From: Lunularia cruciata
Lineage: Eukaryota; Streptophyta; Marchantiopsida; Lunulariales; Lunulariaceae
Direction: 5' to 3'
Assembly (NCBI GenBank): GCA_948567375.1
Contig: OX419762.1
Coordinates: 42,389,034-42,453,033 of the forward strand
Length of the DNA: 64,000 nucleotides
Shown piece by piece: positions 1 to 64,000 of this stretch; position 1 is the first letter of the stretch; each line of letters starts with the position of its first letter. The position numbers and the translations under genes were made by a program. The notes beneath the pieces were generated by a model, which was not told the origin of the DNA, searched no databases, and saw only the letters and a program-made list of their open reading frames with translations.

Positions 1-3000
1 TAACATACTCTATAGATTGGGCTTCACTCAATAACCAAATTGAAGGACTCCAGCTGCATACCAAGTTACCTAAAAGAGTGAACTCTGAAATTATTAGGCT
101 GAAGCCTTATATATAATTTCCTACTTTGCCCCATAGAGACTTAATGAAGAAGAAAAAATTGTGGTAAGCTCTTTTCTCTAACTTAGGATCCTAATCCTAT
201 CTTATCCTAATCTAACCACCTAATTAAGCTTCTTTAAAGTGTCAAGGGAGCTATTAGTTCTTCCCCCAAATTTATTGTTTAAACTATAAATTCCTCCCAA
301 AGTTACCACTCCAAAGTGGTACTTGGCCGAGAAGGTGACACAAACCCCAAAGACATTCTTCTTGGAAACTAATTACAAGGTCAAAATCCTTCTAGCTTAC
401 AAGTTAAAAGGAGCTACCTTAACAACAAGGTCATGCACAACACCAAAGTCATCCCTTTGGAAATATTTACAACTGCAAAGGTCTTCCTTTTAGTTAATTT
501 GAATTACATTATGAAGCGGTACCTAACTGGAGTGCTTCCTCAGAAAAATGATGTACAAGATCCAGAGGCATTGCTTCTAAAATTTATAGTCAAGGCCTAA
601 GGTATTTGTTCTTCTCTTGAACTAAGTCTACTAAGGGATTCTCTTCAAGGGGTGGGTCTTTGGTTGAGAGTTCTTGATGTGAACTACTATCTTTGCCACA
701 AAGTATGCAAAACCACTCCTCTATCCAATCCAAGTAGTTGGTAATGCACATTAGATAAGTTTTGTAGACTCCATTGAACTTCCTGTTGGAGTGCTTCTTT
801 AAGCAAACTGCTAACTAGTCCATATACTCTTCCTCATTGGTCTTCCCCTCCAACCGTTGAGCTTGCAACTTCAACTCACATATCTTGGTCTTCATGGCCT
901 CAAACTCTGGCTCCTCCTTTCAACATTGCTATGGACTGGTTGTGCAACTCCTCTCAGTGCTAGATTGTCTTTCTCTTCTCTCCCTTTGAGTACTGGTTTA
1001 GGATGCACACCTCCTTCTTGACTTTTTCCATCGATAGGGAGAGATCTAACTCTTGATCAACCTTCTTGTTCTTGAGTTCCTCCTCCATCTGCTCTAACTT
1101 CAGGATGACTTCCATGCAATATTTGGACATCTATAGATCAAGAGCTACTATCCTTACCTTAACATTCTCCACTTTGGAGCAAATGATAACTACGTCATCC
1201 CTCGCTCAAAGTTGGTCTTCATACTTCAAACCCTAAAATTCTTCTCCATTTTGAGTTTCCCTAGTTCTAATTGTACTTGTCTTACTTCTCACTCCTGCTC
1301 CTATTGGTTTGTAGCAAAGGAGGAATTCCTTCTATGCTCTTTGTGAAGTTCTTGAGTAAGTTAGTTCACCTTCTTCACTTCCATTTTGTATAGGTTGTGG
1401 ATCTCCATAAGTTCTTCCTTGACCTTTGCTTTGGTGGCCTTCTTTGTGTACAACTCCTTGTGCATCTGTCTGATCAATGTTGTGGACTTGATTGTCTTGG
1501 TCATTCCTCCTTGTATTAAGGAAGAAGGAGCTTCATTAGTTTTAATTTTGACCCAACCAAGTGGATAACAAAGTGCACTCCATCTCCTTGGTGCACACCA
1601 AAATTAAGAATTTGATACAACACTCCAATCCTCCAACCCCTACGGTTTGAAATAGAAGAGGGTATTCGGCTTTGGGTCAGTCAAGAACTTTGATTTTTAT
1701 GGGTGTTTTAGTGGGTTCTTTGTCTTTGAGCTTGATTTCCACCCAAACTTGTTCTCTATTGTATTTTGGTGAAGTGGGTTGGGGTTTTGGGCTATCAGAT
1801 GCTCTAAGGTGATGAAAGGTTTCCCCTTCTTTTGTTGGGCAATGCACTTGTTATTTGCTGGACTCCAGGTTTAGGACCAATTGCACATCTTGACGTATAT
1901 CTCGTCCTTCTTCTAAATTTTCTCTCAACCCTTGGAGTGTGAACTATCCCTGCCATTCTTCCTCCTCTTCATCATCATCTTCTTCTTGTTTTATCGTGCT
2001 TCTTCATCCAAAGTGACCTTGATTACTTGAGCTGTTGTTAGTGCTTTCTTGGTGAAAAAAGCGCTCTCTTCTTCTTGGTCTTTGATGTAAAACAATCCTC
2101 CTCCTCCACAAGCAAAAACCTCCCTATCTGCAAAAATTCTACATTTGCTTCTCAATACTTCTTGATAATTGTTCTTGCTTTAATCTAAGCACTGAAGTAC
2201 ACATTTGGCTAAAAGCAGCACAAGAAGCACTTCCTTTCTTCCTTCATTAAGAATTTTAGGCCCATATAGAAATGTATTGTGAATGGTGTTAGATAAGTTG
2301 TTCCTTTGCCTTCTTCAAATGTCTGGTGTAGGATCTTTGCTTGTATGTAAAGCATGTTTGCCTAGTCCACTAGTTCCTCTTTGTACATGTAGTGGAAGAG
2401 GACCGCTTGGCTATTTTTAAGGTAGGCTGCCTATTTGTGATTGAAAAACTTTGTAATAGCATCCACAATCACTCTTCAGGTCGGACCCTTGTAACTTCCT
2501 ATTCTCCAACTATTATTCTTATTCCTTCTCTCTGCAAGGTAGCATTGATGTCTATGGTTAGGTACTTGTAAGCATAATTTGTGTCAATTGTCATGGCTAG
2601 AGCTGCACTTGCCAGGTGATGTCCTCAAGTTCTCTTTGGTCCAATTACAGGATTTTCTCTTAAACTCCCTACAATTCTCTCCTTCTTGCCTTTCATATTG
2701 TGTATCAAACCAAAGTCACTCAGCTCCCAATTCCAGAGCAAGAAACTGAAATGTTTGCTTATGATTACCTCACTTCTATAGTACATGGCCCGCTTATTGA
2801 CAACAGGATTTCTAACATTGGCATTGGGAGCCTTTCTCATGTGCTTTTGGACAAATACCATCTTGACTATGGGAGGAAGTCTAAGAAATTAAGGTGATTG
2901 CAAATAAGCTAACACTATGAATTTCTGCTAAGGTTGGAAGGCTTGGGAAAATTCTGCTCAAGCTTTGAAGCTAGTGGTGAATTGCAATCTGAAAAAGTCA

Positions 3001-3148
3001 AAATAAACATTGCACATTGAGTTTTATAAACCAAGTCCTTAGACAATCTTCAATCATTTAGGGGTGGTAAGTGGTTGAATAGTCTTGGTCATGCACTTTT
3101 AGTGAGGCTCTTCGTGCACATGCAAATTATCTTCCTAAACTATTTCTA
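1..3148. repeat. Segmental duplication, unit A (left part)
   Basis: This stretch is a direct paralogue of 35,932-38,790. The two can be aligned by eye almost throughout, from the shared CACTCAATAACCAAA stretch near position 27 to the shared CCTAAACTAT near 3,137. Unit A keeps about 265 bp (roughly 205-470) that unit B lacks. Just past 3,148 unit B has about 1.66 kb that unit A lacks. Unit A probably continues left of the window, because its first base already lies inside the homologous block. Confidence 0.8.
500..2861 (-). pseudogene. Decayed coiled-coil protein of unknown family, copy A
   Basis: I do not recognise this family. On the minus strand, long patches read as a hydrophilic, Lys/Glu-rich, probably coiled-coil protein: near 1,390-1,510 (a clean run containing RQMHKELYTKKATKAK), near 1,020-1,110 (EELKNKKVDQELDLS) and near 840-910 (KICELKLQAQRLEGK). 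An N-terminal patch lies at 2,861-2,625 (GKKERIVGSLREN). Stops and frame changes separate the patches. The same patches recur in the same order in unit B (36,130-39,079) with mostly conservative differences, which argues for a former gene or a transposon-borne ORF rather than chance. It could be part of an unclassified mobile element. Confidence 0.4.
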
Positions 3149-3149
3149 G

Positions 3150-4130
3150 GGGCAGGGGCATAATGGCATTTACATGCCTATGCAAACAATGAGATCTCCC
3201 TCTATGCTATGTTAGACCAATCTCTACCCATGTACAATGCAGAAAAGGTTATGTGGGATGTTGATGGTGTGAGATATAAGGATGTGCTTAGAACCTACAT
3301 GGAGAAGAATGAACTTGTGAGGGTGATGCGGCAGAAGGAGTGGGAGGAAGCTTTGAATGATCTTGTATGGGGAGGTAGATGGTAGTGCATAAGGAGTCTG
3401 AGAAAGGTCCAAGGTGGAAGGAAGGAGTGGAGTGTCCATGACATGAGGATGAGGGATAGAGGGACAAGTGGTGGGACATCCTACATAGGGGTGTCCTCCC
3501 AATAGGGCACTCCATTGTTATAGGAGAAGAACATGACTTGGGGATTGGAGGGAATTCATCTAGATAAACCACAAAAATTATGGATATATGTTGAAAAAGA
3601 CAATATAAGGTCTACCCTCTACTCTCAAATATTAGGTGTGGGGTGCCAGATGAGGAGTGTCACCAAAGATTATCCCTCCATGGCCCCGTGCTAATGAAAA
3701 AAATGGAAACATCAGAAAATAATCCGTTCAAAGTGTACACCTCTCAAAGAGTACACAGAAAAGGCCATGACAAGAAAGTGAGACATAATAGAGAAATGTT
3801 ATGTAAGACAACACAAAAGAGAAAAACAAGAAAATGACAAAAGACAAAGAAACAAAAGCAAACAAGAGAGGTGATGAGTGTGTAGCTGCAATCTTTGGAG
3901 ATAGTCCGGCCCCTCCATTGTCCAATCCATAGGTAAAATTGACTGCCTATCCATACTAGTAGTGCTTTCCTCCAATTCCCATACATGTGCAGATGGTATC
4001 CAAAATAGTGGGTCCTGGAAGCTGCTCTAGCAAACTCTCTACTCGATGCTATGTCCTTATTTGCATCACCAAGGTGGTAGTGTAGCATGTAGAGGTAGTC
4101 ACCCAGATTGGAGGTCTGTGTGACCTCCAA
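3150..4130 (-). mobile_element. LINE-like remnant, truncated (unit A)
   Basis: The unit A counterpart of 40,470-40,757 joined to 50,483-51,150. It carries only the flank of the LINE-like sequence whose RT motif survives in unit B at about 40,300. Minus-strand frames are open in patches but have no diagnostic motif here, so the assignment rests wholly on homology to unit B. At 3,438-3,452 it preserves the uninterrupted target site (CCATGACATGAGG) into which element M1 inserted in unit B. Confidence 0.3.
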
Positions 4131-6003
4131 TCTGGTATATATATCCTAGGGTAGCTAAACCCTAGGGCCTGTTGTTAAACCCTAAATGTGCCTTAAGTGT
4201 CTAGATTATGCACTTGAAACCCGCCTTCAACCTCTAACCCCTAATTTAGCCCGAAACTAATTTAGCCCGGAAGGTGCTAAAGTTCACTTAATTTTTACTC
4301 ACTCAATCCCACATGCAGATATGCATCCTTAATCCCGCCAGCTAGATCCTTACATGCTTACTCCTTAATCCCGCACGGATGCTAGTATTTCTCTCGAGCA
4401 GGCAGCTGTGGCGTTCCAATGTCATGACCCAAACCATGGTTCACGGCGCTACCTTTCGATCCGACCAGTTACTTCCATCCTCTTGGGGTTTAGTCCCATT
4501 TTACCCGTTTATTTTTTCCTTGTACGGCTTGATGGGAGTCTTTTCATCCTTCTTGGTTTCACACGCGCTTGCGTTTTGCTTGTTATTTCCATCAAATACC
4601 CTTTTGTCCATTAATGTCGATGATCCTTCACTAAATGTAAACCACGATAGTGCTCAGGCTCTCGGTTATGCTTCGCGCGTGTGTGGCTCTCCGACCCAAG
4701 AATTAAAAAGACCTTGTGTGAGCATCTTCGAGCTCCTTCGCTGCAGTTGCCCCAACAGTAATGGAGAATAGTCTAATCCAAACTAGCCTAATTAAACTAA
4801 TCTGTTCTTGTCTGAAACGAAGACTGCTCCCGTTGATCAATTTCTATTACATGCGTTGATAAAAAGCCACTCCTCCGAATTGAAATCTCGTGCTTCTCAC
4901 TCACGAGCGCCGTGCTTGAGATAAATTCAACTCCTGCGAATTGATTTCTCTTGCGTCCCTACTACTTGGCTCCGGTTTGGGCAAGTGTTGTATGTATCTT
5001 GGCCCTTGGGATAAAAGAAGTGAACCTTTTTTGTATAGTATAGGAGTCTACCCTACTGCGAAGTCAATTTTGGTTTACCATGGTAGCTCACAATTCATTC
5101 GTAGATTACGTCAAATCTTGTAATGAGATAATTTAGTCCAGGTGAACTAAGAGGAAGCTTGAAACACCTCAGACACTTATCTTTCAATTACACTCATTTC
5201 AGTGACAGTCAGATTTGACTGGCTAATAACAAGATAACTACGACTGATTGGGAAATGAGTGGAAAGTTATACTCACATAGTTTTCGAATATCTTTCACAC
5301 AAAACGTGAGCGAAGGATTAGCTGTAAACCAAATTGAATCATGAGTGATGGGTTAAAATTCATTACAGTCTTATTTTGCCAATCCTGTGAGCGAAAAGAC
5401 TTGGCAATACGATATTATAGGAGGGCTTCTGTTCGCATATTATTGCTCGCATATTATCTTTTATGCGTGACTGAGGATTCTGCCTACATAAACAGTAAAG
5501 TCAAAAGGCATTATTACTGTGTTCACTTTTCATTGCCTTTCAGAAGATCTCCACCTCAAGCGAAAAGGGCGACCGCGTAGGATAACAAGAAAGATGGAAA
5601 GACCCCTATCGAGCCCTTACAAAGCATAAAACACGAGAGTTAAAATGGGGCTAAGCATCAATAAAATCGGGAGAGGAAAATTATATACTAGAGGATCTAA
5701 GATGTATGAGCTATATTAAACATATCTAAACTATGCAAATCGTATGGTACACATCGTACAGTATATGAGAAATCAATCCCAGAACATCTAGGATATTTGA
5801 GTTAGACAAAACATATCTAAACCATGCGATTGGGAATTATGGGATATGGGAATACACGATTCGCTCGCCCAGATATTAGGACTCTGGACTGAAGGCAGGT
5901 ATAGCTGTCCCAGGAGAGGAAGATAAGCGTGAACAAAAGGCATCGAGGTCGAACTCACTTACACAGTCAGGTTTCTGAGTCAGTGGAAGTTTTGGGGTCG
6001 AAG
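4131..6003. other. Duplicated 5' flank of P450-1, no supported gene
   Basis: No gene is seen. The stretch matches 51,150-52,795 in unit B nearly base for base over long runs and leads into P450 exon 1 in both. Unit A alone has about 210 bp at 5,657-5,868, with an internal repeat of the motif ACATATCTAAAC. Two AAACCCTA motifs near 4,154 and 4,175 resemble telo-boxes. A 130-codon open frame at 4,379-4,771 has no recognisable domain and its relative at 51,518 differs in frame structure, so I do not call it. Confidence 0.6.
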
Positions 6004-7676
6004 AGGGAGCTCCCTTCTCTGGATTTGCTGGTGAACGGTGTCGTGACAATTGCAAGAGTGGCACTTTCTTTGGCTTAGGCGATGTTAATCGTCTTGCTCG
6101 TCAAGAAGTTTGTGTTAAAGAGTGGGTACAACTATCCACCTGGACCTGTTGGATGGCCTGCACTTGGGAATCTCCTTTTGCTGGCTGGCAAACGGTCTCA
6201 CCAGACTCAACACGATCTCGCCCAGGTCCACGGACAGATTTTCTCTCTGAAATTGGGTTCCATTCCAGTCGTCATTATAAGTTCCGCTGATATGGCGAAA
6301 GAGATCGTCAAGACCCAAGATGCAGTGTTTGCATCTCGGGTTAGCCCGTTGGTTTTAGCCGAACTTTTTCTCTATAACAATGATGTCGTTCTGGGACCAG
6401 TAACTCATCACTGGCGTTTATTGAGAAAGATCCGCTCCTCAGAGTTCTCGGGAGCCAAGCGCGTTGCACAATCCAAGGTAAATTTACCTATCTCTTGACT
6501 TGCGTGTGGCCACACCGGATAGGACTTCGAATTGGATTCCTCATGCTATTATCGAAAGAGATACCATCTTAAGTCATGGCAGCTGGATAACTTCAGAATC
6601 TGCACCGTGTTGTTTCTTCTCTTATGATGATTCTGGCTTCCTCAAATGAAGCCTTGCAATCCGAGCACAATAGACGTTTTTAAATTCAAAGTTTTCTTGA
6701 AGGAACATTTAGACTGAATGGTTCGGGCTCTAGTCTGTAGGCATATAATGACATTCGCCTGCATAAGGATTTTCATTAGGAGTTTCATGATGTGAAATAT
6801 TATTCCAGTGTGGTCACTGCCAGATAATGCATGTGGGGTCTATATTTTGCGATGAATCTGTAGCTGCGAGTGCATCGTATGGATGGTGGGTACTCTCCTG
6901 TGGAATCATGCCAGTAGCCTACCCTGTACTGATCTGAATAGACATGATATGACATTTTTAATCTGCGATTAACATTCAGGAGACTAGTCATTTTCAAGAG
7001 GCCCAATTCCGGCCTACATTTATTTGATGGTTCAGACCGTCTTCTACTATCTCATAAGTAATTAACTTTGAAATGACAGCTAGAGACTGTATTAGATACA
7101 AGTTGGTCGGTCCATCCATATGCCCTTGCCATGCACGATTAATCGGGAGTAGTTCTGCAGAGGTAACAGGGTGGCCACGGATCACACGCTACGGAAGGAT
7201 ACTAATTTGGGGCATGCTCATGAAATCCAGTGACACAAGTTTTATTGTGTCTGATCTGCTTTTGTGTACTACACAGTCATTATTTCTCTTCGAATTGTAT
7301 TCAAGATCTGTAACCACTGACGGATCCGCTCCAGCTAACGACTAGCATGTAGTCTGAATAAGTCTGAACTATCGAATAAACCCTCACAACTGTTCAACTT
7401 CGGGGATTGGGTTCACAGGTTTAAGGCAATGCTATCCTGTAGGTTGTTTCCAGAACATAAGCACTGATCGCATATTCACCTCGATATTCCAGGTCATAAG
7501 GAGAGAAGAGACGATGAGAGATATAAACGGCCTGCTGGGAAGGTCTCAGGGTGAGAAATTTGAAGATGTGTATTTGGCTCTGAGTGCGGTGAACTTTTAC
7601 CACACTCGCCGACTCCTATTTGGACCGGGTTATTACGAAGGCTATTTGTTCACTGAGACCTTCCGGTGTAATTAGG
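6004..7676 (+). pseudogene. Cytochrome P450 pseudogene 1 (CYP71 clan), 3'-truncated
   Basis: Exon 1 (6,004-6,477, 158 codons) gives the membrane anchor region, the proline-rich hinge (YNYPPGPVGWPALGNLL) and the conserved early P450 fold up to the helix C Trp-Arg region (HHWRLLRK). It ends at a normal AAG/GTAAAT donor. The intron runs to 7,492 (CCAG acceptor). Exon 2 starts at 7,493 (VIRREETMR) but stops matching other copies near 7,676. Breaks: the start codon reads AGG where P450-2 and P450-3 have ATG, and codon 25 is TAG (6,076-6,078). The rest of exon 2 and all of exon 3, including the heme-binding Cys, are missing. The same TAG is in P450-3, so it predates the segmental duplication. Plant CYP71-clan enzymes are ER-bound monooxygenases; the substrate cannot be told. 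Confidence 0.85.
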
Positions 7677-8039
7677 AAATTTCCATTCTTTGTAGCGATT
7701 GGATCTGATCACGGCTAGATAGTAAATGTATAAAAGACTTAAGCTTGATGATAAGTCCGTTCAATGCATCTTTCTTTTGCACTTTTACAAAGTTCATATC
7801 ATCAAGATTCTTGAAAATAAAATAAAATTTTTTTTTATTAATTTGCATTAGAATGATAACATGCTTAGTTTAGTTGAGGAGGAATGAAGAATTTTGAAGT
7901 GCGAGCCAATGCTCAAATCAATGAACATGAATTATTCTGCACTCTAGATAAATAATGGTATGCTTAGTTGAGCAGGACGAGATGAAACAATGGAGTGCAG
8001 GGTAGCATTTGTGCGACACACTCTAGTTCGACACGAATG
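7677..8039 (+). other. Spacer between P450 fragments, no gene
   Basis: I see no coding signal. It is AT-rich DNA separating truncated P450-1 from the next exon-2 fragment and has no obvious counterpart beside P450-2. It contains a poly-T run near 7,830. Confidence 0.5.
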
Positions 8040-8414
8040 TACCACTATAGGATAAATAGCTTTGTTTGAACCAGCGGATAAACTCTCACAACCGTTCAAC
8101 TTCAGGAATTCGGTTCACAGAGTTTAAGACACTGCTATCCAGTAGGTTGTTTCCAGAACATAAGCACTGATTGCATATTCACCTCGATATTGCAGGTCAT
8201 AAGGAGAGAAGAGACGATGAGAGCGATAAACGGCCTGCTGGGAAGTCCCAGCAGGCTGTTCCCTAAAGGTCTCAGGGTGAGAAACTGGAAGATACGTATT
8301 TGGCTGTCAGTGCGGTGAACTTTCACCACACTTGCCGACTCCTGTTTGGACCGGGATATTACGAAGGCTCTTCGTTCACTGCATCTGATGCTGAGACCCT
8401 TCCGCTTCTATTTT
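8040..8414 (+). pseudogene. P450 exon-2 fragment with intron end
   Basis: A duplicated piece of the P450 gene: the last ~155 bp of intron 1 with its TGCAG acceptor (8,191-8,195), then the first part of exon 2 (VIRREETMRAINGLL). A ~23-bp insertion after 8,245 creates a perfect hairpin and shifts the frame. Homology to P450-2 ends at about 8,414, within a few codons of where P450-1 also ends, so the two truncated copies probably share a breakpoint. No exon 1 or exon 3 accompanies it. Confidence 0.75.
8233..8256. repeat. Perfect 11-bp inverted repeat, 2-bp loop
   Basis: Arms GCCTGCTGGGA (8,233-8,243) and TCCCAGCAGGC (8,246-8,256) are exact reverse complements. The right arm lies in bases absent from every other P450 copy in the window. 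This looks like a snap-back (template-switch) mutation. Confidence 0.9.
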
Positions 8415-9097
8415 GGCGACGATGACAAGAAGTTGGAAATTAAACAGGACTTCTGCCAGCCGGGTTGGTTCATGGTTCGCAGGCTGTTTGAAAGTGGAGA
8501 TTTGAATATATGCGGCTCATGGGACAAGAGGTATAGAATAGTTCAAGAGCATGCAAATTCATAGCATGCTTTTCACCGTCAAAATGATTTAGACACGAGA
8601 TATAACGGTTGCACTGCTTGAGAGGACAGGACACGATATAAAGGAATCCATTATCGGTCATAAGCATAGGACAACACAGAAATTTGACCGTCAGAAATTT
8701 CAAGTAATCCAATTTTGAAGCAGACTCTTAGCTTTCAGTATTATAGTATGAGTATAGAAGCGATCAAGTTGTCGGTGGGAAGCTTGAAGATTCTCAATTA
8801 CTGTGCAACAGGTCCCTTTTACTCCACCGCCGATGCACGTGTTCATTAGTATATTGGCTTCCCACGTTCATTCGGGAGAGGAATATAAGCGTGAACTAAA
8901 GGCATCGAGGTCGAACTCAGTTACAGGTCCAATTCACTTACACACGTGTGTACATATTACGATTTACGATTGCATGGCTCGGATATCTTAGTGCGATGGG
9001 GCGAACGTTTTTATAGTTGCTATTGGGGCTAGCCTCATTTTACCTGTTTTGTCTCTCCCTTGTACGAATACGGATGGGTCTTCGACGTGAAGGATGG
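8415..9097 (+). other. Inter-P450 spacer with duplicated 5' flank piece
   Basis: No gene is seen. About 8,811-8,880 (CCCTTTTACTCCACC...) matches sequence that directly follows truncated P450-3 at 55,186-55,260. About 8,885-8,935 repeats the exon-1 leader block found again at 9,098. The region therefore looks like 5' flank of a P450 copy that was partly duplicated. Confidence 0.5.
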
Positions 9098-9185
9098 GAT
9101 TCTAAGCGTGAACAAAAGGCATCGAGGTCGAACTCACTCTCTCACATTTCAGGTTTCTGAGTCAGTGGAAGTTTCGTGGTCGAAG
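9098..9185 (+). promoter_or_regulatory. Conserved leader block upstream of P450 exon 1
   Basis: A block (AAGCGTGAACAAAAGGCATC followed by GAGGTCGAACTCAC) precedes exon 1 in all three copies (about 5,928-6,003, 9,098-9,185 and 52,720-52,795), with a partial extra copy near 8,885. It runs to the ATG, so it is probably 5' leader plus proximal promoter. No clear TATA box can be assigned. Confidence 0.35.
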
Positions 9186-12072
9186 ATGGAGCTCGCTTCT
9201 TTAGATTTGCTGGAGAGCGGTGTCGTGACAATTGCAAGTGTGGCACTTTCTTTGGCAGTGGCGATGTCCATCGTCTTGCTCGTCCAGAAGCTTGTGTTTC
9301 AGAGTGGATACAACTACCCACCTGGACATGCTGGATGGCCTGGAATTGAGAATCTCCTTTTACTGGCTGGCAAACGGCCTCACCAGGCTCTTCACGATCT
9401 CGTCCAGGTCCACGGTCTCTCTGAAACTGGGTTCCGTTCCAGTCGTTATTGTAAGTTCCGCTGATATGGCGAAAGAGGCCCTCAAGACTCAATATGCAAT
9501 GTTTGCATCTCGGGTTAGCCCGTCGGTTTTAGCCGAACTTCTTTTGTATAAAAATGATCTCATTATGGGACCACTAACTCATCACTGGCGTTTATTGAAA
9601 ACGATCTGCTCCTCAGAGTAATCGGACCCAAGCGCATTGCACAATCCAAGGTAAATTTACCTATCTTGACTTGCGTGTGGCCGCACCGGAATCGGACTTC
9701 GAATTGGATTCCTGATGCTATTGTCGAAAAAGATACCATCTCAAGTCCTGGCACCTGGATAACTTCAGAATGTGCACCGTGTTGTTTCTTCTCTTCTGAT
9801 GATTCTGGTTTGCTCAAATGAATCCTTGCAATCCGAGCACAATTGACGAATTTAAATTCGAGGTCTTCCTGAAGGAACATTAGACTGAATGGCTTCTGGT
9901 TCTCGTCGGTAGCCATATAATGACATTGGCCTGCAGTAGGATTTTCATTAGGAGTCTCATGATATGAAATATTATTCTAGTGTGATCACTGCCAGATATT
10001 CCATGTGGGGTCTATATTGTGCGATGAATCTATAGCTGCGACTGCATCGTATGGATGTGGGTACTCGCCTGTGGGGATCATGACAGTAGCCGACCGTGTA
10101 CTGATCTGAATAGACCGACAGCATTCTCTCGAATATCTGACATTTTTAATCTGCGATTAACATTCAGGAGGCTAGTCTTTTCAAGGGCAAGGGCCCCAAT
10201 TTCGGCCCACATTTATTTGATGGTTCAGACCGTCTTCTATTATCTCATAAGTAATAAACTTTTTGAAATGACAGCTAGAGACTGTATTAGATGCAAGTTG
10301 GTCGGTCCATCCGCATGCCCTTGCCATGGAATATCAATCGGGAGTAGTTCTGCTGAGGTAACAGTGTGGCAGCGGATCACACGCTATGGAAGGATACTTA
10401 TATTGGGGCATGCTCATGAAATCCAGTGATACACGTTTTATTGTGTCTGATCTGCTCCTGTGTACCACACAATCATTATTTCGCTTCGAATTGCATTCAA
10501 GATCTGTAGGAAGGATTCGCTCCAGCTAACGACTAGCATGTAAGTCTGAATAAACAGCGTTGTTTGAACCAGCGAATAAACTCTCACAACTGTTCAACTT
10601 CGGGGATTGGGTTCACAGGTTTAAGGCACTGCTATCCTGTGGGTTGTTTCCAGAACATAAGCACTGATCGCATACTCATCTCGGTACTGCAGGTCATAAG
10701 GAGAGAAGAGACGATGAGAGCGATAAACGGCCTGCTGGGAAGATCTCAGGGTGAGAAACTTGAAGATATGTATTTGGCTGTGAGTGCGGTGAACTTTGAC
10801 CACACTTGCCGACTCCTGTTTGGACCGGGATATTACGAAGGCTCTTCGCTCACTGCATCTGATGCTGAAACCATTCCGCTTCTAGTGAGAGGTGTAGGCA
10901 GCAGGAGGATTAACATACCGGGTGAAATGTTCCCATACTTGAGGTGGTTGGATGTTGGTGGGGCCGAAGCCTATTTGAAAAGCACCCACAAACAGTTTGA
11001 CGACTTCTTACACAGAATTATGGAGAACCACCGCAACCAACGCGCCAAGAATCCTGATGGTGACAATTCAGACTTTTTAAGTGTGTTGTTGTCGATTCAA
11101 GAGAGCAAAGATGAACCTACTATAAATGATGTGGATATCAAAGCCATGCTGCTGGTAAGAATTGAACGTTACATCGCAGTACCTTTATGGAAAACAATGT
11201 CTTCTTACTTTCCCATTCAACAGCCTCATGTTTCATCTGATTGATCTGCAGAGGTTATGTTGCTTTGTGGATTCAAATCCAATTGAATCCATGTTTCTCA
11301 GTCACATGATCTTTCTAGAATACCTAGTATAGCGTCTCTGGCAAGCTGCCGTATAAACCGAATAATTAAAGAGTTTCAACCTTGAAGTGACGTTTGACAG
11401 CTCCTATTTGCTTATATGGCAGGATATGCTTATCGGTGGGATTGAGTCAATTGTGAGCACTGTGCTGTTTGCTCTTGCCGAGACGATAAAGAATCCAGAT
11501 ATCATGCAGAAGCTTGTCTCCGAATTGGATGCTGTTGTTGGTAAGCAAAGACTATTGGATGAATCGGATATTCCTGACCTCAAGTACCTGAGGGCATTAG
11601 TCAATGAAAACTTCCGTTACCATCCCGCAGCGCCGCTGCTGGTACCTCACGTACCACCAAGGATGCAAAAGTTGCTGGATATGACATCCCAAAAAGCCCT
11701 CAGGTGTTTGTAAATATACACTCAATCCAACGGAATCCAGCGCTATACGAAGATCCATTGCGTTTTGATCCAAGCAGGTCTCTGGAATCCCCTGTAGACA
11801 CTAAAGGCCAAGACTTCGGACTCTTGCCCTTTGGATCAGGTAGAAGAATGTGCGTAGGCATGAACATTGGCAAGCAGATGGTAAAGTATACTCTAGTGCA
11901 GTTTGTCCACTCTCTTGAGTTCCATCTTCCCCCGGTGATGAAACCAGAATATGTAGACGTCACTGAGAAATTTGGGCGGACAAGTTCCTTGGATACCCCG
12001 CTTCGACTTGCTCTCACTCATCGATTGCCTAAAGAACTCTATAACATCAAGTTGCTGCACCAACGTCCCTAA
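9186..12072 (+). pseudogene. Cytochrome P450 pseudogene 2 (CYP71 clan), all exons present
   Basis: Three exons: 9,186-9,650, 10,693-11,154 and 11,423-12,072, with GT-AG introns of about 1,042 and 268 bp. The second intron sits just before the I-helix, the conserved CYP71-clan position. The ATG at 9,186 opens with a hydrophobic anchor (VALSLAVAMSIVLLVQKLV) followed by the YNYPPG hinge. Exon 3 has the ExxR helix (ENFR), an FDPSR motif, and an intact heme loop (FGSGRRMCVG, near 11,831-11,860). The I-helix reads GGIES, with Ser where Thr is usual. Breaks: an 8-bp deletion after VHG in exon 1 (about 9,413), an in-frame TAA plus a 1-bp loss near the end of exon 1 (about 9,618), and a 1-bp loss near 11,653. 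Without these it would encode about 528 residues, normal for the family. It is the least damaged P450 here, but not functional as read. Confidence 0.88.
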
Positions 12073-13119
12073 AGCTTCTATAGTTTAGCTTCAAAGCTCT
12101 ACATGTAGTTCTCTTGTTCATCGTCAGATATTCATCAATTCTGGTGTTCCAATATGGTGATTTTAATCTGGTAACTGCAAGTAGCTCTAGTTTGGTCGCG
12201 CACTAATATAGAGTACGAAAGCATGAGAGCCAGTGGAGTGAAGAGGACTAACACCTAGCAAGAATTCCAGTATCATATGTTAGAGTGGCATGACAATGAT
12301 CTCATTTGTACATAACTAATGTGACTAGTAGTCAAGCATGTTAACGTACCTCTGGTAAGAGTCTGGTTACTACAAGATCTGTTATGTTAGCGCTAGTTAA
12401 GAGCGGTTAAAAGATAAGCGCTGGGTAGTGTCTACGTTTCAACCTATTAGCAAGGCCTTCACTCCTCTCGATGTGTGCTCTTCAAAATTATAATCCTGAC
12501 TTAGGGATTCTTTCAAATTGTCGATTCATTCTCCTCGTTTTCTTGTACAATATAGAAGTCTTGAATTTCAATTATCCACGTACTTATAATAACTAGTATT
12601 ACCAGCCAATGTAATCACTCTCTATAAGTTTTTAAATCTATCGAAAATTCTGATGCAAATCTGTACTGCATTTATTACACACAAGGTGTATAAAAAGAAT
12701 ATAAAGAGCATTTTTGTAGATTTTCTCTTATTGCAAATCTAGTCGCTAGTATGTGCATTCTAAGCTAATGAAAAACTTGGTAGTGTTATCTGGCCTTGCT
12801 TTTCCAGGTTGCTGCTCACATGTCCCATTGCTCAAGCTTCTTGACTATGTTGCCAATATCTTGATGGAATGAACCACTGCTCACTCAAAGGTAAGACCTA
12901 AATACTCTAACCCTAACTCATGCCGTTGGGTTCTAGGTGCTATGTGGATGTGCCTATAGTATAGGCACATCCTATATCAATACCACATGTACTACCATCT
13001 GAAATGTTCTTTCGACACTCCCACTCATTGAAGAAATGGTAGTATTCCAATCAAATTTCTAAAGTTATGAAACTTATCTCCAGGTAAGGATTTTATAAAA
13101 TATTTGCAATCTGATTGTT
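12073..13119 (+). other. P450-2 downstream region, no gene
   Basis: I see no coding signal. It contains a perfect hairpin at 12,946-12,972 and otherwise AT-rich unique-looking DNA between the P450 stop codon and the copia remnant. Confidence 0.5.
12946..12972. repeat. 27-bp perfect hairpin
   Basis: Arms GGATGTGCCTATA (12,946-12,958) and TATAGGCACATCC (12,960-12,972) are exact reverse complements around one G. No T-run follows, so it is not a terminator. Confidence 0.85.
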
Positions 13120-15720
13120 GTTGTTGATGTAGCTAGAATAGATTTCCTGTTTCTCTTGCTACTCTCTCACATAGTGATAATGGATCTCTATATGTTTGGT
13201 TCTCTTGTAGAACTCTGGGTTATACACCAGCTTGAGAGCAGTGATTATCATTGTACATCTGAGTTGGACCATCTTGTCCAAATTGTATTTCCTTGAGTGA
13301 CCCACAGAGCCATGTTGCTTCTTTGGCACCTGGACATGCTGCTATGTGCACTACCTCTAACGGTAGAAGTGACATTTCATCTTTGTCACTGGCTACTCCA
13401 AGCTAGTGGTCCATCATTCATCATGAACATGAAACCATTGCGTGACTTTCTATTATCCAAGTCATCCACAAAATCAACATCAAAGTATCAAGCTAGTGTA
13501 TTAGTAACATCAAAAATTCCACTAAATTCTAATCCATAATCCAAAGTACCTTTGAGGTACTTGAAAATTCTTTTCACTACGTCCAAGTGTAGAAATCAAG
13601 CATTATTGTCATTGTACTGAGCAACCTGATTGTCATTGTACATCTGAGTTGGACCGTCTTGTCCAAATTGTATTTCCTTGAGTGACCCACGGAGCCATAT
13701 TGCTTCTTTGGCACCTGGATATGCTGCTATGTACTCTACCTCTAATGGTAGAAGTGACATTGCATTGTTGCCGCTGGCTACTCCAAGCTAGTGGTCCATC
13801 ATTCATCATGAACATGAAACCATCGCGTGACTTTCTATTATCTAAGTCATCTTCAAAATCAACATCAAGTATCAAGCTAGTGTATTAGTAACATCAGAAC
13901 CTCCATTAAATTCTAATGCATAATCCAAAGTACTTTTGAGGTACTTGAAAATTCTTTTCACTACTTCAGAGTGTTGACATCAAGGATTAGAATTAAACTT
14001 TGCTACTATGCTAACAACATAAGCTATGTCAGGTCTTGTACATATCATAGCATACATTAGACATCTTACTATTTCTTGGTAGGGTACTCTAATGGTTCAC
14101 TTTTTCCACTTGTAATCTAACATTTGGATCTGCAGCAGTAGCAATTGGATATGCATCTCCAAGTTTGAACAGATTTATGATTGAGTCTACAAGTCTTTCT
14201 TGAGTCAATTCTATTTTGAGTTATTCTCTATCATGAAAAACCTGAAGTCCTACATAGCTTTTTGCTTCTCCATGTGTAACTTCAAACTTTCTTCTAAGGT
14301 GATCTAACATTGCAACAATGTGGGATTTATCTTTCCCACAAATCAATCCATCATCTACAAAGATAGTGAGTATTACCTATATCCATAATATACACAAGGA
14401 TAAAAAATTGATGCTTGCAATCCATACCTCACTAGGAAGCCATCAAAATTCAAGTCCCAATTTCTTGAGGCTTGCTTTAAGCCATAAAGACTCTTCAGTA
14501 ATCTGCAAACACTCTTCACCGTTCAAGCTTCTTTGTATCCTTATTGCTGCTCCATGTAGATTTCCTCATCCAAATCTCCATTAAGAAAAATTTTCTTCAT
14601 GTCAAATTGTGCTCTCAACATCTACTCTACTATAGCTTCTGGAAGAACAAATATGATGGAATCAAACTTAACTACTAGAGTAAATATCTCTTCATAGGCT
14701 AGTTTTGCAAGCTATGACTATTCTTTGGCTACAAGTCTAGCCTTGTGCCTTGAGATGTTGCCCTTAATATCAAGCTTGGCTCTATAAACCCACTTACATT
14801 TGATTTTTTTTCTCACTTCAAGCAATTTTGTTAGCTTCCAAGTCTTTTTTTTGCTTCAATGACTTGAATTCCTCGTCCATAGCCTTCACCACTTTGTGAT
14901 TGCAATACATCTTGAAAATGAATAGGATCTGAATCTACATCTCCTTCTTCAATCTTAGCTACAACAATGCAAGCATAAGATGTCTTACCATAATCCCACT
15001 CACCAAGTCTTTGTGGTGGTCTTGTTATTCTCCCACTTCTACAATATTCTCCATCTTGAGTGGTTGAAGTTGGGTTCATTTGCAAAATCAAGTTCTTGAT
15101 AACACTCACTCTCATTTTGAAGTGGATAGATGCTAGTCTCACTCGCTTATTCTTTTGTAGCTTGCTTTGTAGACTCCTTAGAAGCTTGTGGAGACTCTCC
15201 ATCAACTTCTATCTCATCAACACTCATTCTAGTGTTGGCTTGCTCTTCATATCTTGAAGACAGTTTATGTCTAAATTCAGCATCTGTAACCATAGATGAT
15301 CAAAATGCTCCCCTCTCAACATGACATCCCTACTTTCACATATATGGTTCTTTCTCTGATCCCATAAACTGAAGGCTTTGGATTTTGAACTATATCAAAC
15401 AAAAGACATCTTGTTCCTTTGGTGTGTGCACAAAGATTGAGAACCAAAAGCTCTCAAATGTACAATTGTGTGGTTTTGTTCCATGCTATAGCTCATCAGG
15501 AGTTTTCTCTCAAACTCTACTAGAAACTTCTATTTCGAAAATGTGAAGCAGATCGCAATGCTTGTGCACACAACTCTCTAGGCATCTTGCTAGAAAGCAA
15601 CATGCTTCTTGTTATATTTCTCTCCACCCAACTTTTGAAAAAAACAATCTTTCCCACAACCTTTAGTACAATAAAATAATTCTTATTTGCAATTGGATAT
15701 TTATTCAAAGTCTTTGCTCA
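13120..15720 (-). mobile_element. Ty1/copia retrotransposon remnant
   Basis: Minus-strand pol relic in copia order. Integrase end lies near 15,708-15,520 (TRSMLLSSKMPRELCAQAL), a linker near 15,205-14,831 (SGRITRPPQRLGEWDY), and RT near 14,600-14,400 (FLNGDLDEEIYMEQ, SLYGLKQASRNW, CVYYG). An RT C-terminal part near 14,300-14,000 reads YVGLQVFHDRE, and RNase H near 13,870-13,640 contains PLAWSSQRQQCNVTST. Many stops and shifts break it. No LTRs or target duplication could be identified, so the true ends are uncertain. It lies immediately downstream of P450-2. Confidence 0.8.
13249..13995. repeat. Tandem duplication of the copia RNase H segment
   Basis: Two direct copies with a period of 385 bp: 13,249-13,633 and 13,634 to about 13,995. 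Both begin CATTGTACATCTGAGTTGGA and both encode the same RNase H stretch on the minus strand. They differ by scattered substitutions, so the duplication is old. Confidence 0.85.
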
Positions 15721-16618
15721 TAATACAATGTAAATGATACTTGGATTAATGATTTGCATTAGCTCCAACCATAGGAGGAGAACTATAGACCATCCATGCA
15801 AAGCTTTTTTTGGTAAATTGAGGAGATCAAATGAGCTTTAGAAGAGAAGAAAATAGAACTAAAATTAAAGTATTACTATAATATTGTATTCCAATAAGTA
15901 TCAAGAGTTATATTGAGTTAAAGGAGTTGCATTATTTTTCAAAAAATTCAATAGCTGGAGAATATGACTCACATACAAGCTTAAGCAATAGAAGATACTA
16001 AATAAGAAATTTTGTAAAAGATGACAAAAATAATATAAATTTAAACAATATTTAAGGAGCCTAATAATAAGAGGACAAGATATATTTTTCTATTACATTG
16101 CAATCTATTTGTCTTACTTTGCTGCTTTTGAAGATGATATGTGCAATTTATTTTGATCATTTTTCACTTATTAGTATTCAAGTGTGGATCCTCCTCCATG
16201 AAAGATTATTTGCTTCTTGATGTTTGTAAATTTCAACAAAGTTCAACAAAGCAAAGCTTGATCAGTAACTCTAAATTTGGAAATTCATTTGAGACAGATG
16301 ATATGAAGCTTCTTGAGTTAGTTGAGGAAGTGAATAAACATAGGTACATGGAATAATTTAAGAACCTCCAAATCAAGGTTGTGTGTATGAGTGCAACATA
16401 GGCAATCATCATTTTTAAGAAAGTATATATCTAAGAGATTCATAAGAGAATCAGATATTTTGTAAGAGTATCTGGTATTAAAAAAACAAATTTCTGCTCT
16501 TTTCTACATAAAAATTTTTAAGATGCACCTGATGGTCATATACTTAAGGAATTAGAGAATATTTAATGCAAATAAAGCACCAAATAACTATATTATGGAA
16601 ATAAGTAAATCAAAATTC
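15721..16618. other. No gene seen
   Basis: AT-rich sequence without recognisable coding or repeat structure, lying between the copia relic and the target duplication of element G0. Confidence 0.5.
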
Positions 16619-16623
16619 ATATC

Positions 16624-17053
16624 TATAACAATATGGAGTTTATAGACAAGTTAATCAAGACTAATGAAGTAGCAAATAGTCCAAATTAGCCAAGAATTAT
16701 AAAAATATTCTAGAAGCATCTAGAAAGCTACTTGGTTCCTTCCAAGTATCGGGTAATGTGCATGCCAAGTATACAGCTTCTAGAAGGAAACTTCCTGGGA
16801 AACTTCTAGATTAGCTTAGCTTGCATGCCAAATAGGGGGTTCTAGAAGCAAGCTTCTTGGTTAGCTTGGCTTGCACTCTAAGAAAATTGCTTTTAGGAAA
16901 TTTCTTGAGAAGTTTCTCAAGAACCTTATATGTTCCCTATAAATACCAAAGACCAAGCTCATGTTAAGCATTTAGATTTTCCCTCTTTCAAGAGTCCTGA
17001 TGTGATCTTTCACTCCAATTTTCAATTCTCCTATTTCTCTTCTTGGTTTTCTA
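16624..17053 (+). repeat. G0 5' LTR
   Basis: Homologous to the G0 3' LTR (30,886-31,380) and, more distantly, to the G1 LTRs. It contains GAA/TTC inverted repeats (for example around 16,895-16,925), a TATA-like CTATAAATA near 16,937, and a degraded initiator-Met primer site just after it (TTGGTCTTAGAGC near 17,056). Confidence 0.8.
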
Positions 17054-17074
17054 TATTGGTCTTAGAGCAAGAAT

Positions 17075-18423
17075 GGAATGGATTGAATTCATGGACCACC
17101 AAATATATGTTTGCAAAATTATTGTTATTTTTTTGTCCATGTATTACCAAAGCATCATTTCACTCAATTCATCATTTTGCGCTTTGTGCAGAATTTTTTG
17201 AATACAATTACCTTGTGTAATGAATCATTGATACTTCCGATTATAACTTATGGAGAATGGTGGATGTGTTACATCTACTTGTTAACTTAGAGAATTATTG
17301 GTAGTTTGATAGAGTACTGGCCATGGCAGCAATACCCAAATTTATTGTTGTTATGCATAAACAGATTGAGCACCCTACTGGATTGTTAGAAGAACAAGAC
17401 CATCAATGACAAGAGCATGTAAAGAGAGCAGCATTTTGAGAAGGAGAATAGCAAATCCAATTTCCAAAGCCCAAGATATTTGATGACAAGAATCTCCCAA
17501 GATGGAGAATTTTATGTTTGATTGTGAATATTATTTTGAAATAACAAATCTTCAAGATGAATGCAAATAGATTCTCTTGGCTTCAAGCCAATTGAATGGA
17601 GTGGCAAAAGTATGGCATTGATTTTGAGTGGAGCAAGTTGAATAGAAGTTTTTTGTACCAATCTCTACATGGGAAGAATTCAAGAGTGCAATAATTGTCT
17701 GATTTCAAGCTATAAATGTCACACAAGCCGCATGGGATAGATTGGCAAAAATGAAGTTGATTGGGTCTATAAGAAGCTACATCAGTCAATTCCAAAACAC
17801 CATAATGCAAATTCTAGATATACTAGAAGGTGAAGCTTTGGATTGATTTATGAGGTGTTTAAAGTCATGCACCAAATTGGAAATGACCATACAAGAGCCC
17901 AAACACTTGGAATAAACCATCCAATTGGTTGAGCACTTTGATTCCTTGGTTCAAACAACTTGGTCTTGATCTTGACCTCCACAAGACCTACCAACACCCT
18001 ACACATGATTGGAGGAGCCAAGACCAATGGAGATTGATGCCATCCAATGGAAATCTCTTGCCATTGTAGATAAGGAAAGGCTATCACAAAATGATGGTTT
18101 TTTTATTGTCACCAAATTAAACATCGTCTTGATCTCACCAAGTGGACCAACATTGTCATGATCTCACCTTTCAACTTAGCAATAAGGTCATGCTTTCTTC
18201 TAGCAACCTATCCCTTCCATTTGATACCCATTCATAAACTTGCTTCTAATTGGATAGGTCCATTTCATGTCACCCAAATTATTTCTCTCATTGTTTATCG
18301 ATTTACCTTGCCTTGCCTTGTCATATGCAAACCCACCCTATCTTTCATGTTTCCAAGTTGAAACCCTTTGTTTCTTATCCATCTTCCTTTTCTACTCATA
18401 TCTAACCCCTTCCTCCGCCTATC
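17075..18423 (+). pseudogene. G0 gag relic joined to integrase C-terminal relic
   Basis: A short conserved pre-gag frame lies at 17,075-17,290. It is followed by an ATG at 17,323 that aligns with the G1 gag start (AIPKFIVVMHKQIEHPTGLLEE). The gag is full of stops. From about 18,131 the sequence aligns instead with the G1 integrase C-terminal region (29,750-29,970), so protease, RT, RNase H and most of integrase were deleted. The remainder of its chromodomain continues at 30,668, beyond G1. Confidence 0.75.
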
Positions 18424-18428
18424 CCTAT

Positions 18429-18850
18429 TGTAACAATATGGAGTTTAGTGACGAAGTTAGTCGGGCTTACAAAGTAGATAATAAGACAAAATAGCCTAGA
18501 ATATTCTAGAAGCATCTAAGAAGCTTCTTAGAAGGCTTCACAACTAGTTAACTTGCGCCCTAAGCAGGTAGCTTCTAGAAGGAAGCTTCTAGAAGCTTCT
18601 AACTAGCTTAGCTTGCACGCCAAGTAGACGGCTTCTAAAAGGAAGCTTCTTGAGAAGCTCCTGGTTAACTTGACTTGCACTCCAAGAAAGTGGCTCAAGG
18701 AAGCTTCTTAAGAAGCTTCAAGAGTCTTGTATGTTACCTATAAATACCAAAGCCGAAGCTCATGCTAGGCATTTGGAGTTTTCCCTCATTCAAGTGTCCC
18801 AATGTGAGTTTCCATTCTCCTATTTCTCTCCTCGGTTTCGATCTTTTACA
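18429..18850 (+). repeat. G1 5' LTR
   Basis: TG...CA ended, 422 bp, the same length as its partner at 30,241. In the first ~140 bases I count about 8 differences between the two. It is rich in the palindrome AGAAGCTTCT and has a TATA-like box at 18,739-18,746. Confidence 0.93.
18573..18600 (+). promoter_or_regulatory. Heat-shock-element-like array in G1 LTR, with TATA downstream
   Basis: GAA at 18,582, TTC at 18,587, GAA at 18,592 and TTC at 18,597 are spaced exactly 5 bp apart and alternate in orientation, the layout of a four-unit heat-shock element. A TTC/GAA pair just upstream (18,573-18,580) is in the same style. Further GAAnnTTC pairs lie near 18,513-18,535, 18,642 and 18,700-18,718. 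TATAAATA follows at 18,739-18,746. The 3' LTR has the same four-unit core at 30,393-30,412. Heat responsiveness is inferred from the motif only. Confidence 0.6.
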
Positions 18851-18851
18851 T

Positions 18852-18863
18852 TGGTATCAGAGC
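18852..18863 (+). other. G1 primer-binding site (initiator tRNA-Met)
   Basis: TGGTATCAGAGC, one base after the 5' LTR, is the standard plant initiator-methionine primer site of Ty3/gypsy chromoviruses and copia elements. Confidence 0.93.
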
Positions 18864-18872
18864 AGGAATGAG

Positions 18873-19088
18873 ATGGATGGAATTTATGGACCACCAAATC
18901 CACTTCTACCAAACCATTGGGATTTTTGCATCCAAATACTACCCAAGCATCGTTTCACACAGTTCATCACCTCACACTTTGGACAAGATTTTGTGCATAT
19001 GATCACCATATCTGAGGAACCCTTGGTGCTTCCGGTTGTAACTTATGGAGAACGGTGGACGTGTTGTTTCTATGTGTTAATAAATTAG
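18873..19088 (+). CDS. Short conserved pre-gag reading frame of G1
   Basis: A 71-codon frame beginning MDGIYGPPNP, between the primer site and gag. Its middle (QFITSHFGQDFVH) and end (LPVVTYGERW) recur in decayed form in G0 and in related form twice in G2 (22,969 and 23,195). I do not know its function. It may be a gag-leader peptide or the N-terminus of an ancestral, longer gag. Confidence 0.45.
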   Translation: MDGIYGPPNPLLPNHWDFCIQILPKHRFTQFITSHFGQDFVHMITISEEPLVLPVVTYGERWTCCFYVLIN

Positions 19089-19121
19089 ATAGATTGGGAG
19101 TGGTGTAATAGAGGAGCAACC

Positions 19122-20040
19122 ATGACGGCAATACCTGATGTTATCCTTGCTATGCAACAACAAATCGAGCACCTCACTCGATTGTTGGAGGAACGAGATC
19201 TTTGACGACAAGAGCAGGTGGAGAGAGTACCAATTCGAGAAGGAAAAGATCGGATCAGATTCCCTAAACCCAAGGTATTTGAAGCCAAGAATCTCCCGGG
19301 TGCAGTGGAGAATTTTGTATTTGATTGTGAATGTTATTTTGAAGCTACCAATCTACAAGATGAGCAAAAATAGATTCTCTTGGCTTCTAGCCAATTGGAT
19401 GGAGTAGCAAAGTTATGGTGGAGATTCCAAGTAGAGCAAGCCGAAAGACAAATGGTTGCACCGATCTTGACATGGGCAGAATTCAAGAGCGCACTAATCA
19501 GTCGGTTCCAAGCTATAAATGCCACACGAGCTGCATGGGATAAGTTAGCAGAGTTGAAACAGATTGGCTCTGTAAGAAGTTACATCACGCAGTTCCAAAA
19601 CACCATCATGCAAATTCCAACTATTTTGGAAGGTGAAGCTCTGGATCGATTCGTGAGGGGCTTGAAGGCAAGAACCAAATTAGAGGTAACCATGTGAGAG
19701 CCACAACACTTGGAGGAAGCCATGCGGTTGGCCGAATGTTTTGATTCCTTGGTGGCAACAACTTGGTCTCAACCTTGACCCCCACAAAACCTACCAATAC
19801 ACTACACACAAGTGAAGGAGCCAGCACCAATGGAATTGATGCAATTCAACGAAGACCACTGGGTATGGCAGGTAGGGAGAAATTGCGACAAAATGGTGGT
19901 TGTTTTTATTGTCGCCAATTGGGGCATCGCATTGCTTAATGTCCACTCAAGAATGGACGACCTCGACAAGTTGCACAGGTGGAGGTTGTGGAGCGGAATG
20001 ATCAGGGAAACGAGGAATCCCAGTAGGAGATTTTGAGCCG
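19122..20040 (+). pseudogene. G1 gag with zinc knuckle
   Basis: ATG at 19,122 (MTAIPDVILAMQQQIEHLTR). The capsid-like gag core is clear at 19,380-19,697 (GVAKLWWRFQVEQAER, RSYITQFQNTIMQI). In-frame stops lie at 19,204 (TGA), 19,369 (TAG) and 19,695 (TGA). A nucleocapsid zinc knuckle of the CX2CX4HX4C type lies at 19,901-19,942 in another frame (CFYCRQLGHRIA, stop, C), so one position has become TAA. Gag would package the element RNA in cytoplasmic particles. Confidence 0.8.
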
Positions 20041-20052
20041 CCTACTGGGAGC

Positions 20053-20406
20053 TTGATTAGTTCCAATGGGATTGAAGGCTTGACCTATGCAAGTCTGCTT
20101 CACTTGCAAGGTATGATATCTAATTGGGGTTGTATAATTTTGGTTGATTCTGGAAGTTTAGAGAATTGCATGTCTATGCAAGTAGCAAAGGAATTGGGTA
20201 TTCCTATCAAGCCAGTGATTAGAAGTAGTTTGATGATGGCGGATGGTAGAAAGGGTTCTGCATTCCGCACCTCGCATCCTGTTACCTTCAAGATTGGGAA
20301 GGAGTATTTGGAGTGTATGAGGTTTGTAGTGGCACCTCTACACTATGATATCATTCTGGGTCTACCTTGGCTTGAATGTCATAAGGTTCAATTTGATTGG
20401 ACCTGA
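20053..20406 (+). pseudogene. G1 aspartic protease
   Basis: Retropepsin-like domain with the active-site triplet in LVDSGSLEN and the C-terminal hallmark ILGLPWLE. It is followed by a stop at the end of this segment and a frame change before RT. Its role would be to cleave the Gag-Pol polyprotein. Confidence 0.8.
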
Positions 20407-20656
20407 CGCCAAATTCAAGTACAACACCAAGGTAGGAATTTCAGATTAGGTTGTTTGGCAACTCTGAGTAAGACACCTAAGAATAGTCAGTCCCAAGATG
20501 GAAAGTTTGTTGAGAAGGTAGCCATAGAGCAAATTTGGAAGGGAGATGAGTCCCAAGATGGGAACATTTGCCAAGAAGGCAACCATGGAGTAAGCTTGGA
20601 AGAGAGATGAGTCTCTAGAAGGGAAGTTTGTTAATGAAGCAGCCATAGAGCAAGCT

Positions 20657-22133
20657 TTGGAGGAAGATAAGTATGTATTCGCGGTGTGGATCAAGCCGAT
20701 TGCACAAGAACAATCTGAGGAGGGCCAAGTGCCGCATCAAGCAATGGTTGATCGGATAGTTCAAGAATTTGCAAATGTGTTTCCGGATGATCTACCAAAG
20801 GGATTACCCTTTGATCGAGGTATGCCCTTCAAGATCGAGTTATTGCCAGGGAGTACTCCAATGAGTAGACCAATCTATCGGCTCTCATCAAAGGAGTTAG
20901 AGGAGTTGCAAACAACACTTACAGAGTTGTTGGAGAAGGATTTCATACGACATAATACCTCTCCTTGGGGAACACCGGTACTATTTGTTCCAAAGAAGGA
21001 TGGAGGACTTCGTTTCTATATTGATTATTGTGGACTCAATAAGCAAAGCGAGAAGAATGCATATTCCTTGCCTCGGATCGATGACGTGCTTGATCAACTA
21101 AGTGGGGCACGCTACTTTTCCAAGCTGGATCTTTGTAGCGGTTATTGGCAAATTCCTATTGAAGGAGAGGATGTGCAAAAGACTACTTTTCGCACAAGGT
21201 ATAGACATTTGGAGTGGAGAGTTCTACCTTTCGGACTCACTAATGCTCCAGTAGTCTTCATGGATCAGATGCATCGGGTGTTGGAGGGACTATTGGATTG
21301 GTCTGTGGTGGTGTTCTTAGATGATATCTTAATCTATAGCAAGAGAGAGACAAAACACATGAATCATGTGCGAGAAGTCCTAAGACGACTATGATAGTGG
21401 AAATTTTACTGCAAGAAGTCAAAGTGTGCTTTTTGGTAGAAGGAGGTTACCTTTTTGGGTCATAAGATCTCATCAGAAGGGATCAAGATGGAAGAAGAGA
21501 AGATCAAGGCCATTACTGATTGGCCTACCCCGAAGGATGCTACAAAAGTACGAGCATTCAATGGATTGGCCAGTTTTTACCGACGGTTCATCCACTATTA
21601 TGCTCACGTGGCTGCACCATTGACTGACCTCTTGGGAAAGAACTTGAGCTTCCAGTCGACCACCAAGCATGAAGAAGCATTCCAGAAGTTAAAGCATATG
21701 GTGTCTTTGAGACCTATTCTTCAACCATATGATCTTCAATTACCTTGTGTGGTTGATTTTGATGCTTCTAACTTTGCAATTGGAGTTGTGTTGCAACAAG
21801 AATTTCCAGATGGACTACATCCTATTGCCTTTGTGTCTCGCCAACTAAATACAACTGAAAGAAATTACTCTACTCGAGATCGGGAACAACTTGCAATGGT
21901 ATATGCCACCAAGGTATGGAGGCATTATCTCTTGGGGAAACAAGTGATCATGCAAATTGATCACAAGCCATTGTTGCAGACCTTACACTTGGAGCACATG
22001 AAGAGTCGGCATCATCGATGGGAAGAGCAACTCCAATTGTTTGACATCAAACTTGAGTATGAACCAGGTCGGTTCTATGTCATCCCCGATGCTCTATCAC
22101 GACGACCTGATTTGAAGGATCTTTGTAATACCA
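20657..22133 (+). pseudogene. G1 reverse transcriptase and RNase H (5' half of pol)
   Basis: RT motifs in order: [39 protein letters not shown] (first catalytic Asp), LPFGLTNAP, and the FLDD box at 21,314-21,325. A TGA at 21,392 and a stop near 21,438 interrupt the same frame, which resumes with FLGHKISSEGIKM. RNase H follows with its acidic residues (VDFDASNFAIG, REQLAMV, IDHKPL) and ends ALSRRPDLKDL. At 22,129-22,133 the target duplication ATCTT begins and G2 interrupts; the frame continues at 28,705. Confidence 0.9.
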
Positions 22134-22828
22134 AGAGCTAGCAATATGATCTAGATGTGAAATTTGGTTTGGTAACATCTAGAATGATGTTATACATGAT
22201 GGTCAAAATAGATAAGATAGAAGTATCACCAAAAGAGTACTTCTACTAATAGGGCAGAAACCAAAATAGACTTGAGAACCTTAGAACCAATAGCTAGACA
22301 TATGATTTAAAGGTGAGAATTGGTTTGGTAACATCTGGAAGGATGTTACACATGATGGACTAAACAAATCAGAAAGAGGTATCACCAAAAGGGGACTTCT
22401 ACTAATAGAGTAGGAACCGAAATATGCCTGAAATCTTTGAAGGCAATTTCGGAGGCCTAAACAAATGAATTAGGCCTCAAAAATGTGCAGACCCCCCCCC
22501 CCTTCTTTCCCCCCTAAACAGCTTTCCAATGGTACCTTACGTGATTCTGAGATTCCTACAGGAAGATTCCCTAAAAGATTCCCTCCAGTCAAAGCTTGTT
22601 TGACCAACCAGATAGGACCTAGACCAAACATGTCACCCATCCAAGTAAATAATCCAAGGGTGGAGCTTGCTGACATGTCACCTATCTATGTCCCTAATCC
22701 TATGGTAGAGCTTCCTTGGAGGAGATCCTCTTCGTCTATATAATAAAGAGAAGGTGCTCCCTTGGGGCATCAATTATTTGAGTGTGCAAACTGTGTTTTC
22801 TCTCTTCTCTTGTCCTTAGAGTATAACA
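22134..22828 (+). repeat. G2 5' LTR
   Basis: TG...CA ended, about 695 bp. It lacks roughly 55-60 bp present in the 3' LTR next to a poly-C tract (22,491-22,520). TATATAATAAAG near 22,737 is a plausible TATA region. Its HSE-like content is much lower than in G1. Confidence 0.92.
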
Positions 22829-22829
22829 A

Positions 22830-22841
22830 TGGTATTAGAGC
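22830..22841 (+). other. G2 primer-binding site
   Basis: TGGTATTAGAGC matches the initiator-Met primer site with a single C-to-T change and sits one base after the 5' LTR. Confidence 0.88.
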
Positions 22842-22968
22842 GAGTGTTTTAGTCCAAGAGAGTGGATCACCCCTCTTGGAATAGCACAAACTACTGAAAC
22901 TAAGTAATTTGAGGTGGAGAACATAGAGTAGTTGCTAGACTTAGGAAGGACTTTAGCGAGCAGATGGG

Positions 22969-23190
22969 ATGGATGCACCGGGAGGCCAATTTCTCGCACC
23001 TAGCTTTCCATTCTCAAACCCATTCCACATCAAGGTTATGTACATCCAACGTGAGCAGATGAGGGTATTGCTAGTTTATCACTTTGGTGCAGAATTCATG
23101 GACAGAGTGATGAACTCACCAAACCCGGTGATTCTACTTGTGGTGATATATGAGAGAGAGTGGGATTTGACAATCTACATTCTATTATGA
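22969..23190 (+). CDS. Short pre-gag frame 1 of G2
   Basis: A 73-codon frame beginning MDAPGGQFLAPSF. The segment VYHFGAEFMDRV then LLVVIYEREW parallels the G1 pre-gag frame (SHFGQDFVHM, LPVVTYGERW) and the frame that follows it here. Function unknown. Confidence 0.45.
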   Translation: MDAPGGQFLAPSFPFSNPFHIKVMYIQREQMRVLLVYHFGAEFMDRVMNSPNPVILLVVIYEREWDLTIYILL

Positions 23191-23194
23191 TAAT

Positions 23195-23398
23195 ATGGAT
23201 ATGAATGTCCCAAATCCTCTCCCTTTCAACACTCAAGTAGAAATCCGTTATGTAGTGAGGCCAAAAGTGATGTTTAGAGATTTTGTGGTTAGGAATTTTG
23301 GTGAGGAGTATTATCAACGACTGATAGCTTCTGAGGTCCCAATGGTAGTTTCGATAGTTCATGCGCCTTCCAGAGTGATTATATTGACTCTGTATTGA
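23195..23398 (+). CDS. Short pre-gag frame 2 of G2
   Basis: A 67-codon frame beginning MDMNVPNPLPF and containing VVRNFGEEYYQRL. It starts 4 bp after the stop of the preceding frame and resembles it in length and pattern, suggesting an old tandem duplication. Function unknown. Confidence 0.4.
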   Translation: MDMNVPNPLPFNTQVEIRYVVRPKVMFRDFVVRNFGEEYYQRLIASEVPMVVSIVHAPSRVIILTLY

Positions 23399-23413
23399 AG
23401 TAGACATTAGCAA

Positions 23414-24520
23414 TTGAGTGTTGCAGGAACCATGGATCTGCAATTGCAAGAGTTGGTGCAAGGAATGCAAGGGATGTTGAATGAATTTCAAGAGATTAAG
23501 ATGACCATGGAGACATTACAAAGTCAAGTGCAGATCCTCAAGAACAAACAAGCCATGCAAGAAGAAGAGCCATCTCAAAACCCAGTACCTGCGACTGAAG
23601 TACTCGAAGAAGCACTTGTGCCTACGAACCCTATCAACGATGAAGCCACATTGCTACTCCGGATGAAGACGACCTGCAACATCGAGCCTTACAAGGGGTA
23701 GTGTTTGATGGGAGTAGTGGAAAATTGGATCTTGAGAATGAATCGATATTTCTGATTGTTCTCAACAGAGATCACAGAGCATGCTACATGTGTGTTTGCA
23801 TGTGGGTACTTGACCGATAAAGCCCTCACATGGTATGATGCTTGGGAACGATCCATGCTGGCAGAGAGAAGGGAGGTCACATGGACAGCAATGCAAGAAG
23901 GACTGCTGAAGAATTTCCAATCGGTGGATTCTGTGCAAATGGCTCGAACCCGACCATGGGGATTGAGACAAAAGAATAGCGTACAAGAGTATGTGGAGGC
24001 ACTTCTGGATCTACAAGTTGCAATTACCGACATGAGTCTAGCAGAGGCTCTCGACAATTTCAAACAAGGGTTGAAAGAGCGGATTCGCCAAGAAGTCATG
24101 GTGCAAAATCCTTGCACGGTATTTGAAGCCATTGCTTGTGCGCATAGAATAGCAGAAGCATTAGGTGGAGGTGAAGGAGTAGCTCCACCTCAACATTATT
24201 GGGCAGAAATGCCACACATGGGTGGACCTGTACTGATGGAATTGGGCACCCTTTGATTCCAAGATCGAGGAGCACGACCGCTTCAAGGGGAGCGGGGACG
24301 GGTAGAAGAACAAAGAGATAGAGTCCCACGAGGAGAAGGGACTCGAGGAGAACAACGCTGTTGTTACAATTGTGGCCGTATTGGGCACATATCTACCAAC
24401 TATTGCACTTGTTTCCCTAGAGGCCCTCGGCCTTCGTTCAGGCGATCTTTGAACAACATGGAGAGGCACATTGAAGAAGAGGAGGTGGAAATCACTTCAG
24501 AAAACAAAGATCACCAATAA
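23414..24520 (+). pseudogene. G2 gag
   Basis: One frame with in-frame stops at 23,699 (TAG), about 23,756 (TGA just upstream) and 24,254 (TGA). The N-terminal part is a likely coiled coil (LQLQELVQGMQGMLNEFQEI). The gag core has KALTWYDAWER and VQEYVEALLDLQVAI. An arginine-rich stretch leads to a zinc knuckle near 24,359-24,406 (CYNCGRIGHISTNYC), which has five rather than four residues before the last Cys. Confidence 0.82.
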
Positions 24521-24615
24521 ATGTACCTTGCGGCCTTACTGGCTCAATAAGGAAGCAGTGAAGCAAGGGAAGGAAGAAGAATAATGCACAAAGATCCCAA
24601 AAGGCAACCTCACAA

Positions 24616-24960
24616 TTGATTGTCGTGAATGGAATGCTAGAAGGTAATCAAGTGAGAGTATTAATAGATCCGGGAGCAATAGAGAATTTCTTGTCTTTCT
24701 CTGTTGCAATAAGATTGGGAATGGATCTAGAGAGAGATGGAAGTGAAGAAGTAGAGTTACCAAATGGGCAAACTGAGAGGATTGAATCATTACCTAGACG
24801 TGTAACCCTCTCTGTAGGAGAATATCAGGAAGCAATTGAGTGGCGAGTGATATAGTTAGCTCGTTATGATGCAATTTTAGGCATGCCATGGATGGAGAAA
24901 TACAACCCTATGGTGGATTGGAGGAAGAAAGTAGTGAGAACCCACCAATGGTCAATCATT
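24616..24960 (+). pseudogene. G2 aspartic protease
   Basis: Retropepsin-like: VLIDPGAIENFLS carries the active-site Asp, but DPG replaces the usual DSG or DTG. A TAG at 24,853 precedes the C-terminal hallmark AILGMPWMEKYNP. The DPG change and the stop suggest loss of activity. Confidence 0.78.
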
Positions 24961-25044
24961 GGGGTTAAAGAAAAATCACACAGGTAGAAACTGACTCTAT
25001 ATGTCGTAGGGACGGCAATTGTCTATAAGACCGATAGATGTTTT

Positions 25045-27938
25045 ATGGGTCTAATAAGAGAAGTCCAGAGTGCACAACTCGATGGAAAAATTCCTGAGAA
25101 ATTGAAGGATGTGGTACATGAGTTTCAAGATGTCTTTTCCAATGATCTACCCTCAAGATTACCACCAAAAAGGCAAGTAGATCACAAAATTGAGACACTT
25201 CCGAGGAAGACGCCTCCTTGTAAGGCCCCATATCGCCTATCACCTCATGAGTTGGAGGAGTGTAAGACTCAAATTGAGGAGATGATGCAGAAAAGGTTCA
25301 TCCAACCTAGCATGTCACCATATGGGGCCCCTATCTTGTTTGTGAAGAAGAAAGATGGTACAATGTGCATGTGCATTGACTATCGGGGTCTCAATCAGCA
25401 AACAATGAAGAACAAATACCCCTTACCTCGCATGGATGACTTGTTTGATCAACTCCATGGAGCAAGATACTTCACCAAACTGGACTTGCAGACCGGTTAC
25501 AATCAAATCCAAATTGTAGAGGACGATGTGTACAAAACTACCTTTCGAACCAAGTATGGCCACTTTGAGTACCTTGTGATACCTTTTGGCCTCACCAATG
25601 CACCTGCCACTTTCATGAGTCTAATGAATGACATATTTTGTCCATACTTGGATAAGTTTGTTATCATCTTCTTGGATGATATCTTAGTAGCACGATGACA
25701 GAACACAAGCAACATCTACGAAAGGTCCTCCAGATTCTAAGACTGAATCAGTTGTATGCCAAAATCTCAAAGTGTGAGTTTGGCAAGTCTGAAGTAGACT
25801 ACTTGGGACATAAAGTAAGTGCAGAGGGCATTCAAGTATTGACAGATAAAATAGAGGTCATTCAAAGATGGAGTGCCCCAAAAGATCAGACTCAACTTAA
25901 GAGCTTCTTGGGGTTGACGGGATTCTATCATAGATTTGTCAAGGACTTCTCCAAGGTTGCACAGCCTTTAACGGCACTACTTGGCAAGGGGAAGAAGTGG
26001 ACATGGGGAATTGCACAAGAATTGGCCTTTCAAGAATTGAAGGCCGCCTTGCTACATGCACCAATCTTGAAGTGGTATGACCCAAAACGTCCAATCAAGT
26101 TGGCTATAGATGCATCAGGCGTAGCAATAAGAGCAGTCCTACAACAAGAGTGGCATGACGGATGGCATCCAATTGCATATTTCTCTCGAAAGTTGTTACC
26201 GGTAGAGCGCAACTACCACACTACAGAACAAGAAGAGTTGGCCATCATTCTAGCAACCAAGCATTGGAAGCACTACTTGGGCGAGAAGGCATTTGTAGTA
26301 GAGACAGACCACAAGCCTCTAGTCTACCTCAAGACGCAGAAGGATCTATCTCATCGCCAAATTTGGTGGGCAGAGTGGCAACAATGCTTCAACATGACAA
26401 TCACCCATGTTGAAGGTAAGAAGCAACTTGCAGATGCATTCACTCGCATGCCAATGGCCAACAACTTGGTGGCAGAGGTTAAGATTAACCCTGAATTCTG
26501 GCAAGAGATTCTGGCTGCGACAAAAACTGATCCACAGATTGTAAAAGCACAATCATCCAAAGGTGTCACCAACACCCAAGGACTCACCTTTTGGGATGGC
26601 AGATTATGGATCCCAAATGTCCCAGAATTATGCACCACCATTCTAGCGGAATGTCATGATTCGCCCATTGTAGCTCATGTCGGAGTGGACAAGACCTTGG
26701 ATGCAATCAAGCGCCATTACTATTGGCCCAAGATGAGCAATGACGTGATGGACTATGTGCGTAGCTGCCTACTTTGTCAACAGAACAAAGCTTCTAATCA
26801 AGCACCTACAAGGCTCCTTCAACCTCTCCCCACTCCTACCCAACGTTGGGAACAAGTGAGTATGGATCTCGTCTGTGAATTACCCAAGACCACCTCAGGG
26901 TTTGACTCCATTGTGGTCTTTGTGGACCGGCTCACCAAAATGATTCATGTACGCCCTACCACCAAGGAGGTGACCGCTCCACAACTAGCTCAATTATACT
27001 TAGATGCAGTCTTTGTTCACCATGGCTTGTCTAGAGTACTCATCACCGATAGAGGCACCCAATTCACCTGTTTGTTTTGGCGAACACTCTTTGGTTTCTT
27101 CAAAACCAAGTTGGCCATGTCCACAGCTTACCACCCACAAACAGATGGCCAAATAGAGCAGGCTAATCGCACGATTGAAGACATGTGACGCGGCTTCACC
27201 TTAGAAGAGCGAGAAAGGTGCGACACCCTACTCCCATTGGTGGAATTTGCTTACAACAATTCAGTGAATGCATCCACCGAGGTCACTCCGTTCTTCCTCA
27301 TGTATGGTGAGCATCCCTTCACACCTTCTAGCTTGATGAAGATCCGTCCAGTGGCTACCAAGGTCGATGCAATCAACACATTTGTTTCTAGAATCCAACA
27401 AGGTGTGGAGAGCGCCAAGCACAAATTACAAATTGTGCAAAATTGACAGAAGCAGTATGCTGATGCACACCGTCGGCACATGGAGTTCAATGTTGGGGAT
27501 CAAGTGTGGCTATCGACAACCAAACTCACATTAGTTGGACCTCGTAAGCTCAGACCTCGTTTTATTGGGCCTTTCTTGATTCTTTGTCGCATCAGCGCTG
27601 TGGCCTATCACCTTGAGCTACCACCACACATGAAGATCCATCCAGTGTTCCATGTCTCCCTACTATGCAGATATGCTCCCCAATCAGGCCAGGGTCATTC
27701 CACACCGGCCATTCGACCTTGTCCGACACTCATTGATGGCATAGAGGAATATGAAGTGGAGCGGATTCTCCAAAAATGCATGTGTGGTACTCGCCACCCG
27801 CGGGTGGACTATCTAGTACAATGGAAAGGTTACCCCCTCTATGAAGCAACCTGGGAGCCCGCTGCCAATTTGGCACATGCACTGGTGTTGGTGCAAGCAT
27901 TTGAGCAACAATTGCACAACAAGGACATTGCATCTTAA
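25045..27938 (+). pseudogene. G2 RT, RNase H, integrase, chromodomain
   Basis: RT has [13 protein letters not shown] and the FLDD box (25,669-25,680). A frameshift follows directly, with the frame resuming at about 25,695. RNase H shows [19 protein letters not shown] and VETDHKPL. Integrase has the HHCC zinc site ([14 protein letters not shown]) and DDE residues in [14 protein letters not shown] and DGQIEQANR, followed by stops at 27,186 (TGA) and 27,443 (TGA). A C-terminal chromodomain (EEYEVERIL, VDYLVQWKGYP, EATWEPAANL) ends at 27,936. The chromodomain marks a chromovirus and in the family binds methylated histone H3. Confidence 0.92.
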
Positions 27939-27950
27939 AAGGAGGGAAGT
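27937..27950 (+). other. G2 polypurine tract
   Basis: AAAAGGAGGGAAG directly before the 3' LTR, the plus-strand DNA priming site of LTR retrotransposons. Confidence 0.88.
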
Positions 27951-27951
27951 C

Positions 27952-28704
27952 TGTAATACCAAGAGCTAGCTATATGATCTAGATGTGAAATTCGGTTTGG
28001 TAACATCTAGAATGATGTTATACATGATGGTCAAAATAGATAAGATAGAAGTATCACCAAAAGAGTACTTCTACTAATAGGGCAGAAACCGAAATAGACT
28101 TGAGAACCTTAGAACCAATAGCTAGATATATGATTTAAAGGTGAGAATTGGTTTGGTAACATCTGGAAGGATGTTACACATGATGGACTAAACAGATCAG
28201 AAAGAGGTATCACCAAAAGGGGACTTCTACTAATAGAGTAGGAATCGAAATATGCCTGAAATCTTTGAAGGCAATTTCGGAGGCCTAATCGGATGAATTA
28301 GGCATCAAAAATGTGCAGATTCCCCCCCCCCCCTCCCCCCCTCTTCCATTGGAGAAAAGGCTGGCCTTCCCTCCCACCTGCTTTGTCTCGTTGAGAGCTT
28401 TCCAATGGTACCTTACGTGATTCTGAGATTCCTACAGGAAGATTCCCTAAAAGATTCCCTCCAATCAAAGCTTGTTTGACCAACCAGATAGGACCTAGAC
28501 CAGACATGTCACCCATCCAAGTAAGTAATCCAAGGGTGGAGCTTGCTGACAAATCACCTATCTGTGTCCCTAATCCTATGGTGGAGCTTGCTTGGAGGAG
28601 ATCCTCTTCATCTATATAATAAAGAGAAGGTGCTCCCTTGGGGCATCGATTGTTTGAGTGTGCAATCTGTGTTTTCTCTCTTCTCTTGTCCTCAGAGTAT
28701 TACA
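27952..28704 (+). repeat. G2 3' LTR
   Basis: About 753 bp, TG...CA ended. Next to the poly-C tract (about 28,321-28,345) it carries extra sequence, beginning TCTTCCATTGGAG, that the 5' LTR lacks. Otherwise it is nearly identical to it. Confidence 0.92.
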
Positions 28705-30225
28705 ATCTTCCCCTCATCACGGTGGCAATTACAATGGTGTCCATTGACCCTATGGTCCATAATGAGTTTCAATCAGCTCTACAACAAGATCCCTTCTTCC
28801 AAATGGTACACGGTCATCTAACAGCACACGACAAGGAGTACAACACCTTCTCCTTCAAAGAAGGCCTCTTATTCCATGCAGACCATATTTATGTTCTAGC
28901 CAAAGGTGATCTTCGACTTGTGCGCCTTCAAGAAGCCCATGATTTACCAGTAGCTGGTCACATGGGAGTGGACAAGACCTTGGGCACCCTCCAACACCAA
29001 TGGTGGTGGCCCAACATGACACGAGATGTTCGAGACTTTGTTTGATCATGCGAGAGTTGCCAACGGAACAAGGCCAGCAACCAGAAGCCGAGTGGAATCC
29101 TTCAACCACTCGCCATTCCATCCGCTCGTTGGGAGCATGTGAGCTTGGATCTCATCACATCCTTGCCAAAGACAAAACAAGGACACACCGCAATCGTGGT
29201 GTTTGTGGATAAGCTTAATAAGCAAATCCACTTGGCACCAACCTGTGATACCGTGGATGTTCCAACCTTAGCGCAAATCTACTCCGACAATGTCTTCAAG
29301 CATCATGGGATACCACGTGTACTCATCTCCAACCGTGATCCTCGATTTACCGGGAAGTTTTGACAAGCACTCTTCCAGATACTTGGCACCAAGCTTGCTT
29401 TGTTCACGGCCTATCATCCTCAAACTGATGGACAAACCAAATGCGCAAATCGTACATTGGAGGATATGTTGCGGGCCTTTGTCAATATCCACCATACCAA
29501 CTGGGATGAATATCTTACAATTGCAAAATTTGCCTACAACAATTCCAAATAGGCAAGCACTGGATTTTCTCCCTTCTTTCTCAATTTTGGCCAACATCCG
29601 CTTGTTCCAGATTCTCTCTTTGCTCCCCCTCCCTCTTAGGTTCCTCAAACTTCCACATTCTTGACCACTATATCCCAATCTCTCCAACAAGCCAAGTCTC
29701 ACCTCCTTGTTGCTCAGAATCGCCAAAAACAATATGCGGACCACCATCATCGTGATCTCACCTTTGAAGTTGGTGATAAAGTCATGCTATCCTCTAGTAA
29801 CCTCCCTCTCCCACTTGATACCCAAGTTCGTAAACTTGCCCCAAATTGGATAGGACCTTTTGATATCACGCACATTGTCTCTCCTGTTGCTTATCGACTT
29901 GCCTTGCCTTGTCACATGCGTGTCCATCCTGTCTTTCATGTTTTCCAAGTTGAAACCCTTTGTTCCTAACCCCTCTTCCTTTTCCTCTTGAGTCCAACCT
30001 CCCCTTCTTCCTGTCCCTATCAATGATCATGAGGAGTACAGAGTTGATCATATCCTTGCGCATCGCCATATTCAACGAGGCCGTCGTCAACATACGGAGT
30101 ACAAGGTCCTTTGGAAAGTGTATCCCCTTCATGATGCCACATGGGAACCTCTTTCTCACCTCCAAAATGCACAGACGGCCATCAAGGAATTTGAAGCTTC
30201 ACTGGCGATGAGGACGTCACCAACT
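28705..30225 (+). pseudogene. G1 integrase and chromodomain (3' half of pol)
   Basis: Continues the G1 frame after G2. Zinc-binding HHCC runs AHDLPVAGHMG then SCESCQ, with a TGA at 29,042. The core has VSLDLI, but the second catalytic Asp is Asn (ISNRDPRF) and the Glu position reads Lys (DGQTKCANR), so the DDE triad is broken. Further stops lie near 29,361 (TGA) and 29,550 (TAG). A chromodomain follows at about 30,024-30,205 (EEYRVDHILAHR, YKVLWKVYP, DATWEPLSHL). Confidence 0.88.
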
Positions 30226-30240
30226 AGCGGCGGGGGAATA

Positions 30241-30662
30241 TGTAACAATATAGAGTTTAGCGACAAAGTTAGTCGGGCTTACGAAGTAGATAATAAGACA
30301 AAATAGCCTAGAATATTCTAGAAGCATCTAAGAAGCTTCTTGGGAAGCTTCACAACTAGTTAACTTGTGCCCTAAGCAGGTAGCTTCTAGAAGGAAGCTT
30401 CTAGAAGCTTCTAACTAGCTTAGCTTGCATGCCAAGTAGGCGGCTTCTAAAAGGAAGCTTCTTGAGAAGCTCCTGGTTAACTTGACTTGCACTCCAAGAA
30501 AGCGGTTCAAGGAAGCTTCTTGAGAAGCTTCAAGGGTCTTGTATGTTATCTATAAATACCAAAGCCGAAGCTCATGCTAGGCATTTGGAGTTTTCCCTCA
30601 TTCAAGTGTCCCAATATGAGTTTCCATTCTCCTATTTCTCTCCTTGGTTTCGGTCTTTTACA
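30241..30662 (+). repeat. G1 3' LTR
   Basis: 422 bp, preceded by GGCGGGGGAATA. It repeats the HSE-like core at 30,393-30,412 and a TATAAATA at 30,551-30,558. CCTAT follows at 30,663. Confidence 0.93.
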
Positions 30663-30667
30663 CCTAT

Positions 30668-30885
30668 CAATGATCATGAGGAATATAAAGTTGATTGTAT
30701 CCTTGCACGTCACTATATTCAACGTGACCATCAACAATATATATAGTATACAGTCCTTTGGAAAGGGTATTCCCTTCATGATGCCCCTTGGGAGCTTCAT
30801 TCTTATCCTTAAAATGCACAAATGGCCATCCAGAAGTTTGAAGCTTCCATGGTGATGAGGATATCCAACAAGTAGGAGGGGAATA
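30668..30885 (+). pseudogene. G0 chromodomain end (continuation beyond G1)
   Basis: Aligns with the G1 chromodomain (30,021-30,225) from CAATGATCATGAGGA onward. It is broken by stops and followed by a purine tract (AGGAGGGGAA) before the G0 3' LTR. Confidence 0.75.
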
Positions 30886-31380
30886 TAAGACAATATGGAG
30901 TTTACAAACAAGTTAGTCAAGACTAATAAAGTAGCAAATAGGCTAATTTAGCCAAGAATCATAAGAATATTTTAGAAATATCTAAAAAGCTACTTGGTAC
31001 CTTCCAATATCAAGTAATTTGCATACCGAATGGTAAATTCTAAGAGGAAGTTTCTTCGGAAGCTTCCCAACTAGCATAGCTTGCATGCCAAGTAAGTGGC
31101 TTCTAGAATGAGACTTCTATGGAAGCTTCATGACTAGCTTAACTTGCATGCCAAGTAAGCGGCTTCTAAAAGGAAACTTCTCAAGAAACTTCCTTGTTAG
31201 TTTGGCTTGCATCCTAAGAAAGTTGAGTTTTAGGAAGCTTCTTAAGAGCCTTGTATATTCCATATAAATACTAAAGCCCAAGCTCATGCCAGGCATTCAA
31301 AGTTTCCCTTATCCAAGAGTCTGAGTGTGATCTTTCACTCCAATCTTCCATTCTCTTATTTCTCTCCTTGGTCTTTTACA
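30886..31380 (+). repeat. G0 3' LTR
   Basis: Begins TAAGACAATATGG, corresponding to TGTAACAATATGG in G1, and ends TCTTTTACA at 31,380. It is followed by the ATATC duplication. About 495 bp, clearly diverged from its 5' partner. Confidence 0.82.
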
Positions 31381-31567
31381 ATATCAATGTGCCATAGCAT
31401 CCATGAAGTGCAAAACCAACTACCAAAAGTTTTGAAAGACCAATACAAATTGAAATAGGAGTTGTTATGATTGTGGAAGATTTTTTCATATACTAGTAAG
31501 ATGTAATATTTTTCTACAAAATAACCAAATGTATGGCTACTTAACATTGTGAAACTCTTACAAAGAA

Positions 31568-31922
31568 AATGCTATAAAATCACAAAAACAAGTTACTTAT
31601 AGTTATTGTTTCTCCAATCCTATCTTCTACAGGTAATATGAAGATATGGAAGATAAACATGAGGATTGGAGAAAAAATAATCATAAGTAACTTGGTCTTG
31701 TAATTTTATTGGTGCCATAGCATTTCCTATTTTCAATTTTCTGTTGGTCTTTAAAATAATATAAAATGCTATAAAATCAAAAGACCAAGTTACTTATGAT
31801 TATTTTCTGTCCAATCCTTATGTTAATCTTTCACATCTAGTTTGAGGAGAAAGATATGGAAGCTGAACATGAGGATTGGACAAAAAATAATCATAAGTAA
31901 TTTTGTCTTGTGATTTAATTGG
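31568..31922. repeat. Fold-back repeat: four arms in alternating orientation
   Basis: About 50-55 bp arms lie at roughly 31,568-31,622 (forward), 31,662-31,724 (reverse), 31,765-31,818 (forward) and 31,871-31,922 (reverse). Each shares the core AAGTTACTTAT or its complement ATAAGTAACTT with flanking AT-rich arms. Successive arms could pair as long stems. It resembles a fold-back or MITE-type element. No flanking duplication was established. Confidence 0.75.
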
Positions 31923-32954
31923 TTTAACCATAAAGAAAAAAAGGAAACAGAGAAAGAAGAAGATGGTCTTGTAAGGTTCTTGGTTCCACCATAAAACACA
32001 AACAAGGAAGAAAGAAGAAGATGGGAAGAAGCCAATAGATTGAGGAGAAAGGAATCACCAATAGTTACTAGTTGTTATAGATAAAATTTTAGAAGGAATG
32101 AAGATTAGAGTCCTAATTGATCCAAGAGCAGTTGAAAATTTCTACTAAGTTGGCAAAATTAACACTTTAAAAGGATAACAATAAGATATAATAGACCAAA
32201 TTTTAGAAACAATTAAGGGAAAAGAAGAAAACAGAAACACAAAGAATTGAATGGATTGAATTCCACATGCTAAGATAGGCTATGGTCTTATTATTTTTAC
32301 TTAAAGTGTGCAAAACTTGCTTACTAATAAAATTAGCCATTAAGCTTGTAACCAATATGGAAATTTTCTTTTTAGATCTGTACTAGTGTGAATTTTTTTT
32401 AAAATTTGCATGCATTTAAAAATTGTTTTTAACATTCTTTGTATGTTTTTCATAGACAAGTTTTAAATGATAAGTCTATAAATGTTGATGTAAAATAGAT
32501 CAAATTGTTGTTGGTGTTTATTCAATTCTATTCTATGTTGTTGTTATTCATCTATATTTGGGGTTGTCATATTGAAAAAGGGGATCATTTGAAGAGATAG
32601 AGTTCAAAGCAAAACACAAGAAGTGCATGCATTACACTACAAACAGTTTAGTCACATCTAATAATATGAAAATGCATGTTTCAAATTGCACAAAGATACC
32701 ATGCAATTATTGAAAGCTTTGGACTAATTTAACTTATCATGGAGGCCAATTAGGGTCCAAACTCTAGTTCTGAATACAATGTGCCTGGCAGTTTCTTGTC
32801 ATTAAGTTCATCATCATGCAAGCAAGAGCAAATTGATAAGATAAACTTGAAGGTCTACCTTGGCTATAATTTGGAGGAAAAAAGTGTTGAATCATACCTT
32901 CAGTGATGTTATACACAAGATAGTGGCCCATTACAATTTTTTTGATCATCCATC
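31923..32954. other. No gene seen
   Basis: AT-rich sequence. One short stretch (near 32,100-32,140, reading RVLIDPRAVENFY with a drifted DPRA) recalls a decayed gypsy protease of the G1/G2 type, but no neighbouring pol sequence supports an element. Confidence 0.4.
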
Positions 32955-34612
32955 ATGACAAACATTTTCAAGTTGCTTTGTCCATCATATACAATGCCTT
33001 CAGCCTTAATAAGCATAGATATACTTCCAAAATGTTATAGTGAAGTGAAGATGAAAATATGCAAGGTGTTGCTTGCTTCCGCAACAACACTTATTGGCAT
33101 TGAAAGTATCACCAATGTGTTGTCAAGAATTATGTCTTACAACATCACTCATGGCCCACAACCAATGTCTTTGGACTATCTTTAAGCTAACCTAAGAAAA
33201 GAGTTCAAGTTGGATATCAAGGTTGTTGATTGTATCAACCAGTTGCATCATTTTGTAGGCAAGAATGTTGACAACCTTTATTTCCAACTTGTGTAATGTG
33301 ATAAGAGCTATTAGCAAAACTTATTGAAAATGGCCATGTCAACTAAATCTATTTGTATGTAGCACATCCAATCAACAATTTCTATGAGTACATGATTAAA
33401 CTCAATATATTCAAACCACTCTTGAAGATGTGAGTTTGTGTCTCTAAGAGTATAAAAAATCTAGATCTTTTGTACAAGATTTATGCCACCCTTAGCAAGG
33501 AGATGCTAGGCAAAGTGCTAGCCATGATATTATACTCTACATCATGTTGGTCTAGTGTGAACTACATGTTGTACCATCTTCTCCTTGCCAAGAGACCAAT
33601 CACCTTGCTGCTAGTGATAATTGAGAATGAGGGACAAAAAAAAGAAAATGATGAAAGTTGTGATTTACCATTGGAATTTATCAATATTGTACCAGATTCT
33701 TAATTTTGGTGTGGTATTGCACTCTCTTTCAATGTCTTTGATCCTATTTGTAATTGCTTTGATGTCTTGGAGAGTGACTCATTGAAAATGGGCACCACCT
33801 ATGGTTGCTTCAACTCTGTCTATGTTCACATATTTTAGGTTCTAGAATGTCATATCTGCACCATGTCTTTGCAAAAACTACTATGTTGTTGTTGGAATTG
33901 TGTATATTTTCTTTTCTTTTTTCTTGCATTTTGTGATCCATTTTACCACAATATCTGATTGAATGTATCTAAAGCATATTGAGTTGAAGCTACTGAACTT
34001 GGTAATAGGGGATATCAAGACTCAATGTCTAGAGGCAATCTGTCTCCTTATAGTTTGCTACAAAGGGACTATGACTTATAATGTTTTGTGCAATGAACTC
34101 TTGAGGGAATTCATGAAATTGTGCATCAATGATGGCACGTTTGTCAATGCACTTTCTTGTCTTGTTGAAGATCAGTCCTATATGATTTGTACCTAAGTTA
34201 AAGATCAATACACAATTCTAGCAGCATGCCTCATCAAGGTGTATAGTGGACCAAGATCATCTACATGAATTAAATGACAACATAGGGTGAACAAGTGGGT
34301 GCATACTTCTTTTTGCAATCATACTTGGGTGGAAAGCTTGCTGCTATGACTCACAATACTGCAACTTCAAATAAAAACTCTTCCTTACGTGTGCCAACCC
34401 TACAAGCAAATTATTGCAGATATATTCAGCTATCAATCAAAGATAATCTCTTTCAACAAGAAGATGATTTAATCCATCTTGTTTTTAGTGGAACACATGA
34501 GGCAGACCCAATCAAGCTATTGTTGAATAATCTTCAGTTAATAGAGCAAGAAGAGTTGATGCATTATTTGCCAATTGATGGCATGCCAATTGATGGCATG
34601 CCAATGATATAG
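32955..34612 (+). pseudogene. Possible hAT/DUF659-type transposase remnant
   Basis: Short open patches at 32,955-33,185, 33,470-33,703, 33,963-34,196 and 34,295-34,612. The first (FKLLCPSYTMPSALISIDIL, then EVKMKICKVLLAS) resembles the DUF659 region of plant hAT-like transposases. CWSSVNYMLYHLLLAKRPI in the second resembles the TRW.S.Y.ML..LL region that follows it. The zinc finger and dimerisation domain are not seen and no terminal inverted repeats were identified. A short duplication (CCAATTGATGGCATG twice, about 34,569-34,598) lies at its end. This is a tentative call. Confidence 0.35.
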
Positions 34613-35931
34613 ATGGTCAACTACTTTTTGTTGAAATTGAACTCAATAGTTCTGACTTGTTGATACTTACTATGTACATTTAAGCTGAAAGTTTCTTATA
34701 GTTCTTTTTAATGTGGTCTACTTTAAAATGCATTTTAAAACATCTTACTTTTAATTGAATTTCAAACATTTCAATAATAACCAACTTACCCAATTTTAGG
34801 AAAATTTCTTAAACATGTAGTCCAAGAAAGTGATTCAAGTATCTTATTAGCCAATTTAATTCCTAGAAACGTTCCTTACTGCCTTCAAAATATTCTTTCA
34901 ATGAAATTTGTGCGTCATTTTTTGGAGTATCTTCTAGAATTATCTAATACTTTCATGTAAAAATCCTAAAAGTTCTTCTATGATAGATTCCCATAATAGT
35001 ACATATGCATCTTTTGCTAGTAAATGGCTATGGCAACCAATACTTTTCAAATGCTATTAAATTGGTAAGAATAGGTCATTCTCTTGAGGATACAATTAAA
35101 AAATGACTAGAAATGAAAGGAAGTGTCACTATTTGATCATTCATTTGTTATTTCTTATTTAACCTCTTGGGCAGGAGCTCCTCCCAAAAGAGAGTAGTGT
35201 CACTCCTATGGCATATTATGGAAAAAAAAGACTAAATATCACTTTCACTACAAATAGATTCCAAATGAATCCTATAGGTGATGGCTCACTTCAATTTGGA
35301 GGCCCTTTCACTCCATAGACTTTGATTACAAAGATGCATACTACTTGTGACAACTCAATGTCAATGTATTAATAGTATAAACAATAAGATTACTTTTTTT
35401 CCCTCAAGGATATGGTTGGTAAATAACTAGAAATAAAGAGAAAGTGCTACAATGTCGTAGTTCATTTATTTATTATTTCCTATTTAACCTCTTGGTAAAC
35501 CACTCCCAAAAGATGGTAGTGTCACCTTTTGTAGTGCAATACAAAAAAATAAAACTAAAATCACATTCATGGTTGATAATGGAGATTCTTGATGGTGATG
35601 GTTCACTTTAGCTTAAAGACCACTCCATTCCAAAGACTTCAACTATTAAGTCATGTATTATCCTTCTTAGAAGGCATGAGATTGAAGGAGTCTTCTTTTT
35701 GGCTGAATGCTCTTGCTTTTTGGTTCCATGGTAATGGTTGCACTCTTAACCAAATAGGTTTCTCATTGCACTACTTTGCTTCTTCATAACCCTCAAGGAT
35801 CCAACAACCTGATCAAGTGCAAATTCCTACACCCAATACTCAAACACTTGTGCTCTTACTGCAAAACTCCTCACATCTACTTGTGCATGAATATTCCCCC
35901 AACACTGAAGACAAAGTGATTCAAGACGGTG
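34613..35931. other. No gene; left flank of unit B
   Basis: AT-rich, no gene seen apart from the direct repeat listed separately. Unit B homology begins at about 35,932. Confidence 0.5.
35080..35650. repeat. Diverged ~315-bp direct repeat
   Basis: About 35,080-35,340 and 35,395-35,650 share the blocks TTTAACCTCTTGG, CCCAAAAGA and TAGTGTCAC, and a GTGATGG(C/T)TCACTT block, in the same order and orientation. Clearly diverged, so old. Confidence 0.65.
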
Positions 35932-36129
35932 CTAACAGACTCTACAGATTAGGCTTCACTCAATAACCAAAGTGTAGGACTTCAATTGCTTACCAAGTTA
36001 CCTAAAAGAGTGAACTCTAAAATTATTAGGGTGTAGCCTTATATCTAATTTCCTACTTTGCCCCATAGGGATTGAATGAAGAAGCAAAAATTGTGGTAAG
36101 CTCTTTTCTCTAACTAAGGATCCTAATCC

Positions 36130-39079
36130 TATTGTCTAACTGCAAAGGTCTTCCTCTAAGTTAATTTGAATTACACTTTGAAGTGGTACCCGACCAGAGT
36201 ACTTCCTCGGAAAAATGATGTACAAGATCCAAAGGCATTCCTCCTAAAATTTATAATCATGGCCTAAGGTATTTGTTCTACTCTTGAACTAAGTCTACTA
36301 AGGGATTCTCTTCAAGGGGTGGGTCTTTGGTTGAGAGTTCTAGCTGTGAACTACTTACTATCTTTGCCACAAAGTATGAAAAACCACTCCTCTATCCACT
36401 CCAAGTAGTTGGTGATGTGCATTAGATAAGTTTCATAGACTTTTGTGAACTTCTTTTGGAGTGCTTCTTTAAGCAAACTGCTAACTGTCTATATACTCTT
36501 TCTCATTGGTCTTCCCCTCCAACCTTTGAGCTTGCAACTTCAACTCACATATCTTGGACTTCATGGCCTCCCTTTGGCTCCTTCTTTCAACATTGCTATG
36601 AACTGGTTGTGCAACTGCTCTAATTGTTAGATGGTCTTCCTCTTCTCTTCCTCTAGGTACTGGTTTAGAATGCACACCCTCCTTCTTGACTTGTTCTATA
36701 ATTCAGGATTTAACTCTTGATCAATCTTCTTGTTCTTGAGTTCCTCTTCAATCTGCTCCAACTTCAAGATCACTTTCATGCAATATTTGGACATCTATAG
36801 ATCAAGAGTTACTATACTTACCTTAACATTCATCCTTACCTTTGGAGCAAATGATAACTACTTCATCCCTCACTCAAAGTTGGTCTTCATACTTCAGCTC
36901 CATCTCCTTCTCCTCCATTTTGAGTTTCCCTAGTTCTAATTGTACTTGTCCTACTTCTCACTCCTACTCCTGTTGGTTTGTAGCAAAGGATGAATTTCTT
37001 CTATGCTCTTTGTGAAGTTCTTGAGTAAGTTAGTTCACCTTCTTCACTTCTCTTTGTATAGGTTGTGGATCTCCATAATTTCTTCCTTTCCCTTTGCTTT
37101 GGTGGCCTTCTTTGTGTACAACTCCTTGTGCATCTGTCTGATCAATGTTGTGTAGTTGAATATCTTGGACATTCCTCCTTTCAATAAGGAAGAAGGAGCT
37201 CCATTAGTTGTAATGTTGACCCAACCAAGTGGATAACAAAGTGCACTCCATCTCCTTGGTGCACACCAAAATTTATAATTTGATACAACCCTCCAATCCT
37301 CCGACCCCTACGTTTGAAATAGAAGAGTGTATTTGGCTTTGGGTCAATCAAGAACTTTGATTTTTATGGGTGTTTTAGTGGGTTCTTTGTCTTTGAGCTA
37401 GATTTCCATCCAAACTTGTTCTCTACTGGATTTTGGTAAAGTGGGTTGGGGTTTTGGGCTATGAGGTGCTCGAAGATGATGAAAGGTTCTTTTGTTGGAC
37501 AATTAACTTGTTATTTGCTGGGATTCAGGTTTAGGACCAATTGCGCATCTTGATAGATATCTCTTCCTTCTTCTAAGTTTTCTCTCAATCCTTGGAGTGA
37601 ACTATCCCTCCCATTCTTCCTCTTCCTCAAACTCTTCTTCACCATCTTCTTCTTTTCTCATGCTTCTTCATCCAAAGGCACCTTGATTACTTGAGCTGTT
37701 TTAGTGGTTTCTTGGTGAAAGGCACTCTCTTCTTGGTCTTTGGTATAGGACAATCTTCCTCCTTCACAAGCACAAACTCTATCTAGAAAATTCTAACATG
37801 CTTCTCAATACCTCTTGATAATTGTTCTTGCTTCAATCTAGGCATTAAAGTACATATTTGGCTACAAGCAGCTCAAGAAATGCTTCCTTTCTTCCTTCAT
37901 TAAGAATTTTAAGCACATGTAAAAATGTATTGTGAATGGTGTAAGATAAGTTCCTCCTTTGCCTTCTTCAAAAGTCCAATGTGGGATCTTTGGTTGTATG
38001 TAAAGCACATTTTCCTAGTTCACTAGTTCCCCTTTGTACATGTAGTGGAAGAAGACCGCTTGGCTATTTGTAAGGTAGGTTGTCTATTTGTGATTGAACA
38101 ACTTTGTGATAGCATCCACAATTGCTCTTTTGGCCGGATCCTTGTAACTTCCTACTCTCCAACTATTATTCTTATTCCTCCCCTCCGCAAGGTAGCCTTG
38201 ATGTCTTTGGTTTGGTACTTTTAAGCATACCTTGTGTCAATTTTCATGGCTAAAAATTCACTTGCATCACCACTAAGTACTGTCCTCAAGTTCTCTTTGG
38301 TCCAATCATGAGGATTTCCTCTCTTAAACTCCCTACAATTCTCTCCTTCTTTCCTTTCATCATGTGGATCATACCAAAGTCACTCAGCTCTCAATTCTAG
38401 AGCAAGAAACTGAAATCTTGCTTTGGATTACCTCAATTCTATAGTACATGGCTTGCTTATTGACAATAGGATTTTTAGTGATTGCTTTGGGAGCCTTCCT
38501 CATGTGCTTTTGAAAAAATACCATCTTGACAATGGGCGGAAGTCTAAGAAATTAAGGTGATTGAAAATAGGCTAAACACTATGAAATTCTGCTAAGAATG
38601 GAAGGCTTGGGCAAATTCTGCTTGAGATTTGAAGCTAGTGATGAATTCCAATCTGAAAAAGTCAAAATAAACACTGCCCATTTAGTCTTATAAGCCAAGT
38701 CCTCATGCATTCTTCAATCATTTGGGGTGATACTGGTTGAATAGTCTTGGTCATGCACTTTCAATGAGGCTATTTTTGCACATGCCAGTTATCCCCCTAA
38801 ACTATCTCTATCACACATGCAAGGTCTCCACCAAGTGCCAATAGTCTTTCTTAAATGCAAACCACTCTTCTTGAATGCAATGGTCTTTGGTGGAAGTTCT
38901 TGGACCATATTCAGCATATTCAAGTATGTATAAGTTCCTTGTACACCACCATGTCCTTGTCTGAGGTTCTTCCCAGATAATGTCATTTGGTTGCTAACAT
39001 TTCTTGGCCAAAATCCCTCCTTTGAGCAACTATGTACAAGACCAAAGGCATTCCTCATGAAGTCTAGGTGCAGGGCCAA
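36130..39079 (-). pseudogene. Decayed coiled-coil protein of unknown family, copy B
   Basis: Parallel to copy A. On the minus strand, KSKICELKLQAQRLEGKTN lies at about 36,520-36,580 and GKKERIVGSLREE near 38,330. Unit B retains a further upstream open patch (39,079-38,789, reading WPRNVSNQMTLSGKNLRQGH) that unit A lost, possibly the N-terminal side of the same protein. Stops and shifts are frequent. Family unknown. Confidence 0.4.
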
Positions 39080-40139
39080 AGTCCTTCCAAGCCAAAGTTA
39101 CTCACTTGCAACCAACCTTAGGAGCTATTTTGAATTTAGCATTCTTCCTATAGATGCTCTCAACTTTGGACTTCCTCCACTTGCCACTATGCAAACAGAA
39201 AATTACTCCAAAGTGCATTAAACTAAGGAAATTTTATCTAAATGCTAAATTAGGATGTCCTATCATTACAAACAAGAGTAAAATTAATAAAATAAAAAAG
39301 TGAAGTTGTGAAAATATGTGCACCACACTACCTTTCTTGGAGGTTGAACTCCAAATGTGTCTTCACATCAATAGAATGCCTTTGCCTTTCAATTTTTTTG
39401 CACTCCCAATGGTCCAAATCCAAATTGACTCCTTAGCAATTCCATTCACTCCTTCAGATCCCTCTTAAATCATACATCTTGATCAAGTACAAATACACTT
39501 CTCTATACTCTAGCACTTGTGATCCTACTATGAAATTCCTCATAGCTACTCAACATAGACATTCACCAACACTTAGAACGGAATTATAATAGTTTGTAAA
39601 GAATTTAGAGTCCTTTTACTAAACTTCAATTTCATAAGAAAAATGAACTAATAAAGTGAACCCAAAAAAATTTGGGCCTTATATACATTTCCTTCTTCAT
39701 CCAAAAGGGATTTTGCAAAAAATCAAATTTTTTGGTTATCTTTTGTATCTACCTATATCACACACTTAGGATTTTAATCTTCTCTTATCCTAATCACTTG
39801 TAAAGTAATAAGGCACCTTACACATGTTAGGGAAGGTGTCAGATCTTCCCCAAATAAAAATTACACTTTACATTCATTCAGACTTATAAATCCAAAGGAT
39901 CTGCAACTACAAAGTTATATACAACTCTGAAGGCCTTTTCCTTGAAGTATTTACAACTATGAATGTCTATAACTAAGAGTAACATTCACAACTAAGAAGT
40001 ACTTTGGGTAACTTTTTATTTCAATATTCCTTTCATATGAATGTTCCTCCTTCAATGAACTGAAGTACCCTTTGCCTGGTGCTATATTGCAAAGAAGTAC
40101 CTTAGACTTTAAAATTCATAAATGAGAGGTTGGTTTGCT
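39080..40139. other. No gene seen (unit-B-specific)
   Basis: AT-rich sequence without counterpart in unit A. No coding or repeat structure is recognised. Confidence 0.5.
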
Positions 40140-40757
40140 CCTTATATCATGTTGTTTCTAATGGGATCAAGGAGGAGATTTGAGCGGAGCAAAGAGCATA
40201 AAATAATGTTGGATGAGAGATGGTATTGAAGGCATAAGAGACATCAACTTGGACCACCACCCAGTTGAATGAATGTCCAAGGAAGCTCAAATGCCTAGAA
40301 TATACATCTCACATCCCCTTGGAGGAGCCATAGGGATTTTTTTATACACTCAAGATTGCGGCAAACTTGGTAGGAATGCCAAGATAGGTTTCAAAGAGTG
40401 TAACCAAGAGTAAGAGGTGGGAGGAGCCTGTAGAGATCTTACTAGAGTATGGATGGGGTCTAGGGAGGAGAGGGGGGTCATATATGGCATTTGCACGCAT
40501 ATGCAAACAATGAGATCTACCTCTATGCTACATAAGACCAATATCTACCCATCCACAATGCAGAAAAGGCTATGTGGGATGTTGATGGTGTGAGATATAA
40601 GGATATGCTGAGAACCTAGGTGGAGTAGAATGATCTTGTGAGGGTTATGGGGCGGAAGGAGTGGGATGAAGCTTTGAATGATCTTGTGGGGGCAGGTGGT
40701 AGGGCACACAGAGTCTGAGGAAGATCCAAGGTGGAGGGAAGGAGTGGAGTGTCCATG
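40140..40757 (-). mobile_element. LINE-like reverse transcriptase remnant
   Basis: On the minus strand near 40,230-40,300 the reading WVVVQVDVSYAFNTISHP matches the first catalytic-Asp motif of LINE-type RT (QVDV..AFN.I). The rest has frame breaks. It continues beyond M1 at 50,483, so M1 landed inside this older element. A related relic lies at 56,800-57,780. Confidence 0.5.
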
Positions 40758-40762
40758 ACCTG

Positions 40763-40869
40763 TGTCGTGCGTATATACATCGCTACACAACATACATCGC
40801 TGTCAACATCATACACTATAGAAGCACAACTCACACATAAGTCATACATAGACTCTAAAGTGCCACAAT
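40763..40869. repeat. M1 107-bp block, outer copy
   Basis: Begins TGTCGTGCGTATATACATC and ends GTGCCACAAT. It is nearly identical to 41,320-41,426, so the left LTR is bracketed by two direct copies. The right end of M1 has none. Confidence 0.85.
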
Positions 40870-41317
40870 AATTAGATTGCTTACCACTCTCAACTCAACT
40901 CAACTCAAATCAGTACTTGATCTGTCACTCTATGAACTGCCAACAATTGGGCACTGATTACAGTCAAGCCACACCCACTCAAGCATAGAGAATCCAGGTA
41001 ACGCTCGCCGGCCTCTGTCCACCGTAGCTAGGAACTCAAAGGCTCAACATCAGAGAAGTGAGCTCTCTGGAGCTCACTTCAAAACTAAACCCCCTTGGAC
41101 TCGAGCTACCACTGAAACCCTAACGGTCCCGCTGACAGCACACTCGATGGTGCAAACGGTGCAAAGTGACAGTGGGCCCCACCGTGAAGTTAGTACCCCA
41201 AACACAAATCTAACCGTCAAAAAGTAGTCCTTGAGAAACTGTTGAAATAACTCTAACTACTGTCACTGGAACTCTAGTGCCAGAGCATCTAGATGCGGAA
41301 CTACAAATGGAGTGACA
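40869..41317 (-). repeat. M1 left terminal repeat (3' LTR core)
   Basis: About 449 bp matching 50,041-50,482 throughout. In element orientation it starts TGTCACTCCATTTG. A purine-rich AGGAGGGCG lies outside the inner 107-bp block (about 41,427-41,437), consistent with a polypurine tract. Confidence 0.85.
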
Positions 41318-41319
41318 AC

Positions 41320-41426
41320 TGTCGTGCATATATACATCACTACACAACATACATCGTTGTCAACATCATACACTATAGAAGCACAACTCACACATAAGTC
41401 ATACATAGACTCTAAAGTGCCACAAT
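41320..41426. repeat. M1 107-bp block, inner copy
   Basis: Second direct copy of the 40,763 block, between the left LTR core and the internal region. Differences from the outer copy are few. Confidence 0.85.
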
Positions 41427-41593
41427 CGCCCTCCTAGCTGGCGGTTAGGTCCCTCTAACTCCAGATAGCCATCTACTCTAAGTATATGGTACACCCTCTA
41501 ATGGGAAAAGATCAGGAGGCCGGGTGCTATGGAGCCCCATCGTTAGTTGCCTGTCTGCAATCTATACCATATAAAGAATGAACTAGCTATAGG

Positions 41594-43000
41594 TCAAGTA
41601 CATCTAGGACATAACCACTGTCCCTGAGGAACCACCGTGAGGGGAGGAGTCATACATGCCATATGCCATCCTCTCGAACAGCTATCACACACTAACATAG
41701 TAGCAGCTCCACCAGAAGAGCCACATAACATACACCTTAAGCCTGCACGTACAAGTGCTAAGCTTGGGTCCATAGTACCATCAATGTTTGGAAGGTGGCA
41801 TGGCACACAATTGCGCACATGATCCTTCCAAACAACACCATCACGTCCTTCTAACACAAGGACTCCAGATGGCAAAACCTCACGCACTCTCAAGATAGTG
41901 CGGCCTGTAGAAACATCAAGTGTCGTCGGTGATGTCTGCTATAGATATACATAGTCGCCTGGATGAAATTGACGGATCGAGGGTCTATAACCTCCTCCTT
42001 GAATGGTAGCATATCGTAAAGTATCTCTATGCTGAGCAATCGCCAAGTTCTCAAAGGCCATCGGCATCACTCTCTGAAAGATCTCTGCCCACTGAGAACA
42101 TGCACTCATCCATACATCGGGGTCATCCAAGTCCAAAACTACAATAGCATCTCGACGAATGGCTGTAGGTAAATCTGGATCTCGTCCATAGAGTAGAAAG
42201 TATGGAGAGAAGGATGCTAAGGAGGCTTGCCGGCTGAACCGATAGCCCATGGCCAACCAAGGTAACTGGAGATCCCAATCTCCCAAGTGGCCTCTCTGCA
42301 AACCATACTTTCGCAATCCTCTCTTCACCATCTGAACCACTCTCTCTGCTAAGCCATCTGCCTTAGGGTGATCTCGGGATGTCGTACGATGATCAATCAA
42401 AGCCTTGTCACACAAGACCTGAAACTCCCCCAAGAACTCTATACCCTGATCAGTCAAAACCTCAGCTGGTGCACCAAAATGACTAAGAACTCGATCCAGG
42501 AACGAGTAAGTTGTCCCTTCACTAGACTTGTCAGGAAGTGCCACCAACTCAATCCACTTGGAGAAGTGCTCCACCATCACCAAAACATACCAATGATGTC
42601 TCACAGTCAGCGGTAAACGTCCGGCAAAGTCCAAACTCCAACAATAACCCAATCCCATGATAGGTAATGGGTGTAACTGTGGCGTATGAGCATTGAATGA
42701 TGCTCTAACTCCGTCACAAACCACACATCTGGCAACAAACTATTGTACCTCGGTCTGCATACCGCGCCACCAATAATGACTCTGGAGTAAGCTATGTGTA
42801 TGCTTTACTCCAAAATGTCCTAGCTCCTCATGAGCATGACGGACCAACTGTGGTCTCTGGGATGGAAGTGGTATTACTCGCACTCTACCATCCTCCCATA
42901 CATGCAAAAGGTGTCTACCCTCCAATCTGAACCGTCTGGCTTGCTGAAGAACATGGTCTCTCTCCTTGGCCCCAACTGTGCCACCTACAACACCAGTGCA
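41594..43000 (-). pseudogene. M1 integrase with C-terminal PHD finger
   Basis: Zinc-binding N-terminus HAHEELGHFGVKH followed, after a TAG at 42,740, by CVVCDG (HHCC). The DDE core is complete: WSLDFAG (Asp at 42,629-42,631), EVLTDQGIEF and ADGLAERVVQ. A C-terminal SH3-like part (FHPGDYVYL, then a TAG at 41,939, then VLEGRDGVVWKDHVRN) leads into a PHD finger ending at a natural-looking TGA (41,594-41,596). Ty3 integrases insert the cDNA into chromatin, and chromoviruses use a chromodomain at this position. Here a PHD finger takes that place. Confidence 0.9.
41597..41734 (-). other. PHD finger domain of M1 integrase
   Basis: Cys4-His-Cys3 zinc ligands with spacing C-x2-C-x11-C-x2-C-x4-H-x2-C-x14-C-x2-C, plus the usual Trp before the last Cys pair (QWLCPRC). 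Fragments: CMLCGSS, LVCDSC, GWHMAC. All eight ligands are present. PHD fingers read the histone H3 tail (methylated or unmodified Lys4). What this one binds is not known. Confidence 0.92.
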
Positions 43001-43229
43001 AAGATAGTCAATCACTAAGACATCATCATGAATGTCTCGTTGAACTGTACCAATATCTTCACTCTCTGGATCTGTGACCTCAATAACTCCTCTTGTATGC
43101 GCTGAGAGAGATACCACCAAAGCCTCTGCAAATATACACAAAAAGGCCGATGCACACCAACCTGGCACCATCTCCTCATCTATCTCACCATGCCAACGTG
43201 CTCCGGTCTGATCCTGCTGGCTGGGACAT

Positions 43230-44460
43230 GGGTTTCTACTCAACCCATCTGCATCACGGTTCACCACTCCAGGTCTGTGAACAACCATGAAATCATACTC
43301 CTGTAAAATCAGAGCCCATCATGCAAGCTTCCCTGAAAGCTTGTCGGACTCCATCAACCACTTCAGCGGCTGATGATCAGTGATGAGAGAGAAGGGGTTA
43401 CCAAATAGGTAACATCATAAATGTGCTACTGCCCAAACTGCTGCCAAGCACTCTCCCTCATATGAACTATACTTCGCCTCCGCTGAATTGTTGGAGCGAC
43501 TAGCATAGGCCACCACAAACTTCTTCTCCTCATCATCATGTTGGGTGAGCACCGCTCCAAGCCCCAACATACTCCAATCAGTATGAACCTGAAATGGTCG
43601 TCCCCTGATCGGTCTCCTCAAAATAGGAGCAGATGTCAACCTCTCCTTGAGCTCTACAAAAGCTCTCTCCTGCTCATCTCCCCAACACTACTCCTGTGTA
43701 AGCTTGGTCAGCTTCATCAAGGCCTTGGCAATGGCACTAAATCCTCTAACATAGCGACGATAGAAGTTCGCCAACCCAAGGAATGCTCACACTCTGCTCA
43801 CATCCGTAGGCTAAAGGATACGTGCAATAGCCTCTACCTTGGTCTGCTGAACACCAAGTCCTCCGGGGTAGATAGTGTGACCCAAATACTCAACCTGCTC
43901 GTGGAAGAACCTACACTTCCCAGGATGTAATCTGAGTCCATGAGATCTCAACCTCTCAAACACCTCCAACAACTGTCTCTCATGCTCCTCCACAGTAGTG
44001 CTATAAACCAAAATGTCATCAATATAGCAGTGAGCAAAATCCAATCCAGCTAGGATCCTATCCATGACCCTCTGGAACTCAGCAGGAGCGTTCTTCAACC
44101 CAAATGGTAAGGACGGTAATCTCCACACATCCGCCTATCTGTATAGTTGCCATGCATATCCTTCTTGGCTGGCATCACTATATCTGATGCATAATCTCCA
44201 TGTGAAATCTCCACCAAACCAGTCTCAAAAAGGTCACTACTCCGGCTCTAAATCAATGTCCTCTCCATATCACTATATCAATAAGAACGTTGGAAAACTG
44301 GTGTGTCGCTAGTCAGCTCAATCCGTATACCAAGTCCCTTCAGAGCACCCAAATCCTTCATACTAAAGGCAAAACAACTCGTGTGACTCCTCAAGAACCT
44401 CCAAACCCTCCGTCTTTCCTCTCTAGTAAGCTTGGGTCCAAGATCTGGCTCCCAAGTATC
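43230..44460 (-). pseudogene. M1 reverse transcriptase and RNase H
   Basis: RT begins near 44,450 (EERRRVWRFLRSHTSCFAFS, IRIELTSDTPVFQR) and runs through YASDIVMPAKKD and MCGDYRP to about 44,110. The next recognisable motif is LPFGLKNAPAEF, with a change of frame, so the intervening fingers/palm part including the first catalytic Asp motif is missing. By family length about 60-65 residues are lost. The YIDD box is intact at 44,015-44,026. RNase H has HTDWSMLGLGAVL, YEGECLAAVWAV, TDHQPLKWL and NRDADGLSR. Stops lie at 44,278 and 44,248 (before the gap) and at 43,811, 43,688, 43,415 and 43,319. Confidence 0.9.
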
Positions 44461-44819
44461 CTCTGTAACTGTAGTAGGAGTGGAAGACGTACTGACTGAC
44501 TGCTACACTGGGCCCTTGGGAGCAATAGTGTCATGCTCCCGACCACTAGAGGTCCCAATCTCTGTGTGAAAAAATCCCTCCACTCTGGCTGCAAGCTCCA
44601 TACGTCCTCTGGCTGCATCCCATGTGGACCAAGGGTGTAATCCAAGTAGCCCACGCTCAACTGGATGGACTCCAAGTAGACCACTCTCCCTGGTAGCTAC
44701 TGGATGTGTCCCAAGAATACCATGTCCACTCGGTCCATCGCCCCCAACATGTGCCTGAATCGTCTCGATAGGCACAGGGCTCACAAGTGTCCAAGTGGTG
44801 ATGCCTATCAAGCGTATCC

Positions 44820-45789
44820 TACGCTGCTCTACCAAGCCAAGGCTCACAATCCAGGTCAAACAGTTCAGGTCCATAGCCTGACCTAACACCTGACGCCTAG
44901 ATGCCTCTAACATTGCTAAAACAGCGGTAATACCGGTGCAAAAACCCATCGCCCGCTCTCTCTCATCAGCGTTGGGCTCCACCAACTATTGTAACTGTGA
45001 GTCCCAAACAAGTCCAGGTCCTCCCTCTTGGAAAGCATGAGAGCCTGCAAAACTCATGAGTGTGGGAAATGCAGCTCTAGGCTGTCCAACTAGGTTCACC
45101 ATTGCCATAGGTGACCTATCAGGCACGACCACTATCTGAGACTGATGGCCAACATCCACGATATCATCAACAAGGATATGGCCTAGTCGTTGAATCCCAT
45201 CATAAGCACGTTGTAGAACCTCTCTGGGTAAGAGGTTTGTCCACCAAAGACAAAGACGATGAGCCCGTGATCCCACTCTAGCTGCATCTAACAATACAGC
45301 AGGTCCCATCCAAGAATGGACCTGATGTGTACTCGCCACCACTCTAGTGCAAGAATCACCCATCAAAGGAACGTTCTCCAAAAGGTAAGCTAGAGAAACG
45401 GATTGATGAACCTGGAGATGTTGTAATATCCGTAACATCTCCCAAAACACACCAGAACAAGGATCCTAAAGACCCAATCCTCTACCAGCACGTGTATGTC
45501 CCTGACATGGCCATCCAGAGATCACCAAGTAAATAGGCCCATGTCTCTCTAGGTCATGCACCCCTAGTAAAGAAATGTCTCCTGGTAGGGCCTTTTGGTA
45601 ATCTCTGACTGCTGACATCGGTAATAACTCCGGATACCGATAGGCCAAGTGTGCCATATGATGTAGAGAGACTCACCTAGCAGTCTCATCTCTCTCTACA
45701 TACAAGTACCTCTGTACTCGGATACCCGCGTGTAACATCGCAGCTAGTCCGGTGCTGATCCCACCAAACAACTCCAATAGGCATATCCC
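44820..45789 (-). pseudogene. M1 C5-cytosine DNA methyltransferase domain, DNMT3-like
   Basis: A SAM-dependent DNA cytosine-5 methyltransferase of about 323 residues, between protease and RT in the same frame. Motif I is LELFGGISTGL (45,745-45,777), followed by RYLYVERD with the motif II acidic residue. Motif IV is ISGWPCQGHT, whose catalytic Cys codon is TGT at 45,505-45,507. Motif VI is LLENVP (ENV at 45,370-45,378). The motif VIII region is GSRAHRLCLWWTNL. The C-terminal part (ERERAMGFCTG, SRRQVLGQAMDLNCLTW) resembles motifs IX-X of DNMT3. The order I-IV-VI-VIII-X is that of DNMT3, not the rearranged plant DRM order. Three stops break this copy (45,673 TGA, 45,466 TAG, 44,986 TAG), but every catalytic motif residue is preserved. 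Confidence 0.93.
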
Positions 45790-46159
45790 CTCTACTGGAT
45801 ACTGCCAAGCAATGAGTGTGGTATCCAGAGGTGTCAAAGCAATTGCCTTTGGAGGCTCATCCTCACACTCATCTCCTGATGGTACGAAGGCTCCACTCCA
45901 AGCCTGCTGCACCAACTGATCTGCATGTTGCTGCAATGCCTCCTCTGAACTCCACAATGGAACATCCAAGGTGGATGGAACAATCCCACTCGTACTCCAA
46001 AGCCGAGTGATCTCCTCTGGTATTGGAGTATCCTTTGCATGGGCGTTCCACTCCAACAAGTCACCAGGCCAAGTAACTGCACCACTGAAAGCTAAAACTG
46101 ATGCTGCCATGGTCCCGGACTGTAGTGAGCCAAGACTGCCACTACTGAAGCGTATTGGT

Positions 46160-47030
46160 AGGCGACATACCCGTCCCTCACCAGACTGCCAACCGGGTCT
46201 ATAAGAGGCTATCTCCTCCCAATAGTCAATGCTGAAACCCATAGGGTATAACACTGCTCCCCCAACTAGCACATCATATGACTCAGCTATCGTTGCAATA
46301 GCCTGAGCTCTCACCACCGAGCTATCAGTTGGATGACTAGGCTGAACCTGGACAACAAGCTCTCCACATGTGATGTACTATGTTGAACCACCACCAAGAG
46401 ATGTCTGGATCTGAAATGGACACCTCTCCACATCGGTCTTCCGTAATTCCAGACCGACAACTGCAGCCTTCCCCAACATAAGGGGCTGCGCACCAGAGTC
46501 TAACAAGACTCTCTATGGTGTATAGACCTTCCTTGAAGGTCCCACCAAATAAAAAATCCCCCTCTGGTTATCCAATAGGACAACACCAGGTGTAAACCGC
46601 GCTCTCTCAAAGGCCGGTCTAGCTGGCAACTCCTCCAGTCTAGCCGCTATTGCCTGCCATAAACCACTGGTCGCTGAACGGATCCCATGCTCCTCAACCA
46701 AGTCAGCTCCACTACCAACCACCTCTGCTCTAGTAGTAGGAACTGCACCATCCCTACTCTCACACAACGTGGCAGCCAACCGGAACACTAGGGCTGGGTC
46801 AACTCCCAATGTAAACATGTCACTGGCTGAAAACAAAGGATGCCGCATAATCAGCTGAGCCGCCCCCAACATCATGCTAGACTCAGTCTGTGTAGTAGTA
46901 GGTGGTTGACTAGCAGGTAGTCCATCATGTACTCCATCACCACCTACCACACCTGCACTGGGACGTCTAGGAACCATGGATATCGTCTGCAATGCCTCAG
47001 ATAGCGTGAAAGATTGGGAAGTCTGACCTG
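46160..47030 (-). pseudogene. M1 aspartic protease region
   Basis: Pol frame opening near 47,030 (ETGQTSQSFTLSEALQ). The active-site triplet lies in VLLDSGAQPLMLGKA near 46,480-46,510. The protease C-terminal part follows as DVLVGGAVLYPMGFSIDYW. TAG stops lie at 46,513 and 46,378. About 370 bp of linker with no recognised domain (46,160-45,790) separates it from the methyltransferase. Confidence 0.8.
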
Positions 47031-47048
47031 TCTCCCAACCTCTCCTCT

Positions 47049-48776
47049 CTATGGATCCAACTCCACTAATGCTCCTCTAGGCTCTGGAGCACATACTGCA
47101 CTCCTAGTCACTACTGCAGATGCATCCACCTGGGCTGCTCCGTGCATGAAGTCCAAAGCATCTCTATCACCAGCATATGAGGTGGAAGCCTCAGCACCCG
47201 AATCTGATCTCCTCTGAGCAATAGCCATACTAGCCAATCTCTGCTCCAACTGCTCAATCCGAGTAGCAATAGCTGTGTCAAAAGTAAGGGCAGGTACTGC
47301 ACCCCTACTAGGTGTAGATCCTCTACCACCACCTCTACCACCTCGTCCTCCATGAACTAGAGCTCCTCTACTACCAGCCATAGCAGCCCTACCACTCCGT
47401 AACTCCGGGTGTAGGTCAAAACACCGATCACTAGTGTGACCAAATCTGTGGCAGTGCTCACACTGCCTCTGTGTTGGCTGTGATGCACCCAAGGTATCAG
47501 GTCCACTACCCTGGGTACACTCTCTCCTATGGTGAGGTCCACCACAAGTCCAACAAGCAACACCACCACTCATTGGCTGCTGTTGACCCGAAAATGAGGG
47601 TAAGGGTCTAACTCCACTAGGCCCTCCACTCGCTCCATAGGATCTGGGCTGTCCACCCTGTCCTCAAAAACCAACTGGGAGTGGTGCACTCTACTGCACT
47701 CTAGAAGAAGTCACAGCCGTGGATGAGGTCTCCCTACCAAATCCAGATGTCACCACTCTCTCCTCCACCATATTGAGCTCAATACGCTCAGCCAAACCAA
47801 AGACTACTGCCAAAGTGGGCGAAGTAGCCTGCAACAACGTAGCATCATGAACTCTACATCGCAACTCCCTGTCCAGTATCCCATACCAAAACTGGACTGC
47901 CTGGGCCTCAATAACTCCCTGAGTGAAACTGATCAGCCGCCTCATGCGAGTGTATGCCTCGCGTAGGCTCTCTCCAGCCTTCCGCTGAAACTCCTATAAG
48001 TTCCTCAGCTTGTCAGTCCGTACTCCCTGGTAGTTCTGCTTCTAACATAGGAAGAACTCCACCATGGGGTTAAACCCCGGTACCACACCACCTCCTGCAG
48101 CGGTACCTCCACTCGTAGTAGCACTATCTCTAGCTAGTGCACCTCCACTAGCTCCACCAACACTACTCGAGCTAGAACTTGTAGGTATAGCCGATCTACT
48201 CCTGGCCACCAAACCTAAAGTGACGGAGACATAGTGTGGAGACCAATATTGTCTCCATAACTCAATCTCCTCCAAATGAGCTCTCCTGAACTCATGGTAG
48301 TCATCCATTGGCGGACCCTCCAAGTGCTGAAACAACCCCTTCCATGCCATGAAGGGTGTGAACAAAGTCGAGTTCCGCATCTGCTGCAAATCACACCAAC
48401 TATCGAACTCCTGGATGAAGTCATCCAACTCAATGGTACCCATTGTACCAGAGTAATGCCTAGGGCCTTTGGAGGCCCCATAAATCTTGTCCATGTCCCA
48501 CAACAACAGTGCGGACACACCAAGTGCACTCTCAACTGAATCAGCTCCTGTGTCAAACTCCAACTCAGAGTCAATCTCCTCCCTCACTGGGACCTGAGAT
48601 ACAGGCTGATACCGAGCACCACTCCAAGTAAACCCACTGTGTACTGTAGGGCTAACTCCTCTGGAATCTCCAAAGAACTCTGTCGGGACAAAGTAACCGC
48701 AACAGCAAACCCGAACCACCAACTGCAACCGTAAGTTGCAACCGCAAGTGCCAACACCAAGTGCCAACACCACCAA
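47049..48776 (-). pseudogene. M1 gag with two zinc-knuckle-like motifs
   Basis: Gag core near 48,500-48,200 (TIELDDFIQEFDSWCDL, FTPFMAWKGLFQHLEG), then ESLREAYTRMRRLISFTQGV. The nucleocapsid part carries a variant knuckle (CWTCGGPHHRREC) and a canonical CX2CX4HX4C knuckle (CEHCHRFGHTSDRC) near 47,430-47,475, followed by a Gly/Arg-rich stretch. Stops: 48,042 and about 47,996 (TAG), 47,691 (TAG), 47,664 (TGA). The frame ends at 47,049, just where the pol frame, related by -1, becomes open. Confidence 0.87.
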
Positions 48777-50040
48777 GCACCACCCACTAATGTAACTCTA
48801 ACCGAGATAACTACACTAGGGGAAATGGCAACCTTTAACCTACCATCATAACACGCACTCTCATGGTCTACAGGTCATCACTTCCTGCCTCACCGGAGAG
48901 AAACAAAGGTAGTTTGACTGGTCATCACTCCAGCCTCACCACCGAGAGCACACTAGAGCACCAACGCTCAAAAGTCAGGGCACCTCACACAAACGTGGTG
49001 CACAAACAGGAAGCAGAGAATGGAGGGGGTCCAATCACAAGAAATCTAAACAAAAACCCTCCATCTCATAACACAACATGGGACTGACTCTGCCACCATT
49101 TGGCATTTGACATAAGAGTAGTTTGTATCTAAGTTCTAAGCTACCAAGATCACCAAGAATGGGATCAAACTGCCTCTCCTAGCCAAAACTACATGTGTAT
49201 AGATAACAGTGGCACAGTCACTAGAACAACAAGTGAGGGTGGACCAGTTAGCTAGGGCACCAGTCTAGGAACAAGATATCTAGGGGTCAAACCCTGTTGC
49301 GCACAATCTAGCAGGAAAGGTAGATTTTGCCAACCAATGACCAAGATCTACTCTAAACTAGCTAGCCTCACGCCAGCAAGCTGGCTTGCTGACCCTTCTA
49401 GGCCTTCGTAGCCTCTCATAGCCCACAGCCCTATGCCTCAAAGCGCCGAAATTCAGCCAAATGAGGCCTTTCTTGTTGCCACTTCGAACCTCCTCCAAAA
49501 TTGGCAAAACTTCTCCAAATTTGTGAAAGTCCTCCAAACTAGCAAAACTCCTCCAAATCTGGCCAAACAGCAAAAACTCCTCCAATTCTGGCGTAAATCT
49601 GATGTAAATCTTACATAAAATCTGACGTAAACTCTAAAGATGGATGTCTGCCAAATCCCCCGCTAACTTTCCACTCGAGCCAAATTGACAAAACAGGTTT
49701 TTCCAAATCACAATTTCATGAGAAAAGCTTCCCAACTCCACCTTCAATTTGACTTTCTGAGCCCAACTCGCAGCAAATTGGTCATGCTTTCACCTCCTGA
49801 GCTCAAAATCACAACACTGCTCAAAAATTGCTCCTTCTTTGCTCAAAATTTGGCCAGCACTTCCGCACACCATCCGTCTAACTGCCAAATCTGCATCAAC
49901 TGAACGAGCTTGTGCACACTAGGGAAACACAGAACTTGAATCGAGCTACCACGATCCACCGAGCTTGGAGATACCACCAACACTCAAAGTCCTACACTCA
50001 AAGTCCTGCACCCAATTTCTCCATGACTTCACTTCTCTGA
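48777..50040 (-). other. M1 leader between right LTR and gag, no gene
   Basis: About 1.26 kb without convincing coding sequence. Two candidate primer sites are seen in element orientation. One is TGGTGGCAGAGTCAG at 49,084-49,098 (12 of 15 bases match the initiator-Met site). The other is a weaker TACATCAGAG abutting the LTR at about 50,030-50,043. Which one is used affects where the 5' LTR really ends. Confidence 0.5.
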
Positions 50041-50482
50041 TGTAATCAGATTGCTTACCACTCTCAACTCAGATCAGTACTTGATTTGTCACTCTATGAA
50101 CTGCCAACAACTGTGCACTAATTACAGTCAACCCACACCCACTCAAGCATAGAGAATCCAGGTGACGCTCACCGGCCTCTGTCCACCATAGCCAGGAACT
50201 CGAAGTCTCAACATCAGAGAAGTGAGCTCTCTAGAGCTCACTTCAAAACTATACCCCCCTGGACTCGAGCTACCATTGAAACCCTAACGGTCCCACTAAC
50301 GGCACACTCGATGGTGTGAACGGTGCAAAGTGATGGTGGGCCCTACCGTGAAGTCAGTACCCCAAACACAAAATCTAACCATCAAAAAGTAGTCCTTGAG
50401 AAATTGCTGAAATAACTCTAACTATTGTCATTGGAACTCCAGTGCCAGAGCATCTAGATGCGGAACTACAAATGGCGTGACA
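50041..50482 (-). repeat. M1 right terminal repeat (5' LTR core)
   Basis: About 442 bp, TG...CA ended in element orientation (TGTCACGCC to GATTACA). It matches 40,869-41,317 with scattered differences. No 107-bp block flanks it. Confidence 0.87.
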
Positions 50483-50487
50483 CATGA

Positions 50488-52795
50488 GGATGAGGGATAG
50501 AGGGACAAGTGGTGGGACATCCTCCCTATAGGGTGCTCCATTGGTATAGGAGAAGGACTTGACTTGGGGATTGGAGGGAATCCATCTAGATAAAGCACAC
50601 CAATTATGGATATATGTTGAAAAGACAATATAAAGGTCTACCCTCTACTCTCAAATACAAGGTGTGAGGTGCCTGATGAGGAGTGACACTAGAGATAATC
50701 TCTCCATGGCACCGTGCTTATGAACAAAATGGAAAAATCAGAAAATAATCCATTGAGAGTGTGTACCTCTCAAAGAGTACAAAGTGTTAAAAGGCCATGA
50801 CAAGAAAGTGAGACATAATAGAGAAATGCTAAGTAACCCAACACAAAAGAGAAAACAACAAGGAAAAGGACAAAAGACAAAGAAACAGAAGCAAACAAGA
50901 GAGGTGATGAGTGCCTAGCTGCAATAGTTGGAGATAGTCCGACCCCTCCGATGTCCAATCCATAGGTAGAATTGACCGCCTATCCATGCTAGCAGTGCTT
51001 TGCTCGTAATCCCATACATGTGCCGATGTTATCCGAAATAGTGGGTCCTGGAAGCTGCTCTAGCAAACTCTCTACTCCATGGTATGTCCTTCTTTGCATC
51101 ACCAAGGTGATAGTGTAGCATGTAGAGGTAGTCACATAGACCTCCAATCTGGTAGATATATCCTAGGCTAGCTAAACCGTAGGGCTGTTGTTAAACCCTA
51201 AATGTGCCTTAAGCATCTACATTATGCACTTGAAACCCTCCATCAACCTCTAATCCCTAATTTAGCCCGGAAGGTGCTAAAGTTCACTTAATTTTTACTC
51301 ACTCAATCCCACATGCAGACATGCATCCTTAATCCCGCAAGCTAAATCCTTACATGCTTACACCTTAATCCAGCACGGATGCTAGTGTTTCTCTTGGGCA
51401 GGGTTGTGGTGTTCCAATATCATGGCCCAAACCATGGTTCATGGCGCTACCTTTTGATCTGACCGGTTACTTCCATCCTCTTGGGTTTTAGTCCCATTTT
51501 ACCCCTTTGTTTTTTCCTTGTTCTGCTTGATGGGAGTCTTTTCATCCTTCTTGGTTTCACACGCGGCTGCGTTTTGCTTGTTACTTCCATCAAATCCCCT
51601 TTTGTCCATCAATGTCGATGATCCTTCACTTAATGTAAACCACGATAGTGCTCAGGGTCTCGGTTATGCTTCGCGCGCGTGTGGCTCTCCGACCCAAGAA
51701 TTAACCTTGTGTGGGCATCGTCTCGCTGCAGTTGCCCCAACAGTAATTGAGAATAGTCTAATCCAAACTAGCCTAATTAAACTAATCTGTTCTTGTCTGA
51801 AACGAAGACTGCTCCTGTTGATCAATTTCTATTACATGCGTTGATAAAAAGCCACTCCTGCGAATTGAAATCTCGTGCTTCCCAGTCCCAAGCGCCATGC
51901 TTGAGATAAATTCAACTCCTGCGAATTGATTTCTCATGCGTCCCTACTACTTGACTCCGGTTTGGGCAACCGATCTTGTATCTTGGCCCTTGGGATAAAA
52001 GAAGTGAACCTTTTTTGTATAGTATAGGAGTCTACCCTACTGCAAAGTCAATTTGGTTTACCATGGTAACTCACAATTTCATTCATAGATTGCGTCAGAT
52101 CTTGTAATGAGATAATTTAGTCCAGGTGAACTAAGGGGAAGCTTGAAACACCTCACACACTTATCTTTCAATTACACTCATTTTCAGTGACAGTCAGATT
52201 TGACTGGTAAATAATAAGATACCTACGACTGACTGGGAAATGAGTGGAAAGTTATTCTCACATAGTTTTCGAATGTCTTTCAGAAAAAGGTGATCGAAGG
52301 ATTCATTATAAACCAAATTGAATCATGATTTGATGGGTTAAAACACATGCCATTCTTATTTCGCCATTCCTGTGAGCGAAAAGACTTGGCAATACGATAT
52401 TATAGGAGGGATTCTGTTCGCATATTATTGCTCGCATATTATTGCTCGCATATTATCTTTTATGCGTGACTGGGAGGATTCTGCCTGCATAAACAGTAAA
52501 GTCAAAAGGCATTATCTATTACTATGTTCACTTTTCATTGCCTTTCAGAAGATCTCCACCTCAAGCGAAAAGGGCGACCGCGTAGGATAACAAGAAAGAT
52601 GGGAAGACCCTATCGACCCCGTACAAAGCATAAAACACGCGAGTTAAATGGGGCTAAGCAAAATTAGAATGAGGACTCTGGACTGAAGGCGGGTATAGCT
52701 GTCCCAGGAGAGGAAGATAAGCGTGAACAAAAGGCATCGAGGTCGAACTCACTTACACAGTCAGCTTTCTGAGTCAGTGGAAGTTTTGGTCGAAG
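50488..52795. other. Duplicated 5' flank of P450-3, no supported gene
   Basis: Unit B counterpart of 3,445-6,003 and nearly collinear with it. It contains the rest of the LINE-like remnant (to about 51,150) and then P450 5' flank. No gene is supported. Confidence 0.6.
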
Positions 52796-55117
52796 ATGGA
52801 GCTCCCTTCTCTGGATTTGCTGGAGAACGGTGTCGTCACAATTGCAAGTGTGGCACTTTCTTTGGCTTAGGCGATGTTGATCGTCTTGCTCGTCAAGAGT
52901 CAAGAAGCTTGTGTTCAAGAGTGGGTGCAACTTCCCACCTGGACCTGCTAGATGACCTGCAATTGGGAATCTCCTTTTTCTGGCTGGCAAACGGCCTCAC
53001 CAGACTCTTCACGATCTCGCCCAGGTCCCCGGACAGATTTTCTCTTTGAAATTGGGTCCATTCCAGTCGTCATTGTAAGTTCCGCTGATATGGCGAAAGA
53101 GATCCTCAAGACCCAAGTTGCAGTGTTTCCATCTCGGGTTAGCCCGTCGGTTTTAGCCGAACTTTTCTCTATAATAATGATGTTGTTCTGGGACCACTAA
53201 CTCATCACTGGCATTTATTAAGAAAGATCTGCTCCACAGAGTTCTCGGGAGCCAAGGGCGTTGCACAATCCAAGGTAAATTTACCTATCTCTGGACTTGC
53301 GTGTGGCCACACCGGATAGGAGTTCGAATTGGATTCCTCATGCTATTATCGAAAGAGATACCATCTTCAGTCATGGCAGCTGGATAACTTCAGAATCTGC
53401 GCCGTGTTGTTTCGTCTCTTATGATGATTCTGGCTCCTCAAATGAAGCTTGCAATCCGAGCACAATAGACGTGTCTAAATTCAAAGTCTTACAGAAGGAA
53501 CATTTAGACTGAATGGTGCGGGCTCTACTCTGTAGGCATATAATGACATTAGCCTGCAGTAGGTTTTTGATGAGTCTCGTGATGTGCAATATTAGTCCAG
53601 TGTGGTCACTGCCAGATAATGCATGTGGGGTCTATATTGAGCGATGAATCTGTAGCTGCGACTGCATCGCATGGATGTGGGTACTCGTCTGTGGAATCAT
53701 GCGAGTAGCGTACCGTGTACTGATCTGATAGACCGACAGCATTCTCTCGAATATCTGACATTTTTAATCGCGATTAACATTCAGGAGGCGAGTCATTTTC
53801 AAGAGGCCCAATTTCGGCCTACATTTATTTGATGGTTCAGACCGTCTTCTACTATCTCACATGTAATTAACTTTGAAATGACAGCTAGAGACTGTCTTAG
53901 ATGCAAGTTGGTCGGTCCATCCATATGCCCTTGCCATGGACGATCAATCGGGAGTAGTTCTGCAGATGTAACAGGGTGGCCACGGAGCACACGCTACGGA
54001 GGGATATAATATTGGGGCATGCTCATGAAATCCAGTGACACAAGTTTTATTGTGTCTGATCTGCTTCTGTGTACTACAATGTCATTATTTCTCTTCGAAT
54101 TGCATACAAGATCTGCAGGCACTGAAGGATCCGCTCCAGCTAACGACTAGCATAGCATGTAAGTCTGAACCATCGAATAAACTCTCACAACTGTTCAACT
54201 TCGGGGATTGGGTTCACAGGTTTAAGGCAATACTATCCTGTAGGTTGTTTCCAGAACATAAGCACTGATCGCATATTCACCTCGATATTGCAGGTCATAA
54301 GGAGAGAAGAGACGATGAGAGCGATAAATGGCCTGCTGAGAAGGTCTCAGGGTGAGAAACTTTGATGATGTGTATTTGGCTCTGAGTGCGGTGAACTTTC
54401 ACCACACTTGTCGACTCCTGTTTGGACCGGGATATTACGAAGGCTCTTCGTTGACTGCATTTGATGCTGACACCTTTCCGCTTCTAGTGAGAAGTGTAGC
54501 CAGCAGGAGGATTAACGCACCGGGTGAAATGTTCCCATACTTGAGGTGGTTGGATGTTGGTGGGGCCGAACCCTATTTAAAAAGCACCCGTAAACAGTTA
54601 GACGACTTCTTACGCAGAATTATGGAGAACCGCCGCAACCAACGCGCCAAGAATCCTGATGATGACAGTTGAAACTTTTCAAGTGTGTTGCTGACGATTC
54701 AAGAGAACAAAGATGAACCTACTATAAATTATGTGGATATCAAAGCCATGCTGCTGGTAAGAATTTAACGTTGCATCGTAGCTCCTTTCCGAGAAATATT
54801 GTCTCCTTACTTTCCTATGCAACAGCCTCATGTTTCATCTGATTGATCTGCAGAAGTTATGTTGCTTTGTGGATTCAAATGCAATTGAATCCATGTTCTC
54901 AGTCACATGATCTTTCTAATTGCAGATATTTCTTTTGAATATCCCTCGCAAGTTTTAGGAGGGCAAAAACAGCGTATCGCTCTTGCAAGAAGTTTAGCAA
55001 TTCAACCAGATTTTCTTTTGTTAGATGAACCTTTTGGTGTTAGAATACCTAGAATAGAGTCACTCGCAAGCTGCCGAAGAAACCGAATAATTAAAGAGTT
55101 TCAACATTGAAGTGAAC
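52796..55117 (+). pseudogene. Cytochrome P450 pseudogene 3 (CYP71 clan), lacks exon 3
   Basis: Has the ATG (52,796, MELPSLDLLENG) but the same codon-25 TAG as P450-1. A 7-bp tandem duplication (AGTCAAG near 52,905) then shifts exon 1. Exon 1 ends near 53,274 (AAG/GTAAAT). Exon 2 starts at 54,295 (TGCAG acceptor) and is broken by a 1-bp insertion (about 54,363) and a TGA at about 54,670. Its body is otherwise clear (RLLFGPGYYEGSSL, FPYLRWLDVGG). The donor after KAMLL (GTAAGA) is kept. Homology stops at the exon 3 acceptor (about 55,117-55,147), so the I-helix and heme loop are absent. Intron 2 holds a foreign 124-bp insert at 54,918. Confidence 0.85.
54918..55041 (+). pseudogene. cysA: 124-bp plastid cysA-like (ABC transporter ATPase) fragment
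   Basis: Intron 2 of P450-2 reads GATCTTTCT then AGAATACCTAG without interruption. P450-3 has 124 extra bases at that exact join. The insert has an open frame with an ABC signature region ([12 protein letters not shown]; the usual LSGGQ has become VLGGQ), then [12 protein letters not shown] and the Walker B motif LLLDEPFG. This matches sulfate-importer ATPase CysA, which is plastid-encoded (formerly mbpX) in liverworts and many green algae. The most likely origin is plastid DNA captured in the nucleus. A bacterial origin is the alternative. No promoter or start of its own. Confidence 0.82.
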
Positions 55118-56799
55118 TTTGACGGCTCCTATTTCCTTATATGACAGGTATACTTGAGATTATATGACAGGTAGACAGTAGATTCCCTTTTACTCCACCA
55201 CCGATTCACGTGAAGTTCAATAGTTTCCTGGCTTGCCACGTTTGCATGCGGGAAACTTAGCAAACAGTTTCTAAAACATCCGGCCCGTGAACATTGGATA
55301 TGATAATGTGGAAATTGGATGTCTTACCGTACCTTGAGTGTGCATAGTCTGGCTTAGACTCTTGCCCAACTTCTCAAAGTGTATTGAAGAGCCACGTTCC
55401 ATAGAAATAACACCAGATGATATATTACCCTAAGGAAAATAAAAAAGTGTCACAAGACATAAACAAGTGCAAGGCTCAATGCTTCCAAAAGGCAAAGAAA
55501 AAAAATAAACATTAAAATGGTCCCAAAGCCGTGCATAGAGGAAAATGTTACATAACAATCTATGTAGAAGAGACAGAAGAAAAAAATTAGTTTATTGTTG
55601 GACTATGTGATAGAGATTCTCCAACGGTATATCTTGTAAGTGGGAGGGATGACCTAGCTTTGCTAGGTGTTCTTATTATTGCTTAAATTTGTAGTATAGA
55701 TACTCCAATGGTATATTTTTTATGTGGGTAGGGAGGACCCTCACAATGCTAGTTGTTACTAGTAATGCTGCTCATCCGTGAAAACCAAAGGCTTGAGAGC
55801 ATTATAAATGAATGAGATTTGTTGTTATTAGTAGAATGTGAGCATGGTTGTAGAGATAGCCCATATCCCTCTCCTTTGCAAGGCACCTTGTGTTGTTTCC
55901 TTGAGGAGACCGCCTGAGTGGTGATAAAGATGCCCAATAATCTCAATCACCAAAAGGACAAAAGAATCAGAGGATACTCATGGTGTGCAATATAGTACTC
56001 CTTGCACCAAGAGGCAATTGTCTCTACTCCTTGACTTATATGTTTGTCCATGCCAAGGAATCTACTCTTAAGGGGTTCACAACCATCATGTCATGCAAGG
56101 TACATCAATTATCCATGAAAGTAATAATATCTATTCTCACAAAATGAGGAGGTGATCCTAGTAGATCCAGCCATTGCTTAATTTGAACATGGGAGAGTGT
56201 AGTTCATAGGATTTGAGTCACTATATTGTGGACTATATCATGCACTAAGGTGAGCTCTCCACCTACTACACAATGTAAAATGTGTATACTATGATCATAT
56301 AGAGCCACATACACACTAGTCTAGTAGCCCTAGGTGTGTTGGATGTTGTATAGCTAGCCTCAATTGTAGAGTTGTGGTAAACTCTTGGAAAGTAAATTGG
56401 AAGTCTCTATCAAGGGAAGGCCTTGAGCTAGGGTTAGATCCTTTCACTCCACAAGAGAGATCCTAGCTTTATTAGGTAGCGGCACATCAATGAGGATGCT
56501 AGTAAGGATGTGAGTATACATACATTCAGATTTTCTTGAATCTTCCTAGAGTCTAGGGATACAAAGTCAATAAATGTATGGAGTGTTGTGCATGCACACT
56601 TTGGCAATAGGTCACAAGCCAATTAAATATATGTTTGGAAGTTGTAAATACCTAAATCCATTGTCTTGATAGGTTCCAAAAGAAAGGAACACTCTTGATG
56701 TAAGAAATTATTGGCTAAAAGTGGATCATCAGATCACATGCTCCTAAATATGCTTCTAGTGTAGTAGGCTCTTGAATATGACCCTACATCCACCCATGA
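55118..56799. other. No gene seen; unit B ends within it
   Basis: The first ~140 bp match P450 5'-flank sequence (8,811-8,880). Unit homology ends by about 55,260. The rest is AT-rich with no recognised feature. Confidence 0.5.
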
Positions 56800-57780
56800 C
56801 TACAAAGCTATCTATAGCCTACCGCACTCATCTGAGAAACACTGAATTATTGGAGCATTCATAGCCCTACTAGAGTAGAGAAAGTGTGGTGTATGGTACT
56901 ATGAAATGTACATAAATGGGACACATGCATCTTTGTAGGCGGGTAATTATGTGCCAAATATGAGGTCCTGTGGATGTAACAATGGATAAGAATGGAATAG
57001 GCCACCTTTTGTTTCCCTAACCAAGGAAGGAGGTGAAAATGGGTTGAAGTTTGGACCAAAGTTCCATGCATAAATGAGCTACAAAAGTCCTCTTGACCCA
57101 AACTAGAGCACAAAACTCTCAGAGCACCCCTATGGGGAAATGAAATCCTAGTCTGAAGTCAAAGGAAGAGAATATTGTGCATGGACTCTAGACTTTGCAT
57201 TTATGAGTCTGGACTAATAAACCCAAGGTCTTTAAGTTGAGTGTGAAAGCAAACATAGCTCAAATACATCCTCCAAAGGGTCTACAATATGAGTATTGCC
57301 CAAGAAGGATGGGAAAAGACACAAAGGAAAAGCAACTGCCACCTATCATAAAGCCGCATAGTTTCCTATGGCAAAGAGAGGCCACCCTAGGGAATCCCCT
57401 TAGCATGTGCACTTGATTGATGCCAAATATCTGAATTCTCATGTTGTAGTATGGTGGTTGTACAACAAAGGTATCTTGATACCATAAAAAGCCCAAAGAA
57501 AAGTAATCAAGGAGGAATCTAATCTCTTGTTGAGCAAAGAAAACAAAAAATCTTAACAAGAAATGATATTTAAGGCATGGGGACATCAACTTGAACCATT
57601 ACCCTTACCCAATTTGAATGGATGTTCAAATATGCTTGAATGCAAGAAATAACTATCTCACATCCTCCTAGAGTAGCCATACAAATTGATGGGGAGACAA
57701 TAAGGATGAAAGGAGTGTCAAAGGTGTAAGCAAAGCAAAGAGTAGGTGGGACTAAATAAAGCATAATATCCCCAATAGCA
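56800..57780 (-). mobile_element. LINE-like reverse transcriptase remnant
   Basis: Minus-strand patches in RT order. Near 57,600-57,700 is CEIVISCIQAYLNIHSNW then VQVDV (first catalytic Asp motif). Near 57,265-57,330 is FPLCLFPSFLGNTHIVDPLE, where the catalytic A/YADD box has decayed to LGN. Frame changes occur between patches. It is related to the remnant at 40,140-40,757. Termini and poly(A) tail were not identified. Confidence 0.5.
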
Positions 57781-58118
57781 ATGGGGCATACACCTTAGGT
57801 CTACTTTGAAAGGACTAGGAGATAAGAAGCATTAAAATAACAAGCTGCTCTACGTGGTATATGAGCTCTAAGCAATGTAGTGACAAAAGGCAAAGAGAAA
57901 GGGAAAGGGAAAGCTAGAATCTAGATTATCTAGGGAGAGACAATCTTCTAGGTACTCAAAAACCAAAAAAATGGCCCACCCATAAAAAGACATGGAGAAT
58001 GGAGGAAAGCATGACCAAAGAAAAACTCTATAAGTTATAACTTGTCAACATGTTCATAATCATGAAGGAAAGGAGGGACATCCTCAATGGCAAGTGGATG
58101 GAAGATGCATAAGAATGA
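57781..58118. other. No gene seen
   Basis: Purine-rich, AT-rich spacer between the LINE-like relic and the G3 LTR. Confidence 0.5.
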
Positions 58119-60990
58119 TGTAATATTATTGAGTTAGCTAAGTATAGCTAAAAAGAGGTTAGAACTAGCATACATTTGGGAATTCTAAGAGTTGTAGAAG
58201 CATCTAAGAAGTTCTTGGTGAGAAGTTTATAGAAAATTCCAAAGGATTGAGTAGCTTATACACCAAATGAATGCTTAGCTTAGCTTGTACTCCAAGAAAA
58301 GTGGTTTCTAGAAAGAAACTTATGGGGAAGCTTTCATGTAAATACCAAATCCCAGCCTCAACTAAAGTATTCAAAGTTTCACTCATTTGAGAGTTCTTAG
58401 TTTGATCTTCCATTCTTCTATTTCTCTCCTTGATTTGATACATTAATATTAGCGTGTGAATGAGATCTACGGATCACAACATGCATTAGTTCTTCCACAT
58501 CCATGTACCACCAAAGAATGATTTCCAAAATTCATTCTTGTACACTTTGATTAGAATTTTCTAAATTTTATTGCTTTGTCTTATGAACTATTTATCCTTT
58601 TGATTGTAACTTACAAAGAATGATGGAAGTTTTGCATATACATATTAACTTAGATATAATTTTGAGCAAGTATTCTGGTAAAGTAGTAGTTATGGTAGTG
58701 AATGCAAGAATGCTTGAAGTTATTATTGCTACAAATAACAAATCAAGCATTTTATTTGATTGTTGGAGGAGAAGGATAGTGATGATCAATAAATTGATTA
58801 AATGAAGAGAGCATCATATCAAGAATTAGAAGATCTCCCAAAACCAAAGATATTTGAAGGCAAGAATTTGTCAAGTACGCTGGAGATTTTTTTTTTCATT
58901 GTGGTTATTATTTCAAAGTTACAAATCTTTTAGATGATCAAGACTCATCCTCTTTGCTTTGAGTCAATTAAAGTGGTAAATTTGGTTGCAATTTTGGGTA
59001 GAACAAGGTCAATGGTAATTTTTACTCCAATCTTAATATGGAAAGACTTCAAGGGTGCAACATTTAAGAGATTCCAAGCAAAGAAAGTTGCACAAGTTTT
59101 ACAAGATTGATTGGAGGAACTATGGCAAATTGGTTCTATGAGAGTTTATATTAAAAAATTTCAAAATAAAATAATTTAGCTCCTAGATATATATTAAAGA
59201 AAAAATTGTGAGAGGCTTGAAATTTCACACCCAATTGGAAAAACCCATATGTAAATTTAACATTTAGAAGGAACCATATAATTAGCTAAGCACTTTGATT
59301 CCTTAGTTGTAACAACATAGGCTTGACTTAGGCCTCCATAAAACCTACAAATACATTAAGCATGGATGGATAAGGCAATACCCATGGAAATTAATGCAGT
59401 CCAACACATACCACTTAACATTGTCAACCAGAGATGGTTGAAAGAAAATGGTGGCTACTTTTATTGTCACCAAATCAAGAATCACATTAAATAATATCCA
59501 AATAAGAATAGATAAATTTGACCAATTACTTAGATGGAGTCATTGGAGCACAAGTTCAAATAAATAAAGGTTCCAAATAGAAGATATTAATATATTTATT
59601 GAGAACTTTATTAGTTCTAATGAGATTGAAAGCTTGATCTTTAAAAAATTAACTCATTTGCAAAACATGATCTCAAGCAATAGTTGTGAAATTTTGGTTC
59701 TTAGGATTACATGTCTATGTAATTAGCAAAGAAAGTAGATATTCTTATCAAACCAATATTATAAAATAAATTGATGATGGTAGATGATAGGAAGTGTTTT
59801 TGTATTCTATACCTCACATCTAGTTGAATTTAAGGTTGAGAAAGTGCATATAGTGTACACTAGATTAATAAAGCTCCATTACATTACAATATCATTCTAG
59901 GTGTTCTTGGCTTGAATTTCATAAGGTTCAATTTAATTGGGTTTGATAAAAAATTCAAGTGCAAAACAAAGATAAGAATTATTGATAAGGTTATGTTGCA
60001 TCTCTAAGATAAATATCTAAAAGCAATAAATACCAAGATGGGAAGTTTGTAAGTGTAATGATTATTGAATAGGCTTTGGAAAAAGATATTCTTATTTTTA
60101 CTATTTGGATCAATTTGATATTGCAAGGAAAATATGATGAGGATAACAAATCTCAAAAAGAGGTGGTTAATTAGATAATACACGAGTTTACATTTGTGCC
60201 AAAAAGGTTACCTTTAATTGAAATATACACTTAAAGATCAAGCTATTGCCAAGTAATACTCTAGTGAGTAAACCAATCTATTGGATCTCACCAAAAGACT
60301 TAGAAGAACTCCAAATAACATTGAACAAGTTGTTGGAGAAGTATTTCATATAACACAATACACTTTTTTGGAGAGAATTGGTATTATTTGTACCAAAGAA
60401 AGATGAATTGCTTTGATTTTGTATTGACTACCATAATTTTCATAAAAAAAATTGTGAAGAATTTGCACCCTTTGCCTTATATTGATGACTTGTTGGATCA
60501 ACTAAGTGGAGCATGACACTTCTCTAAGTTGGATCTTTGAAGAAATTATGGGTAAACTCCAATTGATAGAGGAGATGTATTAAAGATTACCTTTTGTATA
60601 AGATATGAGCATTTTGAATGGGTTTTTACCTATTGTGCTCACTAATGCTCCAATAGTTTTCATGAACTAAATTCCTATGTAGAGGGGTTAGTGTATGGAT
60701 ACATGATAGTATTCTTGGATGAAATATTAATTTACATAAGACAAAGGTGGAACACAAGAATCACATCATTATGACAATGGAAAGTCTATTGTATGAAATC
60801 CAAGTGAGTCTTTTAGAAGAAGAAAGTTACCTTCTTGAGTCACAAGGTTTAAATACAGGAGATCAAGATGGAAGAGTAGAAAATCATAGCTTTTACCAAT
60901 TGGTGTACTATTAAAGATGCTACAAAATTTTGGGGATTTAATGGATTGAAAAGCTTTATGGATAGTTCATATGAGGTCTCAAGTAGAATT
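58119..60990 (+). mobile_element. G3: 5' half of a decayed G1-type Ty3/gypsy element
   Basis: A shortened LTR (58,119 to about 58,442) begins TGTAATATTATTGAG and ends TTTGATACA. A degraded primer site (TTAATATTAGCG) follows. Heavily mutated gag, protease and RT then follow in G1 order. Recognisable parts include the gag region near 58,850-59,240, the protease C-terminal region near 59,890, and RT near 60,250-60,870 (matching FSKLDL, then LSHKV near the RNase H junction). Homology stops near 60,990 with no integrase or 3' LTR. Confidence 0.75.
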
Positions 60991-61016
60991 TATGAACATC
61001 CAAATATTTCTAAACC

Positions 61017-61632
61017 TATTCTTTGGAATAAGTTCTTTTGGGTATTTTCAAGTATATGAAGAGTAGTAAAGAATAGTGAAAATAAGAGTGTTACAATGAA
61101 GAAGTTTTGTAGATGGTAGGAAAGGAAATGTACAATGGCAAAGAACTAAAATTTGTGGAGATCAGGAGTTAGAGCAATTACACTTTCCAAAGGGAAGTTG
61201 GGGAGTTAGCTTTCTTCATAACTCTAATTGTTACAAAAGTGAGCATTAGATAATTTCTTAGGTTTTGTAGCTCCCAAGTGGTCTTGCTATTTAAGCATAA
61301 GGTATGAAAATCTGAATATCTTGAACATTTTTGGTTTTGGGGGAATTCTTTGGAATAGGTTCTTTGTGGCATTGTTAATTACTTGAAGGGTAGTAGGAAA
61401 TAGTGCAAATAAGAGCATACAATGAAGAATTTTTGTAGATGGTAGGAAAGAAAATGTACAATAGCAAAGAATCCAAATATGTGAATATAAGGAGTTAAAT
61501 CATTTACACTTTTTGAAGCTAAATTGAGGAGTTAAATTAATTTTTAATTATAACTACCAAAAAGTGAGCATTAGTTCATTTTCTTAGCTTTGTAACCCCC
61601 AAGTAATTTTTTGGTGATTTAAGCTTGATAGT
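61017..61632. repeat. Diverged ~290-bp tandem direct repeat
   Basis: About 61,017-61,305 and 61,344-61,632 share CTTTGGAATA, TTTTGTAGATGGTAGGAAA, AAATGTACAAT, AAAAGTGAGCATTAG and TAGCTCCCAAGT-like blocks in the same order. Function unknown. Confidence 0.75.
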
Positions 61633-63467
61633 GCTTTCTCATTTTGTTTGAACAAAAGGTTAATAAAGTTAAAGAGCAATTGCTCTTTGTTGCTTTGCTT
61701 TACTCTGATTTAAGTGTCAATTCTTTGCTTTGTATATCTTGAGGAATATTTGTAGTGAGTGATGTTGATTGCCATGTTTGTTTAATTTTTGGTACAATCC
61801 TCTTGAAGTAGTGTCTTGATGGGACTTAAGTGACCTATAGTTTTGACAATATGCAATAGAAGCAAAGATGAAGACTAATCATTGAGGTGAAGACTCTTTG
61901 TAGGAGTGCATGTTTTTTGTGGAAGAGGAGAACATGGCTCTTTGTAGGAGTACTCTTTGTATTGAAGTAGCCTCTTTGCATCAAACTCAATCATCACTTC
62001 TAGAGTTTAGTTGGGATAGCAAGAATCCTTGTATTATCCATTGATTTACAATTTTGTACTTAGAATTATTATTGAGTAGCATGCATCCTTGAGTATAATT
62101 ATTTTGGACTCAAGAAGTAAAAGAAGTTATAGATAAAAAAAAAAGTCAAGGAGCTTTCAAATTCAAAAATACTTCATATACAATAAATGAGAAGAATACA
62201 AAAGTTCTACAAATAGAAGCTTTTAGATTATTCTATTTTTTAATAATTTGGTACAATAACCATAAATTCTTGAACTCTTAAAATTAAAATCTTAAATATA
62301 AATAAATAATAGCTACCATAAATCAACACTCAACTTTCAAATCCTTAGATGAAGCTATCAAAATTGTCAACCATAATCCTTCATTTCACATGTAAATTAT
62401 ACTTAGTACATAATTTCACTTTCCTGATTCTTAACATCATATTTTTGGTGCTTGATGCTTTGTTTACTCCATGAACTCTGTGCCTCTAAAGGCCAATTTT
62501 CTTTCCATATGCAGAAAAGCAACCACAAGGACAATAACAATACTTTACATGGAATGATAATGTGGTATATAAGATAAAATTAAAAACATACTAAGATAAA
62601 GTCTAACAATAATTGTCTTACCATCAAACCATTATTATGATAAAGGTCTTTATTTACTAAGTGCCCTACTTGTTAATTCACAAACTACTTAACTAGCCAA
62701 AGACTTCACACAAAGTCTTAATTTCTTATAGATATCTTCAACTTGACAAAGCTCTAATAGATGACTATATAGTATATGTCCAAAATTATATTTTATTTGA
62801 ATCACAAATTTCCTTGCTATATAAAAGTTCAAGTTCCTGAAATTAACAATGTGCATTAGCTATTTAAGATAAAAAATTTCTATGTGGCTTCATACAATTT
62901 ATATCCTTTCAATTAGACCAAAAACTCAATCTTCTACCAGCATATTCATTATTTGCTATACCTTACACTACTCATGATCATCTTTCAATAAAGGCAAAGA
63001 TGATTGATGTCCATTTGTAAATTTATTAAAAAAAACATACTTTTCCTCATACTTTCTTGAAGAAAATTCATAAAACATAGGATTTTGTTTTATGTAAGAT
63101 TTCAACTCCAATAAGTCATTCTTCAAACTCGTGCTCTAATAAGTCATTACTCCAACTTGTACTTTGATGGTGAATGGATAAATGTATCATGGGTTAAACT
63201 TCCATTTTCTTATCAAAGGTAAATTAGTTGTGGATAGACATACTTGATTCTTAACTTAAACTTTATATCTTGCTTATGTGATTGACATATTACCTTTATT
63301 GATTTATGAGAGGATAAACTTCTTCCTTAGTTGTTGAATTTCTAAGTGAATCCTATACTTAAAATCTATAACTACTGCAAGTTTGGTTGTTATACTCCTT
63401 TTTCTTCCTACTTTATTGAAGAAATATAATGAATAGGGATATTAAGCATACATCAAGTAAGAGATGT
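61633..63467. other. No gene seen
   Basis: AT-rich DNA. It contains an 18-bp perfect palindrome, AAAGAGCAATTGCTCTTT, at 61,671-61,688. No coding signal is recognised on either strand. Confidence 0.5.
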
Positions 63468-63615
63468 GTTCTTTGGGTATACATTCACAAGATATTCCAT
63501 AATTCTTGTTCCTCCAAGGTGAATCTTCAACCCATGTCTTCGTTCTTTGGGTATACATTCACAAGATATTCCATAATTCTTGTTCCTCCAAGGTGAATCT
63601 TCAACCCATGTCTTC
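63468..63615. repeat. Perfect 74-bp tandem duplication
   Basis: 63,468-63,541 and 63,542-63,615 are identical by eye over all 74 bases, in contrast to every other repeat in the window. It is either very recent or an assembly artefact. Confidence 0.92.
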
Positions 63616-64000
63616 AATGGTCTCATAGGCTCTCTTTTTTTGCTTTTCACATTGCTAGTTATAAGTAGTGAATAAATAAGTTCTCCAAAACATACTTGTA
63701 ATTCATTCCTCTATCTATGATTATTATTGTAGAAAATTTATAGTAAGAGAAGATAATATTTCTATATATACAAGTAAAGTTAAATGTAATAAAAACCTCA
63801 GTTTTAGTCCTTACATGAATGATGTTATTAGCATATCCACAAAGAAAACCATAGAATCAAAGTGGATAGATGTAAGAAATATTTCATAGACTAAGTTCTT
63901 ACTCACTTGTTTCTATTTTTTGTACATGAATAAGGAGAGGTTGCAATAAATATACAAAATTTCTGTATTAACTATATTATTGTTCTACTTGTGTAAGAAT
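63616..64000. other. No gene seen
   Basis: AT-rich sequence to the window end with nothing recognised. Confidence 0.5.

What the first reader, a model, noticed from the sequence alone, without database searches (positions are those of the whole stretch)
44820..45789. A Ty3/gypsy retrotransposon carrying its own DNMT3-like DNA methyltransferase
Between protease and reverse transcriptase, in the pol frame, lies a complete-looking C5-cytosine methyltransferase: motif I LELFGGISTGL, motif IV PCQG, motif VI ENV, a motif VIII region GSRAHR and DNMT3-style C-terminal motifs. The motif order is canonical, so it is not a captured plant DRM. Retrotransposon DNMTs are known from dinoflagellates and charophyte algae, where self-methylation of new copies has been proposed. 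A land-plant Ty3 element with this domain would extend that to a new lineage, and might trade expression for persistence by methylating its own insertions.
Basis: partly seen in the sequence, partly recalled or inferred. Interest (0 to 1): 0.95.

Follow-up and report, generated by a model that had tools for sequence, protein, structure and literature searches.

The report
Plant retrotransposon with DNA methylase
A jumping element present in many copies in this plant genome carries its own DNA-methylating enzyme, of a kind so far reported from algae, and its odd end structure suggests that it passes through a DNA circle before it inserts itself.

Summary
On the minus strand, window 50482-40763 is a Ty3-type element with a C5-cytosine methyltransferase at 45789-44845. 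This copy is dead and the oldest of 17 copies dated, but sister copies hold the domain in open frames of up to 1428 codons. The modelled domain matches DNMT3A/3B best (E 3.6e-20). It is no one-off: 12 of 12 copies picked by their RT-integrase frame, blind to the DNMT, carry it.

New here: (1) the DNMT closes a gag-protease-DNMT frame that ends at a UAG present in 27 of 27 copies, before RT; (2) the integrase ends in a PHD finger; (3) the repeats are split (A-coding-B-A-B) although the ends are TG...CA with 4-bp target duplications. The junctions suggest that integrase opens a circular cDNA at an internal palindrome.

Relatives with the DNMT occur in Marchantia, Sphagnum and chlorophyte algae; a Klebsormidium integrase falls in the same clade, so it most likely belongs with KnitGypsy-Dnmt3 (2018). 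Trees fit one capture and one move within pol, on thin cellular sampling. That the DNMT methylates the element's own DNA is inferred, not shown; CpG depletion did not support it.

The parts
50483..50486 (.). 5' flank CATG; the 3' flank is CAGG (40762-40759): target duplication with one mismatch in this old copy
   Evidence: 13 of 16 assessable copies have an exact 4-bp duplication
50044..50482 (-). repeat A1, starts TGTCACGCC
50032..50043 (-). ACATCAGAGAAG directly after A1: place of a primer-binding site; weakly like one; lies in a short hairpin TCTGAT-TAC-ATCAGA across the A1 boundary
   Evidence: role inferred
47799..48491 (-). gag core
   Evidence: 95.7% to L009; frame read
47364..47516 (-). 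two Cys/His knuckles of gag (CWTCGGPHHRREC, CEHCHRFGHTSDRC)
   Evidence: named by eye
46180..46449 (-). aspartic protease region (LLDSGAQPLMLGK in L009); Pfam does not call it in L009, but calls Asp_protease_2 at 1.6e-4, below cut-off, in relative P0013
44845..45789 (-). DNMT3-like C5-cytosine methyltransferase, broken here by three in-frame stops
44503..44505 (-). in-frame TAG that closes the gag-protease-DNMT frame; followed by CAG CC in the common form
   Evidence: TAG in 27 of 27 copies
43865..44349 (-). reverse transcriptase (two aligned pieces; an internal part is missing in this copy)
   Evidence: RVT_1 in L009
43265..43714 (-). RNase H
   Evidence: RT_RNaseH in L009
41915..42902 (-). 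DDE integrase (H2C2 + rve)
41597..41743 (-). PHD finger at the integrase C-terminus
   Evidence: (PF00628 6.3e-11 in L009)
41427..41435 (-). short purine-rich stretch directly before B1: place of a polypurine tract
   Evidence: role inferred
41320..41426 (-). repeat B1, ends GCACGACA
41314..41323 (-). B1/A2 junction, GACAGTTGTC here; perfect palindrome GACAGCTGTC in 9 of 21 copies, same length in 21 of 21; its two middle bases are absent at the outer ends
40870..41317 (-). repeat A2
40763..40869 (-). repeat B2, ends ...GACA

Best explanation
The window holds a dead copy of a high-copy Ty3-type element that encodes gag-protease-DNMT, then a UAG, then RT-RNase H-integrase-PHD. It belongs to a green-lineage clade of PHD-integrase elements that took up a DNMT3-type enzyme once (inferred from trees) and later moved it, in the streptophyte branch, from between RNase H and integrase to between protease and RT. 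Because the DNMT precedes the UAG, it is probably made in gag amounts and packaged (inferred). Reverse transcription probably makes a linear BA-coding-BA DNA whose ends are joined; integrase then opens the circle (or dimer) at the internal B/A palindrome and inserts A-coding-B-A-B with a 4-bp duplication (inferred from junctions). The DNMT most likely methylates this unintegrated cDNA before or during integration, so that a new copy is not seen as foreign or is tolerated (not shown). The PHD finger probably helps choose the chromatin target (inferred by analogy with chromodomains).
For: Identity. Not a one-off: 31 of 35 loci fetched from the PF00145 list are this family (chosen by the DNMT), and 12 of 12 copies chosen by RT-integrase carry it. 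Selection: variants shared by 3 or more copies show fewer amino-acid changes than context-matched shuffles in DNMT (ratio 0.58; 1 of 300 shuffles as low), like RT 0.53, gag 0.50, PR 0.31; singletons are near neutral (DNMT 0.88). Stop: TAG 27 of 27; the RT frame starts right behind it in 42 of 47 places. Layout A-coding-B-A-B complete in 17 copies, B-A-B in 21 of 21 where visible. TG...CA and exact 4-bp duplications in 13 of 16 assessable copies. A2/B2 junction carries extra bases in 3 of 21 copies: ACATC (the five bases that follow A1), A (the first of them), G (the base before B1); the B1/A2 core has no length change in 21 of 21. Retroviral integrases of HIV-1 and foamy virus cut the palindromic 2-LTR junction in vitro (PMC1905944, passages). 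Trees.
Against: No direct evidence of methylation by this enzyme. CpG observed/expected is not lower than in neighbours. LTR differences are enriched at CG (85 at 22 sites) and also at CHG (81 at 35 sites; CHH 45 at 141), which host enzymes would also give. In PMC5890265 the K. nitens domain gave no methylation in yeast, which its authors call inconclusive. Only 7 of 27 copies lack stops in the DNMT. The IN-domain selection signal was weaker (0.68, 32 of 300 shuffles as low) and the PR-DNMT linker showed none (1.92, 13 variants). No RNA stem beyond shuffles at the UAG (z 0.3). The A2/B2 junction is the same length in 18 of 21 copies, so it is not very variable; L020 and L026 lack a target duplication. 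The primer-binding site does not start with TGG.
Confidence: 0.5

Rival explanations
1. The DNMT acts on something other than the element's own DNA: host promoters, rival elements, or RNA.
For: Purifying selection fits any function that helps the element. PMC5890265 (part 4 of 7) raises RNA methylation for LINE elements.
Against: Position in the gag-protease frame favours packaging with the element's nucleic acid; best structural matches are the DNA enzymes DNMT3A/3B. Neither excludes it.
Confidence: 0.25
2. The split repeats arise without a circle: a DIRS-like templated scheme, or template switching that makes a linear dimer or a tandem end, cut by integrase.
For: The same A-coding-B-A-B layout is diagnostic of tyrosine-recombinase elements (PMC4157794, passages); 18 of 21 A2/B2 junctions have one length.
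Against: No tyrosine recombinase; rve integrase present; 4-bp duplications in 13 of 16 copies, which those elements do not make; junction inserts copy the bases beside the cDNA ends. A linear dimer joined end to end remains possible.
Confidence: 0.3
3. The enzyme is a brake: self-methylation lowers expression and spares the host, so copies persist.
For: Copies decay at CG and CHG, as silenced methylated DNA does; PMC5890265 also offers this reading.
Against: The host's own methylases would give the same decay; the host has DNMT3-like and DRM-like genes.
Confidence: 0.2
4. A passenger: a captured domain with no use.
For: 20 of 27 copies have a stop inside it.
Against: Shared variants are constrained as in RT; the domain persists across bryophytes and green algae; motif IV PCQ kept in 26 of 27, ENV in 27 of 27 copies.
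Confidence: 0.04

Closest known systems
KnitGypsy-Dnmt3 of Klebsormidium nitens (de Mendoza et al. 2018, PMC5890265)
   Same: Ty3/Gypsy domains, Dnmt3-type unrearranged DNMT, repeats described in the Fig. 4 legend as arranged like DIRS (A-coding-B-A-B by the Fig. 1 legend), purifying selection. A K. nitens protein (P0144, integrase-PHD) lies in the same integrase clade.
   Different: Land-plant host; DNMT in the gag-protease frame before a conserved UAG, where the paper puts it in the Pol ORF.
Green-algal and metagenomic RT-DNMT-integrase-PHD polyproteins (e.g. P0077 Monoraphidium neglectum, P0111 Cymbomonas)
   Same: Same element-DNMT clade (100/98 support against three cellular enzymes), same PHD integrase in most.
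   Different: DNMT sits between RNase H and integrase (85 of 249 proteins scanned show RT-DNMT-IN-PHD).
SymbioDIRS-Dnmt3 and DIRS/PAT elements
   Same: Split direct repeats; a methyltransferase in the element.
   Different: They use a tyrosine recombinase and make no target duplication (PMC4157794 passages); here a DDE integrase and 4-bp duplications.
Chromoviruses (plant Ty3 with integrase chromodomain)
   Same: A histone-reader-type domain at the integrase C-terminus.
   Different: PHD finger instead of chromodomain.

Membership tests
KnitGypsy-Dnmt3-like elements | Ty3/Gypsy RT-RNase H-rve integrase | tested here: met
   (L009 second frame)
KnitGypsy-Dnmt3-like elements | unrearranged Dnmt3-type DNMT | tested here: met
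KnitGypsy-Dnmt3-like elements | DIRS-like repeat layout A-coding-B-A-B | tested here: met
   complete in 17 copies, none of the 21 informative copies differs
KnitGypsy-Dnmt3-like elements | DNMT inside the Pol polyprotein ORF | tested here: not met
   TAG between DNMT and RT in 27 of 27 copies; the domain is in the gag-protease frame
KnitGypsy-Dnmt3-like elements | common descent with the K. nitens element | tested here: inconclusive
   K. nitens integrase P0144 in the same clade of 38 (SH-aLRT 96, quick tree); its DNMT was not among the hits
DNMT3 family | catalytic motifs I, IV, VI, VIII, IX, X in canonical order | tested here: met
DNMT3 family | closer to DNMT3 than to DRM, DNMT1, DNMT2 or bacterial enzymes | tested here: met
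   (DNMT3A 8.5e-9; HaeIII 0.0043; DRM2 0.2; DNMT2 0.29); by tree only against one DNMT3A, one host DNMT3 and one host DRM, where it forms its own long branch
DNMT3 family | de novo CG methylation | not testable with these tools
   needs an assay
DRM | motifs VI-X before I-V | tested here: not met
   canonical order in L009
DIRS/PAT (tyrosine-recombinase) elements | split direct repeats | tested here: met
DIRS/PAT (tyrosine-recombinase) elements | tyrosine recombinase, no target duplication | tested here: not met
   rve integrase; 4-bp duplications in 13 of 16 assessable copies
Chromoviruses | chromodomain at the integrase C-terminus | tested here: not met
   Pfam gives PHD, no chromodomain

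The most novel reading that the evidence does not exclude
This clade is a new mode of LTR-element integration: the ends made by reverse transcription are not the ends that integrase uses; the cDNA is closed end to end, and integrase opens it at an internal palindrome, so that DIRS-like split repeats arose with a DDE integrase. The DNMT, made with gag, marks that circular DNA. This would explain why methyltransferases were captured repeatedly by retroelements with split repeats (DIRS/PAT, SymbioDIRS, this clade): a DNA circle in the nucleus needs a self mark.
Probability: 0.3. Interest if true: 0.9.

Novelty: new variant of a known kind. Interest (0 to 1): 0.78.

Why it matters
Retrotransposons that carry the host's own silencing enzyme were reported from dinoflagellates and a charophyte. 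Finding the gene constrained and in many copies in a land plant, with relatives in Marchantia, a genetic model, makes the question of what it is for testable where methylation mutants and transformation exist. The repeat and junction evidence also gives a concrete, checkable reading of how a DDE integrase can work with split repeats, which the 2018 legend notes but (in the parts I read) does not explain. [quoted passage not shown] for bryophytes this is contradicted here.

Tried and rejected
Considered and rejected: captured plant DRM (order canonical; DNMT3 matches far better); chance motif match (Pfam, PDB and model agree); one-off capture; tyrosine-recombinase element.

Led nowhere: three scans of viral contigs for relatives with DNA (nothing; two loci at 27-28% identity, L052 and L053, not followed; none), so the repeat layout of algal relatives could not be checked. 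RNA fold at the UAG not different from shuffles in two copies. CpG observed/expected showed no element-specific depletion. No tRNA and no Rfam match in the window, so no primer tRNA could be named from it.

Limits: copies were taken from the DNMT hit list, so their having the DNMT is by construction; only the 12 are blind to it (ranks 2-14 less one, rank 9, skipped because its DNMT was already on the list). 'Shared' variants can include recurrent C-to-T changes. L009 served as reference there, so variants are not polarised. The DNMT tree has only three cellular rows; the integrase tree is a quick one with a midpoint root, and 2 of 37 rows of the classes without DNMT between RT and IN (P0181, P0134) fall outside the clade. 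Copy numbers are lower bounds: one search scored 123 of 2161 candidates, one search scored 47 of 66047.

Papers: PMC5890265 parts 1-4 of 7 and one word search; passages only of PMC12477816, PMC11105155, PMC12344493, PMC6453930, PMC6338049, PMC9033089, PMC4157794, PMC1905944, PMC5784723; PMC6317226 a word search without hits. Others were seen as listings. No paper on such an element in a land plant turned up in searches of a library that lacks most subscription journals; the listing (PMC12857756) was not opened. PMC12344493 says 'streptophytes' for known cases and cites the 2018 paper.

Full report
What was checked. The window lies in a 566-Mb genome of 74 contigs. The element is on the minus strand. 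One search found two repeats about 9.2 kb apart and a third, 114-base repeat on either side of the 3' one. Translation shows gag with two Cys/His knuckles, a protease-like stretch, the reported DNMT motifs, RT, RNase H, integrase and a PHD finger, all broken by stops and frame changes. The window's DNMT pieces alone match no Pfam family.

Intact relatives in the same genome. A PF00145 search of the genome gave 123 scored places out of 2161 candidates, all over the cut-off. Among the 35 loci fetched from that list (L001-L035), two are host genes (L001 DNMT3-like, L002 DRM-like), two (L003, L004) were not classified and 31 are this family. L009 and L010 have an open first frame of 1428 codons, L011 1292, L013 1209, L014 1142. 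In L009 Pfam finds PF00145 (1.9e-7) and, in the second frame, RVT_1, RNase H, H2C2, rve and PHD. Seven of 27 aligned copies have no stop in the DNMT. Because these copies were picked by the DNMT, I also searched with the second frame: 47 places were scored out of 66047 candidates, all 98% or more identical. Of ranks 2 to 14, all but rank 9 (already on the DNMT list) were read at the expected DNMT place: 12 of 12 carry it, at 98-99% identity.

What the enzyme is. By sequence the nearest solved structures are DNMT3A and DNMT3B (8.5e-9 to 1e-5), then HaeIII (0.0043), DRM2 (0.2) and DNMT2 (0.29). AlphaFold2 models the L009 domain with pLDDT 89.6 and pTM 0.90, and the 50 best Foldseek rows are DNMT3A, 3B or 3C entries. 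Across 27 copies PCQ is kept in 26, ENV in 27, ERAMGF in 25, LGQAMD in 26, the RxR of motif VIII as RLR in 20 and FGGISTG in 17.

Stop between DNMT and RT. A TAG at the same codon follows the DNMT frame in 27 of 27 copies, while other stops are scattered. In 42 of 47 places the second frame begins right behind it (1037 codons). The first ATG behind it is 47 codons on in the eight copies listed. So the DNMT is read with gag and protease, and RT needs readthrough or re-initiation. Which of the two is not known; two copies folded at the site show no structure beyond shuffles.

Selection. Against context-matched random placement, variants shared by 3 or more of 26 copies relative to L009 show too few amino-acid changes in DNMT (29 plus 3 stops against 39 expected, 25 silent against 18; ratio 0.58, 1 of 300 shuffles as low), gag 0.50, PR 0.31, RT 0.53, RNase H 0.43; IN is weaker (0.68, P 0.107), the linker before the DNMT shows none (1.92, 13 variants), and PHD has only 4 variants. 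Singletons are near neutral (DNMT 0.88, P 0.22). The DNMT is thus kept by selection about as RT is. Recurrent C-to-T change can blur the shared class.

Age and decay. A1 and A2 of one copy are alike at insertion. In 17 copies they differ by 0.0023 (L026) to 0.1167 (the window copy, the oldest). Differences fall at CG (85, with 22 such sites in one repeat), CHG (81, 35 sites), CHH (45, 141 sites) and 50 are transversions: these copies have been methylated at CG and CHG. Host enzymes suffice to explain it. CpG observed/expected (0.46-0.47 in two copies, 0.41 in the window copy) is not below other Ty3 remnants of the window (0.41) or its remainder (0.44), which counts against an extra, element-specific CG depletion.

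Split repeats and integration. The layout A-coding-B-A-B is complete in 17 copies and B-A-B is seen in 21 of 21 where the stretch allows. The outer ends are TG and CA. Exact 4-bp duplications flank 13 of 16 assessable copies; the window copy has three of four bases; L020 and L026 have none; L018 could not be judged. This is DDE-integrase chemistry on ends that lie inside the reverse-transcription LTR: the bases after A1 and before B1 stand where PBS and PPT would be, which makes BA the LTR in the usual sense. The B1/A2 junction is GACA-GC-TGTC, palindromic, with two bases absent from the outer ends, and keeps its length in 21 of 21 copies (perfect in 9). The A2/B2 junction has extra bases in 3 of 21: ACATC in L026, A in L034, G in L029, which repeat the bases beside the presumed cDNA ends. 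The simplest reading is that cDNA ends are joined anew in each cycle and that integrase then cuts the internal palindrome. HIV-1 and foamy virus integrases do cut palindromic two-LTR junctions in vitro (PMC1905944 passages). The weak points: 18 of 21 joints have one length, a linear dimer would do as well as a circle, and the PBS is not a good match to a tRNA end.

Kin. The DNMT search found 36 proteins: 15 named Marchantia polymorpha (37-98% of the query covered, 56-67% identity), one Sphagnum fallax (47%) and 20 without a species name. Searching with a metagenome relative found 113, among them Monoraphidium neglectum and Cymbomonas tetramitiformis. Searching with integrase-PHD found 324, of which 120 were listed, with Klebsormidium nitens (55%), Riccia sorocarpa (86%), Marchantia (69%) and two Volvox species. 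Over the 249 proteins held, 85 show RT-DNMT-IN-PHD, 9 RT-DNMT-IN and 6 RT-DNMT; 9 show DNMT before RT; 23 show the DNMT alone in a first frame; the rest are partial or lack one of the domains. In the DNMT tree (65 rows) the 62 element enzymes stand against three cellular ones (100/98) and the 29 rows with DNMT before RT or in a first frame lie in one clade of 30 (98/93). In the integrase tree (79 rows) 35 of 37 rows without DNMT between RT and IN lie in one clade of 38 (96), with the Klebsormidium protein in it; P0181 and P0134 fall outside. One capture followed by one move of the domain fits both, but three cellular rows cannot exclude a second source. P0140, a Trinity transcript with RT-IN-PHD, shows that a near relative is transcribed in some organism.

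Comparison with print. PMC5890265 (parts 1-4 of 7 read) reports KnitGypsy-Dnmt3 with Dnmt3 in Pol and DIRS-like repeats; SymbioDIRS-Dnmt3 domains methylate CG in yeast, while the K. nitens domain gave no activity, called inconclusive. Its text has no Marchantia, liverwort, moss or PHD. [quoted passage not shown] PMC5784723 (passage) counts five DNA methyltransferases in Marchantia, so the element-borne ones were not among them. Searches are listed under Tried and rejected.

Reading. Shown: the domain, its place, its constancy in the family, the stop, the PHD finger, the repeats, the target duplications, constraint on the domain. Inferred: packaging with gag, circle or dimer intermediate, self-methylation of cDNA, chromatin targeting by PHD. 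I hold identity at about 0.97, the joined-cDNA integration at about 0.6, and self-methylation of the cDNA at about 0.4; 0.5 is given for the explanation as a whole.

Noticed in passing
window 20594-22141 and 24988-27188, + strand: Two other Ty3-type pol remnants; the translated pieces show RT, RNase H and integrase but no DNMT.
   Followed up: partly
window 10537-11244, + strand: A frame with a weak cytochrome P450 match (PF00067, 6.6e-4, below cut-off).
   Followed up: no
L015 (G000:C12:42776000-42785900): Next to a partial copy of this family lies another Ty3 element with a single 1611-codon gag-pol frame and no DNMT seen in it.
   Followed up: no
L030: A family copy inserted into the A repeat of another copy, with TGGT duplicated: nested insertion.
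   Followed up: partly
L001 and L002: The host has its own DNMT3-like gene (unrearranged, PDB best DNMT3A/3C) and a DRM-like gene (1.6e-103 to DRM2).
   Followed up: yes
window 50060-50030 and the same place in sister copies: Hairpin TCTGAT-TAC-ATCAGA across the A1/internal boundary; could serve self-priming, unexplained.
   Followed up: no
L052 and L053: Two IMG/VR contigs with 27-28% matches to the DNMT domain.
   Followed up: no
algal relatives such as P0037-P0116 (alignment A2): In the class with DNMT between RT and integrase the usual PC of motif IV reads EC (GWECQD) in the majority line, the Cys being invariant.
   Followed up: no
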